Assembly: GCA_011364925.1 (NCBI GenBank) | Contig: RDOA01000016.1 | Location: 1-64,000 of the forward strand | Direction of reading: 5' to 3' | Source of the DNA: Promethearchaeota archaeon | GTDB lineage: Archaea > Asgardarchaeota > Lokiarchaeia > Sigyniarchaeales > SOKP01 | Length of the DNA stretch: 64,000 nucleotides | Part shown: in pieces, positions 1-64,000 of the stretch | Numbering within the stretch: the stretch's first letter is position 1 | How the letters are laid out: each line of letters opens with the position of its first letter | Notes under the pieces: generated by a model | What the model was told of the DNA's origin: nothing | The model's input: the letters and a program-made list of their open reading frames with translations, nothing else | The model's database searches: none | Made by a program: the position numbers and the translations under genes

Positions 1-1014
1 ATAGTCTCTCGTTGTGGAAACATCTGTTCCGAATGCCCTTGGTCCATGTTCGTACGGCAGAAAATCGTTGAAGAAGATTGGGAAGAATATTCTCAGCGGA
101 TTAAGACCTACACAGGATATAAGCCAGTTAAATACGAATGGGAGGGATGTATTGGGTGTCACACACCTACGGACGAATTACCCAGTCACCCCTTTTATAA
201 TTTCTTAAAAAAATGTCGGACGAGAAAATGTGGGCAATATAACAAAGTTCCGAATTGTGCTTATTGCGGACGATTCCCATGTGCGAATACTGTAGCCAGC
301 GATAGGTTTTCTAGAGAAAAAGTCTCAAATAAGTTAGAAAAAGAGATTACCATTGAAGAGTATGAACATTATATTAAAATGTTTGATTCTATGACAAACT
401 TAAAAGAAATTCGGAGTAAGTTAAAGGATACTCAAATAAAGAATCCAAAGCCAGTAGATTATAAAAGGGAAATACCCGAGTCAATGGGAACATTTAAGGA
501 CGAAAGTTTCAAATTTGTATACGACGTACTAATTAAAATCGCTAATTCGAATTTGGGGATAAAAGGTATAGATACCGTTTCTGGTCTTGAATTGTATAAA
601 GAGAGGGAGGAATTCATTTGGAGATTTTTATGGCTTATTGGAACATTAGGTGATGTCAACGAACGTGAATTGAGCATTGATAGCGGTACTTTATACGATA
701 ATAGAAAACCGATCTCACTCCCGAATAACGAGAGAAGTTGGGAGGTTATTTTTGACATTCTAAAGGAATTTGGAATAGAAGCTGAATTAGAGATTAAAAC
801 TGATAAATTATACACACCTGGAGGGTATATGCGAGCCAAGGTTCCCAGTAGTAATAAGCCAGCATATCTTCTAAAGATGAAAACGAGCTCTAAACTTCAG
901 AAAATCCCCTTTTTTAAGACGCTAAATAAAATGCTCTTAGAATTGAAGAAAACTAGTGGAAAAAGGGCATTTTCAAATTTTAGAAAGTTTGATTTTAAAT
1001 CAATTATGAAGTAA
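1..1014 (+). CDS. DUF3795-type cysteine-rich protein, 5' end outside window
   Basis: The reading frame is open from the first base, so the gene starts before the window. Upstream of the first ATG (46) the frame encodes SRCGNICSECPWSM, which supplies the N-terminal CGxxCxxCPW typical of DUF3795. It is followed by a GCIGC pair, then CRTRKCGQ and NCAYCGRFPC, the usual spacing of this putative metal-binding family. The remaining ~220 residues are a charged, mostly helical extension with no motif I recognise, making the protein about three times longer than the small DUF3795 protein near 50.1 kb. Function is unknown; the cysteines suggest zinc or Fe-S binding. It converges on the AAA gene. Confidence 0.75.
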   Translation: MVSRCGNICSECPWSMFVRQKIVEEDWEEYSQRIKTYTGYKPVKYEWEGCIGCHTPTDELPSHPFYNFLKKCRTRKCGQYNKVPNCAYCGRFPCANTVASDRFSREKVSNKLEKEITIEEYEHYIKMFDSMTNLKEIRSKLKDTQIKNPKPVDYKREIPESMGTFKDESFKFVYDVLIKIANSNLGIKGIDTVSGLELYKEREEFIWRFLWLIGTLGDVNERELSIDSGTLYDNRKPISLPNNERSWEVIFDILKEFGIEAELEIKTDKLYTPGGYMRAKVPSSNKPAYLLKMKTSSKLQKIPFFKTLNKMLLELKKTSGKRAFSNFRKFDFKSIMK

Positions 1015-1039
1015 AAAATGAAATTTTGTTGAAATTTTA

Positions 1040-2497
1040 CTAATTATTAAATCTCCTGGTTATCTCTTCAATAGCACTTAAGAAATCTTGCTTCTTTAGC
1101 TTAATATTGCCCAGTATTTCAGTAGAAATTTCATCAAGCTCGTTCTGGAGCTCCAGACTCTCTCTTTTCGCAGCATTAATCATCGCTAAGCGAACTACAC
1201 CTTTAATATCTGCGCCAGTAAAGTTAACTGAAATTTCAGAAAGTTGGCTTAAAGAAACCTCATCATCAATTATTAAATCTTTCGTGTAAAGTTGATAAAT
1301 TTTCTCTCTACTACTTACATCGGGTAGAGAGAGATGGATGATTATATCAAACCTTCCTGGTCTGAGCAAGGCAGGTTCTATTAGATCATATTTATGAGTT
1401 GTTCCTAATATAATTACATTCTTATATTCATACATCCCATCCATTAATTCCATAAGGAGAGTGACCATTCGGTGTTCAAAATACCAAGCATTACTTATCA
1501 TTCCTTTCTGAATCTGTGGAGCAAAAGATTCAATGTGATCGATAAAAATTAAACAGGGTGCATCATTTTCGGCCGCCTCGAATAGTTGTTTTAACCTTTT
1601 CTCTGAATCTCCTTGATATTTTTGAAATATATCTGTTATAGAGACATGCATAAAGTTATAATTAGTTTCATTCGCGATAACTTTTGCTAGGAGCGTCTTT
1701 CCTACTCCTGAAGGACCTACTAATAAAATTCCTTTGGGAGGATTAATCCCACTTTTTATATAAAATGAAGGATATGTAAAGCTTAATTCAAGTGCTTTTT
1801 TTATTTCTGCAATTTCATCATTTAAACCTATTATATCTTCATAACTAAGGATAATTCCTTCATAATTAAGATAAACAATTTTTTTGTTTATTTTAATTCT
1901 TGTATCACGAGTAAATCTAATTACCTCATCTCGAGGTTTTGTTTTTAAAACGATTAGCTTTAACGGTCCTACTGATGGTTTCCTCACTCTAGTTCTGCCT
2001 GCAAACATTCTCATAGATCCAATCACAGGATTATTGTCTTCTTCAACTTGAATGAAAGCTCCAGGAACATCAATAATGTCTCCAGTAGTAATAGGTTTAT
2101 CTATTAGTTTTCCTTTTATTATATCTGCCTGTTTCTTGATATCATACAATGGTTTAGTTGAAGCAAGCTCTATTTCTCTGGCTGGTGATGCAATACTAGG
2201 CAAAACTGTGACAATTTCACCTATAGTTGAACCCAAATTTTGTCTTTGAATTCCATCTATTTTTATACTATTTTTTCCTCTGTCCACAGAATCTACTACC
2301 ACAATACCCGCAGTTCTTTTTCTGCCGATAATCTCTATTATATCACCAGTAGATAATCCAATTTTTTCCAGTACATCTTGATCGATGTAACATAGACTTC
2401 TTCCACTGCGACTCGATTCTAACCTTTCTATTCTAAGTTTTGCTGATCTGTTTTGATTTTCTCTCAATTTTCCGTTATCATTTTTTTTATGAAACAT
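1040..2497 (-). CDS. CDC48/VCP-like single-AAA ATPase with altered catalytic residues
   Basis: Residues ~20-200 resemble the CDC48 N-terminal double-psi barrel and its partner subdomain ([31 protein letters not shown]). A single AAA module follows (~215-480), where canonical CDC48 has two. Walker A GPSGVGKT is at 261-268. Walker B reads LIFIDH, so the catalytic Glu is His321, and the sensor-1 Asn is His368 (GTTH). The arginine fingers in LLRPGRFD (R379, R382) and the GADIKG sensor-2 region remain. CDC48 proteins remodel or unfold client proteins. This one probably binds ATP but hydrolyses it slowly or needs a partner subunit; that is inference. It stands alone, 147 bp beyond the AOR operon terminator. 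Confidence 0.85.
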
Positions 2498-2595
2498 GGG
2501 CGTACCTTTCTAATTTCTTGAAGAAATAAGTGCAATTAGGTATTTAATACTAACGCAAAAAGTTAATTCTACCCAAGGAACTGATCGAATTGAGA

Positions 2596-2640
2596 AATGT
2601 AAAATAAAAAACAAAATTATATGCTAATATAATTAGCATA
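2596..2640 (-). terminator. Hairpin terminator after the AOR gene
   Basis: A perfect inverted repeat with 9-base arms (2620-2628 and 2632-2640, TATGCTAAT / ATTAGCATA) and a 3-base loop begins five bases after the AOR stop codon. On the minus strand it is followed by a T-rich tract (about 2598-2619). This layout looks like a stem-loop plus U-tract terminator and would end the AOR operon transcript before the AAA gene. T-tracts alone can terminate archaeal RNA polymerase; the hairpin may also protect the 3' end. Confidence 0.65.
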
Positions 2641-2644
2641 GATA

Positions 2645-4561
2645 TTATTCGATTAAACGACCTGCTTGTGCTAGTTTTTCAGCTATGTCATTTAACCTTA
2701 GATTTTCTAGGGTTTCACGTGTTTGCCATCCAGTTTCCTTATCCCATCCATGGAGATCATAGAATTTATCTAACATTAAATTATATTTATCCAGATCTAA
2801 TTTCTCACCTTTATGGGGTCCAGACTGAATTGGATCTTCAAAAAATCTTCGATGCGGTAAATCGTCTTTCCGCGTGAATCCTACATGTAGTGTATTAAAC
2901 GCTTTTTCTATGTTATACGATTTTTGTCCAAGCAGCATAAATTCTTCTTCGTTTAAATTAGTTCCAATCGCTAAGTTAGTTAAATCAACGTAATCAGAAG
3001 GTTCAAGCGCATACACTCCAGACCATGTTCCCACGTACACGCATATTCCTATGATATCTTCTATTTCTTTTGAACGCAGCTCCCAAAACACCATTGGTGG
3101 CTGGTCTTCGTAAGAAAAAGGATTAAATTTAGCCCCTTTTGGTCCAAATGCTATAGGTAAATTAAGACTTCCTCTCATATGACGTCCAGCAACAGGGGAT
3201 GTCGCACAGGCAAGAGACCATCCTTTTGCCAATCTGTAAGGATCAAGAGTATCTTGATATTTTTGGTGGATAGCAAATTGTTCTGAACCTTTTCCGAGTT
3301 TTTTTGCTGCTTCGACTACGCCATCAGCAAGATAATCGCCGAAACCCTTTCGGAAAGCGATTTTTTCTTGTAATTCCATCATTGCCTCTGTATTTCCCCA
3401 ATTTAATTCTAGACCATCTGTATCTCCTTTCGTTAATAGACCCTTCTCATATGCCTCAAATGACCATGACATCACAACAGAAGAATCATCTCCGTCCAAA
3501 CCTAATTCATTGGCATGGAGGTGGTATTTTAACGAAGCTTCTGGATCGGTTACATCCATTTTGCCCGACCACATTACGGAATTTATCCAATATCCTAAAC
3601 CCTTAGCACCTTTATATTTGCCCTCGTTGATTTCTGAAAATGGTTGACACCCTACCGGGCAAGCGTAACACGCTTGAATTTTTTTGAAGTGCTTTCCTAC
3701 ACCTTCTTTTCCCATCATCCTCGATCTTTTTTCACGAGACCAATGGACATCTTGGGAATTTCTAACGGTGTGCATCATCTCCCAAAGCTCGTCAAATTGC
3801 TCAGAATCATTATAAACTAAACCTCCAAGAGTTTTCTTTCTGAACAATTTAGCTGTGGGTCGACTCATAATTTTTTGATACGCTTCATATGCTCTTTCAA
3901 CGAATTTTTCTGGAAACGCAACTTTAATCTCCTTATGACCTCTTACTGCGATTGCTTTTATTTTCTTATCTCCCATAACGCAACCAACACCTGAACCACC
4001 AGCAGCTCGACCACAATCAATAATGATAGAAGATCCACGCACAAGATTCTCTCCCGCGGGTCCTATTGATGCAACTTCAAGCTTATTATCTTTTAATTCG
4101 TTTTTGAGCATCTCTTCTGTTTCATAAGTAGTCTTATTCCATAAATGCCCTGCATCGCGAATTTCTGCTTTTCCATCTTCGATATAGAGATAAACAGGTT
4201 TTTTTGCCTTCCCACTAATAATGATTTGATCAAAGCCAGCGAATTTTACCTCAGGACTGAAATGACCTCCAAAATTGGAGGACCCTTTACCGTTATTGAA
4301 AACATTTAAAGTATCAATATTCATTCGGTTTGCGGGAAGAATTGTTCCTACTAGAACTCCTGCCCCAAATATCAAATAATTCTCTGGATCATCCCATTTT
4401 ACACCAGGCGCTACTTCGTTGAGAAGAATCCAACTGCTTATTGCTCTACCCCCAATCCATTTTTCAGCATATACATTATCTTCCACTTTAATAGTGTCAT
4501 TGTTTAAATTAACTCTAAGTATTTTTCCAGTGATTCCACCTCGAATATTAAATGTACTCAC
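2645..4561 (-). CDS. aor: Aldehyde ferredoxin oxidoreductase (tungstopterin enzyme)
   Basis: This 638-residue protein matches AOR along its length (the Pyrococcus enzyme is ~605). It shows ITGKILRVNL at the N-terminus, a GRAAGGSGVGCVMGDKKIKA pterin-binding segment, the 4Fe-4S motif CYACPVGC (C-x2-C-x3-C) and a distal fourth Cys in GICVYVG. AOR oxidises aldehydes, or reduces acids, with ferredoxin in the cytoplasm, using a tungsten bis-pterin cofactor. I place the start at the GTG at 4561: GGAGGG lies about ten bases upstream and only one base separates it from the preceding stop, implying translational coupling with the dicluster ferredoxin. The longer frame to 4594 would overlap that gene. 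The substrate cannot be read from sequence. Last gene of the operon. Confidence 0.92.
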   Translation of the reverse strand: MSTFNIRGGITGKILRVNLNNDTIKVEDNVYAEKWIGGRAISSWILLNEVAPGVKWDDPENYLIFGAGVLVGTILPANRMNIDTLNVFNNGKGSSNFGGHFSPEVKFAGFDQIIISGKAKKPVYLYIEDGKAEIRDAGHLWNKTTYETEEMLKNELKDNKLEVASIGPAGENLVRGSSIIIDCGRAAGGSGVGCVMGDKKIKAIAVRGHKEIKVAFPEKFVERAYEAYQKIMSRPTAKLFRKKTLGGLVYNDSEQFDELWEMMHTVRNSQDVHWSREKRSRMMGKEGVGKHFKKIQACYACPVGCQPFSEINEGKYKGAKGLGYWINSVMWSGKMDVTDPEASLKYHLHANELGLDGDDSSVVMSWSFEAYEKGLLTKGDTDGLELNWGNTEAMMELQEKIAFRKGFGDYLADGVVEAAKKLGKGSEQFAIHQKYQDTLDPYRLAKGWSLACATSPVAGRHMRGSLNLPIAFGPKGAKFNPFSYEDQPPMVFWELRSKEIEDIIGICVYVGTWSGVYALEPSDYVDLTNLAIGTNLNEEEFMLLGQKSYNIEKAFNTLHVGFTRKDDLPHRRFFEDPIQSGPHKGEKLDLDKYNLMLDKFYDLHGWDKETGWQTRETLENLRLNDIAEKLAQAGRLIE

Positions 4562-4562
4562 T

Positions 4563-4826
4563 TTATTCTTCACCCTCCTCAATTGTAATAGCATTATAAA
4601 AACAAAATTTCACGCATAATGGTTGTTCTTCCCCTTGACAATTATCGCAAGTATCGTTCAAAGTCCAGCGCCAGATCCCATTAATGTGATCTCTCTCAAC
4701 GGAAATACTCGACACTGAAGGTTGAAAAGATTTGGTGTGGTGAAAAGAACATATCAATTCACAAGTTTTACACGCATAACACTTCTCAAGAGAATGCTTA
4801 ATTTTAAATGTACTCATACTTGTCAT
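4563..4826 (-). CDS. Dicluster [4Fe-4S] ferredoxin-like AOR partner
   Basis: This 87-residue protein has eight cysteines in two groups: CYACKTCELIC (C-x2-C-x2-C-x3-C) and CDNCQGEEQPLCVKFC (C-x2-C-x7-C-x3-C). That fits a small two-cluster protein of the type found beside AOR-family enzymes such as BamB-like oxidoreductases. It is probably the electron-transfer subunit or partner of the AOR encoded one base downstream. A second possible start at 4817 gives MSTFKIK, notably like the AOR start VSTFNIR; the two N-termini may come from a local duplication or simply reflect similar leader sequence. Confidence 0.8.
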   Translation of the reverse strand: MTSMSTFKIKHSLEKCYACKTCELICSFHHTKSFQPSVSSISVERDHINGIWRWTLNDTCDNCQGEEQPLCVKFCFYNAITIEEGEE

Positions 4827-4885
4827 CTTTATTTCTACAATCTTAACATTTAATTTTTTTAATATTTTAATTTTTTAACAAAAAT

Positions 4886-5635
4886 TTAGGTAATAGTAGA
4901 AGATCTTACGACTCTCTTTTTTTCGGTTAATTTTTCTGAGATCTCTACAATTTTTTTCACTCTATTAATTTCCAAAACTCCGTTCCTTCTATCAGATTCG
5001 CTACACACGGCACCTCTAAATCCAATAATATCTGTTCCTAAATTATAAAGCGTACTTATATCGCTTGGTTTAATCGATCCAGCTAAAGCCGCTAACAATT
5101 TAAATTTATGCGCTTTATTAACGAACTTACTCAATTGCTCAGAATCGATAAAGTCAAACAATTTTCGACCATCTTTTATATAGGTATCTAACATTGCTAC
5201 ATCGGCTTCAGCTGAATTACATATTTCTGGAATATCCATGGGGTTGATACCGTTAAAAATCTTGGAATCTGCATACCCTGCTCCAACAACAATTATATTT
5301 TGGTCAACATTTTTTGTTGCTTTAACTACGCTTTTTAAAAGTTTTACTCCATCTTTGATCGAGTTAGGACCGAGTAGTCCTACTTTTACGATATCAGCAC
5401 CACATATTGCAGCCCCAGAAGAAGCAAGAGCTGCTGTACCAGGTAAATTCGGCATATCTCCAATAGCAACGCTTAGAGTAAAATTACTACTATAATTTCT
5501 GATTTCTTTAATTAGCCACGGAAAGGCAGCACCAAGTGAACCTTCATTTGGATTTTTTAAATCGATTATATCAGCTCCTCCTTCAATAGCAGGTAGCAAC
5601 TCCTCAAAGGAACGGATACTAATCAAAACTTTCAA
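4886..5635 (-). CDS. mfnB: (5-formylfuran-3-yl)methyl phosphate synthase (MfnB, methanofuran biosynthesis)
   Basis: The 249-residue TIM-barrel protein carries the family hallmarks: GGADIIDLKNPNEGSLGA near residue 20, SVAIGDMPNLPGT, ADIVKVGLLG, MLDTYIKDGRKLFDF with a candidate catalytic Lys, LAALAGSI, and GFRGAVCSESDR. MfnB condenses two glyceraldehyde-3-phosphates to form the furan phosphate of methanofuran, the C1 carrier of the archaeal Wood-Ljungdahl pathway. Its presence suggests that this organism makes a methanofuran-type cofactor. It sits between the HdrD-like gene (40 bp upstream) and the dicluster ferredoxin, tying the operon to C1 or ferredoxin metabolism. Assignment is strong by motif; the pathway role here is inferred. 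Confidence 0.88.
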   Translation of the reverse strand: MKVLISIRSFEELLPAIEGGADIIDLKNPNEGSLGAAFPWLIKEIRNYSSNFTLSVAIGDMPNLPGTAALASSGAAICGADIVKVGLLGPNSIKDGVKLLKSVVKATKNVDQNIIVVGAGYADSKIFNGINPMDIPEICNSAEADVAMLDTYIKDGRKLFDFIDSEQLSKFVNKAHKFKLLAALAGSIKPSDISTLYNLGTDIIGFRGAVCSESDRRNGVLEINRVKKIVEISEKLTEKKRVVRSSTIT

Positions 5636-5675
5636 AACTTCTTAACTCCTTCAATTAAAAAAAAAAATAAAAATT

Positions 5676-6746
5676 TTAATGAGATGGAATACCAATCGCT
5701 GCGCCACCTACAGGTAATTCTTCTCCTAACGCTTTTTGCACCAGCATAATTACATGATACGGCTCCATCCCAAAATCTTTTTTGGAAGGTTGTCTCATGA
5801 CAGCAGCACAGATAGGACAGAAGAAAATATAAGCTTCTGCACCTGCATCTTTAGCATCTTGTAAATTGGTATGAACCAAACCCATTGCTCGTTCACGTTG
5901 AGTTGGAAATATTCCAGAACTGCAACACATCGAATTCTCTCTTTCATATTTACGCTTTACAAGTTCTACTCCTAGTAGATCAAAGATTTCTTCGATCCAG
6001 TCATAGATCGTCTCATCCAAAGAACCATGCGGGTTGTACCTTGAAGTACAAGGGCGTTGATATGCCACTTTAAAATTTAGCGGTGTTATCTCGTCTTTAT
6101 GCTCTCGCAACCAATTTCGAATGTATTCAATATAATGAACTGGCTTAAATGGAACTTCAATATTCTGAGATAACGCTTCGGCAGTTAATAAACCATAGCA
6201 AGCATCATGGTAAAAAATTATTTCTTTATAACCTGTTTCAGCTAAATTCTTTACCAAAGTAGGAAGATACTTGAATGGAGGATCTCGTTCTCCCATATGA
6301 GTAGCACCCATTCGACAACAATACGATCCACCCATTATTATCGTTAATCCTTCAAATAATTTTCCTGTGAAAATCTTATCCCAAGGAAGGACATCCATAA
6401 ATCCTCCTAATGAGATTGCTACTTTATCATGATCTCCTTTGATAATTCGATCTTCTTTTGTAGCCCATCCTCTAGCAGTTGTTTTAGCTTTATCAGGGTA
6501 TATATACAATCCAGTTTTTTGCTGCATAAAATTAATTAACTCCCATGGATTTGCCCCGGTTGGACAAAACTCGTTACAAGCATAGCAAGTTACACATTTG
6601 GAGAGTATATCTGCTGGTTCTTGACGAATTAACTTAGTAATATCATCCTTTGCCTGTTTTTCGTCGTAATCAACGAAAAGACATTTCGATAAGCATTCAC
6701 CTTTGCATTTAGAAAAATCACACCTTCTTAAATCAAATTGTGCCAT
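5676..6746 (-). CDS. HdrD-like iron-sulfur oxidoreductase (HdrC+HdrB fusion type)
   Basis: The N-terminal ~90 residues hold two cysteine sets: CDFSKCKGECLSKC (variant spacing) and CVTCYACNEFCPTG (canonical C-x2-C-x2-C-x3-CP). The rest is an HdrB-like part with two CCG domains: a degenerate first one around GGSYCCRMGATH and a full second one (RPC ... NSMCCSSG ... FFCPICAAV, spacing C-x~40-CC-x~36-CxxC). Such proteins reduce disulfides or act as electron relays in HdrD, GlpC or LutA-type systems. The start at 6746 (MAQFDLRR) is preferred over the longer, lysine-rich frame to 6791. It lies 49 bp downstream of a ferredoxin, its likely electron partner. The substrate is unknown; no heterodisulfide is implied. 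Confidence 0.82.
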   Translation of the reverse strand: MAQFDLRRCDFSKCKGECLSKCLFVDYDEKQAKDDITKLIRQEPADILSKCVTCYACNEFCPTGANPWELINFMQQKTGLYIYPDKAKTTARGWATKEDRIIKGDHDKVAISLGGFMDVLPWDKIFTGKLFEGLTIIMGGSYCCRMGATHMGERDPPFKYLPTLVKNLAETGYKEIIFYHDACYGLLTAEALSQNIEVPFKPVHYIEYIRNWLREHKDEITPLNFKVAYQRPCTSRYNPHGSLDETIYDWIEEIFDLLGVELVKRKYERENSMCCSSGIFPTQRERAMGLVHTNLQDAKDAGAEAYIFFCPICAAVMRQPSKKDFGMEPYHVIMLVQKALGEELPVGGAAIGIPSH

Positions 6747-6795
6747 TTTTACGATTCTCTTTTTTTTAGTTCGAATATATATATTTTTCAAAACT

Positions 6796-7110
6796 TTATT
6801 GGAAAGGTTTTTTTGTCTTATATCTGGTCATAGCTTGGTCCACATAAGCTGTCATTTGGACAGCTGAGCTTTGACAAGCCTCTGCACATTTTGCACAACC
6901 AATACAATATTCCGGAGCATCTAACCAAGCACGAGGGACTTTTTCGTCGAGTCCAAACAATACAATACCGCCTTGTGGACAAGCTTTAACACAATCGCCA
7001 CAACCATCACACATAAAAGGCATAAACCAGGGCATTTGTTTTGGAGGCTTTTTAGGTTTCTTTGGAATTTTCTTTGCTTTCTTTTCTTCTTCGTTTTTAG
7101 TTTCAGTCAT
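6796..7110 (-). CDS. 2[4Fe-4S] ferredoxin with lysine-rich N-terminus
   Basis: The 104-residue protein has two classical motifs, CDGCGDCVKACP and CIGCAKCAEAC, each C-x2-C-x2-C-x3-C; only the first ends in the usual proline. The first ~22 residues are unusually rich in Lys, Glu and Pro and may form a flexible docking tail. It probably carries electrons between AOR, the HdrD-like protein and the cellular ferredoxin pool. The gaps of 99 bp to the flavoprotein gene upstream and 49 bp to the HdrD-like gene downstream fit one operon. Confidence 0.85.
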   Translation of the reverse strand: MTETKNEEEKKAKKIPKKPKKPPKQMPWFMPFMCDGCGDCVKACPQGGIVLFGLDEKVPRAWLDAPEYCIGCAKCAEACQSSAVQMTAYVDQAMTRYKTKKPFQ

Positions 7111-7209
7111 TTTCTTTCTATTGTCCTTTCAATTATTTTATCCAATAAAATTTCAAGTTTAAACTTATACTAATTTCAAAAAAAAAATTATGTTTAATTA
7201 TTTTATATT

Positions 7210-7626
7210 TTATTTTGGAAGATCGGTCCAAAGACCGTGTTCCCATTCTTCACATTCTTGAGCAGGTTTGAGATCAAGTCTTGTTCCTGCATAGCATCCC
7301 GGTTTAGTACAATAAAGTTCAGACAATTTTACTGTTAGGTTATAAATGTCTCCTTCTTTATTCACAGTTCCTTTACCTTTGAATTGATAACAAGCACGTA
7401 TACCTCCCGCTCGGGATACTCCAAACGCAACCCAAGGATTTTCAGATAATGCAGATTCAATAACTGAATATTCATCCCGAGATAACGCAAAAACTACTTC
7501 ATCATCTGAAACCGACTTTACATTTCTTGCAACGGTAACGAATGGGACTCCCGATTTACTTGCCACATTTAAGTGGCAACCAATTTTTACCCAAGATTTC
7601 ATCCTATCAGTTAGTTTTACAGTCAT
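7210..7626 (-). CDS. Pyridoxamine-phosphate-oxidase-like FMN split-barrel protein
   Basis: The 138-residue sequence has a split-barrel flavoprotein pattern: a start resembling the next gene upstream (VKLTDRMKSWV versus VKLTNEMKEGL), GVPFVTVARN, the strand pattern DDEVVFALSRDEY, and NPWVAFGVSR. This fold binds FMN, F420 or haem in many small archaeal redox proteins. Two extra cysteine pairs in the last third (CTKPGC, and C in AQECEEW) could bind metal. It is 12 bp downstream of a paralogue, so the pair probably arose by duplication. The exact reaction is unknown. Confidence 0.7.
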   Translation of the reverse strand: MTVKLTDRMKSWVKIGCHLNVASKSGVPFVTVARNVKSVSDDEVVFALSRDEYSVIESALSENPWVAFGVSRAGGIRACYQFKGKGTVNKEGDIYNLTVKLSELYCTKPGCYAGTRLDLKPAQECEEWEHGLWTDLPK

Positions 7627-7638
7627 TTTTTATCCCTC

Positions 7639-8124
7639 CTATTGTAATTTCTCACCTACTTTTCCTTTTTCAATAGAATAAATCTCTTCTACATGTAAGA
7701 CTACGACTCCACGCTGAGCTGGTACAGAATAAACGACATCTGGAGGAACCTCGTCTGGAGGTTCTTTTTGATGCCAGTCACCCCACTCATCTAAGATTTC
7801 CTTAGTTGTTACACCATACCAATCAAAGTCTGGGGGAAAACCATATTCAAAATCAATCGCTTTACCTTTAAAGACCCAATCTCTTCCAGAATCCAATGGA
7901 TGACAAATTGCTATAATGCATTCAGGATTCTCTTTAAGATTCGTTTTGGTTTTAAGTAAAAACATATCTGAAATCAGGATTTTGTCGTCTTTATATGTAT
8001 CTACGTAACGCATTGCAGCAATATTTGGTTTACCATCAGCTGACGAGGTTGCTAAATAAACCAAACTGCCCCCTTTACCCGGAACGCGCAATCCTTCCTT
8101 CATTTCATTTGTTAATTTTACCAT
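7639..8124 (-). CDS. FMN-binding split-barrel protein (pyridoxamine 5'-phosphate oxidase family)
   Basis: This is the first gene of the seven-gene minus-strand operon. The 161-residue protein shows SLVYLATSSADGKPNIAAMR, a textbook PNPOx-family strand and FMN-phosphate region, then DDKILISDMFLLKTKTNLKENP. An inserted acidic and proline-rich loop (around residues 95-135, with PPDFDWYG and EPPDEVPP) is unusual for the family. It may be a flavin electron carrier for AOR or the HdrD-like protein; that is inference from the operon. A TATA-rich leader upstream fits a promoter. Confidence 0.78.
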   Translation of the reverse strand: MVKLTNEMKEGLRVPGKGGSLVYLATSSADGKPNIAAMRYVDTYKDDKILISDMFLLKTKTNLKENPECIIAICHPLDSGRDWVFKGKAIDFEYGFPPDFDWYGVTTKEILDEWGDWHQKEPPDEVPPDVVYSVPAQRGVVVLHVEEIYSIEKGKVGEKLQ

Positions 8125-8475
8125 TTTTTTATCTCCTTTTTTGATATAGATATATATTTGATATAAAAAATATTAAATTAATATTCAAAATTTTTTATAT
8201 GAGTTAATCTATTTTTTCTTTTTTATAAATGTTTCTGTATGACTAATGATTCAGAGCTGAAAATTAAGGTAAAAAGAAAAATAAATTCTCTTCAATCTAT
8301 ATCCAAAAACTTTAATTTAAACACTTTTTTTATATAGTAAGAACTTTACTTTGGATGCTTGGATCTATCTAATATAAACAGACATTTTTTTAAATGAAAT
8401 TCCAATATTCTAATTAATTACTGTAGAGTGCTAAAGTTAATAAAAAAAAAGAAATTCTTTGGTAGTGCATTAAGA
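8125..8475. promoter_or_regulatory. Divergent AT-rich intergenic region
   Basis: About 350 bases separate the AOR-operon start from the histidine kinase gene on the other strand. The sequence is very AT-rich. On the minus-strand side there is a repeated TATA-like stretch around 8145-8200, a plausible operon promoter. I see no gene, RNA fold or strong operator in it. The kinase frame can be extended back to a GTG at 8428, so the right-hand end may be coding. Confidence 0.4.
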
Positions 8476-10767
8476 ATGAATGAAATTTATGAAATTTTAT
8501 TTATTTCTAATTCTAAAGACGGAGAATCTCCAGTATTGCAAAAATTAAAAGAACAAAACTTTAGGGTACAATTAGAGTCCTTCGAGAATCAAATTAATTT
8601 ATGCTCAGTTGTAACTAGAGGAACAAGGGATCTTATTTTATCTGATTATGAGTCATGGGCACAAACAGGATTGGAAATATTAAGAATGATTAAAGAAAGA
8701 GATTTAATGGTTCCTTATGTTGTTATAGGTAAGGAATTAGACGAACAAGCAATGATTTCCCTAATAGAAACTGGTGTAAGTGATTATATTGAAGAATGTA
8801 ATCTGCATCATTTGATCCCTACAATTAAACGAGAGATAAGAAATTCTCTTACCGTAAAAAAACTTAAAAATATAAATTTTTCTCAATGTTTAACTGAAGA
8901 GAAATTCCAAACATTACTCAATATTTCGAAATTTATGATTTATACCTTAGATTTAAACACGGATCTTGTTGATATTAATAATGCTTTTAATGAGTTTTCA
9001 GGTTATGATAAGGATGAAATCCTGGATTCATCAAACATTTATGAATTCATCCATCCTAATGATAAAAAGATTCTTATCAATGGAATTCAAAAAGTTATGG
9101 ATGGTATGTTTGTTAATAATATTGAATTTAGGTTCAAAAGGAAGAATGGATCTTACATGCTATTATCTTCGAATCTAGCACCAATTTTTGATAATCAAAA
9201 TGAAATGATTGGTATCCTTTTTGTTTCCGAAGATTTGACGAAAAGTAAGGAAATCGAACAGTCTATTGAAGATCATATCCATAGACAAGCTTTAATTGCA
9301 CAATTTGGTTTGGAAACTATTACTGAAAAAGAAATCGATAATGTATTTATAAAAGCAACAACTTTACTCGCAAAAATACTGGATGTTGAATATACAAAAG
9401 TGCTTGAAATTCTTCCTGATAAAAAATTTTTGAAATTACGAGCTGGAGTTGGTTGGCATGAGGGATTGGTTGGAAACGCTACTGTTGAAAACAATAAAAA
9501 TTCACAAGCTGGTTTTACATTACTAACTACTGCTCCGGTAATCGTGGAAAACCTAAAAACTGAAACAAGGTTTTGTGCTCCAAAACTTCTCGCGGATCAC
9601 GATGTTATCAGTGGAATGAGTGTTATAATTCAGGGAAAAAATAACCCCTTCGGTATTTTAGGAATTCACACAAAAAAACATAGGATATTTTCTAAAGATG
9701 ATATTAACTTCTTACAATCTGTCGCGAATGTTCTTGCAGGAGTTATTGTTCGTGATTCCACTGAGAAAGATTTAAGAGAAAGTGAAGAAAAGTATCGAAT
9801 GTTGACAGAACAATCATTATTAGGAACAATTATCATATCCAATGGACAAATTATTTTTGCAAACAAAGGTATTTCTAACATTTTAGGATTTTCAATAAAT
9901 GAACTCCTCTCATGGGATATTAACACCATAAACCAGCATATTCATCCAGAAAATAGACAAATAATAATTGAAAATTATAATAAAATTTTAAATGAAGAAA
10001 TATCCTCGTTTCAATCCGAAATTCAAATGAAAAAAAAAAATAACAAATATCTGTATATTCAGCAGTATTCAAAAAGAATCCCGTTCCAAGGAAGTTCTGC
10101 CTTATTTATAAATATAATCGATATTGATAAACAGAAAAATAACGAATCATTGCTAGAATCTTCGCTAGCTGAAAAAGAAATACTCTTGAAAGAAATTCAC
10201 CATAGAGTAAAGAACAATTTGCAAATCATTTCAAGTTTAATTGTTTTACAAGAGCAATATGTAACAGATGACAGAATTCTTCATATTTTCAAGGATTTCC
10301 AAAATCGCATCAAAGTCATGGCATTAATACACCAAACATTATATAACTCCGAAAATTTAAACAAGATCCACCTCTCAAAATATATAAAAAACCTTGTTGA
10401 CAATCTTTTTAAAGTATATTCAGCAAGTTTTAAACAGATTAAGTTAGAATTGGATATCGAAGATGTTGATTTCAATTTAGACAATGCTAATGCTTGCGGT
10501 TTAATTATAAATGAACTTGTATCTAACTCGTTGAAACACGCATTTTCTCGAGATGATAAAGGGAAAATTATTGTTACTTTGAAAAAAACTGGAGAAGAGA
10601 AAATCTTATTGGATGTTTATGATAATGGGAGAGGTTTTCCTGAAGACTTAGATTATAAGAATTCAGATTCATTAGGATTAAAACTTATAACAACCATAAC
10701 CAAACAGATGAATGGGAAAATTTCCATTGAAAGAAATAAAGGAACTCATGTTAAAATCACGTGGTAA
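8476..10767 (+). CDS. Soluble multi-domain histidine kinase (receiver-like, PAS, GAF, PAS, HisKA_2, HATPase)
   Basis: Domain order by eye: a receiver-like module (~1-130, with LILSDYE and no clear conserved Lys), PAS (~145-265), GAF (~275-430), PAS (~445-560), HisKA_2 with the phospho-acceptor motif EIHHRVKNNLQIISSL (His at about 575), and HATPase with N box INELVSNSLKHAF and G box DNGRGFPED. No membrane segment is visible, so it senses cytoplasmic signals. The HisKA_2 type is common in archaea and alphaproteobacteria. The start is set at the ATG at 8476; a GTG at 8428 adds 16 basic residues. The receiver-ArsR gene begins 11 bp after its stop and is the obvious partner. Confidence 0.88.
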   Translation: MNEIYEILFISNSKDGESPVLQKLKEQNFRVQLESFENQINLCSVVTRGTRDLILSDYESWAQTGLEILRMIKERDLMVPYVVIGKELDEQAMISLIETGVSDYIEECNLHHLIPTIKREIRNSLTVKKLKNINFSQCLTEEKFQTLLNISKFMIYTLDLNTDLVDINNAFNEFSGYDKDEILDSSNIYEFIHPNDKKILINGIQKVMDGMFVNNIEFRFKRKNGSYMLLSSNLAPIFDNQNEMIGILFVSEDLTKSKEIEQSIEDHIHRQALIAQFGLETITEKEIDNVFIKATTLLAKILDVEYTKVLEILPDKKFLKLRAGVGWHEGLVGNATVENNKNSQAGFTLLTTAPVIVENLKTETRFCAPKLLADHDVISGMSVIIQGKNNPFGILGIHTKKHRIFSKDDINFLQSVANVLAGVIVRDSTEKDLRESEEKYRMLTEQSLLGTIIISNGQIIFANKGISNILGFSINELLSWDINTINQHIHPENRQIIIENYNKILNEEISSFQSEIQMKKKNNKYLYIQQYSKRIPFQGSSALFINIIDIDKQKNNESLLESSLAEKEILLKEIHHRVKNNLQIISSLIVLQEQYVTDDRILHIFKDFQNRIKVMALIHQTLYNSENLNKIHLSKYIKNLVDNLFKVYSASFKQIKLELDIEDVDFNLDNANACGLIINELVSNSLKHAFSRDDKGKIIVTLKKTGEEKILLDVYDNGRGFPEDLDYKNSDSLGLKLITTITKQMNGKISIERNKGTHVKITW

Positions 10768-10778
10768 GCAAAAGTAAA

Positions 10779-11603
10779 ATGGCACAATTAAAAGTCATGA
10801 TTGTAGAAGATGAGTTAATAACCGCTGAGGCTATAGCAATTCTTTTAAAAAAATTAAATTATGAACCTGTTGCTATCGTTTCTTCTGGAGAGGAGGCAAT
10901 TTCCAAACTCCAAAATTTAAATCTTGATTTGGTATTAATGGATATTATTCTTGCAGGAGCTATGGATGGAATTGAGACTGCGCAAATCATTAATGAAAAC
11001 TACAGCGTTCCCGTTATATTTATAACTGCTTATGGAGATAAAAATACCTTGGATCGAGCGAAAATTTCAGAACCTTATGGATATATCGTAAAGCCTATAA
11101 CAAATGAAGATGAACTTCTACCTCCAATAGAACTTGCTATGTATAATCATCAAGTAAAGAATAAGCTTAAAGAGGATCATGAAAAATTTGAGCAAATTAA
11201 GCAACTGGTTCAACCAGATGGTTTGATTTTACCTCCCAGAGTTATAGAATCTCCAGAAGAGGGAACTCCTCTCGAACGAGTAGCTAAAAATGTAGATCCT
11301 ATGCTTGAAATAGAAATCTCAGGCACAAGAATTAATTTAGTTGAATGGTTAAAATCGTTCTCAAATCCTGATCGATTTTTAATATTAGAGCTAATAAAAT
11401 CTCAACCTTTAAAATTAGACGAAATACAAACCTTTATCGGGAAATCTCAATCCACGACTTCACACCATATTAAGAGATTAGAAAAAACTGGATTTATTAA
11501 GGGTTGGAAGCGTGGAAAATATATATATTATTCATTAGATAAACAATATATGACGGAATTTGTGAATCTGTGGGAGAATTGGATTATAAGGCTCTCCTCG
11601 TAA
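10779..11603 (+). CDS. Response regulator: receiver domain plus ArsR-type winged helix
   Basis: Residues 1-125 form a receiver domain with the acidic pair VEDE, phospho-acceptor Asp55 (LMDII), Thr in ITAYG and Lys in VKPI. A linker of ~60 residues leads to an ArsR-like winged helix (SFSNPDRFLILELI, recognition helix QSTTSHHIKRLEKTGFI). DNA-binding response regulators are rare in archaea, so this pair may control transcription directly. A GTG at 10761 overlaps the kinase stop, but the ATG at 10779 gives a normal receiver start. The next gene encodes a paralogue of the DNA-binding half. Confidence 0.88.
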   Translation: MAQLKVMIVEDELITAEAIAILLKKLNYEPVAIVSSGEEAISKLQNLNLDLVLMDIILAGAMDGIETAQIINENYSVPVIFITAYGDKNTLDRAKISEPYGYIVKPITNEDELLPPIELAMYNHQVKNKLKEDHEKFEQIKQLVQPDGLILPPRVIESPEEGTPLERVAKNVDPMLEIEISGTRINLVEWLKSFSNPDRFLILELIKSQPLKLDEIQTFIGKSQSTTSHHIKRLEKTGFIKGWKRGKYIYYSLDKQYMTEFVNLWENWIIRLSS

Positions 11604-11644
11604 ATAAGTAATAAATAATAGAAATTAGAAATAAGAATTAAATC

Positions 11645-11992
11645 ATGAACAAATCAACAGAAAAGAAAATTAATAATATAATAAAAAATTTCAACGAAAA
11701 TCAATCGTATAAACTTTTACGAGAATCTATGGAAATTATAGGTAATGAAGAACGGTTTTTAATTCTCAATTTGTTAAAGGAGAAACCATGTCTACTCTCT
11801 GATATTGAACAAAGGATGAATAGAAATCAACCATCGATCTCTCATCATATCAGAATTTTAGAAGATCATGGATTTATTCACAGTTCAAAGGTAGGCAAAT
11901 TCAAAGAATACTCCATTTCCAAAGAAAAGTTTGGAGAATTATTAAAAGTCTGGAATCAATGGTTCAATATAATTCGATCCAAGAAATATTAA
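11645..11992 (+). CDS. ArsR-type winged-helix regulator (receiver-less paralogue)
   Basis: The 115-residue protein matches the C-terminal half of the preceding response regulator: NEERFLILNLLKEKP against NPDRFLILELIKSQP, PSISHHIRILEDHGFI against STTSHHIKRLEKTGFI, and LLKVWNQWF against FVNLWENWI. It lacks a receiver and any metal-binding cysteine signature of classical ArsR sensors. It is 41 bp downstream and probably co-transcribed. It may share operators or dimerise with the response regulator, which would make it a constitutive competitor; that is inference. Confidence 0.82.
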   Translation: MNKSTEKKINNIIKNFNENQSYKLLRESMEIIGNEERFLILNLLKEKPCLLSDIEQRMNRNQPSISHHIRILEDHGFIHSSKVGKFKEYSISKEKFGELLKVWNQWFNIIRSKKY

Positions 11993-12005
11993 ATTGAAAG
12001 AAAGT

Positions 12006-12554
12006 CTATCTATGAATTTCTTTTATTAAAGCATTAAAAGCTTCATCAAGCCCTTGACCTGTTTTTGCTGAAGTGATATAATAGCCAATTATGTTCAGCT
12101 TCTTAACAAGATTTTGAATTTGTAATTTATCTAAACTTTGTTCGTCTACTAAATCGACTTTATTAGCAAAAACAACAATTGGTATCTCACCGCAAAACTG
12201 TTTAACATCTTCATACCATCTTGTAATATGATTAAAACTCCGTTCTCCAAGATTGTTTCTTTCTAAACTATATACAATAATCGCTGCTTTACTAGCTCGA
12301 TAAAAAGAAGGACGTAAGAAATGAAAATCATCTTGTCCCGCAATATCCCAAAATATTAATTCAAATTTATATCCATCGACTTCCGTCTTATAGTTAGTGA
12401 GTTGAGCACCTATCGTTTTAATATAATCAGTTTGGAAGGTTCCTTGAGTAAATCTTTGAAGTAACGACGTTTTCCCAACGCTCCCATCTCCTATAATAGT
12501 AACTTTAATTTTCAATTTCTTCTTTGTAGGTTCTTCTTCCAAACTAAAACACAC
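12006..12554 (-). CDS. Ras/Rab-like small GTPase
   Basis: All five G motifs are intact: G1 GDGSVGKTS, G2 Thr in KTIGAQ, G3 WDIAGQDD with the catalytic Gln, G4 NKVD and G5 TSAKTG. The ~180-residue length fits the eukaryote-like GTPases that are expanded in Asgard archaea. There is no C-terminal prenylation cysteine, so membrane attachment would need another route. The start is a GTG at 12554; a TTG at 12542 is possible. It lies 61 bp downstream of the wHTH-TPR gene on the same strand, so the two may be co-expressed. The cellular target is unknown. Confidence 0.9.
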   Translation of the reverse strand: MCFSLEEEPTKKKLKIKVTIIGDGSVGKTSLLQRFTQGTFQTDYIKTIGAQLTNYKTEVDGYKFELIFWDIAGQDDFHFLRPSFYRASKAAIIVYSLERNNLGERSFNHITRWYEDVKQFCGEIPIVVFANKVDLVDEQSLDKLQIQNLVKKLNIIGYYITSAKTGQGLDEAFNALIKEIHR

Positions 12555-12615
12555 ACATATAAATTCCTTTTACTTTCAAGTATAATTAGGTATTTCTAAA
12601 TATAAAGCTTTAGAA

Positions 12616-15090
12616 TTAGGAGCTTTCAATATCTGTCAAAAATATGTCCGCAATAATTAACCACTTCTTTTTGAGTTCGTAATCGCTGAAGCATTTGTTT
12701 GTATATTCTTTTCCTTTCTTTAGATATTCAGTAGCTTGTTGGAATTCACCAACCTCCTTGAAACAAATACCAAGTTTAATGTATGTTTGATAGATAAACC
12801 ATTCGTTACTACTTAATTCAATTGCTTTTTGAAATTGTTGAGCTGCTTTTTCGTATTCTTCATAATTCATCAAAATTTCTCCATAAGAATCGTAAAATGC
12901 ACCATTTTCTTTCTCGGTTTCAATAAGTTCCTCAAGAAGTTTCAGTGCCTCTTCTTTCTTGTCTACGTATTGATACCAATAAGCTTTAAAACTACGTAAC
13001 TCATTATCCTCAGGATTTTTATCAAGTAATTCCTCAACTATTTTAAATCCTTTATCTAAATCTCCTAACAATTTGTACACCGAGGCTTTCTTCATCTGAA
13101 GGTCCTTCTCAATTTTCGGAAACAACTCTAACATCTCATCGAGCAAATCGAGCAGCACTAAATATTCGTTAAAATACAAAAGGATGGCACTCTTGGTTTG
13201 ATAGAACTCAACCTTATTTGGTACGATATCAATAGCTTTATTAATTAAATCGACCGATTCTTCGTATTTATTTGACTCGAGTAATACCCTACTTTTTAAC
13301 ATAAATAATAATGCTCTATTAACATTATAGGAATCCATTGCTATCGCTTTGTCAAGATCCTTTAAGCCTGGATCTTGATTTGCTTTTTCAGCGTCAAATT
13401 TGTATATAAAGTTATACGCAAGTACGATCCCCCTAGTCGCGTGAGAAAGAGCGTGTTCAGGGAACTTCCAGATAATTTCGTTCCCTATCTCTAATGCATG
13501 ATTGAAATCTCCAATAGTAAGGCTTGAAAATGCTGCAAGTAAGGAAAAGAGAACTAAAAGTTGGTCTTCATCGCGCGATAATTCTAGTTCTGCGTTTATC
13601 AATTTTAACACATCTTCATGCATGTTCAAAAAACCCAAAATGGTCGCTTTAACGATTATAAGAACACTATCGTATTCAGATGATTCAATGGTATCTTCTA
13701 TACTTTCGAGAGCTTTTACATATTCTTTGTCGTCTATTAGTCTTTGGCATTCTTCATTTTGATTCACTAATTTCTTTTCGTAGTAAGGTTGGAGTAATTC
13801 TAATAACACGGTATCTAACTGATAATTTATTTCACTCTGTCCTATGAATTGATATTGTAAATCTTCGGGACTTCTTGATTGATATACATCTATCATGTTC
13901 TGCCATATAATTGCGTCTAATTTGTCGTAAGTTTCTTTAAGTTCCTCCTTTTTCTCGATTTTGTAGGCTAAATACTTAATGTAACTTGGCAAGAATCGTC
14001 TTAAAGAATCTCGAAGAGCTTCCTTGAATATATATCCACATATATCGTCTAAAACCGCCTTTTCGACGTTTAAGGCGTTAAACTCTCTTGAAAACAACCT
14101 ATTGAGGTAAGTTAGCTTAGTAATGTGGTTTTCCGTTATAGTTCGAAGCATTGATTCCACCTTTTCATCCTCCTGAAAAAAATACACTACATCTGGTGAG
14201 GGTTCCAATGTGAAGAATTTAATGGGATAAATTTGGTTCTCTACAATCTCATCGATGTAATACTCTAGTTTTGATTGTTTTATTTCATAATTGTTCGCAA
14301 AATCTTTAAGAGATATAAATTCAGGGTAGTGATCGGGGTGGTTAATGGAAAGATATAAAATTATTTTTTCAAAATCAGTTTGGTCCGTTAACATAGACTT
14401 AACTCTCTCGTAATCAAGTTTCAAGATTGTTTCAAGATATCGAAATTGAATGTTTTCATCATTCACATGATAATCAGTAAAAAATTTTATTGTCTTTTTA
14501 GTAATTTCGTCAATCCGTTTACTTTCTTCCTCTAAAATTGACTGTCGATCTAAATCATAGTTTTGTAGCATTTTCGAATATTCAATTTTACCCGCATTGG
14601 TTATCTTGTACTCTTTATTCTCTCTTATTATCAATGCTTTATTGAGTAGGATGTTCATTTTTTTTGAAAGTGATGATTGATTTATCGCTAGAGGAGGCTC
14701 AAGAAAATTTGACCACTTACACACGCTATTGTTATATACCATGTAAAGAATCCAATCTTCATAGTTTCTACGTCGCGTAATAACTCCAGGAGGGTAGTTC
14801 AATTTTTTAGGCTTTCCATGAGCCCTAGAAATTTCATTAAACCGTTTTCGCCCTTCCTTTGATATTTGATAATGTCCGTATTTATATTTTATGACATAAT
14901 TCTTGCTTTTTAACAGGGTTAAGTGTTTAGAAAGAGTAGATTCTGTAATGTTTAGTGGATCTTGCGTAAAATCAGACCATTGACAATGCTCATTATTAGC
15001 TAGCATCCATAGGATAATGTGTTCAAAATCTTTACGGTGTATTTTAAAATCTTTATAAAGTTCTTCGGGAGGATAATTAGTATAGCTCAT
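12616..15090 (-). CDS. Tandem winged-helix plus TPR-repeat regulator
   Basis: The 824-residue protein opens with two related winged-helix modules (~1-85 and ~90-175). Both contain CxWSxF and a recognition helix of the xSSLSK/ESTLSKHL type, so they arose by duplication. The middle (~190-430) is helical without a recognised domain. From ~430 on, a run of TPR-like helical pairs ends in clear units such as GAFYDSYGEILMNYEEYEKA and YIKLGICFKEVGEFQQATEY. The start at 15090 follows a strong AAAGGAGA site; the longer frame to 15144 is unlikely. It may be a DNA-bound scaffold or sensor. It is divergent from the small kinase gene and upstream of the GTPase. Confidence 0.75.
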   Translation of the reverse strand: MSYTNYPPEELYKDFKIHRKDFEHIILWMLANNEHCQWSDFTQDPLNITESTLSKHLTLLKSKNYVIKYKYGHYQISKEGRKRFNEISRAHGKPKKLNYPPGVITRRRNYEDWILYMVYNNSVCKWSNFLEPPLAINQSSLSKKMNILLNKALIIRENKEYKITNAGKIEYSKMLQNYDLDRQSILEEESKRIDEITKKTIKFFTDYHVNDENIQFRYLETILKLDYERVKSMLTDQTDFEKIILYLSINHPDHYPEFISLKDFANNYEIKQSKLEYYIDEIVENQIYPIKFFTLEPSPDVVYFFQEDEKVESMLRTITENHITKLTYLNRLFSREFNALNVEKAVLDDICGYIFKEALRDSLRRFLPSYIKYLAYKIEKKEELKETYDKLDAIIWQNMIDVYQSRSPEDLQYQFIGQSEINYQLDTVLLELLQPYYEKKLVNQNEECQRLIDDKEYVKALESIEDTIESSEYDSVLIIVKATILGFLNMHEDVLKLINAELELSRDEDQLLVLFSLLAAFSSLTIGDFNHALEIGNEIIWKFPEHALSHATRGIVLAYNFIYKFDAEKANQDPGLKDLDKAIAMDSYNVNRALLFMLKSRVLLESNKYEESVDLINKAIDIVPNKVEFYQTKSAILLYFNEYLVLLDLLDEMLELFPKIEKDLQMKKASVYKLLGDLDKGFKIVEELLDKNPEDNELRSFKAYWYQYVDKKEEALKLLEELIETEKENGAFYDSYGEILMNYEEYEKAAQQFQKAIELSSNEWFIYQTYIKLGICFKEVGEFQQATEYLKKGKEYTNKCFSDYELKKKWLIIADIFLTDIESS

Positions 15091-15275
15091 AATTTGTCTC
15101 CTTTTTCTTTTCCATGTTGAATTGCTCAAATAAAAAATAGGCATCGAACTATTTAAACTATTCCATACTTGCTAAAGTATTCGAACTTTTCTTAAAGTTT
15201 CGCAATAAAAACTATTTAATCAAGTTTATTATATTTTCTAGTAACAAACAAAATAGGTTATGAAGTGGAAAAATC

Positions 15276-16004
15276 ATGCAAGATGTAGAAAAGGTCTATC
15301 AGGGTGCGTATTACAAGTCAAAATGTCTTGAAGGGTTATTCATTCACGATATTTCAAATCTATTCCAAATCATCAGTAATTCAATCGAACTATGCGGGAT
15401 GTTACTAAAAGAGGAAGGAGCATCAGAAAGTATTGCTGAGTATTTCCAAATGATCTCACAACAATTAACCCGAGGTAAAAAGTTGATTAGGAATGTTAGG
15501 AATATTTCAGACTTGGAAGAATATGAAATGCGTTTGGAGCCAATAGAAGTTTTTTCTGAACTAAAAAAAGCAGTGAATTTTTCAAGGAATAGCTTCCCTA
15601 AGCGAGAAATTGAGATTAAAATTACCTCCGAACATACGATCCTTTACACCTTAGCAAACGAAATATTATGCGAAGTCTTCGAAAACATCATTATTAATGC
15701 GATTAAGTATAACAAAAGCAATCCTGTTCAAATCGAAATCATCGTCTCTAAAGTAGAAGCTCGCTCCGAAAACTGTGTACAAATTGAAATCAAAGACAAC
15801 GGTATAGGCATCGATGACGAGAGAAAAGAAATGATCTTTCAAGAAATCCATTTAAATCGCGAACACTCTAAGGGTATGGGAATTGGATTATCATTAGTCG
15901 CTAAGTTAATAGGAATATATAGCGGTAAGATTTGGGTCGAAGACCAAATTAAGGGAGACTCATCGATGGGAAGCAACTTCATAATCCTACTTCCGTTTGT
16001 ATAA
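15276..16004 (+). CDS. Small soluble histidine kinase without sensor domain
   Basis: The 242-residue protein is just a dimerisation/phospho-acceptor helix (LFIHDISNLFQII, His24) plus HATPase: N box ENIIINAIKYNKS, G1 DNGIGIDDE, and GMGIGLSLVAKL. It has no sensor, receiver or membrane segment, so its signal must come from a partner protein. The receiver protein 23 bp downstream is the obvious output, and the divergent wHTH-TPR protein is a possible input. The short catalytic core resembles orphan archaeal kinases. Confidence 0.82.
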   Translation: MQDVEKVYQGAYYKSKCLEGLFIHDISNLFQIISNSIELCGMLLKEEGASESIAEYFQMISQQLTRGKKLIRNVRNISDLEEYEMRLEPIEVFSELKKAVNFSRNSFPKREIEIKITSEHTILYTLANEILCEVFENIIINAIKYNKSNPVQIEIIVSKVEARSENCVQIEIKDNGIGIDDERKEMIFQEIHLNREHSKGMGIGLSLVAKLIGIYSGKIWVEDQIKGDSSMGSNFIILLPFV

Positions 16005-16027
16005 AAAAAAAAGGTAGGTGATGTTAA

Positions 16028-16873
16028 ATGGTATATAGTTATGAAAACATGAAAAATGGTAAGTTAAAGAAGGATATAAAATGGTATACATATGTAGACT
16101 CACGCCTTGATTCAAAATTACAGGAATTCATGGATGAATACGAGATCACAAACCAAGCGAAAATCATTAGGACTTTTGTAGATTATAGTATAGATTATAT
16201 AAAAGCGATTGTTGAGAAGAAAGCGTGCTACGATATCCAAAATTACAATGAATCTGAACTTGATGCTTTAATCAGGAAAGCAATAGAAGAATATGAAATT
16301 GGGAATAATTTTTACGAAGAATTAAAACAGAAAATCTCGCCGCTTAAGGTTTCGCTTTTAATGCTAAATAATTACATTAAAGATCCAGATAAACTAACAG
16401 AAGGCATTCAGAACGCAATTGACGCTTTAAAGGAGCTCGAAGATATTGTGTCGCGTCATTTTGAAGAACCAAATATCGTTAGGTTTGTGAGGAAAATTGA
16501 TATCCTGTATATTGAAGACAACGAGTTAGAACGAAGAACGATCGATCATTTCTTCAAATTGAAGGGTGTAGAAATTAAATCAGTTGAGACCTCCGATGAA
16601 GCTTTGCAGATTCTTAAAACAGTTACGCCTCGAGCCATATTGCTTGACATTAATTTAAAGACGAGCAATATAAATGGAGATAACTTCTGTCAAATGCTAA
16701 AGTCAAAACCTCAGTACGATTCGATTCCTGTAATATTAATATCCGCAGCTGTTTCCGAAAAAGAGAGACACGAAGTTTTAGCAAGAACAAAAGCAGATGA
16801 TATCATTTTTAAACCCATTGACAGGTTGAAAGAGTTAGACATCATGTTTAAGCATCTGAAAGAGAAATATTGA
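16028..16873 (+). CDS. Receiver-domain protein with ribbon-helix-helix-like N-terminus
   Basis: The C-terminal ~125 residues form a receiver: acidic pair in YIEDNE, phospho-acceptor Asp at about 207 (LLDINL), Ser in ISAAV and Lys in FKPID. The N-terminal ~50 residues (WYTYVDSRLDSKLQEFM, then ITNQAKIIRTFVDYSID) resemble a ribbon-helix-helix DNA-binding fold, with a helical linker to the receiver. If so, the usual receiver-then-output order is reversed. A good AGGTGAT site sits about seven bases before the ATG. It forms a two-gene module with the kinase upstream. Confidence 0.75.
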   Translation: MVYSYENMKNGKLKKDIKWYTYVDSRLDSKLQEFMDEYEITNQAKIIRTFVDYSIDYIKAIVEKKACYDIQNYNESELDALIRKAIEEYEIGNNFYEELKQKISPLKVSLLMLNNYIKDPDKLTEGIQNAIDALKELEDIVSRHFEEPNIVRFVRKIDILYIEDNELERRTIDHFFKLKGVEIKSVETSDEALQILKTVTPRAILLDINLKTSNINGDNFCQMLKSKPQYDSIPVILISAAVSEKERHEVLARTKADDIIFKPIDRLKELDIMFKHLKEKY

Positions 16874-17011
16874 AGCGAAATCAAATAGGACTGGATTTAG
16901 TGCATATTTCTTGAAAATGTAAAGTATGATACCCAGAACAGTTATTGCGGAGAAAATCGACAACTCTGTCATTAAGCTTAAATTGAAGTTTTTCTCTTTA
17001 ATATATTAAAA

Positions 17012-17683
17012 ATGTTAATTTGCGAAAGTTATCTTTTAATTTACCTTGAAAAGTGGAAAGATAGAAAATCTATAGCGATAGGCCAGGATGCAATCGTTTG
17101 TTTAGCAGGAGCTGGGATAATAGACTTAATTCTTAGAGAAAAACTAACGCTAGATGGAAAAAAGATAAAATTTATTGATACAAACCCAACCGGAGTTGAG
17201 TTTTTAGATGAGATTCTTACCATGGTAAAAGAATCAAAGAAGGTTCGTAAACTATATAGTTGGATCACTCGAATTGCTGGTAGACATAATGTGGACCGTA
17301 TAAATCTAGTTTTTAAAAGTCTTGAAAATCAAGGCATCCTACAATTTGAAAAAAGAGTGGCAGCTAAGATTTTTTATAAATGGAGTTATAATTTTATAAA
17401 ACCAGAGCTAATACAATCGTTATTACAACAAGTTCAGAACGCTTTTATTGAGAGCAGTATTGAACCTGAAATCGAGCTATTATGCTTATTGAACTTATTG
17501 CAACAAAGTAGACTATTTAGTGTGTGTATTTCAAAAGAATACAGAAATTTAGTGAAACATCGAATGGAGCAATTACTTCTCTTCGGAAATTACGATCCTA
17601 GCCATTTAGAAATGATAAAACTTGTAAAAAAAGCTATTAAATCAGCTCTAACAGAAGTAGGGGTAGAAGCAATCCCCTTTTAA
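17012..17683 (+). CDS. GPP34 family protein (GOLPH3/Vps74-like), copy 1
   Basis: This 223-residue protein aligns by eye along the GOLPH3 core: ESYLLIYLEKW with the first helix, GAGIIDLILREKLTL with the GCMLIELALRGRL segment, DTNPTGVEFLDEILTMVK with SDAPTGDVLLDEALKHVK, SLENQGIL with LVEKGVL, and EIELLCLLNLLQQSRLF with the late helices. In eukaryotes GOLPH3/Vps74 binds PI4P on Golgi membranes and sorts glycosyltransferases; bacteria have uncharacterised relatives. The long eukaryotic hairpin is absent, and the PI4P-pocket Trp and first Arg do not appear conserved. Copy 2 follows 25 bp downstream. The function here is unknown. Confidence 0.8.
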   Translation: MLICESYLLIYLEKWKDRKSIAIGQDAIVCLAGAGIIDLILREKLTLDGKKIKFIDTNPTGVEFLDEILTMVKESKKVRKLYSWITRIAGRHNVDRINLVFKSLENQGILQFEKRVAAKIFYKWSYNFIKPELIQSLLQQVQNAFIESSIEPEIELLCLLNLLQQSRLFSVCISKEYRNLVKHRMEQLLLFGNYDPSHLEMIKLVKKAIKSALTEVGVEAIPF

Positions 17684-17708
17684 ATATAAAACGAGGTTTA
17701 AATTATCC

Positions 17709-18371
17709 ATGTTGATATGTGAAAGTTATTTATTAATTTATCTTGAAAGATGGAAAGACAGAGATACTATAACAATAACTAATCCTGCAGGTGTGTGTCT
17801 AGTAGGTGCTGGAATAATGGATTTAATCCTTAGAGGAAAATTAATGATAGAAGGAAAGAAGCTAACAACGCATGATACATCTCGGACTGGAATTGCCTTT
17901 TTAGATGAAATCCTTACTATGATAAAGGATTCCAAGAAGATTCGTAAGTTAAATCGTTGGGTAATTGGTATTTCAGGCTATCATAGCCTTCAACGTTATA
18001 ATTTAATTTTCCAAAGCTTGGAGCGTCAAGGAATTATAAAATTTCAACAAATTGTTTCTGGCAGAATTTTTATCAAATGGAAGTATGAATTTACTAATCC
18101 AGAGGTAATACCATCGTTATTGGAGCGAATTGAGAAAATATTTATTGAAACTATTGACCCTGAAATTGAGTTATTCTGCTTATTGAATTTGTTGAGAATC
18201 AGTAGATTATTTAAAATCTCTGTATCTGAAGAATATAGAAAAACGGCTAAATTTCGGATGGAGCAATTACTTCAAGCTGGTGATTACGATCATAAACATT
18301 TGGAAATGATTGTAAAAATAAAAAAAGCTTATAGAGCCGCTGAGAGAAATAGATATCAAAGCATCGTATAA
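17709..18371 (+). CDS. GPP34 family protein (GOLPH3/Vps74-like), copy 2
   Basis: The 220-residue protein is a tandem paralogue of the previous gene, with roughly half of the positions identical by eye and only a one-residue gap. The first 13 residues differ only by K/R (MLICESYLLIYLERW). The family segments repeat: GAGIMDLILRGKL, TGIAFLDEILTMIK, LERQGIIKF and EIELFCLLNLLRISRLF. The extreme C-termini diverge. GAGG lies 12 bases before the ATG and the gap is only 25 bp, so the genes are probably co-transcribed. The two could form a hetero-oligomer, since yeast Vps74 self-associates; that is inference. Confidence 0.8.
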   Translation: MLICESYLLIYLERWKDRDTITITNPAGVCLVGAGIMDLILRGKLMIEGKKLTTHDTSRTGIAFLDEILTMIKDSKKIRKLNRWVIGISGYHSLQRYNLIFQSLERQGIIKFQQIVSGRIFIKWKYEFTNPEVIPSLLERIEKIFIETIDPEIELFCLLNLLRISRLFKISVSEEYRKTAKFRMEQLLQAGDYDHKHLEMIVKIKKAYRAAERNRYQSIV

Positions 18372-18398
18372 AAGTTATTGATTATTAATTAAGTGTAT

Positions 18399-19814
18399 TC
18401 ATATTTTAGAATATTCCATCTGCTTTTTATCTTCTAGATATTTAATGTAATCGAGTTCTTTTTTGTTATGAATTTTAATCAATTCTGTTTTTTGTTCAAG
18501 CCATTCAGGACCATCTAAAGGATAAAATAGCATTATAATCGAGCTAAATATTAAAAATATAGCTGGAATAAGTGAGAATACAATCATGAGTCCCATTTGA
18601 GCAGAAAATGTTTGAGTAGTTTGTTGCTCAACGAATCCAAATCTGTCTATTATTACCACGAACAACCAATTTGCTACGGATATTGCGGGTTTCGTAATTA
18701 GTGCGTTTATTCCTGAATATGTAGTTTCTCTGCGCTTTCCTGTCCTCGTTTCGTCGTAGTCAACTATATCAGCGATTACTGCCTGGTTCGTAATCATGAA
18801 CCCTGAAAATCCAATACCAATAAGAATAAACCCAATAAGAGCAAAGCTAAAATTCCATCCAATAAAAAATGTCAAAAGGAAACTTGTTCCCGACAAAAAC
18901 AAAGCCAATACATAAGATTTTTTCACACCGTATTTCCTTATTAGTCTGTTGAAGACTATAAAGAAAACGAATATCATTACAAAAACCAATAACAATGGAA
19001 GCGTAGTTAGAAATCCAGTCAATTTTAACACAGATGATACATAAAAAAATATACCTGTGGTGAGCATCGTCTGAGCTAAAGTGAAAGAGAAATTGGAAAC
19101 CTCGTAAATCAAGAATGGGGCGTTTTTGAAAGTCTCTATAAATCCCTTAATCACGGGAAGACTATCTTCCATCTGCGTATATTTATTTTCTTTCAGATAG
19201 AAGCTACTTACGAATAATATTATTGCACAGATAACACCTACAATAATCATTGCGATGAGAAATTCCAGATATGCATTAGGCGATCCATTTACCGGTAAAA
19301 GTAAAAGGGGCAATACATAAGCGATAACATAAGAAACAGAAGATATTCCTGCTCCATATAATAATAAATTAGCTCTTTCCTTGGCCGTCAATGCCATTTC
19401 AGCGGGGAGAGTGAAATTTATAAGCCCTAATATTGTAAATAAAGTGTCAAAAATAAAAAGAACGGCAATTAAATTGAAAAATAGAGCGAATTGATCGTTA
19501 ACATCAACGAGAGGAATCCAGCAAAGAATAAATACAATTCCGTAGATTGGAGCACCAAAGCGAATATATGGAATTCTTCTGCCGTATTTCTCTGACTTTG
19601 TATGATCTTCGATAAATCCAAACAATGGGTCGTTGATCGCGTTCCAAAAGGAAAAAATTAACCAAGCGAGACCGGTTAGCTCAAAACTCAAACCCAGGGT
19701 CCTAGTGTAAAAAATTGTAAGAACTGAAAACGCAATTTGAGAGGGTAAACCGATACCTCCACCAAGACATCCATATGCGAGCTTCGATTTCAAGGGTAAT
19801 TTTTCATTTATCAT
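18399..19814 (-). CDS. GPH-family cation symporter (MelB-like MFS transporter)
   Basis: The 471-residue protein has about 12 hydrophobic segments. Its N-terminus carries the family signature NAINDPLFGFIEDHT followed by KYGRRIPYI, as in MelB and other glycoside-pentoside-hexuronide symporters; a related loop, DYDETRTGKRRETTYSG, occurs in the second half. These import sugars or glycosides with Na+ or H+. It stands alone between the GPP34 pair and the divergent GDT1 gene, with no sugar catabolic genes nearby, so the substrate is open. It ends in a charged tail rich in Lys and Glu. Confidence 0.85.
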   Translation of the reverse strand: MINEKLPLKSKLAYGCLGGGIGLPSQIAFSVLTIFYTRTLGLSFELTGLAWLIFSFWNAINDPLFGFIEDHTKSEKYGRRIPYIRFGAPIYGIVFILCWIPLVDVNDQFALFFNLIAVLFIFDTLFTILGLINFTLPAEMALTAKERANLLLYGAGISSVSYVIAYVLPLLLLPVNGSPNAYLEFLIAMIIVGVICAIILFVSSFYLKENKYTQMEDSLPVIKGFIETFKNAPFLIYEVSNFSFTLAQTMLTTGIFFYVSSVLKLTGFLTTLPLLLVFVMIFVFFIVFNRLIRKYGVKKSYVLALFLSGTSFLLTFFIGWNFSFALIGFILIGIGFSGFMITNQAVIADIVDYDETRTGKRRETTYSGINALITKPAISVANWLFVVIIDRFGFVEQQTTQTFSAQMGLMIVFSLIPAIFLIFSSIIMLFYPLDGPEWLEQKTELIKIHNKKELDYIKYLEDKKQMEYSKI

Positions 19815-19989
19815 GGTCTAATGATAGTTACATAAATAAATGCAAGTTGATAAAAAATAGAAAAATAGGAAGTTTAAATATTTTGTTCGATCTAAAATCG
19901 AATCAAAAACGGAAAGAAGTATTGGAAACACTATAAAGACTAGTTAAAAATTACTAAAGTAAATTTTTCTTAAACCATTAATTCAAATA

Positions 19990-20640
19990 ATGATGGATAT
20001 AGCAGTTTTCCTTATTACATATGGAATTTTATTTATTGGTGAATTAGGTGATAAAACGCAATTAATCGTGTTTAACCTTGCTTTAGAGTATAAAAAGTTC
20101 TATAAGGTAGGAATCGGAGCGACTTTTGGGTTCGCTGTCATCGTAACTATAGGAATTCTTTTTGGATCTCTAATTACAGAGTTTATCCCTTTACAACTAA
20201 TTTCACTCATTTCTGGGCTATTGTTTATAGCAATTGGCCTATATGAATTGCGAGATATTAAATCGCTTTATATAAACGAGAGGAGACTGAAATCCAAAAC
20301 TGATTGTGTTTCTCAAGATACTAATGAACAAAAAGAAACATCGAAAAAAGCAAAAAAAATTGAATGGCTTAAGAGGAATCCATACCTTGCCGGGTTTGGT
20401 TTTATATTTATTATGGAACTAGGAGATAAAACCCAGCTCCTTACAATCACTTTGGCTTCAATTTATGCTACTCCTATCGAAGTATGGTTAGGTGCCTTTT
20501 TAGCTCTCATTAGTGTTGCCTGGATTGGAATATTTGCTGGTGGTTTTATAGCTAAAAAAGTTCCGAAATTTCATCTCAAGGTGATTGCGGTATCTATTTT
20601 TATTATTGTAGGTATACTGGTTTTATTAGGAGCTTTTTAG
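19990..20640 (+). CDS. GDT1/TMEM165 family (UPF0016) divalent cation exchanger
   Basis: The 216-residue protein has about six membrane helices in two homologous halves, each with the family motif ExGDKTQL (IGELGDKTQL near residue 17, MELGDKTQL near 143). A charged, hydrophilic loop of ~45 residues joins the halves. Members exchange Mn2+ or Ca2+ for H+; eukaryotic TMEM165 and Gdt1 act in the Golgi, and bacterial ones export manganese. Here it would probably act at the cytoplasmic membrane. The start is an ATG at 19990; an ATG at 19993 is equally possible. It overlaps the convergent NapH-like gene by four bases at the 3' end. Confidence 0.88.
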   Translation: MMDIAVFLITYGILFIGELGDKTQLIVFNLALEYKKFYKVGIGATFGFAVIVTIGILFGSLITEFIPLQLISLISGLLFIAIGLYELRDIKSLYINERRLKSKTDCVSQDTNEQKETSKKAKKIEWLKRNPYLAGFGFIFIMELGDKTQLLTITLASIYATPIEVWLGAFLALISVAWIGIFAGGFIAKKVPKFHLKVIAVSIFIIVGILVLLGAF

Positions 20641-21431
20641 CTTTTTGACTTATTTATTTTTTTCCACTTCCAAGCGTATTTTATAGTATCCTGATTACAT
20701 GTTGCTACGCAAGTCCCACATAAGATACAATCAGCAGCGTACATATCTCCCGAATTTACTAACTCTTGGACATCCAATCCCATCACGCACGCTTTAGAGC
20801 ATTGTTTGCATTGAGTGCATTTCTCGGGATCAGCCTCTAGATGTAATGATGGATATCTTAGAAGGTTCATTATTTTAGTTCCGATAATTCCTAAAACACC
20901 CATTGGACAGGCGTAATTACAGAATGAACGATTGCCTCCAACTAATCCAAAAAGGATAACTACAGAGCTAATAATTCCGAAATAAAAAACTAATTGACCG
21001 ATTTGAAGTTCATTCCACGATACTATACCAGTTGGGTCTCCCGGTGTAGGATAATACGGGCTAAAACCATTGATATACCCTAACGATAGAATAGGACCTA
21101 GAGCCACAAAGACAATCCATATTATAAACACAATGTATTTTATTTTTCTTCTTTTATTTTTCTTAGACGCATCTAATTTTTTTGGTACCGCGTATCCTAG
21201 AAGTTCTTGAGTCGCTCCCCATTGGCATCCATAGGCACAGAAAGCTCTTCCTACGAAAAATGAAGATATAAACCATATTCCAAAGATTAAAAAGCTCATT
21301 GACATATAACCCTCAAACCCTCCCATAACTATAAGAACGGGAGACATCCAGTTAAATGTGATTGGTAATACAAAAAACCATAAGAAAGTTAGAAGCTTTC
21401 GAAATCTAAGCAATCTCTTGAATTGTCCCAA
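20637..21431 (-). CDS. NapH-like membrane polyferredoxin
   Basis: The 264-residue protein has about four membrane helices, two CxxxC motifs at the membrane face (AFCAYGCQWG and SFCNYACPMG), and a C-terminal ferredoxin domain (CTQCKQCSKACVMG and CILCGTCVATC). This is the architecture of NapH, NosR and CcoG-type electron-transfer proteins, which link the membrane pool to soluble redox partners. Its start overlaps the end of the flavodoxin gene by 26 bp, so the two are translationally coupled. Together they may form a flavodoxin-membrane electron path; the terminal acceptor is unknown. Confidence 0.85.
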   Translation of the reverse strand: MGQFKRLLRFRKLLTFLWFFVLPITFNWMSPVLIVMGGFEGYMSMSFLIFGIWFISSFFVGRAFCAYGCQWGATQELLGYAVPKKLDASKKNKRRKIKYIVFIIWIVFVALGPILSLGYINGFSPYYPTPGDPTGIVSWNELQIGQLVFYFGIISSVVILFGLVGGNRSFCNYACPMGVLGIIGTKIMNLLRYPSLHLEADPEKCTQCKQCSKACVMGLDVQELVNSGDMYAADCILCGTCVATCNQDTIKYAWKWKKINKSKS

Positions 21432-21945
21432 TTGAATTGCCTCCGTTTAAATTTTCTAATAATTCTGATGCCCAAGCTTTGACCCTAACTTTATTTCCAG
21501 TGAATTCTTGTTCTGCCTGATCTTGTGAAGTAAACTGAAATTTTATTTGTCCAATAACATCAGAACCTTTTAAAGCTTTCTTGAATCGTTCCATTGCCTT
21601 ATCACCTGATCCAGCGCTACAAGTTAAGAGCGCTACTTTTTTCTCGACTAGATTAAACATCGATAAAAAGGAACGTATTGGTGGGGTGATCGTCCAAGCC
21701 CAAACCGGAGTCCCTATAATCACTAGGTCATATTCCAATGGATTAACTTCAATAGGTTTTAATTTAGGTTTTATTTTCATTGTAGCTTGAGCCCCTCCCC
21801 ATACAAATTTCATCCCACTGTCGGGATTTAATTCTTTAATGGGCTGTATTTCAAGCAGGTCAGCTTCCATTGCATCTTTTAAGGTTTCTGCAATAAATCT
21901 CGTATTTCCCGTAAGGGAATAATACACTATCAATACTTTTTTCAT
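21406..21945 (-). CDS. Flavodoxin
   Basis: The N-terminus shows the FMN-phosphate loop YYSLTGNTRFIAE, followed by the flavodoxin strands LVIIGTPVWAWTITPP and VALLTCSAGSG. Length (~179 residues) is typical of long-chain flavodoxins. The start at 21945 has GAGGTG six bases upstream; the GTG at 21954 adds three residues inside the ribosome-binding site. Flavodoxin carries one or two electrons, often replacing ferredoxin when iron is scarce. It lies in the TetR-controlled redox operon, 15 bp below the regulator gene. Confidence 0.9.
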   Translation of the reverse strand: MKKVLIVYYSLTGNTRFIAETLKDAMEADLLEIQPIKELNPDSGMKFVWGGAQATMKIKPKLKPIEVNPLEYDLVIIGTPVWAWTITPPIRSFLSMFNLVEKKVALLTCSAGSGDKAMERFKKALKGSDVIGQIKFQFTSQDQAEQEFTGNKVRVKAWASELLENLNGGNSIGTIQEIA

Positions 21946-21960
21946 TTTTAACACCTCAAT

Positions 21961-22644
21961 TTATTTTTCTCTTGGTTTTAAACCTTCAGCTAAAATTTCG
22001 AAAGTAAAATCTATTATTTCGTCGAAATCCAATCCACGTCTTTTTACCATTTCAGAATTCTGCAATAAATCACTAATTATACCGCTTGTAATCGTTGAGA
22101 GGATATATCCGATCAAATTTGGATCTTTATCTATTCTTATAGCTTTAATTTTTATTGCGTCTCCTAAAATCTTGACAAATAGATCACGGTATTTATAATT
22201 TGAATTTAAATATTCCTTTTCTATTTGCGAAAGGCTTTCCTTAGGTTTAAAACTTACTTCAGGAATCTTTACGGCAATATCGTGGAATATAGACGAATAT
22301 GCGGGATAATCCTTGGTAAATTCATAAAACGCATAACCAATTGCCATAAGTTGGCTCAACCCAGGTTTCTCTTTGCTTGTAAATCTCTCAGTATATTCAC
22401 AAATTAATTCATAAGCTTTAATCCCTATAGCTAGATACAATTCGTCTTTAGATTTAAAATAATTATATAGCGTGCCTTTACTAAATTCAGATTGACGAGC
22501 TATCTCATCCATCGTAGTTTTTTCATACCCTTCAGAGAGAAAAAGCCTTTCAGTGGCCTCTAATATGATTTTTTTTCTTAATTCGGTTTCTCTCTGCTTT
22601 CGACTTTTTCTTATCTGCTTTTGATTATTCAAATTAATCACCAA
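21961..22644 (-). CDS. TetR/AcrR family transcriptional repressor
   Basis: The N-terminal helix-turn-helix is clear: EATERLFLSEGYEKTTMDEIARQSEFSKGTLYNYFKSKDELY with the usual TetR spacing. A helical ligand/dimer domain of ~150 residues follows. The first ~20 residues are basic and probably flexible. It is encoded just upstream of flavodoxin and the NapH-like gene on the same strand, and two palindromes lie in its own leader, so autoregulation and control of the redox pair are likely. The inducer is unknown. Confidence 0.9.
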   Translation of the reverse strand: MVINLNNQKQIRKSRKQRETELRKKIILEATERLFLSEGYEKTTMDEIARQSEFSKGTLYNYFKSKDELYLAIGIKAYELICEYTERFTSKEKPGLSQLMAIGYAFYEFTKDYPAYSSIFHDIAVKIPEVSFKPKESLSQIEKEYLNSNYKYRDLFVKILGDAIKIKAIRIDKDPNLIGYILSTITSGIISDLLQNSEMVKRRGLDFDEIIDFTFEILAEGLKPREK

Positions 22645-22672
22645 AATAAATAATGACTAATAGTTCAGTTTT

Positions 22673-22747
22673 TGACCAAGAGTCATTTAATTAAAATATA
22701 GTTAATTTTCTATTTAAACTTTTGGTTCAGAAAATGACCATCGGTCA
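22673..22747. promoter_or_regulatory. Two TGACC-N3-(G/A)GTCA palindromes, probable TetR operators
   Basis: Two inverted repeats lie in the leader of the TetR gene: TGACCAAGAGTCA at 22673-22685 and TGACCATCGGTCA at 22735-22747. They share the half-site TGACC and a three-base spacer, and their centres are 62 bp apart. A weaker related site, TGACTAATAGTTCA, lies at 22654-22667, next to the start codon. TetR proteins usually bind such palindromes over their own promoter. Confidence 0.6.
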
Positions 22748-22777
22748 AATATCATTAAAACATTAAAATTAGGAGAA

Positions 22778-23428
22778 TTAGTCGATTTTATAACTGTTTT
22801 CTTCCCAAGCTTTTCTCATTATGGAATTCTGTTTTAAATATTCATCAATCACTTCTTTTGAGACATTGTTTAATGGGCAACTAAAATTAGGACATTTTGA
22901 ACAACTTAAGAAGTGCATTGAGATGAGCCATACTACCGTAAAAATCAAAGATACCGCAAAATAGATGTACAAACCCACAAAAAGGAAAAGAGCTAGAGGA
23001 ATCCCCGCAAACAAGGTAATACCAATTATAAACTGAACCCTTTCAGAAACAGTCATGGGAGCGGGATTATACTTCCACGCTTTATAAAGCCCATAATTAG
23101 CATAGCATTTTAATGATTTTTCATCTTCAAAAGCATAATAAGGACAGTGACTACAGAGGATTTTATTCTCCCATACCTGGAAAAAAAATATTAAGAATCC
23201 AATATAGGCTATAGAGAATATAATTAACAGCGGAAAATCAATTTTACCAATAATAAAACCAAATGCTAAACCTAAAACCAACGTAACCCAAACGCCTAAA
23301 ACAGGAAGTATAAAGTACACAGTATCTTTAATGTTAAAGGTGCACATCAATTTACCATTTACAGTGCAATCAGAACATGCTGATTCGTCAAGGTTGCAGA
23401 TATTTCTTCTTGCATTTTTTTCTTTCAT
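22778..23428 (-). CDS. Cysteine-rich four-helix membrane protein of unknown function
   Basis: The 216-residue protein has a cytoplasmic N-terminus with NICNLDESACSDC and a further Cys (KLMC), then two hydrophobic segments, a loop with LCSHCPYYAFEDEKSLKC and NYGLYKAWKY, two more hydrophobic segments and a final SCSKCPNFSC. The loop motif HCPYY...KCxANYGxxKxWKY recurs in uncharacterised archaeal membrane proteins. The cysteine pairs suggest metal or Fe-S binding near the membrane. It sits between a flavin split-barrel gene and the TetR redox operon, all on one strand. I assign no function. Confidence 0.65.
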   Translation of the reverse strand: MKEKNARRNICNLDESACSDCTVNGKLMCTFNIKDTVYFILPVLGVWVTLVLGLAFGFIIGKIDFPLLIIFSIAYIGFLIFFFQVWENKILCSHCPYYAFEDEKSLKCYANYGLYKAWKYNPAPMTVSERVQFIIGITLFAGIPLALFLFVGLYIYFAVSLIFTVVWLISMHFLSCSKCPNFSCPLNNVSKEVIDEYLKQNSIMRKAWEENSYKID

Positions 23429-23449
23429 AATACATTCTCTTCTTTATTA

Positions 23450-23923
23450 CTAAGATAAATAAACAATCTTCCTTGCTTTCATCGGATCTCTCATTTTTAG
23501 CAAGGGAACGGCGACGCCATAAGTTGAAATTTTATTAGGTATTTTAATACATATCCAAATATAATCCTGTGGGAGGTCCCTTTTATCAGAATGTTTCATG
23601 TATTTGGAATAAATCATTCTTGCTTGTTCGTTATCTTTAGGTTTGATCTCTGCTGTTGTTGTGAAGTATATTTCCGCTGGAGGAGCTGGAATGAGTTTGT
23701 GGAAAAGATTTTTTCTTATAGGGATTGTTACGGCGACTAGCTTATTTTTCCTAACATTATTTGCTTTTAAGGTATTTTCTCCCGTTTGACAAATGATAAG
23801 ATTACCGTCGCTTTGATAAACCATAACTGAACTGTTGGGGATATTCTTTTCGTCAGCTGTAGCTAATACTAACCACATATTTGATTTTATGAGCTTTTTA
23901 ACTTCTTGTTTTAAATCTTTCAT
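23450..23923 (-). CDS. FMN-binding split-barrel protein (pyridoxamine-phosphate-oxidase family)
   Basis: The 157-residue sequence shows the family pattern WLVLATADEKNIPNSSVMVY, then GNLIICQTGENTLKANNVRKN and AVTIPI, matching the strands that bind flavin phosphate. The later part (EQARMIYSKYMKHSDKRDLP) is typical of general-stress or F420/FMN split-barrel proteins. It lies 21 bp upstream of the cysteine-rich membrane protein gene and is probably co-transcribed with it, giving a flavoprotein/membrane pair. The substrate is unknown. Confidence 0.78.
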   Translation of the reverse strand: MKDLKQEVKKLIKSNMWLVLATADEKNIPNSSVMVYQSDGNLIICQTGENTLKANNVRKNKLVAVTIPIRKNLFHKLIPAPPAEIYFTTTAEIKPKDNEQARMIYSKYMKHSDKRDLPQDYIWICIKIPNKISTYGVAVPLLKMRDPMKARKIVYLS

Positions 23924-23952
23924 GTTTGAGATCCTTCGTTATTTCACAGAGC

Positions 23953-24573
23953 TTACTTGATCCTTTTTCTCTTGTTTTTCTTCTTCTTTCCAGGGCTTTC
24001 ATGTTCTTTTTCTTTTCGCTTGCTTTTAGGAAGTGTAGGCTCAAACGAGGGTGGACAGCACTCTAACATTATCTTCGAGAGCATTTCAAACATTTTTTCT
24101 ATGTCGCTCCTTGAAGTGATGCTGCACTCAACAAAGCCATTTAAACCGTGTAAATTAGCAAGTATCCTCCCCTCTTCAGAAGTAGCTTGTCTTTTAACTA
24201 CTGAATCCGGAGTAAGCCCAACCGCAATTATAGGGAATTTCTCCTCGTCACCAAGTTCTTTCTTAACTAATGAAAGCCAGAATTCAAGGTTAGTTAGTGA
24301 TGATTTCTCAGTCACATCGTAAACAAATAAACCTCCACGAGCGTGGCTGATATACTTAGGGAGCAAATCTCTAAATCTTCTTTCTCCACTAATGTCCCAG
24401 ACTTGCAATTTCACTTTAAAATTATCTACTGAAAGACTTTTCACTTCGAAATCTACGCCAAGTGAATCTGTTTGTCTAGAAGAAAACAAATTAATCATAT
24501 AATTGTTAGTGAGTGTCTTTTTTCCTTCAGTTTCGTCGCCAAATAATATGATTTTAAAATTAGCATCATACAT
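23953..24573 (-). CDS. Degenerate Rab-like small GTPase with polybasic tail
   Basis: The fold of a Ras/Rab GTPase is recognisable over ~170 residues (VWDISGERRFRDLLPKYI, GLFVYDVTEKSSL), but key motifs are altered. G1 is GDETEGKKT, with Lys replacing the Ser/Thr that contacts Mg2+. The switch I Thr is Ser-like (DSLG), the catalytic Gln in G3 is Glu, G4 NKxD is replaced by GLTPD, and G5 SAK is SIT. A tail of ~35 residues ends in KKKKNKRKRIK, which could bind acidic membranes or nucleic acid. It is likely a nucleotide-independent or weakly binding pseudo-GTPase. It lies 29 bp upstream of the flavin gene, same strand. Confidence 0.8.
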   Translation of the reverse strand: MYDANFKIILFGDETEGKKTLTNNYMINLFSSRQTDSLGVDFEVKSLSVDNFKVKLQVWDISGERRFRDLLPKYISHARGGLFVYDVTEKSSLTNLEFWLSLVKKELGDEEKFPIIAVGLTPDSVVKRQATSEEGRILANLHGLNGFVECSITSRSDIEKMFEMLSKIMLECCPPSFEPTLPKSKRKEKEHESPGKKKKNKRKRIK

Positions 24574-24667
24574 CGGTTTGGTTACCTCGAATGTATAATA
24601 AATGTATCTTCTTAGTGTATATAACTTTTTATGAAAAACAGTTAATAAAAAAAAAGATATTTAATGT

Positions 24668-25174
24668 TTAAGCTGGATACGATTCTATCCATAGTGAAGA
24701 TTCTCTGATAAAGTTACCCAAATACTCTGTAAGGACAGTGACAGTAATATTATATATCCCTGGTGTGGTTAAGATAAAATAATGCTGTAGTGAGACAGTG
24801 GAATATTCATAATTAGTGTTGCTTTGATAACCACCAGTTCGAGCCCAAGGCATATTAGTTTGACGTACATCATTTATCATAAAATAAAAGATGAGATCAT
24901 AAAAACTAAGAGCATCACCGAGACATCTTGCGCTACAGGTAAATAATAGATGAAGTGAAACTGGACTATCTATTTCAAACACAATTGACAAATTTGGAAT
25001 CGGTATATAGACTAAATCAGGATTAGGTGTAAATGTAGCATCTTCATAGACATAATATGTTGTAGGTCCAGCAGGTCCTGTAGGTTGGTTGATATAGTTT
25101 ATTATTCCAAATCCTAATCCACTCGCTCCAACTAACAAACCTATTAATCCAAGGATTACTCCTCCTTTTCCCAT
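24668..25174 (-). CDS. Membrane-anchored extracytoplasmic protein, unknown function
   Basis: The 168-residue protein begins with a glycine-rich membrane helix (VILGLIGLLVGASGLGFGII), a short linker QPTGPAGPTTYYV, and then a β-rich domain of ~125 residues with YNITVTVLTEYLG near the end. It looks like a small outward-facing jelly-roll or Ig-like domain, in shape similar to TNF/C1q-type domains, but I cannot name a family. Two cysteines (FTCSARCLG) could form a disulfide. It stands alone on its strand. Confidence 0.55.
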   Translation of the reverse strand: MGKGGVILGLIGLLVGASGLGFGIINYINQPTGPAGPTTYYVYEDATFTPNPDLVYIPIPNLSIVFEIDSPVSLHLLFTCSARCLGDALSFYDLIFYFMINDVRQTNMPWARTGGYQSNTNYEYSTVSLQHYFILTTPGIYNITVTVLTEYLGNFIRESSLWIESYPA

Positions 25175-25344
25175 AATACTATTACCTCATTAAGAAAGAA
25201 TGAACTTGTTTTTATTTTTAGTAGATTATACGATTCATTTGACTGTCTACAAATATAAACCTTTAGCTCATAATGTATAATAGAAAAAGGGTTTTTTTTA
25301 TAGAAAACTAAATAGGTTAAGATTTTAAACAAATTATTAAATAA

Positions 25345-25748
25345 CTATTGGTCCAAGCCAAATCCATTCTCGATTAATGTTTTTAACATCGCTGAAAACC
25401 TAGCTGCTGGAGCACCGTCTATAATATCGTGATCGAATAAGATCACTGTGTGAAGAACTTCTCTGATTTCAATTTTGTCTTCAATTACTCTGGGTTTTTT
25501 TGTAATAGCCCCTATTGGACTGCTTGTCCAATACATTTCAGTATCCAGCCAGTAAAGGATAAAGACATTCCTTTTTTTAATTTGTACTCTTTTAACAATT
25601 TTCTTCCATCAGTAACATCGAACTCTACTAAACCCTTAACATAATGCTTTTTAATTCCCTCTTCCATAATATCAATAACCATTTTACGATTTTTGGGGAA
25701 CTTTGTTACTTCGTATCTACCAATTGATTTCTTTGTTTTTCTAGCCAT
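25345..25748 (-). pseudogene. Decayed 2-oxoacid dehydrogenase-type acyltransferase gene
   Basis: Two frames on the minus strand encode the two ends of one catalytic-domain protein. The first (25512-25748) gives KSIGRYEVTKFPKNRKMVID and SFTGWILKCIGQAVQ, then a stop. The second (25345-25536, another frame) gives AITKKPRVIEDKIEIREVL and the catalytic motif FDHDIIDGAPAARF. The family's middle (roughly 100-130 residues) is missing, so an internal deletion joined the ends out of frame. Intact relatives are stand-alone acyltransferase catalytic domains of ~260-280 residues. The gene is very probably dead, unless the assembly is wrong here. Confidence 0.75.
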
Positions 25749-25817
25749 TAAGATCCGCCTGTTGATAATTAATCTTGAAGGAATGATAATATCTCTGTTC
25801 AGTTAAATATCTCGTTT

Positions 25818-26204
25818 TTAAATATCAAAAATAAGAAAAAATTGAATGAACTTATTGGAGTAATCTCTAACTGACTTAAATGCGTTCTTCTCCAAGGTAA
25901 ATCCTCCTTCTTTCAATTTTAATTGAAGTACTGGTGGAAAAAAAGCTAAAGAAAACTTATATTTTCGGAAAAAATTAATCCAATCGTTGTTGGCATGAAT
26001 TTCTGTAGAACTTACGAGGTAACTTGATACAGAATTAATAACTAGCTTATTTTTATTGCATAATTCCGAAAATCTATCAAGCCAGCCTTGAATTTCCGGA
26101 CTTGGTATATTATTATTTTCGATATCATCTCCGATTATGAGAAAATCTAATTCTTCTTCAACCAGAAAAGCAGGATCAATCTTATCAACATTTCCTATTG
26201 ACAC
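25818..26204 (-). CDS. Flavodoxin-fold protein with unclear start
   Basis: From the GTG at 26204 the 128-residue product includes DFLIIGDDIENNN, a flavodoxin-like third strand and loop, and LVINSVSSYLVSS. The same frame stays open upstream to 26303 and encodes KLWIIHKEGIGFSRIIAEIIQ, which reads like the first strand and FMN loop of a flavodoxin. No ATG, GTG or TTG begins this extension; only ATT (26294) or ATA (26300) could. Either translation starts at a rare codon or the gene has lost its start and the shorter product is a fragment. Flavin binding is inferred from fold pattern only. Confidence 0.5.
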   Translation of the reverse strand: MSIGNVDKIDPAFLVEEELDFLIIGDDIENNNIPSPEIQGWLDRFSELCNKNKLVINSVSSYLVSSTEIHANNDWINFFRKYKFSLAFFPPVLQLKLKEGGFTLEKNAFKSVRDYSNKFIQFFLIFDI

Positions 26205-26351
26205 TTCAATATAGTCATCTAAGAATTCTTGGATGATTTCTGCTATTATCCTTGAAAATCCAATCCCTTCCTTGTGAATTATCCATAGTTTAATATTTAT
26301 TCACGCAATTCTATTTGAATTTCTTTCAATTGAAAATGATCGTTAAAAGAA

Positions 26352-27020
26352 CTATTGATTTGAAATTAAAAAAAAAAATTTTGTATTTTTGACCTTAATT
26401 TTAGGTTCTTCTCTGATGAGTGAGACAGACAGTATGAGAATCCATGATTGATAACCATATATCGTAATACGCTCAAACAATCCAAGTAATTCAATACCAT
26501 TCATCATTAGAACAGAAGTTAAAGCTCCAAAAGTTCCCATAATTAACACTACAACTATTGAGTAGATCAAAAATGATTTCCACTTCTTTTGCTTGTTAAA
26601 CCCTATCCCAATCATTAGTATTCCAAGGACAACCAATAAGATATTTACATATGTAAGATACTTATGCATCTCACCTGCGAAAGTTGCTGCCTCACCGAAA
26701 GGATCCATTGGAAAAATTGTTCCAGTTAGCGCCGAAAATATCCCTAAAAGACCAATAAAGATTCCTCCAAAAAACAGTAATTTACTCTTTCCAAAGCTAT
26801 AATGTAAAGCGATTCCAATAGCAAATAAAACTAACCCTACTGCCGCTATTAAAAATAACAAACTCAAAAGGATGCTATTTTCCGCACCTCTTTGAGTTAA
26901 TTCACTCACCGCATTGATAATTGGACTATATCCTGGAGTTATAATACTTCCAACAATATCATTTATTAAAAATACAATAGGACCAAAAATACCTCCTAAG
27001 TATAGATGTTTTTTATTCAT
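26352..27020 (-). CDS. DUF998 membrane protein
   Basis: The 222-residue protein has six predicted membrane segments and the family signature YSPIINAVSELTQRGAEN after the first helix, where DUF998 proteins have YSxISxxISEL. A second signature, GTIFPMDPFGEAAT, and the MHKYLTYVN segment also fit. The function is unknown; a fungal relative takes part in inositol-lipid related membrane biology, but no such role can be read here. A second DUF998 protein lies at 34.6 kb. The C-terminal tail is short and basic. Confidence 0.75.
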   Translation of the reverse strand: MNKKHLYLGGIFGPIVFLINDIVGSIITPGYSPIINAVSELTQRGAENSILLSLLFLIAAVGLVLFAIGIALHYSFGKSKLLFFGGIFIGLLGIFSALTGTIFPMDPFGEAATFAGEMHKYLTYVNILLVVLGILMIGIGFNKQKKWKSFLIYSIVVVLIMGTFGALTSVLMMNGIELLGLFERITIYGYQSWILILSVSLIREEPKIKVKNTKFFFLISNQ

Positions 27021-27284
27021 TTTTTTAATATCACCACTTTTTTATTATTAAATATTATACAGATTGGGGCTCTAATAAGAGGATGTTCACTAATATGGAA
27101 AAAAAGACTAATACTAGGGATTTTCAAGAATTAATTGTTCTGGATAATTGAAATCTTAAGTATAAAAATTATAAAAATACATAAAATGGAGCATTTTAGA
27201 CTGATCTGGATATAATACAAAACAAAATTTACTGAATTTTTTCCTATCTAGTTGAAATTAGAAACAAGAATCTTATTCACCTAG

Positions 27285-28169
27285 TTATTTAGTTCTAAGT
27301 AATTGATCCACCCAACAGTCGTAATATTTTCCGTATAAAACAATATGTGGAACTACATCCTTAAATCCTTCGTCTTGTATCGTTTCCTGAATAGTTTGAG
27401 AGTCTTTGGAACTTTTTGCCCATGTGTGCATTGTAATAAAATTGGGTAAATTACTATAACTTAACACATAGGCAATATTTGAGGAGTATTTTTCGGTAAT
27501 ATGTTTTATAGTAGAATTTATATCAGTTCCCTCATGTAAAAATAGGTGAAAAACTGTTATAAAATTATTTTCTAATCTTGGAGTCCATTCAATAGTAAAC
27601 GAGGCTAAACTATCCTCCTTCATCCGATCCAACCGCTTTCTAGCAGTTTTTGGCGAGATTCCAACCTCTTCGGCGATATCCGCTATAGATTTCCTTGCAT
27701 CTCTATTTAAGGTCTTTAGAATTTTAAAATCAACACCAGTTAATGTTTCTGGTACTGTTAAGTAAGGAACATTTAAAATTCCTACAGTTGGATCACTGAT
27801 GTGAGCCGTACTTGACACAAAACTGTTAAAATCTTGAAGTTCTGTTATATTTCTTAGATATGCGACTATGTAGAGAAATTTACCGCCCGCAATTGCAACG
27901 AAATATATACTCTCATGTTGCCCTAACTCTTTACTAACATCATCCATCGATTTTGCATTAGAAGTACCAAAAGTAGAAACCCATAGACTTTTTAATGCAA
28001 CTACACTTGGTCGCGCAATAAAGGCATTGATAGACTCATCTTCTACGAGTTTCTTTATACGCTTATGTATTGCGCTGACTGTCATATCTGTAATCTCAGC
28101 CAACTCCCTGTAGGTCAAGCGAGAGTTTTCCATAAGTTTTCGAAGAATGATTAAATCTATCTCGTCCAT
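27285..28169 (-). CDS. Lrp/AsnC-type regulator with two winged-helix domains
   Basis: The 294-residue protein has two Lrp-like helix-turn-helix modules, not one: DEIDLIILRKLMENSRLTYR at the start and GVDFKILKTLNRDARKSIADIAEEVGISPKT near residue 150. Each is followed by an αβ segment that could be a RAM-like effector domain. The arrangement suggests fusion of two Lrp genes, a type seen in some archaea. The start at 28169 (MDEIDL) fits the family; the frame to 28217 adds a hydrophobic leader that looks non-coding. It may sense amino acids or thiols. It is transcribed alone. Confidence 0.85.
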   Translation of the reverse strand: MDEIDLIILRKLMENSRLTYRELAEITDMTVSAIHKRIKKLVEDESINAFIARPSVVALKSLWVSTFGTSNAKSMDDVSKELGQHESIYFVAIAGGKFLYIVAYLRNITELQDFNSFVSSTAHISDPTVGILNVPYLTVPETLTGVDFKILKTLNRDARKSIADIAEEVGISPKTARKRLDRMKEDSLASFTIEWTPRLENNFITVFHLFLHEGTDINSTIKHITEKYSSNIAYVLSYSNLPNFITMHTWAKSSKDSQTIQETIQDEGFKDVVPHIVLYGKYYDCWVDQLLRTK

Positions 28170-28345
28170 AATAATTACTAGAAGACTAATTGTTCTTGAT
28201 ATTAAGAATTTTATCAATTATGATCTTTTCTGTTATAAATCCATTATTATATTAAATTTTCTGCTGATTTCATCATAAAAATTTCTAGCCTAGATTTTTA
28301 TGAATATAAGAATTCTTCAAGGTGTTTCCTATAAAAGTAAAAAAA

Positions 28346-29308
28346 TTAGATATTGTCTAATGTAATTACTACCTGTCCTTTCTTCTGCCCCGATTCGACA
28401 TACTTGTGAGCTTTAGCAATTTGCTCCAACGAAAAACGCTTATCTATGACTGCTCTTATTTTTCCTCCCTCAATAAGCTCTTTAAGGAAAATTAAATCCT
28501 CAGATCTCTCTTCTAAGAGACCACTTATAGCATTCTTGTTGAATGCTATCCGAAAAGCTCGTCCTAATCCGAATGTAGCAAAAACATAGAAACCTTCTTC
28601 CTTTAACGATCTCTTACTAGCTAAAAACGGACTCTTGCCTATTGTATCAAAAATTAAATCGTATTTCTCACCGTTTTTGGTAAAATTCTCTTTAGTATAA
28701 TCAATTACCTTATCTGCTCCAAGAGATTTCACTAATTCTAATTTTGGGGTACTGCACACCCCGGTAACTTCTGCTCCAAAATACTTGGCAAGCTGAACGG
28801 CATAAGTACCTAACCCTCCAGAAGCGCCAAAGATAAGAACATTTTGTCCACTCTGGATATTGCCTTTTCTTAGGAAATATAGTGATGTTAATCCCCCATA
28901 AGGAATAGCGGCGGCTTCTTCATAAGCTATATTGGAAGGTTTTAGTGCTACCGCACCATCTTCAGGTATACATACGTACTCAGCATTAGCTCCTAAATTC
29001 TCTCCCGTGAATCCAAAAACCTTGTCTCCTTTTTTAAAAAGATTTACATTTTTACCTATAGATTCAATTTCCCCAGCAAACTCCGTCCCAAGTATTTGTT
29101 TCTTTGGCCTACTGAACCCCGATGATAATCTTACTAGAAGTCCAAATCCTGGAGGGCCTGTGCAAGCTCGCCCCCAACAATCGTACAATGTTACTGTTGT
29201 CGCATGTACTCTTATCATTACATCATTATCCTTCGGAACTGGTTTTTCTACTTCCTTGATCTGGAGAACTTCTGGAGGTCCGTATTTTGAGTAAACAGCC
29301 GCTTTCAT
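28346..29308 (-). CDS. Zinc-independent MDR alcohol dehydrogenase/quinone oxidoreductase-like
   Basis: The protein has the medium-chain dehydrogenase fold: MKAAVYSKYGPPEVLQIKEV at the start, GTEFAGEIESIGKNVNLFK, GDKVFGFTG, and the NADPH site VLIFGASGGLGTYAVQLAKY. The zinc-binding residues of classical alcohol dehydrogenases are missing, which fits the quinone reductase/enoyl reductase branch. The start at 29308 follows the family; a GTG at 29374 would add 22 residues that look unlike an enzyme N-terminus. The C-terminal IDKRFSLEQIAKAHKYVESG is typical. The substrate is unknown. Confidence 0.88.
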   Translation of the reverse strand: MKAAVYSKYGPPEVLQIKEVEKPVPKDNDVMIRVHATTVTLYDCWGRACTGPPGFGLLVRLSSGFSRPKKQILGTEFAGEIESIGKNVNLFKKGDKVFGFTGENLGANAEYVCIPEDGAVALKPSNIAYEEAAAIPYGGLTSLYFLRKGNIQSGQNVLIFGASGGLGTYAVQLAKYFGAEVTGVCSTPKLELVKSLGADKVIDYTKENFTKNGEKYDLIFDTIGKSPFLASKRSLKEEGFYVFATFGLGRAFRIAFNKNAISGLLEERSEDLIFLKELIEGGKIRAVIDKRFSLEQIAKAHKYVESGQKKGQVVITLDNI

Positions 29309-29448
29309 AAAAGATTCATATCGAGAATCACCGAGATTCTCTTTTAATACTTTATTTTGTGTAATTTTTATCACTTTTTAAATAAATTTTATTTCTGATT
29401 TTTCTATTTATATTTCTCTTATTTACTATTAAAAAGGATTTAAGACTT

Positions 29449-30324
29449 CTATTTTCTTCCTTTCCGCATATAAATGTAGAATACTATTTCAGCGAGCAAA
29501 ATAACAGCTAATCCGATAAAAATAAAATAATATTCGTCTGGAACGCGTTCATGTTCTGGAATAAATTTTCCTGGCACGAAGTCAAGAAGGGTTTTTCCTC
29601 CATATGAAAACTTATAACTGGAAAGAACTCCCTTAGAATTATATTTTACATTTATATTAATAGCAGCGCTATTGTTTTCAAATCCTAAAGCTGGGATGTC
29701 TATTGAATAGCCATTTGATTGCGCTGTAGCCACTATATTTGTGTACAATCCACCTTTAGCGGTCATCTCTGCAAGGAATTCACTCACGAGTGTTGACCAG
29801 CTCATCGTTGTAGGAGCAATAAAAACACTGAACATAGTATAAAAACTGAACGAGTAACTTAAATTCACTGTTTGCTTTAAGAAACTTGATGTATCATTTA
29901 CTACGTACCATGTTTCATCCCATTCATCACTATCAAATAATGAAAGTATCCATCCAAAAGTTCCGTTTACAGGTGTATATGTAATTGTCGAATTATCACT
30001 TGGAGAAAACAATAACCCACTTTCCTCAACGCCTATAGAGGTAACTTTTAAAGGCCAATAGGATTGTGGTGGAGCAAAGTTTTTCCAGTCATTGAAAACT
30101 CTTGTTAAGTTAGATGCTCCTAATGGTACGAGATTTTCTAAAGTAGCTCCTAAATCATCATTAACATATGTGTTCCAGTTCTCTCTATATATACTAAGCG
30201 CCCATTCATATTCACCACCATTTTGTATTCCAACATACGATCCTTGTGCATTCGAAATTCTTATAAAAGGTATTAAGAGAAGAATAACAAGTGTTATAGA
30301 ACTTATACATTTCATTTTCTTCAT
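29449..30324 (-). CDS. Exported membrane-anchored protein of the ABC-2 operon
   Basis: The 291-residue protein has a signal peptide (SSITLVILLLIPFIRISNAQ), a β-rich outer domain with many Asn-x-Ser/Thr sites and Trp-rich segments, and a C-terminal membrane helix (YYFIFIGLAVILLAEIVFYI) ending in RKGRK. The topology is an outward domain held at the cell surface. It starts 39 bp after the ABC-2 permease gene, so it is likely a dedicated partner or cargo of that exporter. I recognise no domain family. Confidence 0.7.
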   Translation of the reverse strand: MKKMKCISSITLVILLLIPFIRISNAQGSYVGIQNGGEYEWALSIYRENWNTYVNDDLGATLENLVPLGASNLTRVFNDWKNFAPPQSYWPLKVTSIGVEESGLLFSPSDNSTITYTPVNGTFGWILSLFDSDEWDETWYVVNDTSSFLKQTVNLSYSFSFYTMFSVFIAPTTMSWSTLVSEFLAEMTAKGGLYTNIVATAQSNGYSIDIPALGFENNSAAININVKYNSKGVLSSYKFSYGGKTLLDFVPGKFIPEHERVPDEYYFIFIGLAVILLAEIVFYIYMRKGRK

Positions 30325-30363
30325 TTTTCATCATCTCTTTGTTTTGTTTATTCAAATAAATTT

Positions 30364-31134
30364 CTAAGCCCTGCCGTACTTCTTGAATAATAGGATTCCT
30401 GCGATAATTAGTACAAGGCTGAAAGCTACAAGGATTAACAAATCCCACCAAATCCTTAAATTACCTAAATCGACACCGAAGAAGAGAAGAGATAAAGCAT
30501 CTGAAGCGTAATACAATGGCATAAACATAGTAACTATCTGGGTCTCCGGGGGTAAAGGGTATAAATTCGATGCAAGCAGCTGCTGCGGTAAGAGAAAAAT
30601 CCAAACTAAACCTCCAGCAGCTTTGGCGCTCTTTGATACAGTTGCCGTAATCAATCCAAAACCAATAGTGGATAAGGTAAAAATTATCATAATCACAAAT
30701 GAAAGGAGTATCCCCGTGAGCGTTATGTACCGCATCGCCCCCATTAGAAATGTAAGAACGAAAATTATTGCCACTTGAATAATCGCCATGAATATATTTG
30801 ATATTATATGACTTACCATGAATTCTGCTGCGGTGGTTGGTGTTGTGTTGATTCTTTTTAATAATCCTTGTTCTCGATCCTCTGAAAACGATAAAGCAAC
30901 GGGTATCGCTATGAAAAGCCCGCTAATGGCAATGAATCCGGGAACCATGAATTCGAACAAATATCCATCTTGTCCTGTCCATCCATAATCTTCTACATAT
31001 ATCGATCCAAACGCAAAGCCAAATATCAATATTAGCGCAACGGGAAGTATTAATATTATAAATAGTGCCGTTGGTACCTTGATTAAGCTTTTAAGTTGTA
31101 TTTTGACAAAAGCAAAAATTCGCTGTCGTTTCAT
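30364..31134 (-). CDS. ABC-2 type exporter permease
   Basis: The 256-residue protein has six membrane segments with the ABC-2 layout: a first helix after IQLKSLIKVPTALFIILIL, the long loop with GFAFGSIYVEDYG, and SEDREQGLLKRINTTPTTA, the family's conserved ERExGLLxxLxxTP element. Near the end are PLPPETQIVTMFMPLYYASD and LWIFLLPQQLL-type helices. It pairs with the ATPase encoded two bases upstream. Such exporters move drugs, lipids or polysaccharide; the substrate is unknown. Confidence 0.88.
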   Translation of the reverse strand: MKRQRIFAFVKIQLKSLIKVPTALFIILILPVALILIFGFAFGSIYVEDYGWTGQDGYLFEFMVPGFIAISGLFIAIPVALSFSEDREQGLLKRINTTPTTAAEFMVSHIISNIFMAIIQVAIIFVLTFLMGAMRYITLTGILLSFVIMIIFTLSTIGFGLITATVSKSAKAAGGLVWIFLLPQQLLASNLYPLPPETQIVTMFMPLYYASDALSLLFFGVDLGNLRIWWDLLILVAFSLVLIIAGILLFKKYGRA

Positions 31135-31136
31135 CT

Positions 31137-31955
31137 TTAGAGCCCCTCCATAATTCTTCTTCCCGTAATTTTTAAAAATACTTCCTCCAAGTCTTTAGCA
31201 CCATGCTTTGCGATCAATTCTTTTGGCGGTCCTAATGCGACCAATTTACCGAAATCAATAATGGCAACGCGATCGCAGAGTACCTCTGCTTCTTCAATGT
31301 AGTGCGTTGTCAAGATTACAGTTTTATTTGTATTCTTTAACGAATTAATGAAATCCCAAGTCGCACGTCGGACTCTTGCGTCCATTCCGACTGTTGGCTC
31401 GTCCAGAAACAAGATTGCTGGGTCACTAATTAATGCTACAATAAGATTTAGTTGTCTTAACATCCCACCGCTATATTTTTTTGCGGCTCTATTAGCGGCT
31501 TTTGATAATCCCAATAAATTCAGGAACTTCTCCATCCTTTCGTTTATTACTTCTTTTTTCACAAGATGTAAATTCCCAAAAAGTTCGATATTTTCTTTAG
31601 CATTGAGATATTGATAAACCGATGCTTGCTGAGGACACACTCCAATTAATTCTTTGATTTTGGGAAGGTTTTTTTTAACATCGTAACCTCCTACAAACGC
31701 CTCTCCTTCGGTTTGATCCAACAAGCCAACCAAAATGTTAATTGTTGTCGTCTTTCCCGCTCCGTTTGGACCCAAAAGCCCAAATAACTCTCCCTTGTTT
31801 ACTGAGAAAGATATTCCATCAACAGCTCTAACTTCTTCTATAACTTTTCTTCCCGTATAAATCTTCACTAAATCCCTAACTTCAATAGCATTGGGATTCT
31901 CAGGACCAAATTTTAATTTAAAATCTTCTGTTTTTGATTCTGACATTATATTCAT
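31137..31955 (-). CDS. ABC exporter ATPase
   Basis: All ABC motifs are present: Walker A GPNGAGKTT, Q-loop VCPQQASVYQ, signature YSGGMLRQ, Walker B ILFLDEPTVGMD, and H-loop LTTHYIEEAE. The C-terminal region (AKHGAKDLEEVFLKITGR) is typical of ABC-2 drug and daunorubicin-type ATPases. The start is placed at the ATG at 31955; a second ATG at 31946 and a TTG at 31970 are also in frame. Only two bases separate it from the permease gene, so this is the first gene of the three-gene exporter operon. Confidence 0.92.
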   Translation of the reverse strand: MNIMSESKTEDFKLKFGPENPNAIEVRDLVKIYTGRKVIEEVRAVDGISFSVNKGELFGLLGPNGAGKTTTINILVGLLDQTEGEAFVGGYDVKKNLPKIKELIGVCPQQASVYQYLNAKENIELFGNLHLVKKEVINERMEKFLNLLGLSKAANRAAKKYSGGMLRQLNLIVALISDPAILFLDEPTVGMDARVRRATWDFINSLKNTNKTVILTTHYIEEAEVLCDRVAIIDFGKLVALGPPKELIAKHGAKDLEEVFLKITGRRIMEGL

Positions 31956-32068
31956 TTCACATTCTTTCAAATTTAATTTTTTTAAAATTGGTTTTTTTTT
32001 TCAAAATTTATTCTGGTTGATTGAGATTCTCTCTATTAATAGTACCTCTATTAAAAAAAAGTACTGAA

Positions 32069-32431
32069 TTAATTGATAACTTCTTTATTATTAGCGCTTA
32101 ACTTAATAAATCCTCCAGATAATACTCCAAACAATATAGTAAGGGAGATCGCAACAACCAGAAACAACATATCTCCTGGAGCGATTAGGGCATAACATAC
32201 CCACACAACTGCTATAGATGCACCAAATAACCAGCCAAGAACTTCTTTCAAAACATTTTTCTTTTCGCTTATGGCAATAAGTCCTCCAGATAACGTACCT
32301 AGCAGAATCGTAAGAGAAATTGCAACAGCGAGAAAGACTCTATTATTTGCTCCAAGAAAAGCAAAAGCAATCCACACTACTGCTATGCCCGCTCCTAAAA
32401 TTTCAGCAACTAATCTTTTTGAATTATACAA
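32069..32431 (-). CDS. Small membrane protein made of two repeats
   Basis: The 120-residue protein has four membrane segments arranged as two copies of a ~55-residue unit: GAGIAVVWIAFAFLGANN then FLAVAISLTILLGTLSGG, and GASIAVVWVCYALIAPGD then FLVVAISLTILFGVLSGG. The near-identical halves point to recent internal duplication. The family is unknown to me. It lies 113 bp upstream of the ABC operon on the same strand and may or may not be part of it. Confidence 0.7.
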   Translation of the reverse strand: MYNSKRLVAEILGAGIAVVWIAFAFLGANNRVFLAVAISLTILLGTLSGGLIAISEKKNVLKEVLGWLFGASIAVVWVCYALIAPGDMLFLVVAISLTILFGVLSGGFIKLSANNKEVIN

Positions 32432-32653
32432 TCATGTCACCGTTTAAATTAGAGTTAATATTTAGTTTAATATATTTAGTTTTATATACTTTAACCAATT
32501 GTTTAAAGAGTTTTTATAAACTATGAATAATAATTCATTTCTTTGATTTAATAAATTGTTTGGTTTTAAAATTGGAATTTTATCAAAGACTACCAATAAG
32601 TTTATCATTTTACTCTTAAAAAGTAAATTCTGTTCCTTAAAGGTTATATCTCT

Positions 32654-33311
32654 TTATGAAAATATTAATAACCATCCTCCTAAGATTATTTCAAAAAACA
32701 AAACCAAGAGACCTCCAATATTCCAAAGGATTTTAAAGTTGGACTTTCTCTGGAATATCATGTTACCAACACCATAGAGAATGCTAGCAATAATTCCAAA
32801 CCACCCGATAATTATAGGTATGACTTCATATATAACAAACAAGAGTGAATATGCAAACGTACCGATTGAGAATAAGATCTGGGCAAATGCGAATCTAGAA
32901 GCTTTTGTTTTAAGAATGCTACGACCTAAATCAATTAACACATCTTTTTCGACACCACTAGTATTTGAGTACTTCAGTGCTGTATCTAAGAGTCTCCAGT
33001 AATTATTTTTGTCATAAATTTGTATCGAACCTTCTCCTATCCGAGCGACACACCAGATGATTCCAAGTATTATATTATATTGACCAAAAGCAATAAGCAA
33101 TGTTATAGCAAGAGAAACTATGCTAATGTGCTCTAAGAGGATTAAAATCACGCCAATCTTAAATTTCGTAGGATTATCATTGATCTTCTTTAGTTTGGCT
33201 TCTGAGTCCAATTCTCCAATTGTTTTATACCCAAATATACCACTTGCAATATTTGAAATTATAATAAACAGGAAAAGGAAACCAGATATTTTATCAAAAA
33301 TTACAATGCAC
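32654..33311 (-). CDS. DUF4386-type membrane protein with shifted N-terminus
   Basis: From the TTG at 33211 the 185-residue product shows five to six membrane segments and DUF4386 features (LLFVIYEVIPIIIGWFGI, FEIILGGWLLI). The frame remains open upstream and encodes FDKISGFLFLFIIISNIA, the family's usual first helix, but no normal start codon precedes it before a stop. A GTG at 33311 in another frame would join it if the five-base T run (33296-33300) were one base shorter. So the gene is either frameshifted or affected by a sequencing error in a homopolymer. The function of DUF4386 is unknown. Confidence 0.65.
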
Positions 33312-33458
33312 CTATATCTTACTATTTTTAATTAAATAAATTTGTTTCTTTGATTTTTACATTTATTTCTAAGAATTTGATACTCTTTTGTAGATATTCT
33401 AATAAATTAATTAAAAACCTTAAAATAATAAAAAGGGTTTTATTAAGAAATTATCTAC

Positions 33459-33713
33459 TTAATCTTTGCCTCGAATCAGTTTAACTAAGAAGATTATTAG
33501 GAATATTGCTCCAATTGTAACGCATATAATAGGAATCGCTTCAGTGACGATCCCTACCATAAGTACTTCGGGTGTACTAATAGAATCTATGAAATCTTGA
33601 TAACTTAAAATATCAGGGTAATACTAACCAAATAACGGAGGTATTACAAACATTGTTACTATAAAAATAAGAACTAGAATTATTCCAATAGTAAATGCTG
33701 TCCATTTTTTCAT
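33459..33713 (-). pseudogene. Small two-helix membrane protein gene with in-frame TAG
   Basis: An ATG at 33713 opens a frame encoding MKKWTAFTIGIILVLIFIVT, a membrane helix, and PPLFG, then codon 30 is TAG (33624-33626). The same frame continues with YYPDILSYQDFIDS, a second membrane helix (AIPIICVTIGAIFLIIFLVK) and LIRGKD before TAA at 33459. The 84-codon total looks like one small two-helix protein. The TAG suggests a point nonsense mutation, a sequencing error or readthrough. The 1-29 part alone could still be made. Confidence 0.55.
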
Positions 33714-33788
33714 TTGAATTAACTCTATTTTTTAAAATTACAAATTGATACCAAATAATATAATGATTATGCATTAAATAAATAAATA

Positions 33789-34571
33789 ATGATTAGGCAG
33801 ATTAAAGATAAGGAATCTCTTTATAACTTTTTTAAAAAAGATGTGTTTTTATTTGCTTACCACATAGGGGATCTCGACGATTTTTACTTTTCAGATTGTA
33901 AATGGTTTGGAATAGAAGAAAATGGGCAGATTTTAGAAGTAATATTGTTATATTCAGGTTTAAAGGTTCCAACCCTTTTGTTGTTTGGTTCAGTCGAAAG
34001 GATTCCATATCTGGTCAAAAAAATGATAGATAAACTCCCAGATCGTTTCTATTGTCATTATCAAGGTAATTTTCACGAGTTATTTAGACCAGATTACAGA
34101 ATGACCTCTTTAGGAACCCATTTGAAAATGAAATATCAAGGAGCGGTTTCTAAAATCTCCAATATTAATACGTGTGAAATAATTCAGTTAACAGAGAAGG
34201 ATATACCAGATCTTCTTATACTATATCAACAAGCTTATCCAGAAGGTTATTTTGTACCATATATGGTAAAAACAGGGAAATATTACGGAGTTAGAGTTGA
34301 TAATAGAATTATTTCCGTAGCGGGGGTTCATGTTTTTTCTACATCATATAATATAGCTGTTTTGGGAAATATTACAACTCATCCTAAATATCGTGGAAAA
34401 GGACTGGCGAAAAAATGTACAGCGCGATTGTTAAAATCGTTTAACGGAGAGATAGACCGAATTGGTTTGAATGTTAAGAAAGACAATATTACTGCCTTAA
34501 AATTATATGAAGATTTAGGCTTTATCGCCCAATCTACCTACAAAGAAGCCTATTTTGAAAAAATTAGATGA
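33789..34571 (+). CDS. GNAT family N-acetyltransferase
   Basis: The C-terminal half is a GNAT domain: IAVLGNITTHPKYRGKGLAK gives the acetyl-CoA pyrophosphate loop (R/Q-x-x-G-x-G/A form) and LNVKKDNITALKLYEDLGF is the family's final helix-strand. The N-terminal ~130 residues look like a second, diverged acetyltransferase-like half, as in FR47-type proteins. Acceptor unknown. It is the first of two plus-strand genes; a DUF998 gene follows 42 bp downstream. Confidence 0.82.
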   Translation: MIRQIKDKESLYNFFKKDVFLFAYHIGDLDDFYFSDCKWFGIEENGQILEVILLYSGLKVPTLLLFGSVERIPYLVKKMIDKLPDRFYCHYQGNFHELFRPDYRMTSLGTHLKMKYQGAVSKISNINTCEIIQLTEKDIPDLLILYQQAYPEGYFVPYMVKTGKYYGVRVDNRIISVAGVHVFSTSYNIAVLGNITTHPKYRGKGLAKKCTARLLKSFNGEIDRIGLNVKKDNITALKLYEDLGFIAQSTYKEAYFEKIR

Positions 34572-34613
34572 AAATCTATGTAACTTTTAATTCTAATAAG
34601 ATTTAAAATACCT

Positions 34614-35222
34614 ATGATATTATATCAAATTCTAGCGATTTGTGGTATGCTCAGTCCAATTGTGTATACTTTAATGTGGATATATGTTGGTAGCTTAGAT
34701 TCAGAATACAATCACATCCGAGACGATATTAGTTCGCTGTTTGCGATTGGTGCTCCTAAAAGACGCCTAGCACAAATTTTTATAATAGTGTCCAGCGTTC
34801 TACTACTGCTATTTTATCTCGGACTACACGAGGGTTTAAACGATGGAGGAGGGTCAGTTATAGGTCCATCTTTACTGGTTGCTAGCTCAATTTTAGGAGT
34901 TTTTGTTGCGCTCTTTTTTCCTCTTGATGAAGGTGGAGAAATAAAAACTTACAGGGGAAAACTGCACGTAATCCTCGTGGTGGCGTCTGGAATATTGACA
35001 ATCATAGGGATGGTTGCTCTGTGGCTTCGATTACAGTCAGTAACCTTCTGGAATGGATTTGCTATATTCTCACTCGTTTCTGCTATAGTTTCAGCAATCC
35101 TTATAACAATTTCAGGTATCTTCGCTCGAGGAAAATACCGAGGTATACTCGAGAGATTTGGCGTTACCCCCTATCAAGTCTACTACTTTGTTCTAGGTCT
35201 GATGGTATTTTTAGCAAATTGA
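34614..35222 (+). CDS. DUF998 membrane protein
   Basis: The 202-residue protein has six membrane segments and the DUF998 signature: SEYNHIRDDISSLFAIGAPKR after the first helix, then LFFPLDEGGEIKTY and GKLHVILVVASGI matching the second signature and the conserved His. It shares the family with the 26.4-27.0 kb gene but is not a close copy. The function is unknown. It follows the acetyltransferase gene by 42 bp, perhaps in one transcript. The 238 bases after it hold no clear gene. Confidence 0.75.
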   Translation: MILYQILAICGMLSPIVYTLMWIYVGSLDSEYNHIRDDISSLFAIGAPKRRLAQIFIIVSSVLLLLFYLGLHEGLNDGGGSVIGPSLLVASSILGVFVALFFPLDEGGEIKTYRGKLHVILVVASGILTIIGMVALWLRLQSVTFWNGFAIFSLVSAIVSAILITISGIFARGKYRGILERFGVTPYQVYYFVLGLMVFLAN

Positions 35223-35460
35223 CTTAATTATTTTTTTTTATTTTTCCCCTAATGCAGAAATCCTAGTTTCATTATTTTGCCGTGATCTAACAATAAAATA
35301 TGATCATTACAATTATTAGTTGTGCCATACAAGTAAATCCCGTAAGTAAACCACCAAATTTTAATGGGAAAAAAATCGGTAATAATAAAAAAATAAAAAT
35401 TAATTAAGTCTTATTATTCTATAATTTTCTGCTTAATCAACATGATTGCTAATATAATCA

Positions 35461-36249
35461 TTATTTGGTATCAAATTTTTTATCAAAACCTCTTGAAGCT
35501 AAGCTGAGCATACGCTTAGCAACAAAAGTCTTCAGTGGGTTCACCTTTGTTTCATAAAAGAAATTTTCCTTGTCCTTATAGAAATTATAATCAGCAGAAA
35601 AATGATGTTTGTTCCTTTCCGATGTGGTTTTAAAGGCTTGAAACCATAAGACATTCCAAAACGTGGGTGGAAGCGGTTTGTCAGACTTGAGCGCCTTATA
35701 GAATTTATAGGACGCTATTTGAATATCTCGAGTAATCTTTTCTTCATATTTGGGCTTGTATTTAAATGGAGGTGTTTTTACGGCCAGTTTAGACACCAGA
35801 TAACCACCGCCCATGGTATTAGAAAGAGCTTTAAGTGTCGGTTTAATTCCAACTTCACCAGCTGTTACTAGCAACATGAGCTTTTGGTTGATGTATTTTG
35901 GACGGTGAAGTGTGTAAGCAAATCTATCCATAAAGTTTTTCATCAGCCATGGTACATTCACCGAGTAAACAGGTGAAGCAAGAATAACACCGTTAGAAGC
36001 AAGAATTCTTTCCTCGATATCGGCCCGAGAATCCTTCAGGGGACATTTATCCTCACCACGTGGAATACAAGCGAAGCACCCCCTACACAATTCGAGATTG
36101 GCATCCTTCAGGAAGAGATAATCGAATTCTAAATCCAGTTTTCCCTTTTTATCGCTATTGGCAAAAGATTTCAGGTGATTTTCTACCTGTTGAGTAATTC
36201 TGTAACTATTTCCTTTTTTCGGGCTACCGATTATGGCTAGAACTTTCAT
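35461..36249 (-). CDS. NADPH-dependent FMN reductase / iron-sulfur flavoprotein
   Basis: The start at 36249 (MKVLAIIGSPKKGNSYRITQ) has GAGGAG five bases upstream and opens with the flavodoxin-like FMN loop. The compact cysteine motif CRGCFACIPRGEDKC (C-x2-C-x2-C-x7-C) marks the iron-sulfur flavoprotein (Isf) type, which carries electrons from ferredoxin in methanogens. GVILASPVYSVNVPWLMKNF is the flavin-binding strand. A C-terminal extension of ~80 residues (after LKSDKPLPP) is longer than in Isf. It is transcribed alone. The acceptor is unknown. Confidence 0.85.
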   Translation of the reverse strand: MKVLAIIGSPKKGNSYRITQQVENHLKSFANSDKKGKLDLEFDYLFLKDANLELCRGCFACIPRGEDKCPLKDSRADIEERILASNGVILASPVYSVNVPWLMKNFMDRFAYTLHRPKYINQKLMLLVTAGEVGIKPTLKALSNTMGGGYLVSKLAVKTPPFKYKPKYEEKITRDIQIASYKFYKALKSDKPLPPTFWNVLWFQAFKTTSERNKHHFSADYNFYKDKENFFYETKVNPLKTFVAKRMLSLASRGFDKKFDTK

Positions 36250-36401
36250 TATCTCCTCATCTTTTTCAACATCTTCTGTCTGTTCATTTATCATAGACAT
36301 GCTAGCAAAAGAATTCATGATTTATAAGTATAAATAGTGCCCCTTTCAAGTAGACTTAATTGTAAACAATATAAAAAAAAAAAATATAATGAGAACTTTT
36401 T

Positions 36402-38795
36402 TTAAGCATAAACTGTATATCTTGCAATAAGACCATCATCAATTGCTATGAATCCTATCCCTTGATGATGAGGGACCCAAACTTTATAGTAACCCATTGC
36501 AGTATTTCCGGATGCATCTGTTACTTCAAAATTAATGGTGTATACTCTTCCATTTCCTCCACCACAACGTTCAGCTCTTAGTTTGACTGTTTGGGGATCA
36601 ACAATAACGATATCGTTCAATGTATTCCCATCTCCACGACCGTTTTCAGGTTCATCGCTACTTACTGATGTGATTACTACATCTTCTAAACCGACATCTG
36701 CATCACAAATATCAGAGACATCTAAGATGAAATCAGAGACCGTTATATTGTGATATTTATGGTTTGGAGGCCACAATATTAGATTAAATTCTATTATTGA
36801 TATTTCTGGAGGAGTAGTATCGATTATAGTAATATCAACAGTATCAGAATCCGTGTAAATGCCATCAGAGACTGTAAGAGTAACAGTAGTAGTTCCTAAT
36901 GGAAAAATGACTGGGGCTGGCGTCATACCCGTAGTTGATCCACCCGCCCAATTCCATGTATAAGTTAACTCATCACCGTCAGGGTCACTAGATCCAGATC
37001 CATCGAGGTATACTTCTGTTCCTGCATGGCTCGTTTGTTCCAGAGTTTGATCTGGACCTGCATCTGCTATTGGTGGTTGATTTCCAATTTCAACCGTAAG
37101 GTCCTCAAGGATTGGTGATACATCCCCTTCTAATATCTGAAGGGTCGATTCAATTTGTAAGTATCTTCCATTTGGCGTAGAGCTGAGTAATTCACCATTA
37201 GTTACCGTTTCCCAAGCTGACCATGTGGATTCATCATCTGAGGACCTTACCTTTACAATTATAGAAGTTCCTTCAGGTTCTTCACCATTCCATGAGACTG
37301 TCCCCCATGGTGTATCAGATTCATCACTATCAAAGGTAATTGTCCATGTTCCTGTTTTTGTAGTAATTGTCCTCGATAGATACCCTGTCATGTCACTATA
37401 ACCATACTGGCCACCACTTCCAATGATGTACTTTTCAAGATCTACACCACCAAGATTGTCACTACCAAGATTTGGATCTATTCTCATAATAGATTCTAAA
37501 CCCGTACCAACTACCCAAACCTTACCATTACTATCAACCGAAACTCCAGTTGGGTCACGAGCAAGTCCGTCCCCGAGCCAATCAAGGGAAATTTCCTTCA
37601 ACAGGACACCATCGTTAGATAATCTATAGACTTTATTTTTAGTGGTTGAAGCTACCCAAACATCGCCATCACTTGTACATGCTACACCTCGCATATTCCA
37701 GTAATAATCTACAGAAGGGAATATTCCAGGTTTACTCCACTCTATTATATTTGATGGGAATGAACTCCCTACCTTTCTATTTATATCCAGCCGGGAAAGT
37801 ACATTATCGGTCCATCCTGAGGCAAAGAGATGGTCGCGACCATCTAAAGTTATTCCATAACTCATATATCTAGAATTTGTGAGAAATATTTTTTCAAAGG
37901 TTAAATCAGTGGTATTCAATCGCAGAATATGAGGTGTACCAGCACCTGTTGGTCTGTTTGAAGACCATAGGGTACCATTTGAGTCAATTACCGCTCCATA
38001 AGCATAATGACCAGGTACGTCTAAACTAACTTCAATTGCTCCTGTTTCTCCGTTAATACGATGATACACACAAGACATAGAGTATGGATAACCCCTGTAA
38101 TCTGTTGGACATGTTCCTGCCCATAGGTTATTTTCAGCATCAATTGCTAATCCTCTTGGAGAAGTTCTCCAATGGCTTGTATCATAAGGTCCATGATAGT
38201 CTCCTGGTGCAAAAGTGCCTTCATGACCTTTATACAAAACGACTTCAAAAAGGACACATTCATCTTCTCCCCAAGGAAGAAGTTCTGTGCCATCAATTAT
38301 TCCATTTCCGTTATCATCAGATGATGTAGTACAAATTCCATCTCCATTTCTATCATCCCAAATACCCGCTTCAAAAAGACCTATCTTAACCACGGTACCA
38401 GCATCTCTGTTGCCAACCCAACAATTTCCTTGAAGATCAACTGTAGTTCTGGAAGGGCTTGACGATTTTCCAATGTAATCAGGATTTTGAGGGTCCGGCA
38501 TTACCCAATAGCGTCCTAATTCGTCCCCCGTATCAGTATTGACCTTAGAAACTGTGCCTTGGCCAGTATTAGGAACCCAGATGTAGGGTAATGTAATCTG
38601 TTCTGTAGAGAGCTGTAGTTGATCGTGAACAGTATCGTGTTCTAAATTAACGAGGGTACCCTCATCGAAATCTGCATCAAAAGTATAAGTACGAGATGAG
38701 ACAAGTGGATTTCCAAGTGAGGGTTGAATAAATACGAAGCTACTACACAATAGGAATAGTGATAAAAGTATTAATTTTAAAATTAGTTTTTTCAT
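36402..38795 (-). CDS. Secreted β-propeller/PKD-domain protein
   Basis: The 797-residue protein has a signal peptide (LILLSLFLLCSSFVFIQPSLG). A Vgb/NHL-like propeller follows (~45-440), whose blades show repeats such as GNCWVGNRDAGTVVKI, NNLWAGTCPT, DVWVASTTKNKVYRL and KVWVVGTGLESIMRI. A Ca2+-binding-like loop (DDRNGDGICTTSSDDNGNG) interrupts it. Then come a β-sandwich, a PKD domain (PPIADAGPDQT, DGSGSSDPDGD) and a final Ig-like domain. It is likely cell-surface or released. It looks less AT-rich than its neighbours, which hints at transfer from bacteria. Binding target unknown. Confidence 0.8.
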   Translation of the reverse strand: MKKLILKLILLSLFLLCSSFVFIQPSLGNPLVSSRTYTFDADFDEGTLVNLEHDTVHDQLQLSTEQITLPYIWVPNTGQGTVSKVNTDTGDELGRYWVMPDPQNPDYIGKSSSPSRTTVDLQGNCWVGNRDAGTVVKIGLFEAGIWDDRNGDGICTTSSDDNGNGIIDGTELLPWGEDECVLFEVVLYKGHEGTFAPGDYHGPYDTSHWRTSPRGLAIDAENNLWAGTCPTDYRGYPYSMSCVYHRINGETGAIEVSLDVPGHYAYGAVIDSNGTLWSSNRPTGAGTPHILRLNTTDLTFEKIFLTNSRYMSYGITLDGRDHLFASGWTDNVLSRLDINRKVGSSFPSNIIEWSKPGIFPSVDYYWNMRGVACTSDGDVWVASTTKNKVYRLSNDGVLLKEISLDWLGDGLARDPTGVSVDSNGKVWVVGTGLESIMRIDPNLGSDNLGGVDLEKYIIGSGGQYGYSDMTGYLSRTITTKTGTWTITFDSDESDTPWGTVSWNGEEPEGTSIIVKVRSSDDESTWSAWETVTNGELLSSTPNGRYLQIESTLQILEGDVSPILEDLTVEIGNQPPIADAGPDQTLEQTSHAGTEVYLDGSGSSDPDGDELTYTWNWAGGSTTGMTPAPVIFPLGTTTVTLTVSDGIYTDSDTVDITIIDTTPPEISIIEFNLILWPPNHKYHNITVSDFILDVSDICDADVGLEDVVITSVSSDEPENGRGDGNTLNDIVIVDPQTVKLRAERCGGGNGRVYTINFEVTDASGNTAMGYYKVWVPHHQGIGFIAIDDGLIARYTVYA

Positions 38796-38970
38796 TTTAT
38801 TCCTCTTAATTAATTAGTTTTTTTGAAATAAATTTCACCAAGTAGTAAGTTTGTTACCACAAGAAACAAAATTAGATAGGTTTGTATTTAAACTTTTACA
38901 CAAATATGTCAAAAATTTCTTAGTAAATAGTAAATAGCTACAAAAAAATTGAACATCAATAGGGTTAAGA

Positions 38971-39711
38971 TTATTTGTTTTTATTCTTCCACCAATATGG
39001 GTTATTTAACTTGAAAAATTTGCCATAATCTAGCAATAATATATGATTTTCCATAATCGAAAACGCAAAACCTCCAAGGTAGTCCACCCATCGTTTATCG
39101 GGAGGAATAGCGAACCATCCAAATCTGAAAATCATAATATGAAAATCGTGAGTAACAAAAATATTGATACCACCTTCAGGAATGTTTTCTACTTCGCTCC
39201 AAATTTGTCCGCCACTTCTTTGATAAAAAGGTTGCGCTAAAGGCCATAGATCTGGCGAATAAACACCCGCTAAATAACGAAGGATCACTTGATAATTTTC
39301 ATTTTTGTTGAATTCGTCTAAATACGATTGATTATTTATTCCAATTCCATATAAAGCATTACACACTCCAATGTAATCACCCTTTCCGTTTCTTCCTGTG
39401 AATCCTTGGCATATTTTTTCAGCAGTCACTTTGCAGCGGCTACGAGGGCTATGAAGCAATCGAATAGGTCTTTCTATTGGCAAATTCTCACCAAATTTTA
39501 CTGCAATTTCTTCTCCTAAAGGTGTTAACTCCATGTTCGCGTCCTTTAATTCGCTTTCTTTAACTAACTTCGGTTCATATCTTTGCGAATGTCTTAGTAC
39601 TATAGTGATTTTCGAAGTTTTAGGAAATTCATCGAGACCTCTTAGTAGTTCCCTCGCATGGTGTGTCCAGGTGTGTTCTTTCCAGATTTGATCATTAAAT
39701 CCTTCTGCCAT
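38971..39711 (-). CDS. Histidine-phosphatase superfamily protein (atypical RHS motif)
   Basis: ITIVLRHSQRYEP gives the catalytic Arg-His (usually RHG, here RHS), LLHSPRSRCKVTAEKI the second Arg site, and NIFVTHDFHIMIF the second catalytic His. Together they mark the phosphoglycerate mutase/histidine phosphatase clan, of the acid-phosphatase type. The start at 39711 has AGGAAAGG just upstream; the longer frame to 39750 would overlap the fpg gene. The likely activity is dephosphorylation of a small molecule or protein; substrate unknown. It follows fpg by 14 bp. Confidence 0.8.
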   Translation of the reverse strand: MAEGFNDQIWKEHTWTHHARELLRGLDEFPKTSKITIVLRHSQRYEPKLVKESELKDANMELTPLGEEIAVKFGENLPIERPIRLLHSPRSRCKVTAEKICQGFTGRNGKGDYIGVCNALYGIGINNQSYLDEFNKNENYQVILRYLAGVYSPDLWPLAQPFYQRSGGQIWSEVENIPEGGINIFVTHDFHIMIFRFGWFAIPPDKRWVDYLGGFAFSIMENHILLLDYGKFFKLNNPYWWKNKNK

Positions 39712-39725
39712 AATAAACCCTTTCC

Positions 39726-40505
39726 TTACTCCTTTTGGCAAGTTGGACAATAAAAGCCATGTCGCCCTGAAATTTCAAATCGAGTGATATCGTTGTTGCA
39801 AACTGGGCATTTTTCTTCTTTCTTACGATGTGGAATCAGAAACTCGTCGGGGTATGAGCTTAAATCTCCTTCTTTCTTGATTCCAAACTCCAGCACATCT
39901 ATAATATTGCTATACAATTCTTTTAATTTATTATCACTTAAAGTATTAATATTAGTTTTTGGATGTATTTTAGTTCTAAACAAAATTTCGTCAGAATAGA
40001 TGTTACCAACACCAGCGATAAAACTTTGGTTCAGCAATGCGTTTTTAGCGATAGCACTTCTTCTCTGCGCAGCTTCATGGAATTCTTCGAAAGTCATTTT
40101 ATAAGCATCTGGTCCTAATTTTTTATTTTCGACAAATTCTTCAAAGGAATTTACGATAGATACTTTTCCAAACATTCTAACGGATATATAAGCCAAGCTA
40201 AAGCCGTTATTAAATTGGAATATCACCTTACTAAACCTAGGAGGATCATCCTTGCTGTTGTAATACTCTAAATCTCCACTCATCCCAAAATGCATTACCA
40301 GAAATTGGGGATTGAGATATACGAGTAGATACTTTCCATGACGTATTGATGACTCGAATTGTTTACCCTTTAAGGCTTTTCTTAAATAAGCTTCTTCTGT
40401 GTTTAATATTCTATTATCAGTAATATGAACTTCTTTAATTAATTGCTTTAAAGATGTTTTATCTAAGTACCGTTTGAAAGTTTCTACTTCAGGAAGTTCT
40501 GGCAT
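39726..40505 (-). CDS. mutM: Formamidopyrimidine-DNA glycosylase (Fpg/Nei family)
   Basis: The 259-residue protein keeps the key parts: MPELPEVET (catalytic Pro1 and Glu2), HGKYLLVYL with the β-hairpin Lys, LVMHFGMSGDL, a helix-two-turn-helix (NQSFIAGVGNIYSDE), and the zinc finger CPVCNN ... GRHGFYCPTCQ. It removes oxidised purines and cuts the strand by β/δ-elimination. Fpg is uncommon in archaea, so acquisition from bacteria is possible. It is followed by the phosphatase gene and preceded by a DUF1801 gene, all minus strand. Confidence 0.93.
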   Translation of the reverse strand: MPELPEVETFKRYLDKTSLKQLIKEVHITDNRILNTEEAYLRKALKGKQFESSIRHGKYLLVYLNPQFLVMHFGMSGDLEYYNSKDDPPRFSKVIFQFNNGFSLAYISVRMFGKVSIVNSFEEFVENKKLGPDAYKMTFEEFHEAAQRRSAIAKNALLNQSFIAGVGNIYSDEILFRTKIHPKTNINTLSDNKLKELYSNIIDVLEFGIKKEGDLSSYPDEFLIPHRKKEEKCPVCNNDITRFEISGRHGFYCPTCQKE

Positions 40506-40574
40506 TAATCTAATTTGATATGCTTCTTTTTAATAATTAACATTATAATGCAAACCTTATGAAGATTTTTGTCT

Positions 40575-40991
40575 TCATTGATATTGCCTTTTCATATACT
40601 TAACTGATTCAGAAACAAGTTCTTTTAGATTGTCAATATCAATATCTTTAAGCTTATTTATGTAAAGACAAGATTTCCCAATCTTAAATTTTCCGAGTTT
40701 ACTTAAAATTTCATCATATCCTTCGAAACCTGACATGATATACAAGGTTAAATTTTGCTTTCGAGGAGAAAATCCTACTAAAGGCCAATCTCCCTCGCGA
40801 CCACTCGCGTATTTGTAGTGATAACTTCCAAATCCAACGATGCTATCTCCCCACATCACAGGCTTCTCATTTGTAACCTTTTCCATTAATTTTAAAATCT
40901 TAAAACTGTCTTCTCTTTTAGTTGCATTTTCGACTTTCTTGAGAAACTCATCGACATTTTTCTTGGTTGGTTTTGTTTTCAGCTCAGTCAT
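40575..40991 (-). CDS. DUF1801 protein
   Basis: The 138-residue protein matches DUF1801 (YdhG-like): VDEFLKKVENATKREDSFKI, KPVMWGDSIVGFGSYHYKY and LTLYIMSGFEGYDEILSKLG with FKIGKSCLYINKLKDID. The family has an iron-chaperone (frataxin-like) fold in Bacillus YdhG, but its role here is unknown. It lies 69 bp upstream of fpg on the same strand. Start ATG at 40991. Confidence 0.82.
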   Translation of the reverse strand: MTELKTKPTKKNVDEFLKKVENATKREDSFKILKLMEKVTNEKPVMWGDSIVGFGSYHYKYASGREGDWPLVGFSPRKQNLTLYIMSGFEGYDEILSKLGKFKIGKSCLYINKLKDIDIDNLKELVSESVKYMKRQYQ

Positions 40992-41100
40992 AGAATTTAA
41001 GGATGCAAGAGAGTATTAAAATGTTTTTGATTCACTCAGATTAAAATACTTGATTGTTCTAATAATATTTAACAAAATTTTTCAGAAAAGGTTAAAGAGT

Positions 41101-42450
41101 TTGAGTAAAAAAAAATCTGTTTTAGTCTTCTTAATGATAGTTTTAATGTCTACAACACTAACGTCAATTTCGTTTTCTGACAATTTTCCGAAGTCGAGTG
41201 GATCCACTCCTATGGAGGGTGTTGTGGTCGATGGTACAATTACAGAGTCAGAATGGGCTGGTCTTGATTGGAAAGTTCCATTTTACTTAGATATTGATGA
41301 TGTTGGAAATCCCCCCGATACCGATGGATATAATTACCTATATTTAGGAGAGGATTTATCCAATCTTTATATTGGATTGGATCTATGTAGCGATAAAACG
41401 GGAGGTACTAACGGAGAATGGGTAAGCGTGTGGTTAAATACTAATAATCGCACATTCTCAGATGCTTATGATTGGCAGTCGTATTATAACGACGGTGTAG
41501 AATCGTTAGTTTACGATGTAGAAAGAGATCAAGAATGGGACTTCCTTTCGAATAATATAGGAGGCTTTCAATCTACTATAAACGACGATTCAGAATATGC
41601 TGCTGTATATGGTACTATTGAGGGAAATAAAACTTGTTTGGATCATTTAGATAATTTGGTTTTTAATGTGACATCAGAATTTGTTGCTGGTAGTTATATG
41701 AGTAGAGTCGAATTTATCGTTGATTTACGCGAAATGTTTGGTGATTTTTTTGACCCAATTTTTGTAGATCATATTCAATGGATCCAATTTCAGATTTACA
41801 CTAAAGCAAACACGACTATTTCGGATCATTATCTCTATCTTGCGTACGACGATGGGACAGTAAATCCTAGTGATAAAGATCAAGTTCGGCAACTTAGCAC
41901 AACTACCACCAGGGAAGTGCTCCAATTTACGTACGGTCCTGGGAACATTTCCGTAAATCACGAAATGAAGTTCGTATTATATGCTAATCATACCTCTCCA
42001 TTCACGACGTTAATAAATAGCCTACACATAACTCCTTACTCTAACATGACAAATAGCGTAGCGACAGTAACTTACCCATATACTTCTATTAACAATTATG
42101 ATATTGAATGGTCCTTCGGACCAAGCGCCAACAACGCATCTAGTCATCGTATGTATGAAATACGAATTCCAAAAAGCGAACTAGAACACTACGATCCTAA
42201 CGAAGCTTTAGGGATACAAGTAGGAGGGTATGGCACGATGGCATTTCCTGGCAGCAATTATTGGGTATTTTCAACAACACCTGTAAATCTAATACCGGCT
42301 TTAAGCTTTAGGTATCTATTTTACGATATGGGTGGTTGTCAAACACCCCCCAGTCCTGCTATTCCTGGATACAATTTGTACATTCTTCTTGGTCTTATCG
42401 GATTTACATTGACAATCTTAATAAGAAGGAAAAATCGAAATCTTAACTAA
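41101..42450 (+). CDS. Surface-anchored CBM9/DOMON-like protein with C-terminal sorting segment
   Basis: The TTG start at 41101 gives a signal peptide (SKKKSVLVFLMIVLMSTTLT). Two repeated β-sandwich regions follow: VVDGTITESEWAGLDW, LYIGLDLCSDKTGG and EWVSVWLNTNNRT resemble the family-9 carbohydrate-binding/DOMON fold. A cysteine in GGCQTPPSPAIPGYN precedes a final membrane helix and RRKNRNLN. That tail resembles the archaeal C-terminal sorting signals processed by archaeosortases (an IPGY-type motif in Asgards). It is likely a glycan-binding cell-surface protein. The upstream frame to 41050 is less likely. Confidence 0.65.
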   Translation: MSKKKSVLVFLMIVLMSTTLTSISFSDNFPKSSGSTPMEGVVVDGTITESEWAGLDWKVPFYLDIDDVGNPPDTDGYNYLYLGEDLSNLYIGLDLCSDKTGGTNGEWVSVWLNTNNRTFSDAYDWQSYYNDGVESLVYDVERDQEWDFLSNNIGGFQSTINDDSEYAAVYGTIEGNKTCLDHLDNLVFNVTSEFVAGSYMSRVEFIVDLREMFGDFFDPIFVDHIQWIQFQIYTKANTTISDHYLYLAYDDGTVNPSDKDQVRQLSTTTTREVLQFTYGPGNISVNHEMKFVLYANHTSPFTTLINSLHITPYSNMTNSVATVTYPYTSINNYDIEWSFGPSANNASSHRMYEIRIPKSELEHYDPNEALGIQVGGYGTMAFPGSNYWVFSTTPVNLIPALSFRYLFYDMGGCQTPPSPAIPGYNLYILLGLIGFTLTILIRRKNRNLN

Positions 42451-42488
42451 TTTTTTTTACTTTTTCAAATTTTTGTGTTAAATTTAAT

Positions 42489-43367
42489 TTATTTTGCAAG
42501 TTCTTCTTTTATTTTAAGAGCTAATGCTTCGCTTTCTTCAGAATCAGTAAGGAATTCGATATCACTGGGTGTTTTTATGCCTAAGTCTAATTCAATTGCT
42601 CTCTTAATTTGATCTTGCCCAAAAATTGGACCGTTAGATACTTCTGGTGTGGTTCCAAGAGTACGCAATATAGCAACCCCAATAGCATCAATAGCAATTT
42701 TGTCAGTACCAGCAACGAACACATTTGCTTCTACTCGTGTACCTTCCATTGGGCCTCGATCTACAAATGTTATAACGCCATCCATGATAATCAAATCTGG
42801 TTTATAAGCGCAGTTAATCTCCGCTATCATTTCTCGCTGATGTTTTGATGCGTGTAATTCTGACATATTTTTCTTATTAACCGTTCCCACCGCATTCTTT
42901 AACGACATGGTGAAGTGTCCTCCATACATGTGAGTCTTCAAGCAACATGTCTCTACAATACATTCTGCTTCGTCGTAGATTTTAGCAAATAGGAATCCGT
43001 TATTCCAGTGATTGCTTTCTGGGTCTTTGAGAACATAATTATCATCGGGAATTCTAGTTAAATCGACTAAATTCACATCCATTTCTTCTGCTAAACGATC
43101 AACACCTAATTTTTTAAAAACTTCTGATGTTTTCGCTGGACCAGCTCGTTCTGCAATTGTAATACTTTCCACCCCCATTTCCTTTAGCTTTAGGATTAGC
43201 TGCTTAACAGTTTCCATAGAACTTGAAGCAGGAGGAGGATCGGCAGTATTAAAATTAGGTTTAAAAATTATGTTTTTCCCCTTCACGGGATTGATATCCA
43301 ACAACTCTAAAGCTTTATTAACACCATATATGCGATCGTTTGTTGAAACAACTGCTACCTTAGTCAT
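42489..43367 (-). CDS. DUF362 protein
   Basis: The protein matches DUF362: KVAVVSTNDRIYGVNKALEL, NIIFKPNFNTADPPPASSS, LKTHMYGGHFTMSLKNAVG, LIIMDGVITFVDRGPMEGT and VFVAGTDKIAIDAIGVAIL. The iron-sulfur domain attached in some members is absent. The start at 43367 has AAGGTGG five bases upstream; a further ATG at 43376 is also in frame. The role is not established; in some lineages it sits beside redox enzymes. It is a monocistronic gene. Confidence 0.85.
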   Translation of the reverse strand: MTKVAVVSTNDRIYGVNKALELLDINPVKGKNIIFKPNFNTADPPPASSSMETVKQLILKLKEMGVESITIAERAGPAKTSEVFKKLGVDRLAEEMDVNLVDLTRIPDDNYVLKDPESNHWNNGFLFAKIYDEAECIVETCCLKTHMYGGHFTMSLKNAVGTVNKKNMSELHASKHQREMIAEINCAYKPDLIIMDGVITFVDRGPMEGTRVEANVFVAGTDKIAIDAIGVAILRTLGTTPEVSNGPIFGQDQIKRAIELDLGIKTPSDIEFLTDSEESEALALKIKEELAK

Positions 43368-43465
43368 AATGTCCACCTTGTGTTAGGTACAATTGGACGG
43401 ATAAAAATAAAGTTTATTGTTAAGATTCTTAGGCAAATTTAATCCTTTTCAGATTGAAAATAAAA

Positions 43466-44323
43466 TCAACCTAAGATTTTATTAAGCTTATTCCCTAGAA
43501 TTTCAGGGAGTTCACCTAAATAAGAGTTAAAATCACAAATTAACAGGTAAAGATAAGGCTCGAATAGCCCTTCTATACTCGGACCTATATCTGATTTATA
43601 GATATAAACCCATATTTCCTCACCATTAAAAGTGGATTGGCGATAGACCCAATTCAATGGAGGAATTTCAGGAATGTTTCCAATGTTTCTCAATACCCTG
43701 TGGATATCGTCGAGTGAATACTTTTTACCAAGTATCATTATAGGAGAAAGATCGAAAGATGTTATGCATATCTCGTGTAAACCGTAATGCTTCATTTCCT
43801 TCATGAAATCGTTTCCTAATTTTTTTAATTCAGCTTTATGGTGGTTAACACGGGCTCTCGCTTCAAAATCAGTCAAAATATTGTAAATTTTCTCTTCTTG
43901 AACGGGTAATATTTCAATAGCAGTTTCTAAAGGTACCTTATAGGAGAGAAGAACATCGTATATTAATTTAATTTTAGCATAAACAGATTTGTGAAAAAGA
44001 TATGATTCCGTTTGGCAAGTAACGAGAACATCGCCTGAATAATCTTCTTTATCCTTATGAAACTCCTCGTGATCAGTTGAATTGAACTCAAGAATGTTAA
44101 TATTTTTGGACATTGCACGTGCAAATTTAAATAACGCTGAAACTAGTCCAGCATTTAACTCAAAAGAATCCGCAATCTCAAAATTTGTTTTAGCTTTAAA
44201 ATCTTCTTTTGAAAAATCGAAAAATCTAAGGTATTGCTTTATACCATTAGGAGCATCTTTTACTTTTAGCTGATAATAAGGGAATCCGTTGCTGGTTATA
44301 ACTGAAAATGTATAAATTGTCAA
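43466..44323 (-). CDS. Possible longin-fold protein (Asgard trafficking type)
   Basis: I recognise no family by motif. The first ~140 residues follow a longin-like order: two strands (IYTFSVITSNGFPYYQLKV), a long helix (LNAGLVSALFKFARAMSK), strands (NILEFNS, DVLVTCQTESYLFHKSVY) and a helix (AKIKLIYDVLLSYK). The second half also has strand-helix units (EICITSFDLSPIMIL, EIWVYIYKSD, YLYLLICDFNSYL). Longin domains occur in eukaryotic vesicle proteins and in Asgard genomes, often next to GTPases. The call rests only on secondary-structure order. No GTPase lies beside it. Confidence 0.4.
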   Translation of the reverse strand: MTIYTFSVITSNGFPYYQLKVKDAPNGIKQYLRFFDFSKEDFKAKTNFEIADSFELNAGLVSALFKFARAMSKNINILEFNSTDHEEFHKDKEDYSGDVLVTCQTESYLFHKSVYAKIKLIYDVLLSYKVPLETAIEILPVQEEKIYNILTDFEARARVNHHKAELKKLGNDFMKEMKHYGLHEICITSFDLSPIMILGKKYSLDDIHRVLRNIGNIPEIPPLNWVYRQSTFNGEEIWVYIYKSDIGPSIEGLFEPYLYLLICDFNSYLGELPEILGNKLNKILG

Positions 44324-44445
44324 TTTTTAAGAGATTTTTAGTATTAATATATTCTATTAATTACAAATGTACTATTATACTTAATTTTTATATAGTTATT
44401 GAATTCCAAAAAGTAATTATATAAATTTTGAAAACTTTGTTCTTT

Positions 44446-45849
44446 TTAAGCGATCCTAACTCCTTGCCTTTTAAGAGCTTCCTGTACTCTTGGAATGCTT
44501 ACTTGCCTGCACGGAACATTCTCTTTAATAGAAACGGCAGCAACCACTCCTGCACCCTGCCCTGTAACCATACAACAGCACATTTGGCGAGTGGCAGCAT
44601 GAGAAATCTTGTCTCCAGCAACACAACGACCCGCTACCAAGAGATTTTCCACTTTTTGAGGAATAATAATACCAATGGGAACTTGAAAATATCTGCCCGT
44701 AGTGGGCATTACAGCTATACCATAGCCATCGATAAATTCGGGACAAATCCCAATAGAGTCTTCGAAACGAGCTTGATTTCTTATATCGTTTTCAGTTATT
44801 TCGTACTCGCCAATAATTTTTCTTGATTCTCTAGTACCTAAAGATGAACCAATCGTTCTGAGTCTTGCTTTTTTGAAACCCGGGGTATATTTTTTCAACG
44901 CTTTGATAGCCCATAAAACGCGCTTTCTTCCATCTATCTCCGCTTTAGTGAGGTCCCATACATCCGTAGGATCTATATTTTTCATATGAATCCCGTTGAA
45001 AGAAGTTATTTCTCCTGCATCTGTATAATTAGTCCAAAAACTTTCAATATCAACATTTTTAGGTATCTCGCCTGCTTCTTTAGCTTTTTTAAAGGGTTCA
45101 ACTAGGTAAGTGGTAAAAGAGTCTTCTTCCTTTCCAGAAGTCTCTCCCCAATCCCCTATGCGACTCGGATTTAAGTATACATACATTAAAAATTTACCGA
45201 TATTAATGCCACTAGCCCCAAAATTTACAGTTACCTCCATTAATTCGTTCTTTGGGCTTTTTCGAAATGGAACCCCTGACAGATACGCAATGTCTGCATC
45301 ACCCGTGGCATCTATAACTCGTTTAGCCAGAATCGCTCTTCTTCCAGATTTACTTTCAGTTATTACTCCTTTAATCGTATTGTCTTCCATAACAACATCA
45401 ACGGCAATGCAATGAAGTAATGGTGTGATACCGGCTTCTTGAACTAACTCATCTGCAACATGCTTAAATACTTCAGTTTCAAGCACTTCATAGGTAGGTT
45501 CTCCATTTACCATCAACCCTTCTTGTTCGAGTGTAGCGATCATATCTTTATTTTTGATATTTCCGAGGATGTTTATGCTACCATTCATTTCTTTTGCTCG
45601 TTTTTCAAACTCTAATCCTATTCCACCAGCGTCAACTGTTTTAGCGTAGCGATACCAAGCAATGGTACCAATCATTGATTGCGTTATCACTCCTCCAAAA
45701 CAACCAAATCTTTCTACAAGAATTGTATCAACACCTTCTCTTGCAGCGGCTAGAGCGGCAGAGAGACCTGCTGGTCCACCGCCTAAGACTAATACATCAG
45801 TTTCTCTTAAAACAGGTGTCATTTTTGGAGATTCTTCAACAAACTTCAC
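44446..45849 (-). CDS. FAD-dependent oxidoreductase
   Basis: The N-terminus is a dinucleotide-binding fold (TDVLVLGGGPAGLSAALAAAREG, then ILVERFGCFGG). Further FAD-domain features are VIDATGDADIAYLSG and the C-terminal NLLVAGRCVAGDKISHAATR, which is typical of the PF12831-type family. The substrate could be an organic acid or a cofactor precursor; no neighbour decides it. Length ~467 residues. It is divergent from the channel-like gene at 45970, with ~120 bp of shared promoter space. Confidence 0.85.
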   Translation of the reverse strand: MKFVEESPKMTPVLRETDVLVLGGGPAGLSAALAAAREGVDTILVERFGCFGGVITQSMIGTIAWYRYAKTVDAGGIGLEFEKRAKEMNGSINILGNIKNKDMIATLEQEGLMVNGEPTYEVLETEVFKHVADELVQEAGITPLLHCIAVDVVMEDNTIKGVITESKSGRRAILAKRVIDATGDADIAYLSGVPFRKSPKNELMEVTVNFGASGINIGKFLMYVYLNPSRIGDWGETSGKEEDSFTTYLVEPFKKAKEAGEIPKNVDIESFWTNYTDAGEITSFNGIHMKNIDPTDVWDLTKAEIDGRKRVLWAIKALKKYTPGFKKARLRTIGSSLGTRESRKIIGEYEITENDIRNQARFEDSIGICPEFIDGYGIAVMPTTGRYFQVPIGIIIPQKVENLLVAGRCVAGDKISHAATRQMCCCMVTGQGAGVVAAVSIKENVPCRQVSIPRVQEALKRQGVRIA

Positions 45850-45969
45850 GATTTCTTCCCTAGATTCAAATCTTTAGTTTTTAATTAAGAAATCTTCAAT
45901 GAGATTTTAATTGTAAGAATATATGATATATATATAACTTTTTTATATTCAATTGTTTTAAATTAATTT

Positions 45970-47130
45970 ATGAGTCTTTTAAATGTTCTAATTGAAATTA
46001 ACTTAAAACTTAAGCAATATAAGGCACAGTTTACATTTTTGATATTATTTTGGTTCGTAGGATTCTTAGTTTTCGTAATTATCGAACCTAATCATTCTTT
46101 CGTAGAATATATATTGTTTTCGTTAACTATAAGACTTCCTGAAAAAGTAGGAGATTTTACTAATTTTTACGCGTTAATCTGGCCAATATTATTAGAAGTA
46201 ATCGTCATTGGTTTTCTTATGGGTGAGCTATTAGAGAAATACAACCCATTAATAACCAGTAGAATTCTTGCTAAACACAAGCGAAATCATACTGTAATTA
46301 TAGGATTTGAACACATAACAGAACGAATTATCGAACATTGTATTATGAATAAAGAACCCTTTTGCGTCCTCGAAGATAATCAAGAATTAGTAGAAGATTT
46401 AATCAATGGAGGTCATGCAGTGGTTGTCGGAGATCCTACAGAACCGATTAATCTAGATTTTACGAGCGTGAAGAGAGCAAAAGAAGTCTTTATTGGCGTC
46501 AATGATGCGAGAATTGCAATTATATGTTCAGAAAAAATTCGCAATGTGAACCAAGATTGTCCTATTTATGTTCGCGCATTTGAGGATCACCTCCAAAGCT
46601 ATCTCCAACAACCTCCACTTAATGCAAAAGCATTTTCCACCTCAAAATGGGCAATGGACGATATAAAAAAATGGACTCATGGTAAGAAAGGAATCGCCAT
46701 CGTAATCGGGAGAGATAGCTTAACCCATCGTATTGCATATACTTTATCTTTACAACCAGAACGGGAAATATATCTGTTTGATGACGAACATGATGGCATT
46801 GAGTTTCCAGAAAATGAACAATTACATATAATAAAAGAATACACGCGTTTCTTAAGTGATTTACGTGATCATCTAAAGTTAGAGGAAGTTACCCAAGCTT
46901 TCATTTGTTGGAAACGAGATTCGGAATTTACCGAATCACTTTATCTTGCTTCAAAATTATTCTTACGTTATCCTCGAATAGAGATATTTGTTCGAATTTT
47001 TGACGAAGAACTTATTGATTTAGTTAAAAATTACAACGCTAAAACTTTTTCAACTTCCTCTAAAGCGTTTAAAATGCTTCAAAATCTTGTTCCACCCGAT
47101 TCGGCTATTTACCCTAAAATTAAGGAGTGA
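45970..47130 (+). CDS. Potassium-channel-like RCK protein with degenerate filter
   Basis: The first ~95 residues have two membrane helices (FTFLILFWFVGFLVFVII and ALIWPILLEVIVIGFLMG) around a pore-like loop. The loop reads LTIRLPEKVGDF where a K+ channel has TVGYGD, so the selectivity signature is gone. Two TrkA-N/RCK-type nucleotide-binding halves follow (HTVIIGFEHITERIIEH, GIAIVIGRDSLTHRIAYTL); the first strand glycine pattern is degenerate (GFEHI). Such a layout resembles CASTOR/ion-channel-like proteins more than a K+ channel. It is 9 bp upstream of the QueG-like gene. Confidence 0.7.
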   Translation: MSLLNVLIEINLKLKQYKAQFTFLILFWFVGFLVFVIIEPNHSFVEYILFSLTIRLPEKVGDFTNFYALIWPILLEVIVIGFLMGELLEKYNPLITSRILAKHKRNHTVIIGFEHITERIIEHCIMNKEPFCVLEDNQELVEDLINGGHAVVVGDPTEPINLDFTSVKRAKEVFIGVNDARIAIICSEKIRNVNQDCPIYVRAFEDHLQSYLQQPPLNAKAFSTSKWAMDDIKKWTHGKKGIAIVIGRDSLTHRIAYTLSLQPEREIYLFDDEHDGIEFPENEQLHIIKEYTRFLSDLRDHLKLEEVTQAFICWKRDSEFTESLYLASKLFLRYPRIEIFVRIFDEELIDLVKNYNAKTFSTSSKAFKMLQNLVPPDSAIYPKIKE

Positions 47131-47139
47131 TTGTAAAAA

Positions 47140-48072
47140 ATGGACGAAAATTCTATCATCCAAAAGTTTTATGAATCATTAGAAGCTAAGGGGTATCAAG
47201 GTAAAATCGTTTCAGCTAAATACATTCCAGAATTACAAAAAGCAATTAAATCCCTTCACGAAAAGAAATTAATCGATCCCAATTTTTACGAAGAATATAG
47301 ATATTATTTCGAATTTAAACCAAAAGCAAATTTTGAAGAGATAAAATCGCTTTTTATTATAACCGTTCCTCAACCGCAATACAAAATTATTTTCCATTGG
47401 AATAAAAAGGAAGTGCCTTTAATTATACCACCAACTTACCTTTACAGCAAGGCTGTAATTGATAGTAATTTGGAAGTGTTAGCCAAAATTTTGAACCCAT
47501 ATGGATTCAATGTAGAATTTGCTCTTGTTCCTCAAAAAACTTTGGCTGTGCGTGTTGGATTAGCTCAATATGGAAGAAATAACATAACATATGTACCTAA
47601 TATGGGTAGCTTCCATCGCCCTTCTACTTATTATTCAGACTTTCCATTTGATGAAGATAGTTGGCAAGAACTCCAAGTAATGGATTTGTGCAAAGACTGT
47701 GATGCATGTCGTCGGAATTGTCCAACCGGGGCCATTCCCACAGATCGCTTCCTTTTAAGGGTTGAAAAATGTCTAACTTTTCACAATGAGCATCCAGCAA
47801 ATGTTCCCTTTCCGGATTGGATCGATCCCGCTTGGCATAATTGTTTAGTTGGGTGTATGCGCTGTCAAAATGTATGCCCTGCAAACAAAAAAGTGCTGAA
47901 GTGGATAGAAACAGGGCCTTCCTTTAGCGAAGATGAGACCAAAATGTTAGTAAGTGGGAAAGCGATGGATGAGCTTCCCGAAGAGACTAGAAAAAAAATA
48001 GAACAACACGATTTAGAAAATTATTTATATGTTTATCCAAGGAATTTGGGCGTTATCCTAAAAAGATTTTAA
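47140..48072 (+). CDS. QueG-like [4Fe-4S] reductase-type protein
   Basis: The 310-residue protein ends in a dicluster module: CKDCDACRRNCPTGAI and HNCLVGCMRCQNVCP, as in epoxyqueuosine reductase QueG and related iron-sulfur/cobalamin reductases. The segment VRVGLAQYGRNNITYV aligns with the QueG motif GLGWIGKNT, but with Tyr-Gly-Arg where Ile-Gly-Lys is usual. The N-terminal ~130 residues match QueG only loosely, and the Asp that acts in catalysis is not obvious. It may be a reductive dehalogenase-like protein. Closely follows the channel-like gene. Confidence 0.7.
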   Translation: MDENSIIQKFYESLEAKGYQGKIVSAKYIPELQKAIKSLHEKKLIDPNFYEEYRYYFEFKPKANFEEIKSLFIITVPQPQYKIIFHWNKKEVPLIIPPTYLYSKAVIDSNLEVLAKILNPYGFNVEFALVPQKTLAVRVGLAQYGRNNITYVPNMGSFHRPSTYYSDFPFDEDSWQELQVMDLCKDCDACRRNCPTGAIPTDRFLLRVEKCLTFHNEHPANVPFPDWIDPAWHNCLVGCMRCQNVCPANKKVLKWIETGPSFSEDETKMLVSGKAMDELPEETRKKIEQHDLENYLYVYPRNLGVILKRF

Positions 48073-48080
48073 AATCTAGA

Positions 48081-48515
48081 CTATTTTTTTTCTCTACTTT
48101 TTTCTTTTAAAGCTAATCCTAGTATTCCACCCGTTAATATTAAAACAAGGTCAATATATCGAAATGTGCTACTAGCGAAGTAAATATGTGTAAGAATCCC
48201 TCCCGCTATAGAAACAAAAATAGGAGAAAATGTAGCAATTATCCCAATTATTCCCACAATTAGTAGGCATAGGTATCCATATATGTTCTCTTTAAAAGCT
48301 AAAATTGCACCAAATATCCCGTGAGCGCTAATAATAATCGTTATTACTGCTTGCATATATGGTAAAGAACTGGGATATTCTGGATCCAGAAAGCCTGGAA
48401 AGCGAGCATCTAAAATTATCGATAAGCCAACCGAAAGTAATATCATCGATCCTATCAGTCCGAAAATTGCTCCAATTTTATTAATCTGATTAGTCATTAT
48501 TCCTTCATGATTCAC
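48081..48515 (-). CDS. Four-helix membrane protein, single repeat unit
   Basis: The 144-residue protein has four membrane helices in the pattern GAIFGLIGSMILLSVGL, ITIIISAHGIFGAILAFK, LIVGIIGIIATFSPI and VLILTGGILGLALKEKS. The same pattern occurs twice in the next gene. The start is at 48515 (ATG); an ATG at 48500 may be used. I do not recognise the family; it may belong to Asgard-specific small membrane proteins. It overlaps no other gene and lies 136 bp from the larger relative. Confidence 0.65.
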   Translation of the reverse strand: MNHEGIMTNQINKIGAIFGLIGSMILLSVGLSIILDARFPGFLDPEYPSSLPYMQAVITIIISAHGIFGAILAFKENIYGYLCLLIVGIIGIIATFSPIFVSIAGGILTHIYFASSTFRYIDLVLILTGGILGLALKEKSREKK

Positions 48516-48651
48516 TTTATTTTTTTGATGATAAATATGGATTACAATTTATTAATATCTAAAAATGACTTTGTCAGTAATAAAGTTATTTAAGGAATCG
48601 CATAAACAGTTTCTAATTGAATCTTCTCTTATTTTCCCGAATTAAAAGCAA

Positions 48652-49488
48652 TTACTCCTTTCTCTCCACTTTTTCTGTTAAAGCAAAACCAACAACTCCG
48701 CCCACCACCATTAGAATCAAGTCTACATAATAAAATGTGCTTACTAAGTAAAATGTATGAATGTAGGGTGGCCAACCCCAGGTTGATTCACTGGAAAAGA
48801 TCGGAATAAATGTACCTACAAATCCTATTACTCCAGCGATTAATACGGATATATATCCTTTGGGGTCATCTCTTATAGCTACTAATGATCCATATATACC
48901 GAACATGCTAATTAATAGCGTAACAATCCCGATTACGAGGATCTCTTGATAAGAATTATATAAATTATAGTGGAAAAACGACATGTGGAACAAAGCAATG
49001 ATGAAAAGAATTAATGAACCAATCAATCCTAAAACTGCTCCTAAATACCAATATTTATTGATGTATTCCTTTTTCTCTTTTTTTTCTGCTAGGGCTAAGC
49101 CAAGCACTCCACCTATTACCATTAAAATTAGTTCAAAATAATAATTTGTGACAACTAAATACAAAATCTGAGGATATGAGGGAATAAACAATGGATATAC
49201 AAAAATCCCTATTGGAACCAGTGTGCCTATAACTCCTATTGTTCCAGCTCCTAATAAGTATTTATAGCCTCCAGCTTCATTCTTAAATGCTAAGACTGAT
49301 CCATACATACCAAGCGCACTAATCAATACCATAATGAACCCCCTTATATAATTAATAAATATCAGATAAAAACTAAAATAGAGACCCATAAAAGCTCCAT
49401 ATGAGATAGCCGTTAGCCCAATCATAAATTCAAAAAATGAACCAATCGTTCCTAAAATTGCTCCTAAATGCTTATAATTTACGACCAT
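48652..49488 (-). CDS. Eight-helix membrane protein made of two repeat units
   Basis: The 278-residue protein consists of two homologous ~135-residue units. Unit 1: LGAILGTIGSFFEFMIGL, ISALGMYGSVLAFKN, GTIGVIGTLVPI, LILMVIGGVLGLALAEK. Unit 2: LGAVLGLIGSLILFIIAL, ISMFGIYGSLVAIRD, GVIGFVGTFIPI, LILMVVGGVVGFALTEK. The unit is the same as the whole single-unit protein next to it, so the family spread by duplication and fusion. The function is unknown. Start at 49488. Confidence 0.68.
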   Translation of the reverse strand: MVVNYKHLGAILGTIGSFFEFMIGLTAISYGAFMGLYFSFYLIFINYIRGFIMVLISALGMYGSVLAFKNEAGGYKYLLGAGTIGVIGTLVPIGIFVYPLFIPSYPQILYLVVTNYYFELILMVIGGVLGLALAEKKEKKEYINKYWYLGAVLGLIGSLILFIIALFHMSFFHYNLYNSYQEILVIGIVTLLISMFGIYGSLVAIRDDPKGYISVLIAGVIGFVGTFIPIFSSESTWGWPPYIHTFYLVSTFYYVDLILMVVGGVVGFALTEKVERKE

Positions 49489-49512
49489 TTTTCAGATATA
49501 TTTCCCGAATTC

Positions 49513-49923
49513 TCAGAGGGAATTTTTGATTTCAAATATTGAAAAGGTCCCTATAGCTTTCGCTACAGTTTGCCCGGCGTTGATTATTTCTGAGTCCAAT
49601 GCAACAATTCTCTTGCCTTGGTGTATTACTTTTGTATTACAAATAAGGGTACCTCCTTTAACTGCTTTAAAGTAATTTATTTTAATTTCAATTGTCGCAC
49701 AAAGCTCACCCTTGCTCAAATTAGTATAAGCAGCAGCACCCATGCCCGTATCTGCCATCGAATACATCACACCTCCATGGACTACCTTGTGAGGATTTAA
49801 CAATTTATCAACGACATCTAATGTGCATTGAGAATATCCTTTTTCGATTTTTGTGAACTCTAAACCAATCAAATCACCAAAAGGATGAAAATCTTTCGTG
49901 TTCAGCGGAGTTTTTTTTGACAT
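49513..49923 (-). CDS. Hotdog-fold thioesterase (PaaI/4HBT family)
   Basis: The 136-residue protein shows PHKVVHGGVMYSMADTGMGA, with the HGG turn and catalytic Asp of the PaaI branch, and the strands ATIEIKINYFKAVKGG and RIVALDSEI. It cleaves acyl-CoA thioesters, often of aromatic acids. Start ATG at 49923. It is followed on the same strand by the membrane-repeat gene but there is no obvious acyl-CoA pathway nearby. A twin palindrome and the MarR operon lie upstream on the other strand. Confidence 0.88.
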   Translation of the reverse strand: MSKKTPLNTKDFHPFGDLIGLEFTKIEKGYSQCTLDVVDKLLNPHKVVHGGVMYSMADTGMGAAAYTNLSKGELCATIEIKINYFKAVKGGTLICNTKVIHQGKRIVALDSEIINAGQTVAKAIGTFSIFEIKNSL

Positions 49924-50010
49924 ATTAATGAATAATCAAATAATATTTATGAATTTTATAGTTAGTAATAAATCAGAACTAAGAAATTTTTTTGCCTATT
50001 TCCCAACAAT

Positions 50011-50053
50011 AACATTTAAATAGTACTATATCGTATTAGATAGTACTATATCG
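50011..50053. promoter_or_regulatory. Two copies of ATAGTACTATATCG, probable MarR operator
   Basis: The perfect 10-base palindrome ATAGTACTAT occurs at 50020-50029 and 50040-50049, each followed by ATCG, with starts exactly 20 bases apart (two helical turns). A TATA-like ATTTAAATA abuts the first copy. The pair lies 37-76 bases upstream of a three-gene operon that ends with a MarR-type regulator, and 97-126 bases from the divergent thioesterase gene, so autoregulation is likely. Confidence 0.65.
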
Positions 50054-50095
50054 AACATTTTTCAAAAAATATAAAAAAATAACTAGGTGAATGTT

Positions 50096-50434
50096 TTGGG
50101 TAAAATATTATCATATTGTGGTATTAATTGTGCTGAGTGCCCAGCATATTTAGCTACTCAAAAAAATGACGCAGAAGAAATAAAAAAAGTTGCGAACGAA
50201 TGGTCAAGCGATGCAATGAAATTTGCACCAGAGGAATTATATTGCGATGGGTGTATTAACGATGGAAAACTTGTTAGTTGGGCTCCAAAATGCGATATCA
50301 GGATTTGTTGCAGAGAGAAAGGCTTAGAGAATTGCGCCTATTGCATTGATTACTTTTGTGACAAACTAAAAAATACTTTTGATAAATCTCCAAGCGCTAA
50401 AGAAAATTTAGAAGAAATTCGTCAAAATTTATAA
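50096..50434 (+). CDS. Small DUF3795 cysteine-rich protein
   Basis: The protein has the full DUF3795 pattern: SYCGINCAECPAYLAT, YCDGCINDG, CDIRICCREKGLENCAYC and YFCDKL. The family is thought to bind metal through these cysteines, but the role is unknown. I place the start at the TTG at 50096, seven bases after an AGGTG site; a GTG at 50087 is in frame but overlaps that site. First gene of the MarR operon; it precedes the flavoprotein gene by 21 bp. A much larger DUF3795 protein lies at the window's left edge. Confidence 0.82.
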   Translation: MGKILSYCGINCAECPAYLATQKNDAEEIKKVANEWSSDAMKFAPEELYCDGCINDGKLVSWAPKCDIRICCREKGLENCAYCIDYFCDKLKNTFDKSPSAKENLEEIRQNL

Positions 50435-50455
50435 CTAATATTAAAGTACTCAAAT

Positions 50456-50926
50456 GTGAAAAAAATGGAAATAGAAGAGGCTAAAAAGTCAGGACTAAAA
50501 TTAATGGAAGAATCTAAAGCAGCAATTTTGACAACTATAGATGCAAATGGTTTTCCAATAACGAGAGCAATGTTTAATCTAAGAAATAAGGAGCAATTCC
50601 CAGAATTTTCGGAGTTTTTTAAGTTCCAACAAAACCGATTTACAATCTTTATTTCTACTAATACTTCTTCGAGTAAAGTTTCTCATTTAAGTAAAAATCC
50701 TAAAATGAGTGTGTATTATTGCGACCCAGAAGATTTTAAAGGCTTTATGCTTGGAGGTTCGGTAGAAATTGTCGATGACATGAAAGTAAAGAAAAAAATC
50801 TGGTTGGATTGGTGGACGCGATACTATCCAGAAGGATTAGAAGATCCGGATTATACACTCCTACGGATGGAACCAACAAACGCGAGGTTTTATTACAAAT
50901 TGAATCAGGTAAATTTTGAGTTATGA
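50456..50926 (+). CDS. General-stress-type FMN split-barrel protein
   Basis: The 156-residue protein shows SKAAILTTIDANGFPITRAM, FTIFISTNTSSSKVSHLSKNP, MSVYYCDPEDFKGFMLGG and the family's LDWWTRYYPEGLEDP near the C-terminus, matching the general-stress-protein-26-type split barrel that binds flavin. A GTG at 50456 is used or an ATG at 50465. Four bases overlap the MarR gene. It may protect against oxidative or electrophile stress, as the MarR partner suggests; inference. Confidence 0.82.
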   Translation: MKKMEIEEAKKSGLKLMEESKAAILTTIDANGFPITRAMFNLRNKEQFPEFSEFFKFQQNRFTIFISTNTSSSKVSHLSKNPKMSVYYCDPEDFKGFMLGGSVEIVDDMKVKKKIWLDWWTRYYPEGLEDPDYTLLRMEPTNARFYYKLNQVNFEL

Positions 50927-51375
50927 GCGAGAGAATGCAGGATCAGCGTGAAGGTGGATTTCTTATAGCAAAAATTCACCAAATCACCAATCGAATATTT
51001 AAAAAATTATTAAAAGAATATGGAATCAAGGAGTTAAATCCGGGACAAGGACGAATATTATTTGCGCTTTGGCAGAAAGATGGGGTCCCAATTCATGAGC
51101 TTTCTAGAAAAACTCAATTAACAAAATCTACACTAACAACAATGCTTGAAAGACTTGAAAGCGCAGACTTTTTAAAGCGTGAACCTGACGAGACTGATGG
51201 AAGAATTATAAATGTTATCCTTTCTGAAAAAAGTAAGGCCCTTCAAAAGAAATATATTGATGTATCTAAAAAAATGACAGAAGTCTTTTATGGAAAGCTC
51301 ACCGAAGAAGAAATAGACGAATTCGAAGGTTATCTAAGACTAATTTTAGATAACCTATTGAATGCAAATAAATAG
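50923..51375 (+). CDS. MarR-type transcriptional regulator
   Basis: The 150-residue protein has a winged helix: ELNPGQGRILFALWQKDG, IHELSRKTQLTKSTLTTMLERLE and the wing RE-PDETDGRIINVILSEK. It begins with four bases overlapping the flavoprotein gene and is the last of three genes. The twin palindrome in the operon leader is its likely operator. MarR proteins usually respond to phenolic compounds or oxidants by releasing DNA. Confidence 0.9.
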   Translation: MSERMQDQREGGFLIAKIHQITNRIFKKLLKEYGIKELNPGQGRILFALWQKDGVPIHELSRKTQLTKSTLTTMLERLESADFLKREPDETDGRIINVILSEKSKALQKKYIDVSKKMTEVFYGKLTEEEIDEFEGYLRLILDNLLNANK

Positions 51376-51552
51376 AATTTTTATGTCCTTCTTATTTTAG
51401 CACTTTACTACTCCTATGAGAAGTTTACATAGATTTTTATACATTATTCCAGAAATTTTGGAGCTTATTTCCAGATTTAATAAACTTTAAAAAGATAAAT
51501 ACTATTATTGTAGGTTAAGGAAGAAAATTATGTTCTCAGAATAAGCTTAAAA

Positions 51553-52557
51553 ATGACAGAAAAAGAGAATAAAAAAGAACCAATTGAAAGTATATCTATC
51601 AAACATATAGCAAATCTGTCTATTGTAGATATGGTTATGCTCCAATTATTACAAAAACACGAAAAACCTGTAATTAGGCATCTCTTATACAATGAAATAT
51701 CTCAATTTCTAACTCGGGAAAGAAAAAAAGTCGCTCGTTCAGTAAAAGTTAAAACAGAAGCTGCTGGGGCTAAACAATTTTATAATTGGCTAGGAGAACC
51801 AACAAGATTTTCGAGCTCAAGTCTCTATTATAGTTTAGACCAGTTAGAATCTAAAGGACTCGTAAAGTACAATCGAGATGAGAATGAAAAAGTAATCTCA
51901 GTTGAAGCAACACAATACACAGAAATTCTTATCAATACTATTTTAAAACACGTAGTAAAATTTGGTTTGATCGATCCTGAGCAAAATAAATTTCTTCCAG
52001 GGATAATTAAAGAAGTTATTGACGATAAAATTTTCTCCACTCTAGAAAAGAAAAATTTCGGAACTCTCTTATATATTTGGTTTAGTAATCTTATTAATGT
52101 GAAATGCATGAATCTATTTTCTTCTTTGTCGGATAATCTATTTGTTTTATCGAGTCGATCGGCTTTTGAAAGCGTGCAAAAGCTAGATATCGAAAATGTT
52201 CAATACACCTCAATTTTCAATAGCACAATTAGAGAATCAGACAGATTTTTTGATGCTGTAATTTTACCTTACCACTTTAAAAACACAAATTTTGAAAAGG
52301 TATCAAAGGCAGCAATCTTAAAAGAAGCTTTTAGAGTTGTTAAAGACAACGGAGTTGTAATAATTCATAGTTATACAGAGATACCTAAAATTGACCATGC
52401 CATCTTTAACATCTTTATTAAATGGGTAGAAAATATCTACGAAGAATTAGAATTCTATACAGAAGAAATATTTAAAAAAGAGTTACTTATAGCAGGTGCT
52501 AAAGATACTGAAGTTTTTGTTTACAAAGGCCATTTGTTTGGAATAGGTAGAAAATAA
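51553..52557 (+). CDS. PadR-like wHTH fused to a methyltransferase-like domain
   Basis: The N-terminal ~110 residues contain a PadR-like winged helix (SIVDMVMLQLLQKHEKPV, then FSSSSLYYSLDQLESKGLVKY). After a helical linker the C-terminal part resembles the second half of a class I SAM methyltransferase: FFDAVILPYHF, AILKEAFRVVKDNGVVIIHS, FKKELLIAGAKDTEVFVYKG. The glycine-rich SAM motif I is not evident, so binding is doubtful. It may be a transcription factor that senses SAM or a lipid. Transcribed alone. Confidence 0.6.
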   Translation: MTEKENKKEPIESISIKHIANLSIVDMVMLQLLQKHEKPVIRHLLYNEISQFLTRERKKVARSVKVKTEAAGAKQFYNWLGEPTRFSSSSLYYSLDQLESKGLVKYNRDENEKVISVEATQYTEILINTILKHVVKFGLIDPEQNKFLPGIIKEVIDDKIFSTLEKKNFGTLLYIWFSNLINVKCMNLFSSLSDNLFVLSSRSAFESVQKLDIENVQYTSIFNSTIRESDRFFDAVILPYHFKNTNFEKVSKAAILKEAFRVVKDNGVVIIHSYTEIPKIDHAIFNIFIKWVENIYEELEFYTEEIFKKELLIAGAKDTEVFVYKGHLFGIGRK

Positions 52558-52782
52558 ATATTAAACTGCTTCTTCATTACCAGCAAATCCATCTCAATAC
52601 TAAGCACTTTAAGTTTTTTCTTTTCAATTTTTATAATTCCCAGATTTGGAAATGGGATATTTATTTCTTGTAATTAGTATGTTACAGAAATAAATAAATC
52701 TTTATATAATTGAAAAACATAATATTTTATAATAAAAATTTTTAACAAAAAGTCATAATAAAAAATTTAGTGGAAAGTTAAA

Positions 52783-53589
52783 ATGAGCGGAAGAAATGTA
52801 TTAGGATGTATTCTCTCTTTAGTAGGTGGCTTAATGGGCTTATTGCTTACACCATACTTTTTTATGCTACAATATACTGATCTAATAGCGGCGGAAGCTT
52901 CTTTAGGAGGCTCGGGATTAGGGTGTGCGTTAGTCGTTCAATTCATCTTTCCTTTCATATCTGATCTTGGTATGATAGCTGGAGCGATGTATATCGTAGC
53001 AGCGATTTCCTTTGTTTCAAAGAACGACAAATACGCTTTTAAAATTGCTGTTGTAGCTAACGTTTTAGCTTTACAAGCAGCTTTCTGGCCTATTATTCCC
53101 TTACTTGTTACCCAAATGATACCGACCTTCGCGATAATGTTTTTAAGTAATCTCGTAATTTTCTTTCTTTTGCTGTTAAGCGTAGGAAGAATTTCTGGGA
53201 AAACCACTCTAATGGCTTTACTTACTGGGATGGCTTGGGTGCTAGCATTTATGAACGGGGTCGCTTCAACAAATCGTATCACTGTTCTCATGGGATCAAA
53301 TCCACTTTGGGTACTTTATACAACAATGCAGCGCGTAAATTGGGTTGCGAGTCTTGGTTGGGGGGTAACAACTGTCTTAATCATTCTTGAACCAAAGGAG
53401 TTGGTTCGAAAACTCGGTTTAGGTTCTGCGATTCTCGCAATAGTAGCAGGGTATCCGTCTGGGATGATCTCTCCTTTCGGAGGAGGGTTCTCTATGTTTT
53501 TATTGGGTCCGATGCTATCTACATTATTACTGCTATTATTTATATCACCTAAGCTATGGGAGAAGCTTGTAATATCTCGAAAGGAATAG
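52783..53589 (+). CDS. Polytopic membrane protein, unknown
   Basis: The 268-residue protein has about seven hydrophobic segments and little else: LGCILSLVGGLMGLLLT at the start, then VIFFLLLLSVGRISG and a final LLGPMLSTLLLLLFIS. A mid-protein segment (MNGVASTNRITVLMGSNPLW) is conserved-looking but unknown to me. The start is the ATG at 52783. The gene stands alone. 225 bases before it are AT-rich and hold no other gene. Confidence 0.55.
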   Translation: MSGRNVLGCILSLVGGLMGLLLTPYFFMLQYTDLIAAEASLGGSGLGCALVVQFIFPFISDLGMIAGAMYIVAAISFVSKNDKYAFKIAVVANVLALQAAFWPIIPLLVTQMIPTFAIMFLSNLVIFFLLLLSVGRISGKTTLMALLTGMAWVLAFMNGVASTNRITVLMGSNPLWVLYTTMQRVNWVASLGWGVTTVLIILEPKELVRKLGLGSAILAIVAGYPSGMISPFGGGFSMFLLGPMLSTLLLLLFISPKLWEKLVISRKE

Positions 53590-53676
53590 ATAATTTTCTT
53601 TTATTTTTTTTCTTAACTTTTTATTCTATTAAGAATCTTAATATAGAATATGTGCTGATATACAAATCTTACATTT

Positions 53677-54714
53677 TTAATCTAATTTTTGCGAGATAAT
53701 ATCCCAAACTTCATTTACTTCCAATTGTTTAAAAGGTTTTTTTTGGAACTGAACTTTACAAAGCTCGTAAATTGTATCATTATAGGGGGAGGAAATTCCT
53801 AGTTTTTTTGCGAGTTTGACAACATATCCGTTTAAGTGTTCAAGTTCAGATTGCGCTTTCTGGCGTATGATGATATCCTGAGCCATACTATTTGGACCTC
53901 CAGCTTTGACCTGATTTAGGATCATTGTTCCAGAATCTTCGTCTGAACCAAGAGCCATGGCTTTTATTACGCTCCAAGGAACCAATCCTGGTAATCTATG
54001 TTCTTTAAAACCTGCGTGTTCGAAAATTTTAATACCTTCTTCTAAAGTTTTAAAGTAAATTTTCCCAAATCTTGATAATGATTCGTCAGTGATATCTGTC
54101 TGGTTCATTAATGTTATAATTGAGTTTGAAAGGTTGAATAACAATTTTGTATGGATTGCGTCCTGAATGTTTTCGGAGATTCTAATTTTAAGACTTCTGC
54201 TAAACCACTCTTTTATGTTTTTCATCTCGATTTGAAGTGTATTATCTAAAGTACCACACATAATATATCCTTTAACAGTGTGGCCAAATACGCCGGGTTC
54301 ATCTCTCCAGGCAGAAATCATGATTACTCCGTATATAATCTTGGAGAAATATTTAGGCAAAATGACTTGGTTCTCAACCCCATTTTGTAAAGCAAAAATT
54401 AACGGTTTATCTCCTAGCTTCGTACGAATATCTTTCGCTACTTCTTCAAGGTCGTAGTTTTTAACGGTTATAATAACTAACTTAGCATTTGGTCTTTCAC
54501 TTAAATCTTCAATAACATTCACTTTAACGACCTCTTTATTGTCAAGCGAACTTTGATACAGAATTAATCCCCTAGATTTAATAGCTTGAGCATTCTGTCC
54601 TCGTGCTAATAAATACACATTTTTATAGGACGGAGTTAACCAGCCACAAATTGAAGCACCAATTGCACCAGCACCATAGACAACTATATCGGGGGAAGTA
54701 ATTTGATTTTCCAT
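53677..54714 (-). CDS. panE: Ketopantoate reductase family (PanE/ApbA)
   Basis: The 345-residue protein has VVYGAGAIGASICGWLT (NADPH Rossmann loop), VIITVKNYDLEEVAKD, FALQNGVENQ and the C-terminal helical domain with the family's IKAMALGS...SMAQDI stretch and a candidate catalytic Lys in HTKLLFNLSN. Ketopantoate reductase makes pantoate for CoA synthesis in bacteria and many archaea; related proteins use other keto acids. Length is slightly longer than the usual 300. A lone minus-strand gene. Confidence 0.83.
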   Translation of the reverse strand: MENQITSPDIVVYGAGAIGASICGWLTPSYKNVYLLARGQNAQAIKSRGLILYQSSLDNKEVVKVNVIEDLSERPNAKLVIITVKNYDLEEVAKDIRTKLGDKPLIFALQNGVENQVILPKYFSKIIYGVIMISAWRDEPGVFGHTVKGYIMCGTLDNTLQIEMKNIKEWFSRSLKIRISENIQDAIHTKLLFNLSNSIITLMNQTDITDESLSRFGKIYFKTLEEGIKIFEHAGFKEHRLPGLVPWSVIKAMALGSDEDSGTMILNQVKAGGPNSMAQDIIIRQKAQSELEHLNGYVVKLAKKLGISSPYNDTIYELCKVQFQKKPFKQLEVNEVWDIISQKLD

Positions 54715-55073
54715 TGAATTATAAACCTCGTTCTTTTACCATCCTTACTTGATAATTAAGAATTAGGTTATATATCTAATTTATGATAAGATTAAGAATA
54801 TCTGATTTAATAATTAAATTCAATACGAAATCGGCTAGAAAAAACTGGAAATGTTATACGATTTTCGGTCATAATAATTACAGTCCCGTGAAAAAAGGGA
54901 AAAAATATGTGATCTAAGCCCAATTTCAGATAATTTTATAAACTGTAAAACCATTGAATGGATAAGAAAGTATAGTATATTTATTATTAGACTTTCTTAG
55001 GTTTTTGGTATAAGAATATTGCAAAGAAGATTCTTTACAACTTGTCGTATTAATTAGGTAGAGTAATAAGCTT
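54715..55073. other. Intergenic region, no gene seen
   Basis: This ~360-base divergent region is strongly AT-rich. The only visible structure is a short hairpin-like TCCCGTGAAAAAAGGGA (about 54884-54900). It probably holds promoters for the ketopantoate reductase and the GTPase genes. I see no tRNA, conserved protein frame or repeat. Confidence 0.35.
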
Positions 55074-55625
55074 ATGGAGAAACTTAATTTAGCTTTCAAA
55101 ATGTGTGTATTTGGAGATTCAGGCGTAGGTAAATCCACAATGATTAAACGCTTTATTACTCAAAAATTTGAACACGATTTAAAGTCTACTATTGGTGCAG
55201 ATATTCTAATGAAGTTTATTGAAACGGAATCCGCCCGTATAACACTCCAAATATGGGATTTTGCAGGCGAATCTCGGTTTAGCTCTCTTTTACCTAGTTA
55301 CGCACAAGGTTCATCAGCGGCGATCTTTATGTGCGATATTACTAATGGTGATAGTATTAAGAATATAGATAATTGGCTTTTAACTTTTAATGAAGGTCTC
55401 AATAACCAAGACCCAAATTTTCCATTATTGGTGGTTGGCGGGAAGTTGGACCTTAACGATCAAAGATCTATCACTAGCCAAGATATTGGAGCTTATCTAA
55501 CAGTGCGGAAAACATTTGATTATCTTGAATGTTCTTCTAAAACTGGAGAGAATGTTGATGATTTATTCCAATTTTTAATTAATAGAATGCTAGAATACGC
55601 AAATATTCAATTAATAACAAGGTAA
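55074..55625 (+). CDS. Rab-like small GTPase with altered G4 motif
   Basis: G1 is GDSGVGKST, G2 Thr in STIGAD, G3 WDFAGESR (the catalytic Gln is Glu), G4 is GGKLD in place of NKxD, G5 SSKTG. The Asn lost from G4 normally stabilises the nucleotide site, so affinity or specificity may be reduced. Length (~183) fits the Asgard Rab-like group. No prenylation cysteine at the C-terminus (QLITR). It is divergent from the ketopantoate reductase gene and convergent with a zinc-ribbon gene. Confidence 0.85.
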   Translation: MEKLNLAFKMCVFGDSGVGKSTMIKRFITQKFEHDLKSTIGADILMKFIETESARITLQIWDFAGESRFSSLLPSYAQGSSAAIFMCDITNGDSIKNIDNWLLTFNEGLNNQDPNFPLLVVGGKLDLNDQRSITSQDIGAYLTVRKTFDYLECSSKTGENVDDLFQFLINRMLEYANIQLITR

Positions 55626-55644
55626 AATTTGAAGCATAAAGGAA

Positions 55645-56058
55645 CTAAAACTCGAACCTACATTTGGTGCAAACTCTCTTTTTCTTGTAAATCCTTCTCG
55701 GCGTGTAACTGATTACTTGAGTTCGATCATCGACTTCTTTTATGGCAAAACCCATAGCTCCGCAATTTGGACACTTTCTTTTGTTTTGTCTTAAACTGGT
55801 GTCGACAGGAGTAATAGTAGGGATAGGTTCTCGTGATACCTTTCTAGGTTCTACTTGAGGGCTCTTATATTGAATCGGCTTTGACTGTTGCTCCAATTTC
55901 CTAATTTGAGCTTTTAATTGAAGATTTTCGTCCTGCAATTGACTTATCCGCAGCTCACTTTTTTCCAGAAGTGAGAATAATTCTGAAATTTTGATTTCTA
56001 ATTGTCGAAGATGCTGTTCGTCTTCAGGCGATAAATCATTGATATCATTATGCATCAT
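55645..56058 (-). CDS. Coiled-coil zinc-ribbon protein
   Basis: The 137-residue protein has a long N-terminal coiled coil (~10-60, EDEQHLRQLEIKISELFSLL and so on), a proline-rich linker, and a C-terminal zinc ribbon: KRKCPNCGAMGF ... KKKRVCTKCRFEF with two CxxC pairs. This looks like a small protein- or nucleic-acid-binding adaptor. It converges on the GTPase gene with 19 bp between, so regulation may be linked. Family unknown. Confidence 0.65.
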   Translation of the reverse strand: MMHNDINDLSPEDEQHLRQLEIKISELFSLLEKSELRISQLQDENLQLKAQIRKLEQQSKPIQYKSPQVEPRKVSREPIPTITPVDTSLRQNKRKCPNCGAMGFAIKEVDDRTQVISYTPRRIYKKKRVCTKCRFEF

Positions 56059-56334
56059 GTTATCGTATACCTCGTTTCGTTTGCAGAAACCTATTTCTAA
56101 ACCTAAATAAAACTTATGTTAAATAGAAATATATAGTTTTCCTATCTAAGAAAAAAAATACTAAAATCTCCCTCCAAATTTAAAGAGCTCTATGAGACTA
56201 AACGATTTAAGGTAATGAAAATCTTTCTTCTCTGTTGAAAAATTTCTTGATTTTCTTTTATGTTGTAATGAAAATCTTCATAAAGAGGAATAAATTGTAT
56301 CAACTTACATAAGTATAATTAAAACAGAATAAAA

Positions 56335-57702
56335 ATGGAAATTAATAACTCAACCAAGATACTCCCCTTAATTGATGAATATCCAAAAGTTTTCGACGAG
56401 TTGCTAAAGCTTTCTTCTAAAGCGAAAAGATTTAAAAACCCAATAGTAAGAAAAACGATTGGAAAAAAAGCAACGCTCGAAATGGTCAGTGTAATATTGG
56501 AAGTTCCCTTGGAACAGATTATAGCAACCGTTAAAATTGCTATTGAGACTAGTGCTACTATTCCCCCTGAAAAAAATCGAAAAGAGATGCTAAAAAAGTT
56601 ACTCCTTGATATGCATAAAGGTGTCGATGTTGAAATTCTCAAGGTTCAGTTCAAAGAAGCTGTTGGAGACATTACATCTTATGAAATTGGTCAACTAGAG
56701 CAGCAGCTTATAAATGAGGGTTATCTTGATCCAAAAGAAATCACAAAATTAAGCGATTTGCATGTTGCATTATTTAGAGAATCTTTAGATCTTAAGGAAG
56801 AGTACGAAACTATCCCCGGGCATCCCATTCATACATATTTACAAGAAAACTTGAAGATTGCAAATCTCATTAGACAGATCAGATCGGCACCTGAAAAAGA
56901 AAAAATTGAACTATTTCAAAAATTAGGTGAAATCAATATCCATTATACCAGAAAAGAAAATCAATTATTCCCAATTCTTGAGAAACATGGCATTTCTGGA
57001 CCCCCTCAGGTTATGTGGGCGGTTCACGATGAGATCCGTCCGTTATTAAAATCGTCACAACCAGAAGAGATAGACTTAGCTTTACAAAAAATAGAAGATA
57101 TGATATACAAAGAGGAACACATCCTATTTCCTATGACGCTGGAGTTTTTTGACGAAGCAGATTGGGTAAATGTTCGGGATGGAGAAAAGGAAATTGGTTT
57201 TGGATTCGGTGTTTTACCGGGAGGCCAATGGAAACCAGTAACAGTTGCTGATATTCATAGACCTCTGCCAGTGGAACTCACGAAAGAAGAAGGTGCTCTT
57301 AATTTAGACATTGGCAATTTATCTATAGAACAAATTAATGTCATGTTAAAAACGCTCCCAGTTGATCTAACTTTCGTAGACGAAAACGACGAAGTTGCGT
57401 ATTATTCTGACACGGAAGATCGTATCTTCCCAAGAAGTCGTGGAATTATTGGTCGAAAGGTTCAAAAGTGTCATCCCCCTAAAAGCGTAGATATTGTAGA
57501 AGATATCTTAAAAAAATTTAAGTCAGGTGAGAAGAAAGTAGCAGAATTTTGGATTCAGGCTGATGGAGCTTTTATAATGATCCGATATTTTGCGATGCAC
57601 GATGATGAAGGAAATTACGTTGGAACATTAGAAGTATCTCAAGAGCTCTCACGGTTGCGATCCTTAGAAGGTGAACGACGTTTGGTTCAATGGGGAAATT
57701 AA
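56335..57702 (+). CDS. DUF1858-DUF438-hemerythrin-PAS protein
   Basis: Domains in order: DUF1858 (~1-65, with STKILPLIDEYPKVFDELL), DUF438 (~85-160, RKEMLKKLLLDMHKGVD, LSDLHVALFRESL), a hemerythrin-like four-helix bundle (~160-270; HPIHTYLQEN, INIHYTRKENQLFP, WAVHDEIR, EEHILFPM gives the His/Glu iron ligands) and a C-terminal PAS-10-like domain (~330-450). This combination is common in clostridia and archaea and is thought to sense oxygen or NO through a di-iron site. Downstream partners are not visible. The first ATG is used. Confidence 0.88.
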   Translation: MEINNSTKILPLIDEYPKVFDELLKLSSKAKRFKNPIVRKTIGKKATLEMVSVILEVPLEQIIATVKIAIETSATIPPEKNRKEMLKKLLLDMHKGVDVEILKVQFKEAVGDITSYEIGQLEQQLINEGYLDPKEITKLSDLHVALFRESLDLKEEYETIPGHPIHTYLQENLKIANLIRQIRSAPEKEKIELFQKLGEINIHYTRKENQLFPILEKHGISGPPQVMWAVHDEIRPLLKSSQPEEIDLALQKIEDMIYKEEHILFPMTLEFFDEADWVNVRDGEKEIGFGFGVLPGGQWKPVTVADIHRPLPVELTKEEGALNLDIGNLSIEQINVMLKTLPVDLTFVDENDEVAYYSDTEDRIFPRSRGIIGRKVQKCHPPKSVDIVEDILKKFKSGEKKVAEFWIQADGAFIMIRYFAMHDDEGNYVGTLEVSQELSRLRSLEGERRLVQWGN

Positions 57703-57730
57703 TATCGACTAAAAAATAGAAAGAGCAGTT

Positions 57731-58759
57731 TCAATTAATAGTATCCCTTCCACAATAAGGACAGATAATAGCGCCATATTCAATTAAGTTATCACAAAAT
57801 CGACACTTAACTTTTAATCCTCTCCGCGATAAAATGTTTGTTTCTGTGAACAAATCGTTAAGGAAAGCCATAGTAGTTTCTTCATTGACAATTAAATAAT
57901 CTCCATCGATTATAAAGTTAAACTGCTTAGCCCATTGAAAGACCTTTTTATCAAATAGTTTTTCTTCCATCTCTAATGCGGTTCTCATCATGTCTAGACG
58001 AATCTTTCTCGAAACCTGTATCATCGATTTAATCCGGTCAATCTTTTCCTTTTCTTCCTTTTGTAACCTCGTTTGCTCTGTTATTTTATATGTTTTTGCT
58101 TGATCAATTAGTTCAAGTAGGCGTTCTGTTTTTATTTTATCTGTAGTATATCTCCCAATATGCTTTTTAAAAGCTACGAGTGTAAAATGATTATCGTCTT
58201 TAGTTTGAATAATCACAGCTGGATCCGATTTTAATTCGCCTTTTGAGATGTCTTTAATGTTTAAAATTAATGTTTGAGTAATTGACTTTTTAATAAATGG
58301 CTTAAACGACAAATAATCTTCGGTTAGAAAAATTACTCCCGTCAAAATCTCAGGTGACAAATTTCCTTCCTCTGAATTGTATTTACAAAAGCCCCCTATT
58401 GTCTCAAATAAAATAGGATTTTCGCGCTTAAAAGTACTACGCGTCAACTCCCAAAATAACTCTTCGGTTGCTTTCTTTGATGTAGCAAAAGAACTTTTCT
58501 CTTTTTTGTGTGGGTAAAAAGTGTAATTAATTCCCTGAACGCTTATCAATTCAATGGTAGGAAGATTAAACCGATTCTTTATTGAGAAATTTTGAATGTC
58601 TTTCCTTCTCAAGTTAAACAAAATGCTGTCTTTTTCGGTTTTAAACAAGAATTCTTTGTCGGTCAATGTAATCTTCCCTCTGGACTTTCTTGACACCAGA
58701 GCTTTGTAAGATGTTTGACCAGATGTAAAATTCCCGAACGATTCGAAAAGGACTACCAT
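57731..58759 (-). CDS. Tandem PH/GRAM-like domains, helical region and zinc ribbon
   Basis: Residues ~20-95 and ~140-215 have the same seven-strand pattern with GKITLTDKEFLFKTEKDSIL, LRRKDIQNFSI, IELISVQGINYTFYPHK, and TGVIFLTEDYLSFKPF, LNIKDISKG, VIIQTKDDNHFTLVAFK, resembling bacterial PH/GRAM-like domains. A basic helical segment (KEEKEKIDRIKSMIQVS) and a final zinc ribbon (CRFCDNLIEYGAIICPYCG) follow. PH-like folds in eukaryotes bind phosphoinositides; that is not implied here. Function unknown. Confidence 0.6.
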   Translation of the reverse strand: MVVLFESFGNFTSGQTSYKALVSRKSRGKITLTDKEFLFKTEKDSILFNLRRKDIQNFSIKNRFNLPTIELISVQGINYTFYPHKKEKSSFATSKKATEELFWELTRSTFKRENPILFETIGGFCKYNSEEGNLSPEILTGVIFLTEDYLSFKPFIKKSITQTLILNIKDISKGELKSDPAVIIQTKDDNHFTLVAFKKHIGRYTTDKIKTERLLELIDQAKTYKITEQTRLQKEEKEKIDRIKSMIQVSRKIRLDMMRTALEMEEKLFDKKVFQWAKQFNFIIDGDYLIVNEETTMAFLNDLFTETNILSRRGLKVKCRFCDNLIEYGAIICPYCGRDTIN

Positions 58760-58968
58760 TTCACTTTCAATAATAGAAATTTAGTCATTTATAATTTTAT
58801 ATTATATTTTGGAATTATAAATAATAAGAAAAAAAAGGGGAAAAATCAAAAACTAATGAAAAGTAAAATTCTCCTCCCGTGAGCATTTTATGCGTTTCTA
58901 TTTTTCTGATGTTTCCTTAAATATTTCCTACTCTTTACTACGTTTTAAATTAACTACAAAATTAATTT

Positions 58969-59220
58969 TTAATAACGTTTTTCTGATCTAAAACTCTGAC
59001 GAGGACCTTTCTCAACGACGGTTAGATTAGTTGCTTGAGGCCCTTTTTGACCTTCTGTTACTTCGAATTCTACGATGTCTCCTTCGTAAATGATTTTAAA
59101 ATCACCTTCTTCTCCTTTGATAGCGGAGTAGTGAACGAAGATATCGCCAGAACCGTCTTCTCGAGTAATAAATCCATAGCCTTTTCGGCTATCAAACCAC
59201 TTTACAGTTCCTTTAACCAT
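58969..59220 (-). CDS. Cold-shock domain protein (CspA type)
   Basis: The 83-residue protein is a bacterial-type cold-shock domain: [16 protein letters not shown] (RNP1), DIFVHYSAI (RNP2), [20 protein letters not shown], then a basic tail ([10 protein letters not shown]). It binds single-stranded RNA/DNA and melts RNA hairpins at low temperature. Such proteins are sporadic in archaea. The gene has a conspicuous inverted repeat 24-48 bases upstream of its start. Confidence 0.93.
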
Positions 59221-59243
59221 TGAAAAAACCTTTGAAGCATATC

Positions 59244-59268
59244 GAGTATTATAACTCTATTAATACTC
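59244..59268 (-). promoter_or_regulatory. Inverted repeat in the cold-shock gene leader
   Basis: GAGTATTA (59244-59251) and TAATACTC (59261-59268) form a perfect 8-base stem with a 9-base loop, 24-48 bases upstream of the cold-shock start. A nearby CTTTG/CAAAG pair could extend the stem with an internal loop. It may be an operator, or a mRNA hairpin that Csp itself melts (autoregulation). Confidence 0.45.
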
Positions 59269-59481
59269 TTCATCAAAGATGTAGTAATCATTTATAATAA
59301 ATATTGTTAAATTTGAAAATAAGAAAGCAACAGAAATGGATTTAAAATCATGTTCTCAAGCAACTTCGAAATTCATAATAAAAAATTTTTAATTTAAGAT
59401 CAAAAAGTTATATATGAGATTTGATTTAAAATAATAACTCCCTAAACTCAGAAAATACAATTACAACTTAGATGTAGTCCT

Positions 59482-60027
59482 ATGGCAAGTTTGGAGAATC
59501 TAACTGTTTCCTTATTGGATAAGTTAGCAAAGGAGATTGGAATAAAATTTACTAAAAAGGATAAAAAAATTGATAAAATTACGAAAATTAACAATGTTGG
59601 TCTGAAAGAACTCCAACTTAATCAACTCATTCAAAAGTATCAAGAACAAAAGTCCAAAATTAAAAAGACTAGTAAAGACGAGATTTCTGAACTAAAAGGA
59701 AGAGTAAAACTTCTCGAAGAACAAGTGAGGTTCTTAATATCAGAAATTAATGTCTCAAAAGTCTCGTTAGTTAACAAAGACGACCATGATATTATAACGG
59801 TGACAACTGACTTGGCAGAGATTAAGAAATTCCTTAAGTCTCTCATATCTTCTGGAGAATCGATTACGATCGATGAGTTAATAGAAATGACAGAAATTCA
59901 AAAAATACCTTTAATCACGTTAAAGCACTCTATATACGATCTAATTGACGAAGATGTGTTTGATGTTGCGGAGGGTAAATCAAGACAGAAAATCGGTGGA
60001 AAAATAGGAGTGTTAATAAGAAAATAA
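59482..60027 (+). CDS. Coiled-coil protein with possible winged helix, unknown
   Basis: The 181-residue protein begins with SLLDKLAKEIGIKFTKK, a SAP-like helical start, then a coiled coil (EISELKGRVKLLEEQVRFLIS), and ends with a winged-helix-like part (SITIDELIEMTEIQKIPLIT, then DVFDVAEGKSRQKIGGKIGVLI). It could bind DNA or another protein. I recognise no family. The ~260 bases upstream include the cold-shock leader. It lies 65 bp upstream of the nitroreductase gene. Confidence 0.5.
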   Translation: MASLENLTVSLLDKLAKEIGIKFTKKDKKIDKITKINNVGLKELQLNQLIQKYQEQKSKIKKTSKDEISELKGRVKLLEEQVRFLISEINVSKVSLVNKDDHDIITVTTDLAEIKKFLKSLISSGESITIDELIEMTEIQKIPLITLKHSIYDLIDEDVFDVAEGKSRQKIGGKIGVLIRK

Positions 60028-60092
60028 ATAATTATCAAGATTTTATAATTAAGTAATAGAATTTCTTGTCTGTAAAAAAAGAGGTTTTTATA

Positions 60093-60596
60093 ATGAGCGA
60101 ACACCCTGGAATTAAATTATTAAAAGAAAGACGGAGTATTAGACGATTTGACTCTCGTCTTATAGAGAATGATGTCCTTACTCAAATTTTCGAGGCTTCT
60201 CGGTGGTGTTGGAGTGCAGTAAATCGCCAACCTTGGAAATTTTATGTTATCCGAAATAAAGAACTTATCTCAAAAGTAGCTAAGGAATGTACAACTGGAA
60301 CTTTCGCAGCTGAAGCGCCAGTATTGGTGGCCTTAGTTGGAGATGTTGAAGCACAGCCAAACTGGTATGTTCACGACCTTAGTTTTGTATCACTACAGAT
60401 GGCTTTAGCTGCGTGGACATTTGGGATTGGAACGTGCTTTATTGGTAACATTAACCGAGAAAGGGTTAAAGAACTACTAAATCTTAGAAAGGAGGATTAT
60501 TTACTAACTGTTCTACCGTTAGGGTATCCATATGGAGAAGTTCCTAAGCCAAGACCTCGAAAATCCGTAGAAGAACTCGTTAAATATTTAGATTAA
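60093..60596 (+). CDS. Nitroreductase family flavoprotein
   Basis: The 167-residue protein has the family start GIKLLKERRSIRRFDSRLIE and NRQPWKFYVIRN, AAEAPVLVALVGD, and the C-terminal LLTVLPLGYPYGEVPKPRPR. It binds FMN and reduces nitro groups, quinones or other small acceptors with NAD(P)H. The start at 60093 has AAGAGG eight bases upstream; the frame to 60066 is unlikely. The start is 65 bp after the coiled-coil protein. Transcription may be shared. Confidence 0.9.
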   Translation: MSEHPGIKLLKERRSIRRFDSRLIENDVLTQIFEASRWCWSAVNRQPWKFYVIRNKELISKVAKECTTGTFAAEAPVLVALVGDVEAQPNWYVHDLSFVSLQMALAAWTFGIGTCFIGNINRERVKELLNLRKEDYLLTVLPLGYPYGEVPKPRPRKSVEELVKYLD

Positions 60597-60695
60597 GTTC
60601 TTGGCTGAATATTCAGCTTATTTTTTTTAAAATGTAAAAGTTGCACCTTTTTTTTTATAATAAAAAAATCTTTTTTCATTAGCAAGTTAAAAAAA

Positions 60696-61517
60696 ATGTA
60701 TAATATGGATTTAACTGAGGATCAAATCGAGAGATATTCCCGTCAAATAGTATTAAAAGAGGTTGGCGGAATAGGACAGAAGAAACTACTTAATTCCAAA
60801 GTCTCACTTATTGGCCTTGGCGCGTTAGGGTCCTCCACAGCTTACTATTTAGTCGCAGCAGGTATTGGCTCTCTACGAATAATTGATTTTGATTTAGTTG
60901 AGATTTCAAATCTGCATCGACAAATACTCCATTTTACTAAAGATATTAATAAAATAAAAACTAAAAGTGCAGCTGAAAAGTTAAACGCATTAAATCCTGA
61001 TTGCAATATTGAGATAATAAATGATAGAATCTCTTCTAAAAACTCAAAAGAATTTCTTAAAGGCTCAGATTTTGTAATTGAGGGTTCAGATAATCTTCCA
61101 ACGAAAATGTTAATTAATGACACCTGCATTAGTCTGAAAATACCTTTCACAATTGCTGGTGTATTAAGATTTCACGGGCAAATTATGACAGTGGTTCCCG
61201 AAAATAAAACTGCATGTTATAGGTGTGTGTTTGGGGATAGGACAGAGGGTGATTCGAGTATGTCGTGTTCTCAAGCCGGGGTAATCGGATTTGTTCCCGG
61301 TGTTTTAGGTTGCTTAGAGGCAAATGAAGCTCTTAAATATATATTAAATGTTGGAGAGCTGCTTACAAATAAAATATTATATGTGGATCTTCTAAGGTAC
61401 AGTTTTGATTTTATTGAAGTCCATCGAGATACTAATTGCTTAGCTTGTGGAGATCAAGCAAAAGATTTAGTAGAATCTTTAAACTATGGGGGTTTGGATG
61501 CTTGTAATGACCAGTAG
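60696..61517 (+). CDS. MoeB/ThiF-like E1 adenylyltransferase
   Basis: The protein begins IERYSRQIVLKEVGG..., with the ATP-binding VSLIGLGALGSSTAYYL, the acidic IIDFDLVEISNLHRQ, the catalytic candidate GSDNLPTKMLINDTC, and paired zinc CxxC (CYRC and CLACG). This family activates the C-terminal Gly of MoaD/ThiS/ubiquitin-like proteins as acyl-adenylate. The MoaD-like gene at 62.8-63.1 kb is its likely substrate. The first ATG is at 60696; another at 60705 is in frame. It overlaps the TusA-like gene by 11 bases. Confidence 0.9.
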   Translation: MYNMDLTEDQIERYSRQIVLKEVGGIGQKKLLNSKVSLIGLGALGSSTAYYLVAAGIGSLRIIDFDLVEISNLHRQILHFTKDINKIKTKSAAEKLNALNPDCNIEIINDRISSKNSKEFLKGSDFVIEGSDNLPTKMLINDTCISLKIPFTIAGVLRFHGQIMTVVPENKTACYRCVFGDRTEGDSSMSCSQAGVIGFVPGVLGCLEANEALKYILNVGELLTNKILYVDLLRYSFDFIEVHRDTNCLACGDQAKDLVESLNYGGLDACNDQ

Positions 61518-61770
61518 AAGCAAATCAATACATAAAGATAGCACACAAATAGATATTCGAGGTAAAATGTGTCCGTTAACATTCGTTTACACCAAATTAA
61601 CCCTTGAAGAACTTGAGAAGGGAGATATTTTAGAAGTATATTTAGATTTTCCCCCCGCTCTTAAAAATATCCCAGAAAGTTGTAAAAGGCAGAATTTAGC
61701 GGAATTATTAGAAGTAATAGAGAATCCCTCTGATAAACCGGAATGGATTATGATTTTAAAAAAGCTATAA
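61507..61770 (+). CDS. TusA/SirA-like sulfur-carrier protein
   Basis: The short protein reads IDIRGKMCPLTFVYTKLTLEEL, with the TusA CPxP-type motif (here CPLT; the second Pro is missing), then GDILEVYLDFPPALKNIPES, and a typical end. TusA relays persulfide sulfur to thio-modified tRNA or to molybdopterin. The start at 61507 overlaps the E1 gene; a longer frame to 61486 is unlikely. The 28-base overlap with the next gene implies tight coupling. Confidence 0.85.
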   Translation: MTSRSKSIHKDSTQIDIRGKMCPLTFVYTKLTLEELEKGDILEVYLDFPPALKNIPESCKRQNLAELLEVIENPSDKPEWIMILKKL

Positions 61771-62807
61771 ATAGCGGAGGGATAATCTTTACTGAAGACA
61801 CAAATAACAAACCTATCGGTCTTGGTTTGATTTCTGGAGGTCTAGATAGTCTAATTGCATGTCTAGTACTAAAGCTTCAAAATATTGAAGTAGTTGGATT
61901 AAATTTCAAATCTCCTTTTTGCATATGTGAAAAGGCGTATAAAAACGCTGAATGTGGTTTAAACTTATTTTACGATAAATTAGGAATCAAAACACATTTC
62001 CTTCAAAAGGAAGACGATTACTTAGATATTGTTAAAAATCCCAAATTTGGTTATGGTAAAAATTTAAATCCATGTATCGATTGTAGAATTTACATCTTAA
62101 AAAAAGCTAAAAAATTTGCAAATCAGATTAAAGCTGATTTCATCTTTACGGGAGAGGTTCTAGATCAGAGACCTAAATCTCAAAATTTGAAGGCTTTGAA
62201 GATTATTGAAAAAGAATCTGATCTTAAAGGAAAGTTATTAAGACCCTTATCTGCATTACTATTAGAACCTACTACCTTAGAAGAAAATGGATTAATTGAT
62301 AGAACCAAACTATTAGGAATTAAAGGACGGAGTAGAAAAAAGCAACTAGAACTTGCAAGGAGCCATGAACTTTTAAACGAATATAATGCTTGTGGGGGCT
62401 GTTTACTTACTGAAAAAGAATTTGCAAATAGAATGAGAGACTATCTTAAATTTAGCGAACATCCTACAATGGAAGAAGTTAACTTTCTAAAATTTGGAAG
62501 GCATTTCCGTTTTAACGGTGCTAAAATTATCGTTGGTAGAAATGAATTAGAAAATAACTCTTTGCTTTACCTAAAAGGTCCAGATGATGTTATCATGGAG
62601 GCTCTTTATGTTAAGGGACCCCTAACCCTTATTCAAGGGAAAATCGAAGAAGAAGTCATAAAATTTGCTGGAAAATTGACATTAAGATATTCAGATCTCT
62701 TAGAATCTTTAGGAAAGGTCAGATATGGTAAAGATTTCAACGAATTATCTAAAAGTATTATTATTGAAAAAGCTACACAGGAAGAATTAATTCCATATCT
62801 ACTCTAA
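61743..62807 (+). CDS. PP-loop ATPase with NFACT-R/DUF814-like C-terminus (thiolation-type)
   Basis: The N-terminal domain has the PP-loop motif SGGLDSLIACLVL, CICEKAY and CIDCRIYILKKA, as in ThiI/MnmA-like tRNA thiolases. A CGGC motif (NACGGCLLTEKEF) may relay sulfur. The C-terminal ~110 residues resemble DUF814/NFACT-R (FLKFGRHFRFNGAKIIVGRN, ENNSLLYLKGPDDV). This fusion is known in some prokaryotes but its product is not established. It follows the TusA-like gene with a 28-base overlap, so sulfur transfer from TusA is likely. It converges on the MoaD-like gene. Confidence 0.8.
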   Translation: MDYDFKKAINSGGIIFTEDTNNKPIGLGLISGGLDSLIACLVLKLQNIEVVGLNFKSPFCICEKAYKNAECGLNLFYDKLGIKTHFLQKEDDYLDIVKNPKFGYGKNLNPCIDCRIYILKKAKKFANQIKADFIFTGEVLDQRPKSQNLKALKIIEKESDLKGKLLRPLSALLLEPTTLEENGLIDRTKLLGIKGRSRKKQLELARSHELLNEYNACGGCLLTEKEFANRMRDYLKFSEHPTMEEVNFLKFGRHFRFNGAKIIVGRNELENNSLLYLKGPDDVIMEALYVKGPLTLIQGKIEEEVIKFAGKLTLRYSDLLESLGKVRYGKDFNELSKSIIIEKATQEELIPYLL

Positions 62808-62834
62808 AAGTATAATGAAGTAAGAGCTTGCTCG

Positions 62835-63122
62835 TTAACCTCCTGCAATAGCAGGTAAAAGCAATAATTCATCTTGATGATGAACAACGGTTTCAAGATT
62901 ATTTAGAGTACGTATATCTTTCCCGTTTAATCCTAAAATTATGTATTTACTTACGGAATCTTTAGAATCTAATATCGTTTTCTTAAAATGCTCTCCGAAT
63001 TTAGCGATAAGTTTATCTAAAATCTCCTTAATTGTAGTGTTTTCCTCAACTGATAGCTTTAATTCTTTTATTTTTGTAATATCAGCTAACAACGATAAGA
63101 AATTTATTTTTATGTCAATCAT
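62835..63122 (-). CDS. MoaD/ThiS-like ubiquitin-fold sulfur carrier
   Basis: The 95-residue protein has a β-grasp pattern (IDIKINFLSLLADITKIKEL, TIKEILDKLIAKFGE, YIILGLNGKDIRTLNNLET, LLLLPAIAGG) and ends in Gly-Gly, the site for E1 activation and thiocarboxylation. It probably provides sulfur for molybdopterin/tungstopterin or tRNA. It is on the opposite strand, convergent with the PP-loop gene, 27 bp between. The E1 gene lies 2.1 kb away, and the AOR operon at 2.6 kb would need the cofactor. Confidence 0.88.
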   Translation of the reverse strand: MIDIKINFLSLLADITKIKELKLSVEENTTIKEILDKLIAKFGEHFKKTILDSKDSVSKYIILGLNGKDIRTLNNLETVVHHQDELLLLPAIAGG

Positions 63123-63277
63123 ACGATATAGTGAATTATTTTTATATTATCAATATTAAATTCATTAAGTTAGAAAACTTAAAAGAAATTAATAATTTTG
63201 GTTATAAATTCTAAATATGTTGCTGTTTGTTTAAGTTTTAATTAATAAATTTGGTGCTTTAAATTAGAAAAAATAAA

Positions 63278-64000
63278 TTGCGAATTGGACATCTCTCCAC
63301 AGCTTATCATGCTAATTTCGTATTGATGGGTAATAACGACCTTCAAAGAGATTTTAACTTGGATATCAAGTGGAAACTATTCGGAACTGGTCCTGCAATG
63401 GTTACAGCTTTTCAAAACAAAAAATTAGATATCGGGTATATGGGACTACCTCCCGCAATTATTGGTATTGATAAAGGGGTACCAATTAAGTGCGTAGCAG
63501 GTGGTCATGTGGAAGGGACAATAATGGTAGCTAAAAAGCATTATTTAACTATGGCTGATGTCAATAATAATTTATCTGAAGTTTTTTCTCAGTTTAAAGG
63601 ACACATAGTGGGGGTTCCAAGTAAAGGATCGATTCATGATGTAATACTCAATTACTATTTAAAGAAGTTAGGCTTGATTGATGATATTAAGGTAAAACAT
63701 TACAAACAAGCAGAATTTATTGCTACAGATATGAAAAATGGAGTTCTGGAAGGAGGAGTAGGTACCCCTGCTTTAGCAGTTTTTTCTTCAACTATTTTTG
63801 AATCTCGTTTGATAATTCCTCCCGAGTTTTTATGGAAAGATAATCCTAGCTATGGTATCTTCTTTCACAAGGAACTAATAGAAAATGAACCAGAAATTGT
63901 TTTAAAATTCTTAAAACATAATAAAATTGCCTCATCAATGCTTAGAGATTTTCCATCCAAAGCAGCAAAAATAATTTCAACTACATTTGAAATACTGACT
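63278..64000 (+). CDS. NitT/TauT-type ABC substrate-binding protein, cut by window edge
   Basis: The frame is open to the window end and encodes 241 residues: LRIGHLSTAYHANFVLMG, NKKLDIGYMGLPPAIIGID, VPIKCVAGGHVEGTIMVAKK, HIVGVPSKGSIHDVILNYYL and ALAVFSSTIFESRLIIPPEF, matching the NMT1/SsuA-like family of substrate-binding proteins. The start is TTG at 63278 or an upstream ATT; no signal peptide is visible, which is odd for this family. The transported solute is unknown. The 3' end lies outside the window. Confidence 0.8.
   Translation, partial: MRIGHLSTAYHANFVLMGNNDLQRDFNLDIKWKLFGTGPAMVTAFQNKKLDIGYMGLPPAIIGIDKGVPIKCVAGGHVEGTIMVAKKHYLTMADVNNNLSEVFSQFKGHIVGVPSKGSIHDVILNYYLKKLGLIDDIKVKHYKQAEFIATDMKNGVLEGGVGTPALAVFSSTIFESRLIIPPEFLWKDNPSYGIFFHKELIENEPEIVLKFLKHNKIASSMLRDFPSKAAKIISTTFEILT

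Follow-up and report, generated by a model that had tools for sequence, protein, structure and literature searches.

An operon of Lokiarchaeia combining a WOR-family protein with a non-canonical active site, an HdrD-like protein and a second MfnB paralogue

Organization of the locus

The analyzed window is a 64-kb stretch of a genome from Lokiarchaeia (Promethearchaeota); the host genome is 3.9 Mb in size and 100% complete. Seven genes occupy the minus strand from position 8124 down to 2645, and their open reading frames, order, strand and families agree with an earlier interpretation made from the letters of the window (the sequence-only reading). The intergenic gaps in the window, from FMN1 to AOR, are 12, 99, 4, 40, 59 and 1 bp. 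The operon and the adjacent genes on the opposite strand comprise the following features.

7639..8124, minus strand: FMN1, operon gene 1, a 161-aa PNPOx-type FMN split-barrel protein (PF01243 above cutoff)
7210..7626, minus strand: FMN2, a 138-aa diverged FMN split-barrel protein
6796..7110, minus strand: Fd1, a 104-aa ferredoxin with two [4Fe-4S] motifs (Fer4_9, E 3e-13)
5676..6791, minus strand: HdrD-like protein (PF02754) with two N-terminal [4Fe-4S] motifs and one complete CCG motif
4886..5635, minus strand: MfnB2, the second 4-HFC-P synthase paralogue (PF04476, E 1.5e-73)
4563..4826, minus strand: Fd2, an 87-aa two-cluster WorS-like small subunit (weak Fer4_9 match)
2645..4561, minus strand: WorL/AOR-family large subunit (PF01314 and PF02730) with a non-canonical active site
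2619..2640, minus strand: A+T-rich hairpin and downstream T-rich stretch, a possible terminator
8428..10767, plus strand: divergent PAS/GAF histidine kinase (Pfam)
10761..11603, plus strand: response regulator with an ArsR-type HTH domain (Pfam)
11645..11992, plus strand: 115-aa ArsR-type HTH protein (PF01022)

The most likely start of AOR is the GTG codon at 4561, 1 bp past the stop codon of Fd2. The listed ORF extends to 4594; the downstream start is chosen because several orthologs have a stop codon between the upstream ORF start and 4561. The HdrD-like protein, judged by alignment, probably starts near position 6746. The hairpin terminator proposed in the sequence-only reading is plausible at most: at 2619-2640 a 9-bp A+T-rich stem precedes the T-rich stretch, but the structure is not unusual in comparison with shuffled sequences (z -1.3).

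Both FMN split-barrel assignments are upheld, FMN1 by its Pfam match and FMN2 by structure prediction. FMN2 has no Pfam match; its AlphaFold model (pLDDT 86) matches HupZ, PNPOx-like proteins and flavin reductases in Foldseek with E-values of 7e-6 or weaker. The profiles of FMN1 and FMN2 gave no convincing match to PDB sequences.

The small subunit Fd2 matches 16-Cys WorS-like partners of other AORs with 32-41% identity and is half their size; Fd2 proteins are 84-92 aa long and have eight cluster-type cysteines. Class II WOR is defined by a WorS with four [4Fe-4S] clusters, a number that Fd2 does not reach. In the HdrD-like protein the invariant cysteines are C24/29/33/37, C66/69/72/76, C248, C289, C290, C325 and C328. 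HdrD and HdrB are defined by two five-Cys CCG motifs, of which this protein has one complete copy; in its N-terminal CCG motif C159 and C198 are the only invariant cysteines. Its relatives with 41-45% identity elsewhere in Asgard genomes are found in different gene contexts. The operon contains neither the WorABC bifurcation module nor BamGHI or HdrA-like genes. Since Fd2 falls outside the four-cluster definition of WorS and the WorABC module is absent, the operon, as we read the published definitions, fits none of the WOR classes II-V.

Conservation of the operon and the active site of WorL

The AOR-HdrD-MfnB gene order pointed out in the sequence-only reading is retained in Lokiarchaeia. All nine homologous contigs (L046-L054), which are those found with the HdrD-like protein and all belong to Lokiarchaeia, carry the seven genes closely spaced and in unchanged order; L046 is cut at the 5' side and begins inside FMN2. 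An AOR ortholog with 80-88% identity is present in 11 of the 228 Asgard genomes, and FMN1 in ten, every one of them an operon carrier. FMN1 is not found in G152, the eleventh genome with the AOR ortholog, which has a contig with the coordinates of L046, the one that starts inside FMN2. The kinase, the response regulator and the ArsR-type HTH gene are conserved wherever a homologous contig extends that far, so the conserved unit is larger than the seven genes originally recognized and includes the divergent regulators at 8428-11992. The genes flanking this unit vary between loci; a CDC48-like ATPase downstream of the operon is found in the window only.

The usable in-frame estimates of pairwise dN/dS are about 0.05-0.25 across all seven genes; the AOR value for L052 was excluded as an upstream-stop artefact. 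The values for WorL are as low as 0.05-0.07 (three comparisons), and WorL is therefore not a decayed enzyme. The highest values of the seven genes belong to MfnB2 (0.16-0.25), which is thus under weaker constraint than the redox genes.

The host genome has 16 AOR-family genes. WorL carries both AFOR domains (PF02730 and PF01314) and the AOR fold; its AlphaFold model (pLDDT 90) matches the AOR of Pyrococcus furiosus (1aor) with a TM-score of 0.90 and BamB with 0.83. The [4Fe-4S] ligands C288, C291, C295 and C494 (Cys-x2-Cys-x3-Cys plus the distal Cys) are retained, as are Arg76 and Asn93 of the pterin/Mg region in the alignment to Pyrococcus AOR. The tungsten content of WorL is presumed.

Residues Thr243, Glu311, Tyr312, Glu313 and Tyr427 are tied to aldehyde oxidation, and Thr243, Glu313, Tyr427 and His448 (PfAOR numbering) are conserved in most aldehyde-oxidising members of the family (PMC12096430, PMC13328260). 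WorL has the substitutions T243L, E311W, Y312I, E313N and Y427D, identical in 11/11 aligned operon orthologs, and only His448 of the latter set is kept, both in the 11 orthologs and in a homolog from the genome G060. The other AORs of the host genome keep Thr243, Glu313 and His448 in 15 cases out of 15. One of them, the WOR5-like paralogue L068, has EGKYAGAVCDNPDYELEAFLG opposite EGKYKGAKGLGYWINSVMWSG of the operon WorL; as the two segments align without gaps, the replacement of the catalytic Glu by Asn is independent of gap placement. The G060 homolog, from another Asgard family and 62% identical, is the sole other protein found with the new active-site pattern: it has L243, W311, N313 and D427 as in WorL, V at position 312, and an adjoining gene for a two-cluster Fd2. 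The WorL clade is supported at 100/100 and stands on a long stem (0.87).

The aldehyde oxidation ascribed to this operon in the sequence-only reading is doubtful in view of five relevant residues being replaced in every operon ortholog. The loss of second-shell residues alone is no proof of lost aldehyde activity. BamB and YdhV also lack the second shell and use Cys322 as a metal ligand; BamB performs aromatic-ring chemistry together with HdrA/B/C-like partners (PMC12096430, PMC13328260). A Cys322 equivalent is absent from WorL, as the corresponding segment GYWINSVMW contains no cysteine, and on this ground we rejected an identification of WorL as BamB. Because of the lost residues, the missing Cys322 cysteine, the separate clade and a predicted fold nearer to AOR, we file WorL as a WOR-family protein that appears to be neither an aldehyde oxidase nor BamB. 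Judged by its residues, it probably runs a reaction different from aldehyde oxidation.

MfnB paralogues and the link to C1 metabolism

The placement of an MfnB gene within the AOR/HdrD-like group is a real linkage, conserved in Lokiarchaeia. The host genome has two MfnB genes. MfnB2 matches MJ1099 over the full length (E 5.5e-69) and keeps the DxKNP, KVG and LDT..K motifs, the last of which fits the published catalytic Lys155. With 286 bits it falls short of the NCBIfam equivalog cutoff of 341 bits, as does the other host MfnB of its own score. MfnB2 forms a 100/100 clade separate from the other MfnB copies of the family. Both copies are present in every tested operon genome that is at least 88% complete; in G150 (76% complete) only the operon copy is found.

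For G018, G020 and G036, the sole MfnB found belongs to the MfnB2 clade and is not part of such an operon. Two of these genomes, G020 (99% complete) and G036 (94%), possess Ftr, and by this pattern of gene content the MfnB2 clade is probably able to serve methanofuran synthesis. The methanofuran function assigned in the sequence-only reading thus gains from the retained motifs, from the clade standing alone in two genomes with Ftr and from adjacency to Fwd genes in two others, but MfnB2 is a second paralogue. Counts of MfnE are uninformative, since no genome, host or related, passes the curated cutoff. We withdrew a placement of the other MfnB in a methanofuran/H4MPT cluster: the genes around it in L070 code for ProC, pantoate kinase, UMP kinase, an ADH-synthase-type aldolase and a HisA/F-like protein, with neither MfnE nor beta-RFAP synthase among them. 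A link to MfnD through DUF2119 and an ATP-grasp gene beside the G060 AOR was also rejected, as there is no MfnD among the 25 families listed.

Two genomes, G028 and G139, have HdrB-HdrA-MvhD-ferredoxins-FwdD-FwdB-FwdC downstream of the operon, on its strand and about 225 bp away, with copies of FwdA/FwdB nearby. The downstream genes differ in other operon carriers, and the 64-kb window has no Hdr or Fwd genes matching those of G139. The genome G036, of the same genus as G028 and G139, has the Hdr-Fwd cluster but lacks the operon. The adjacency of the operon and Fwd, limited to two closely related genomes, is suggestive.

Possible functions and comparison with known systems

The gene combination noticed earlier is real; the interpretation put on it has to be revised. 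As a tentative explanation we prefer a low-potential redox module under two-component regulation, built around a WorL unfit for aldehyde oxidation and perhaps working on a furan or a C1-methanofuran compound. WorL would be a tungsten oxidoreductase running a non-aldehyde-oxidase reaction, and Fd2, a two-cluster version of WorS, would shuttle electrons between WorL and the pair of Fd1 and the HdrD-like protein. The latter, with two cubane-type motifs and one CCG site, may trade electrons with a thiol/disulfide or another two-electron partner, and FMN1 and FMN2 could be flavin carriers or reductases. Complex formation, the direction of electron flow and the furan substrate are all conjectural, as is the passage of electrons from AOR to HdrD-like chemistry suggested earlier. 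The reading as a redox module draws on the strict synteny in nine contigs, the confinement of FMN1 to operon carriers, the fixed changes in the WorL active site, the clade support and the low dN/dS; a non-aldehyde reaction has its precedent in the aromatic-ring chemistry of BamB without second-shell residues.

A furan substrate is suggested by the intact motifs of MfnB2, its retention despite another MfnB and its product, which is a furan aldehyde (PMC11365854). Against this, the link from the MfnB2 product to WorL would be contextual rather than direct, and the constraint on MfnB2 is weaker than that on the redox genes. The contig with the Fd2-AOR pair of G060 begins 167 bp ahead of Fd2, so that any MfnB upstream of the pair would lie off the contig, and the one MfnB of this genome is on a separate contig without the Fd2-AOR genes. 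We speculate further, and consider it unlikely, that the operon carries out a new tungsten-family reaction, in which a WorL lacking both the aldehyde-oxidase second shell and the BamB cysteine, linked to the HdrD-like protein and the flavoproteins, acts on a furan produced in place by a dedicated MfnB and yields a furan-derived metabolite or cofactor new to archaea.

The same genes could support C1 metabolism, with MfnB2 as an extra co-regulated supply of furan rings for formylmethanofuran dehydrogenase and WorL-HdrD doing separate electron work, for example toward Hdr-Fwd. This is a possible, if somewhat doubtful, alternative: the sole-copy MfnB2-clade genes of G020 and G036 with their Ftr and the HdrB-HdrA-MvhD-Fwd cluster about 225 bp past the operon in G028 and G139 speak for it, but G036 has such a cluster without the operon, the downstream genes of other carriers and of the window are different, and most carriers already have another MfnB. 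The original interpretation, an ordinary aldehyde:ferredoxin oxidoreductase feeding an HdrD-like acceptor, would account for the predicted AOR-like fold (TM 0.90), the retained cofactor and Fe-S residues and the HdrD-like and ferredoxin neighbors; we regard it as distinctly unlikely because five aldehyde-linked residues are replaced in every ortholog, whereas Thr243 and Glu313 are kept in the 15 other AORs.

Another reading makes WorL a low-potential reductase like BamB that acts on an aromatic thioester or a similar ring compound, the HdrD-like protein taking the part of BamD/E. It would explain why a non-canonical active site occurs next to HdrD-like and ferredoxin partners, a combination shared with the Bam complex (PMC13328260), and BamB is among the Foldseek matches (TM 0.83). 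The lack of a cysteine at the Cys322 position, the absence of WorABC/BamGHI and HdrA-like genes from the operon and a fold and sequence of WorL nearer to AOR make it highly improbable. We give still less credence to a role in redox sensing or protection, with the W-enzyme and the flavoproteins detoxifying an electrophile to which the PAS/GAF kinase responds and MfnB2 draining excess triose phosphate. The divergent regulators are conserved and the distribution is patchy (11/228 Asgard genomes), but nothing indicates a particular electrophile and the measured MfnB is slow at moderate temperature, with a kcat of about 1-3 per minute between 25 and 45 C (PMC11365854).

A 2026 classification names benzoyl-CoA reductase as the only known tungsten oxidoreductase with a non-aldehyde-linked activity; its text also covers a sulfonate-oxidising member. 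The WorL clade has a third kind of active site, evolves under purifying selection and is fixed in an operon that also encodes an HdrD-like protein and a furan synthase. It is a concrete target in the search for another non-aldehyde tungsten chemistry, among the closest archaeal relatives of eukaryotes, and the active sites of AOR-annotated Asgard genes should be checked before these are counted as aldehyde oxidases. The literature covered, which included few subscription papers, contains no report joining AOR and 4HFCP and, judged by title, none on HdrD together with tungsten and aldehyde.

The operon resembles Class II WOR (WorLS: PfASOR/WOR5, CbGOR) in having WorL and an adjacent gene for an Fe-S small subunit. 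In contrast to Class II WOR, the small subunit has two clusters, not four, the second-shell catalytic residues are gone, and an HdrD-like protein, two FMN proteins, an extra ferredoxin and MfnB are added. It shares with class II benzoyl-CoA reductase BamBCDEFGHI (Class IV WOR) a WorL without the aldehyde-oxidation residues and Hdr-like electron-transfer neighbors; the Bam complex has HdrA/B/C-like partners, whereas the operon has only an HdrD-like one without an HdrA-like subunit, has neither a Cys322 equivalent nor BamGHI/WorABC, and encodes a protein with a predicted fold nearer to AOR. Canonical AOR of Pyrococcus furiosus (1aor) is matched in predicted fold (TM 0.90), Fe-S ligands, pterin/Mg residues and His448, but WorL replaces Thr243, Glu311, Tyr312, Glu313 and Tyr427. 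MfnB2 corresponds over its full length and in the catalytic motifs to the 4-HFC-P synthase MJ1099, from which it differs in being a second paralogue inside a redox operon.

Variable parts of the operon

The HdrD-like gene of the operon (window 5676-6791) is represented by two types among the window and the nine Lokiarchaeia contigs that share its gene order (L046-L054). One type includes the genes of the window, L046 and L047, which are 90-92% alike; the values for the remaining loci, L048-L054, are 71-73%. The AOR grouping differs from the HdrD-like grouping, for example in L051 (AOR 88-89%, HdrD 72%), and the pattern looks like replacement of a single gene within the operon.

In most loci the region between the divergent kinase gene and FMN1 (window 8125-8430) contains a CTCATATAAAAAATTTTGA-like block that is conserved in part and may be an archaeal promoter or operator. 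Downstream of the operon, a gene for a CDC48-like AAA protein with a single ATPase (window 1040-2497) was found in the window only and is absent from this position in the relatives examined.

MfnB2 outside the operon

Stand-alone genes of the MfnB2 clade were found in three Asgard genomes:
G018, contig C135 (L071)
G020, contig C79 (L072)
G036, contig C24 (L073)
Each is the sole MfnB found in its genome, an indication that the usual MfnB has been replaced.

Related clusters and AOR paralogues

The HdrBA-MvhD-FwdDBC cluster of genus g6 (L155 827-12878, L156, L179) has the AOR operon upstream of it in some cases but not in others; close by lie FwdA and a second set of FwdB and FwdD.

The AOR homolog of another Asgard family (G060) is adjoined by DUF2119 and a single ATP-grasp gene (L128 2415-4291). 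The source genome has 16 AOR-family genes at 16 places, several accompanied by 16-Cys WorS-like partners; one (L068, C33:4475-5599) is a near relative of Pyrococcus WOR5/ASOR (715 bits).
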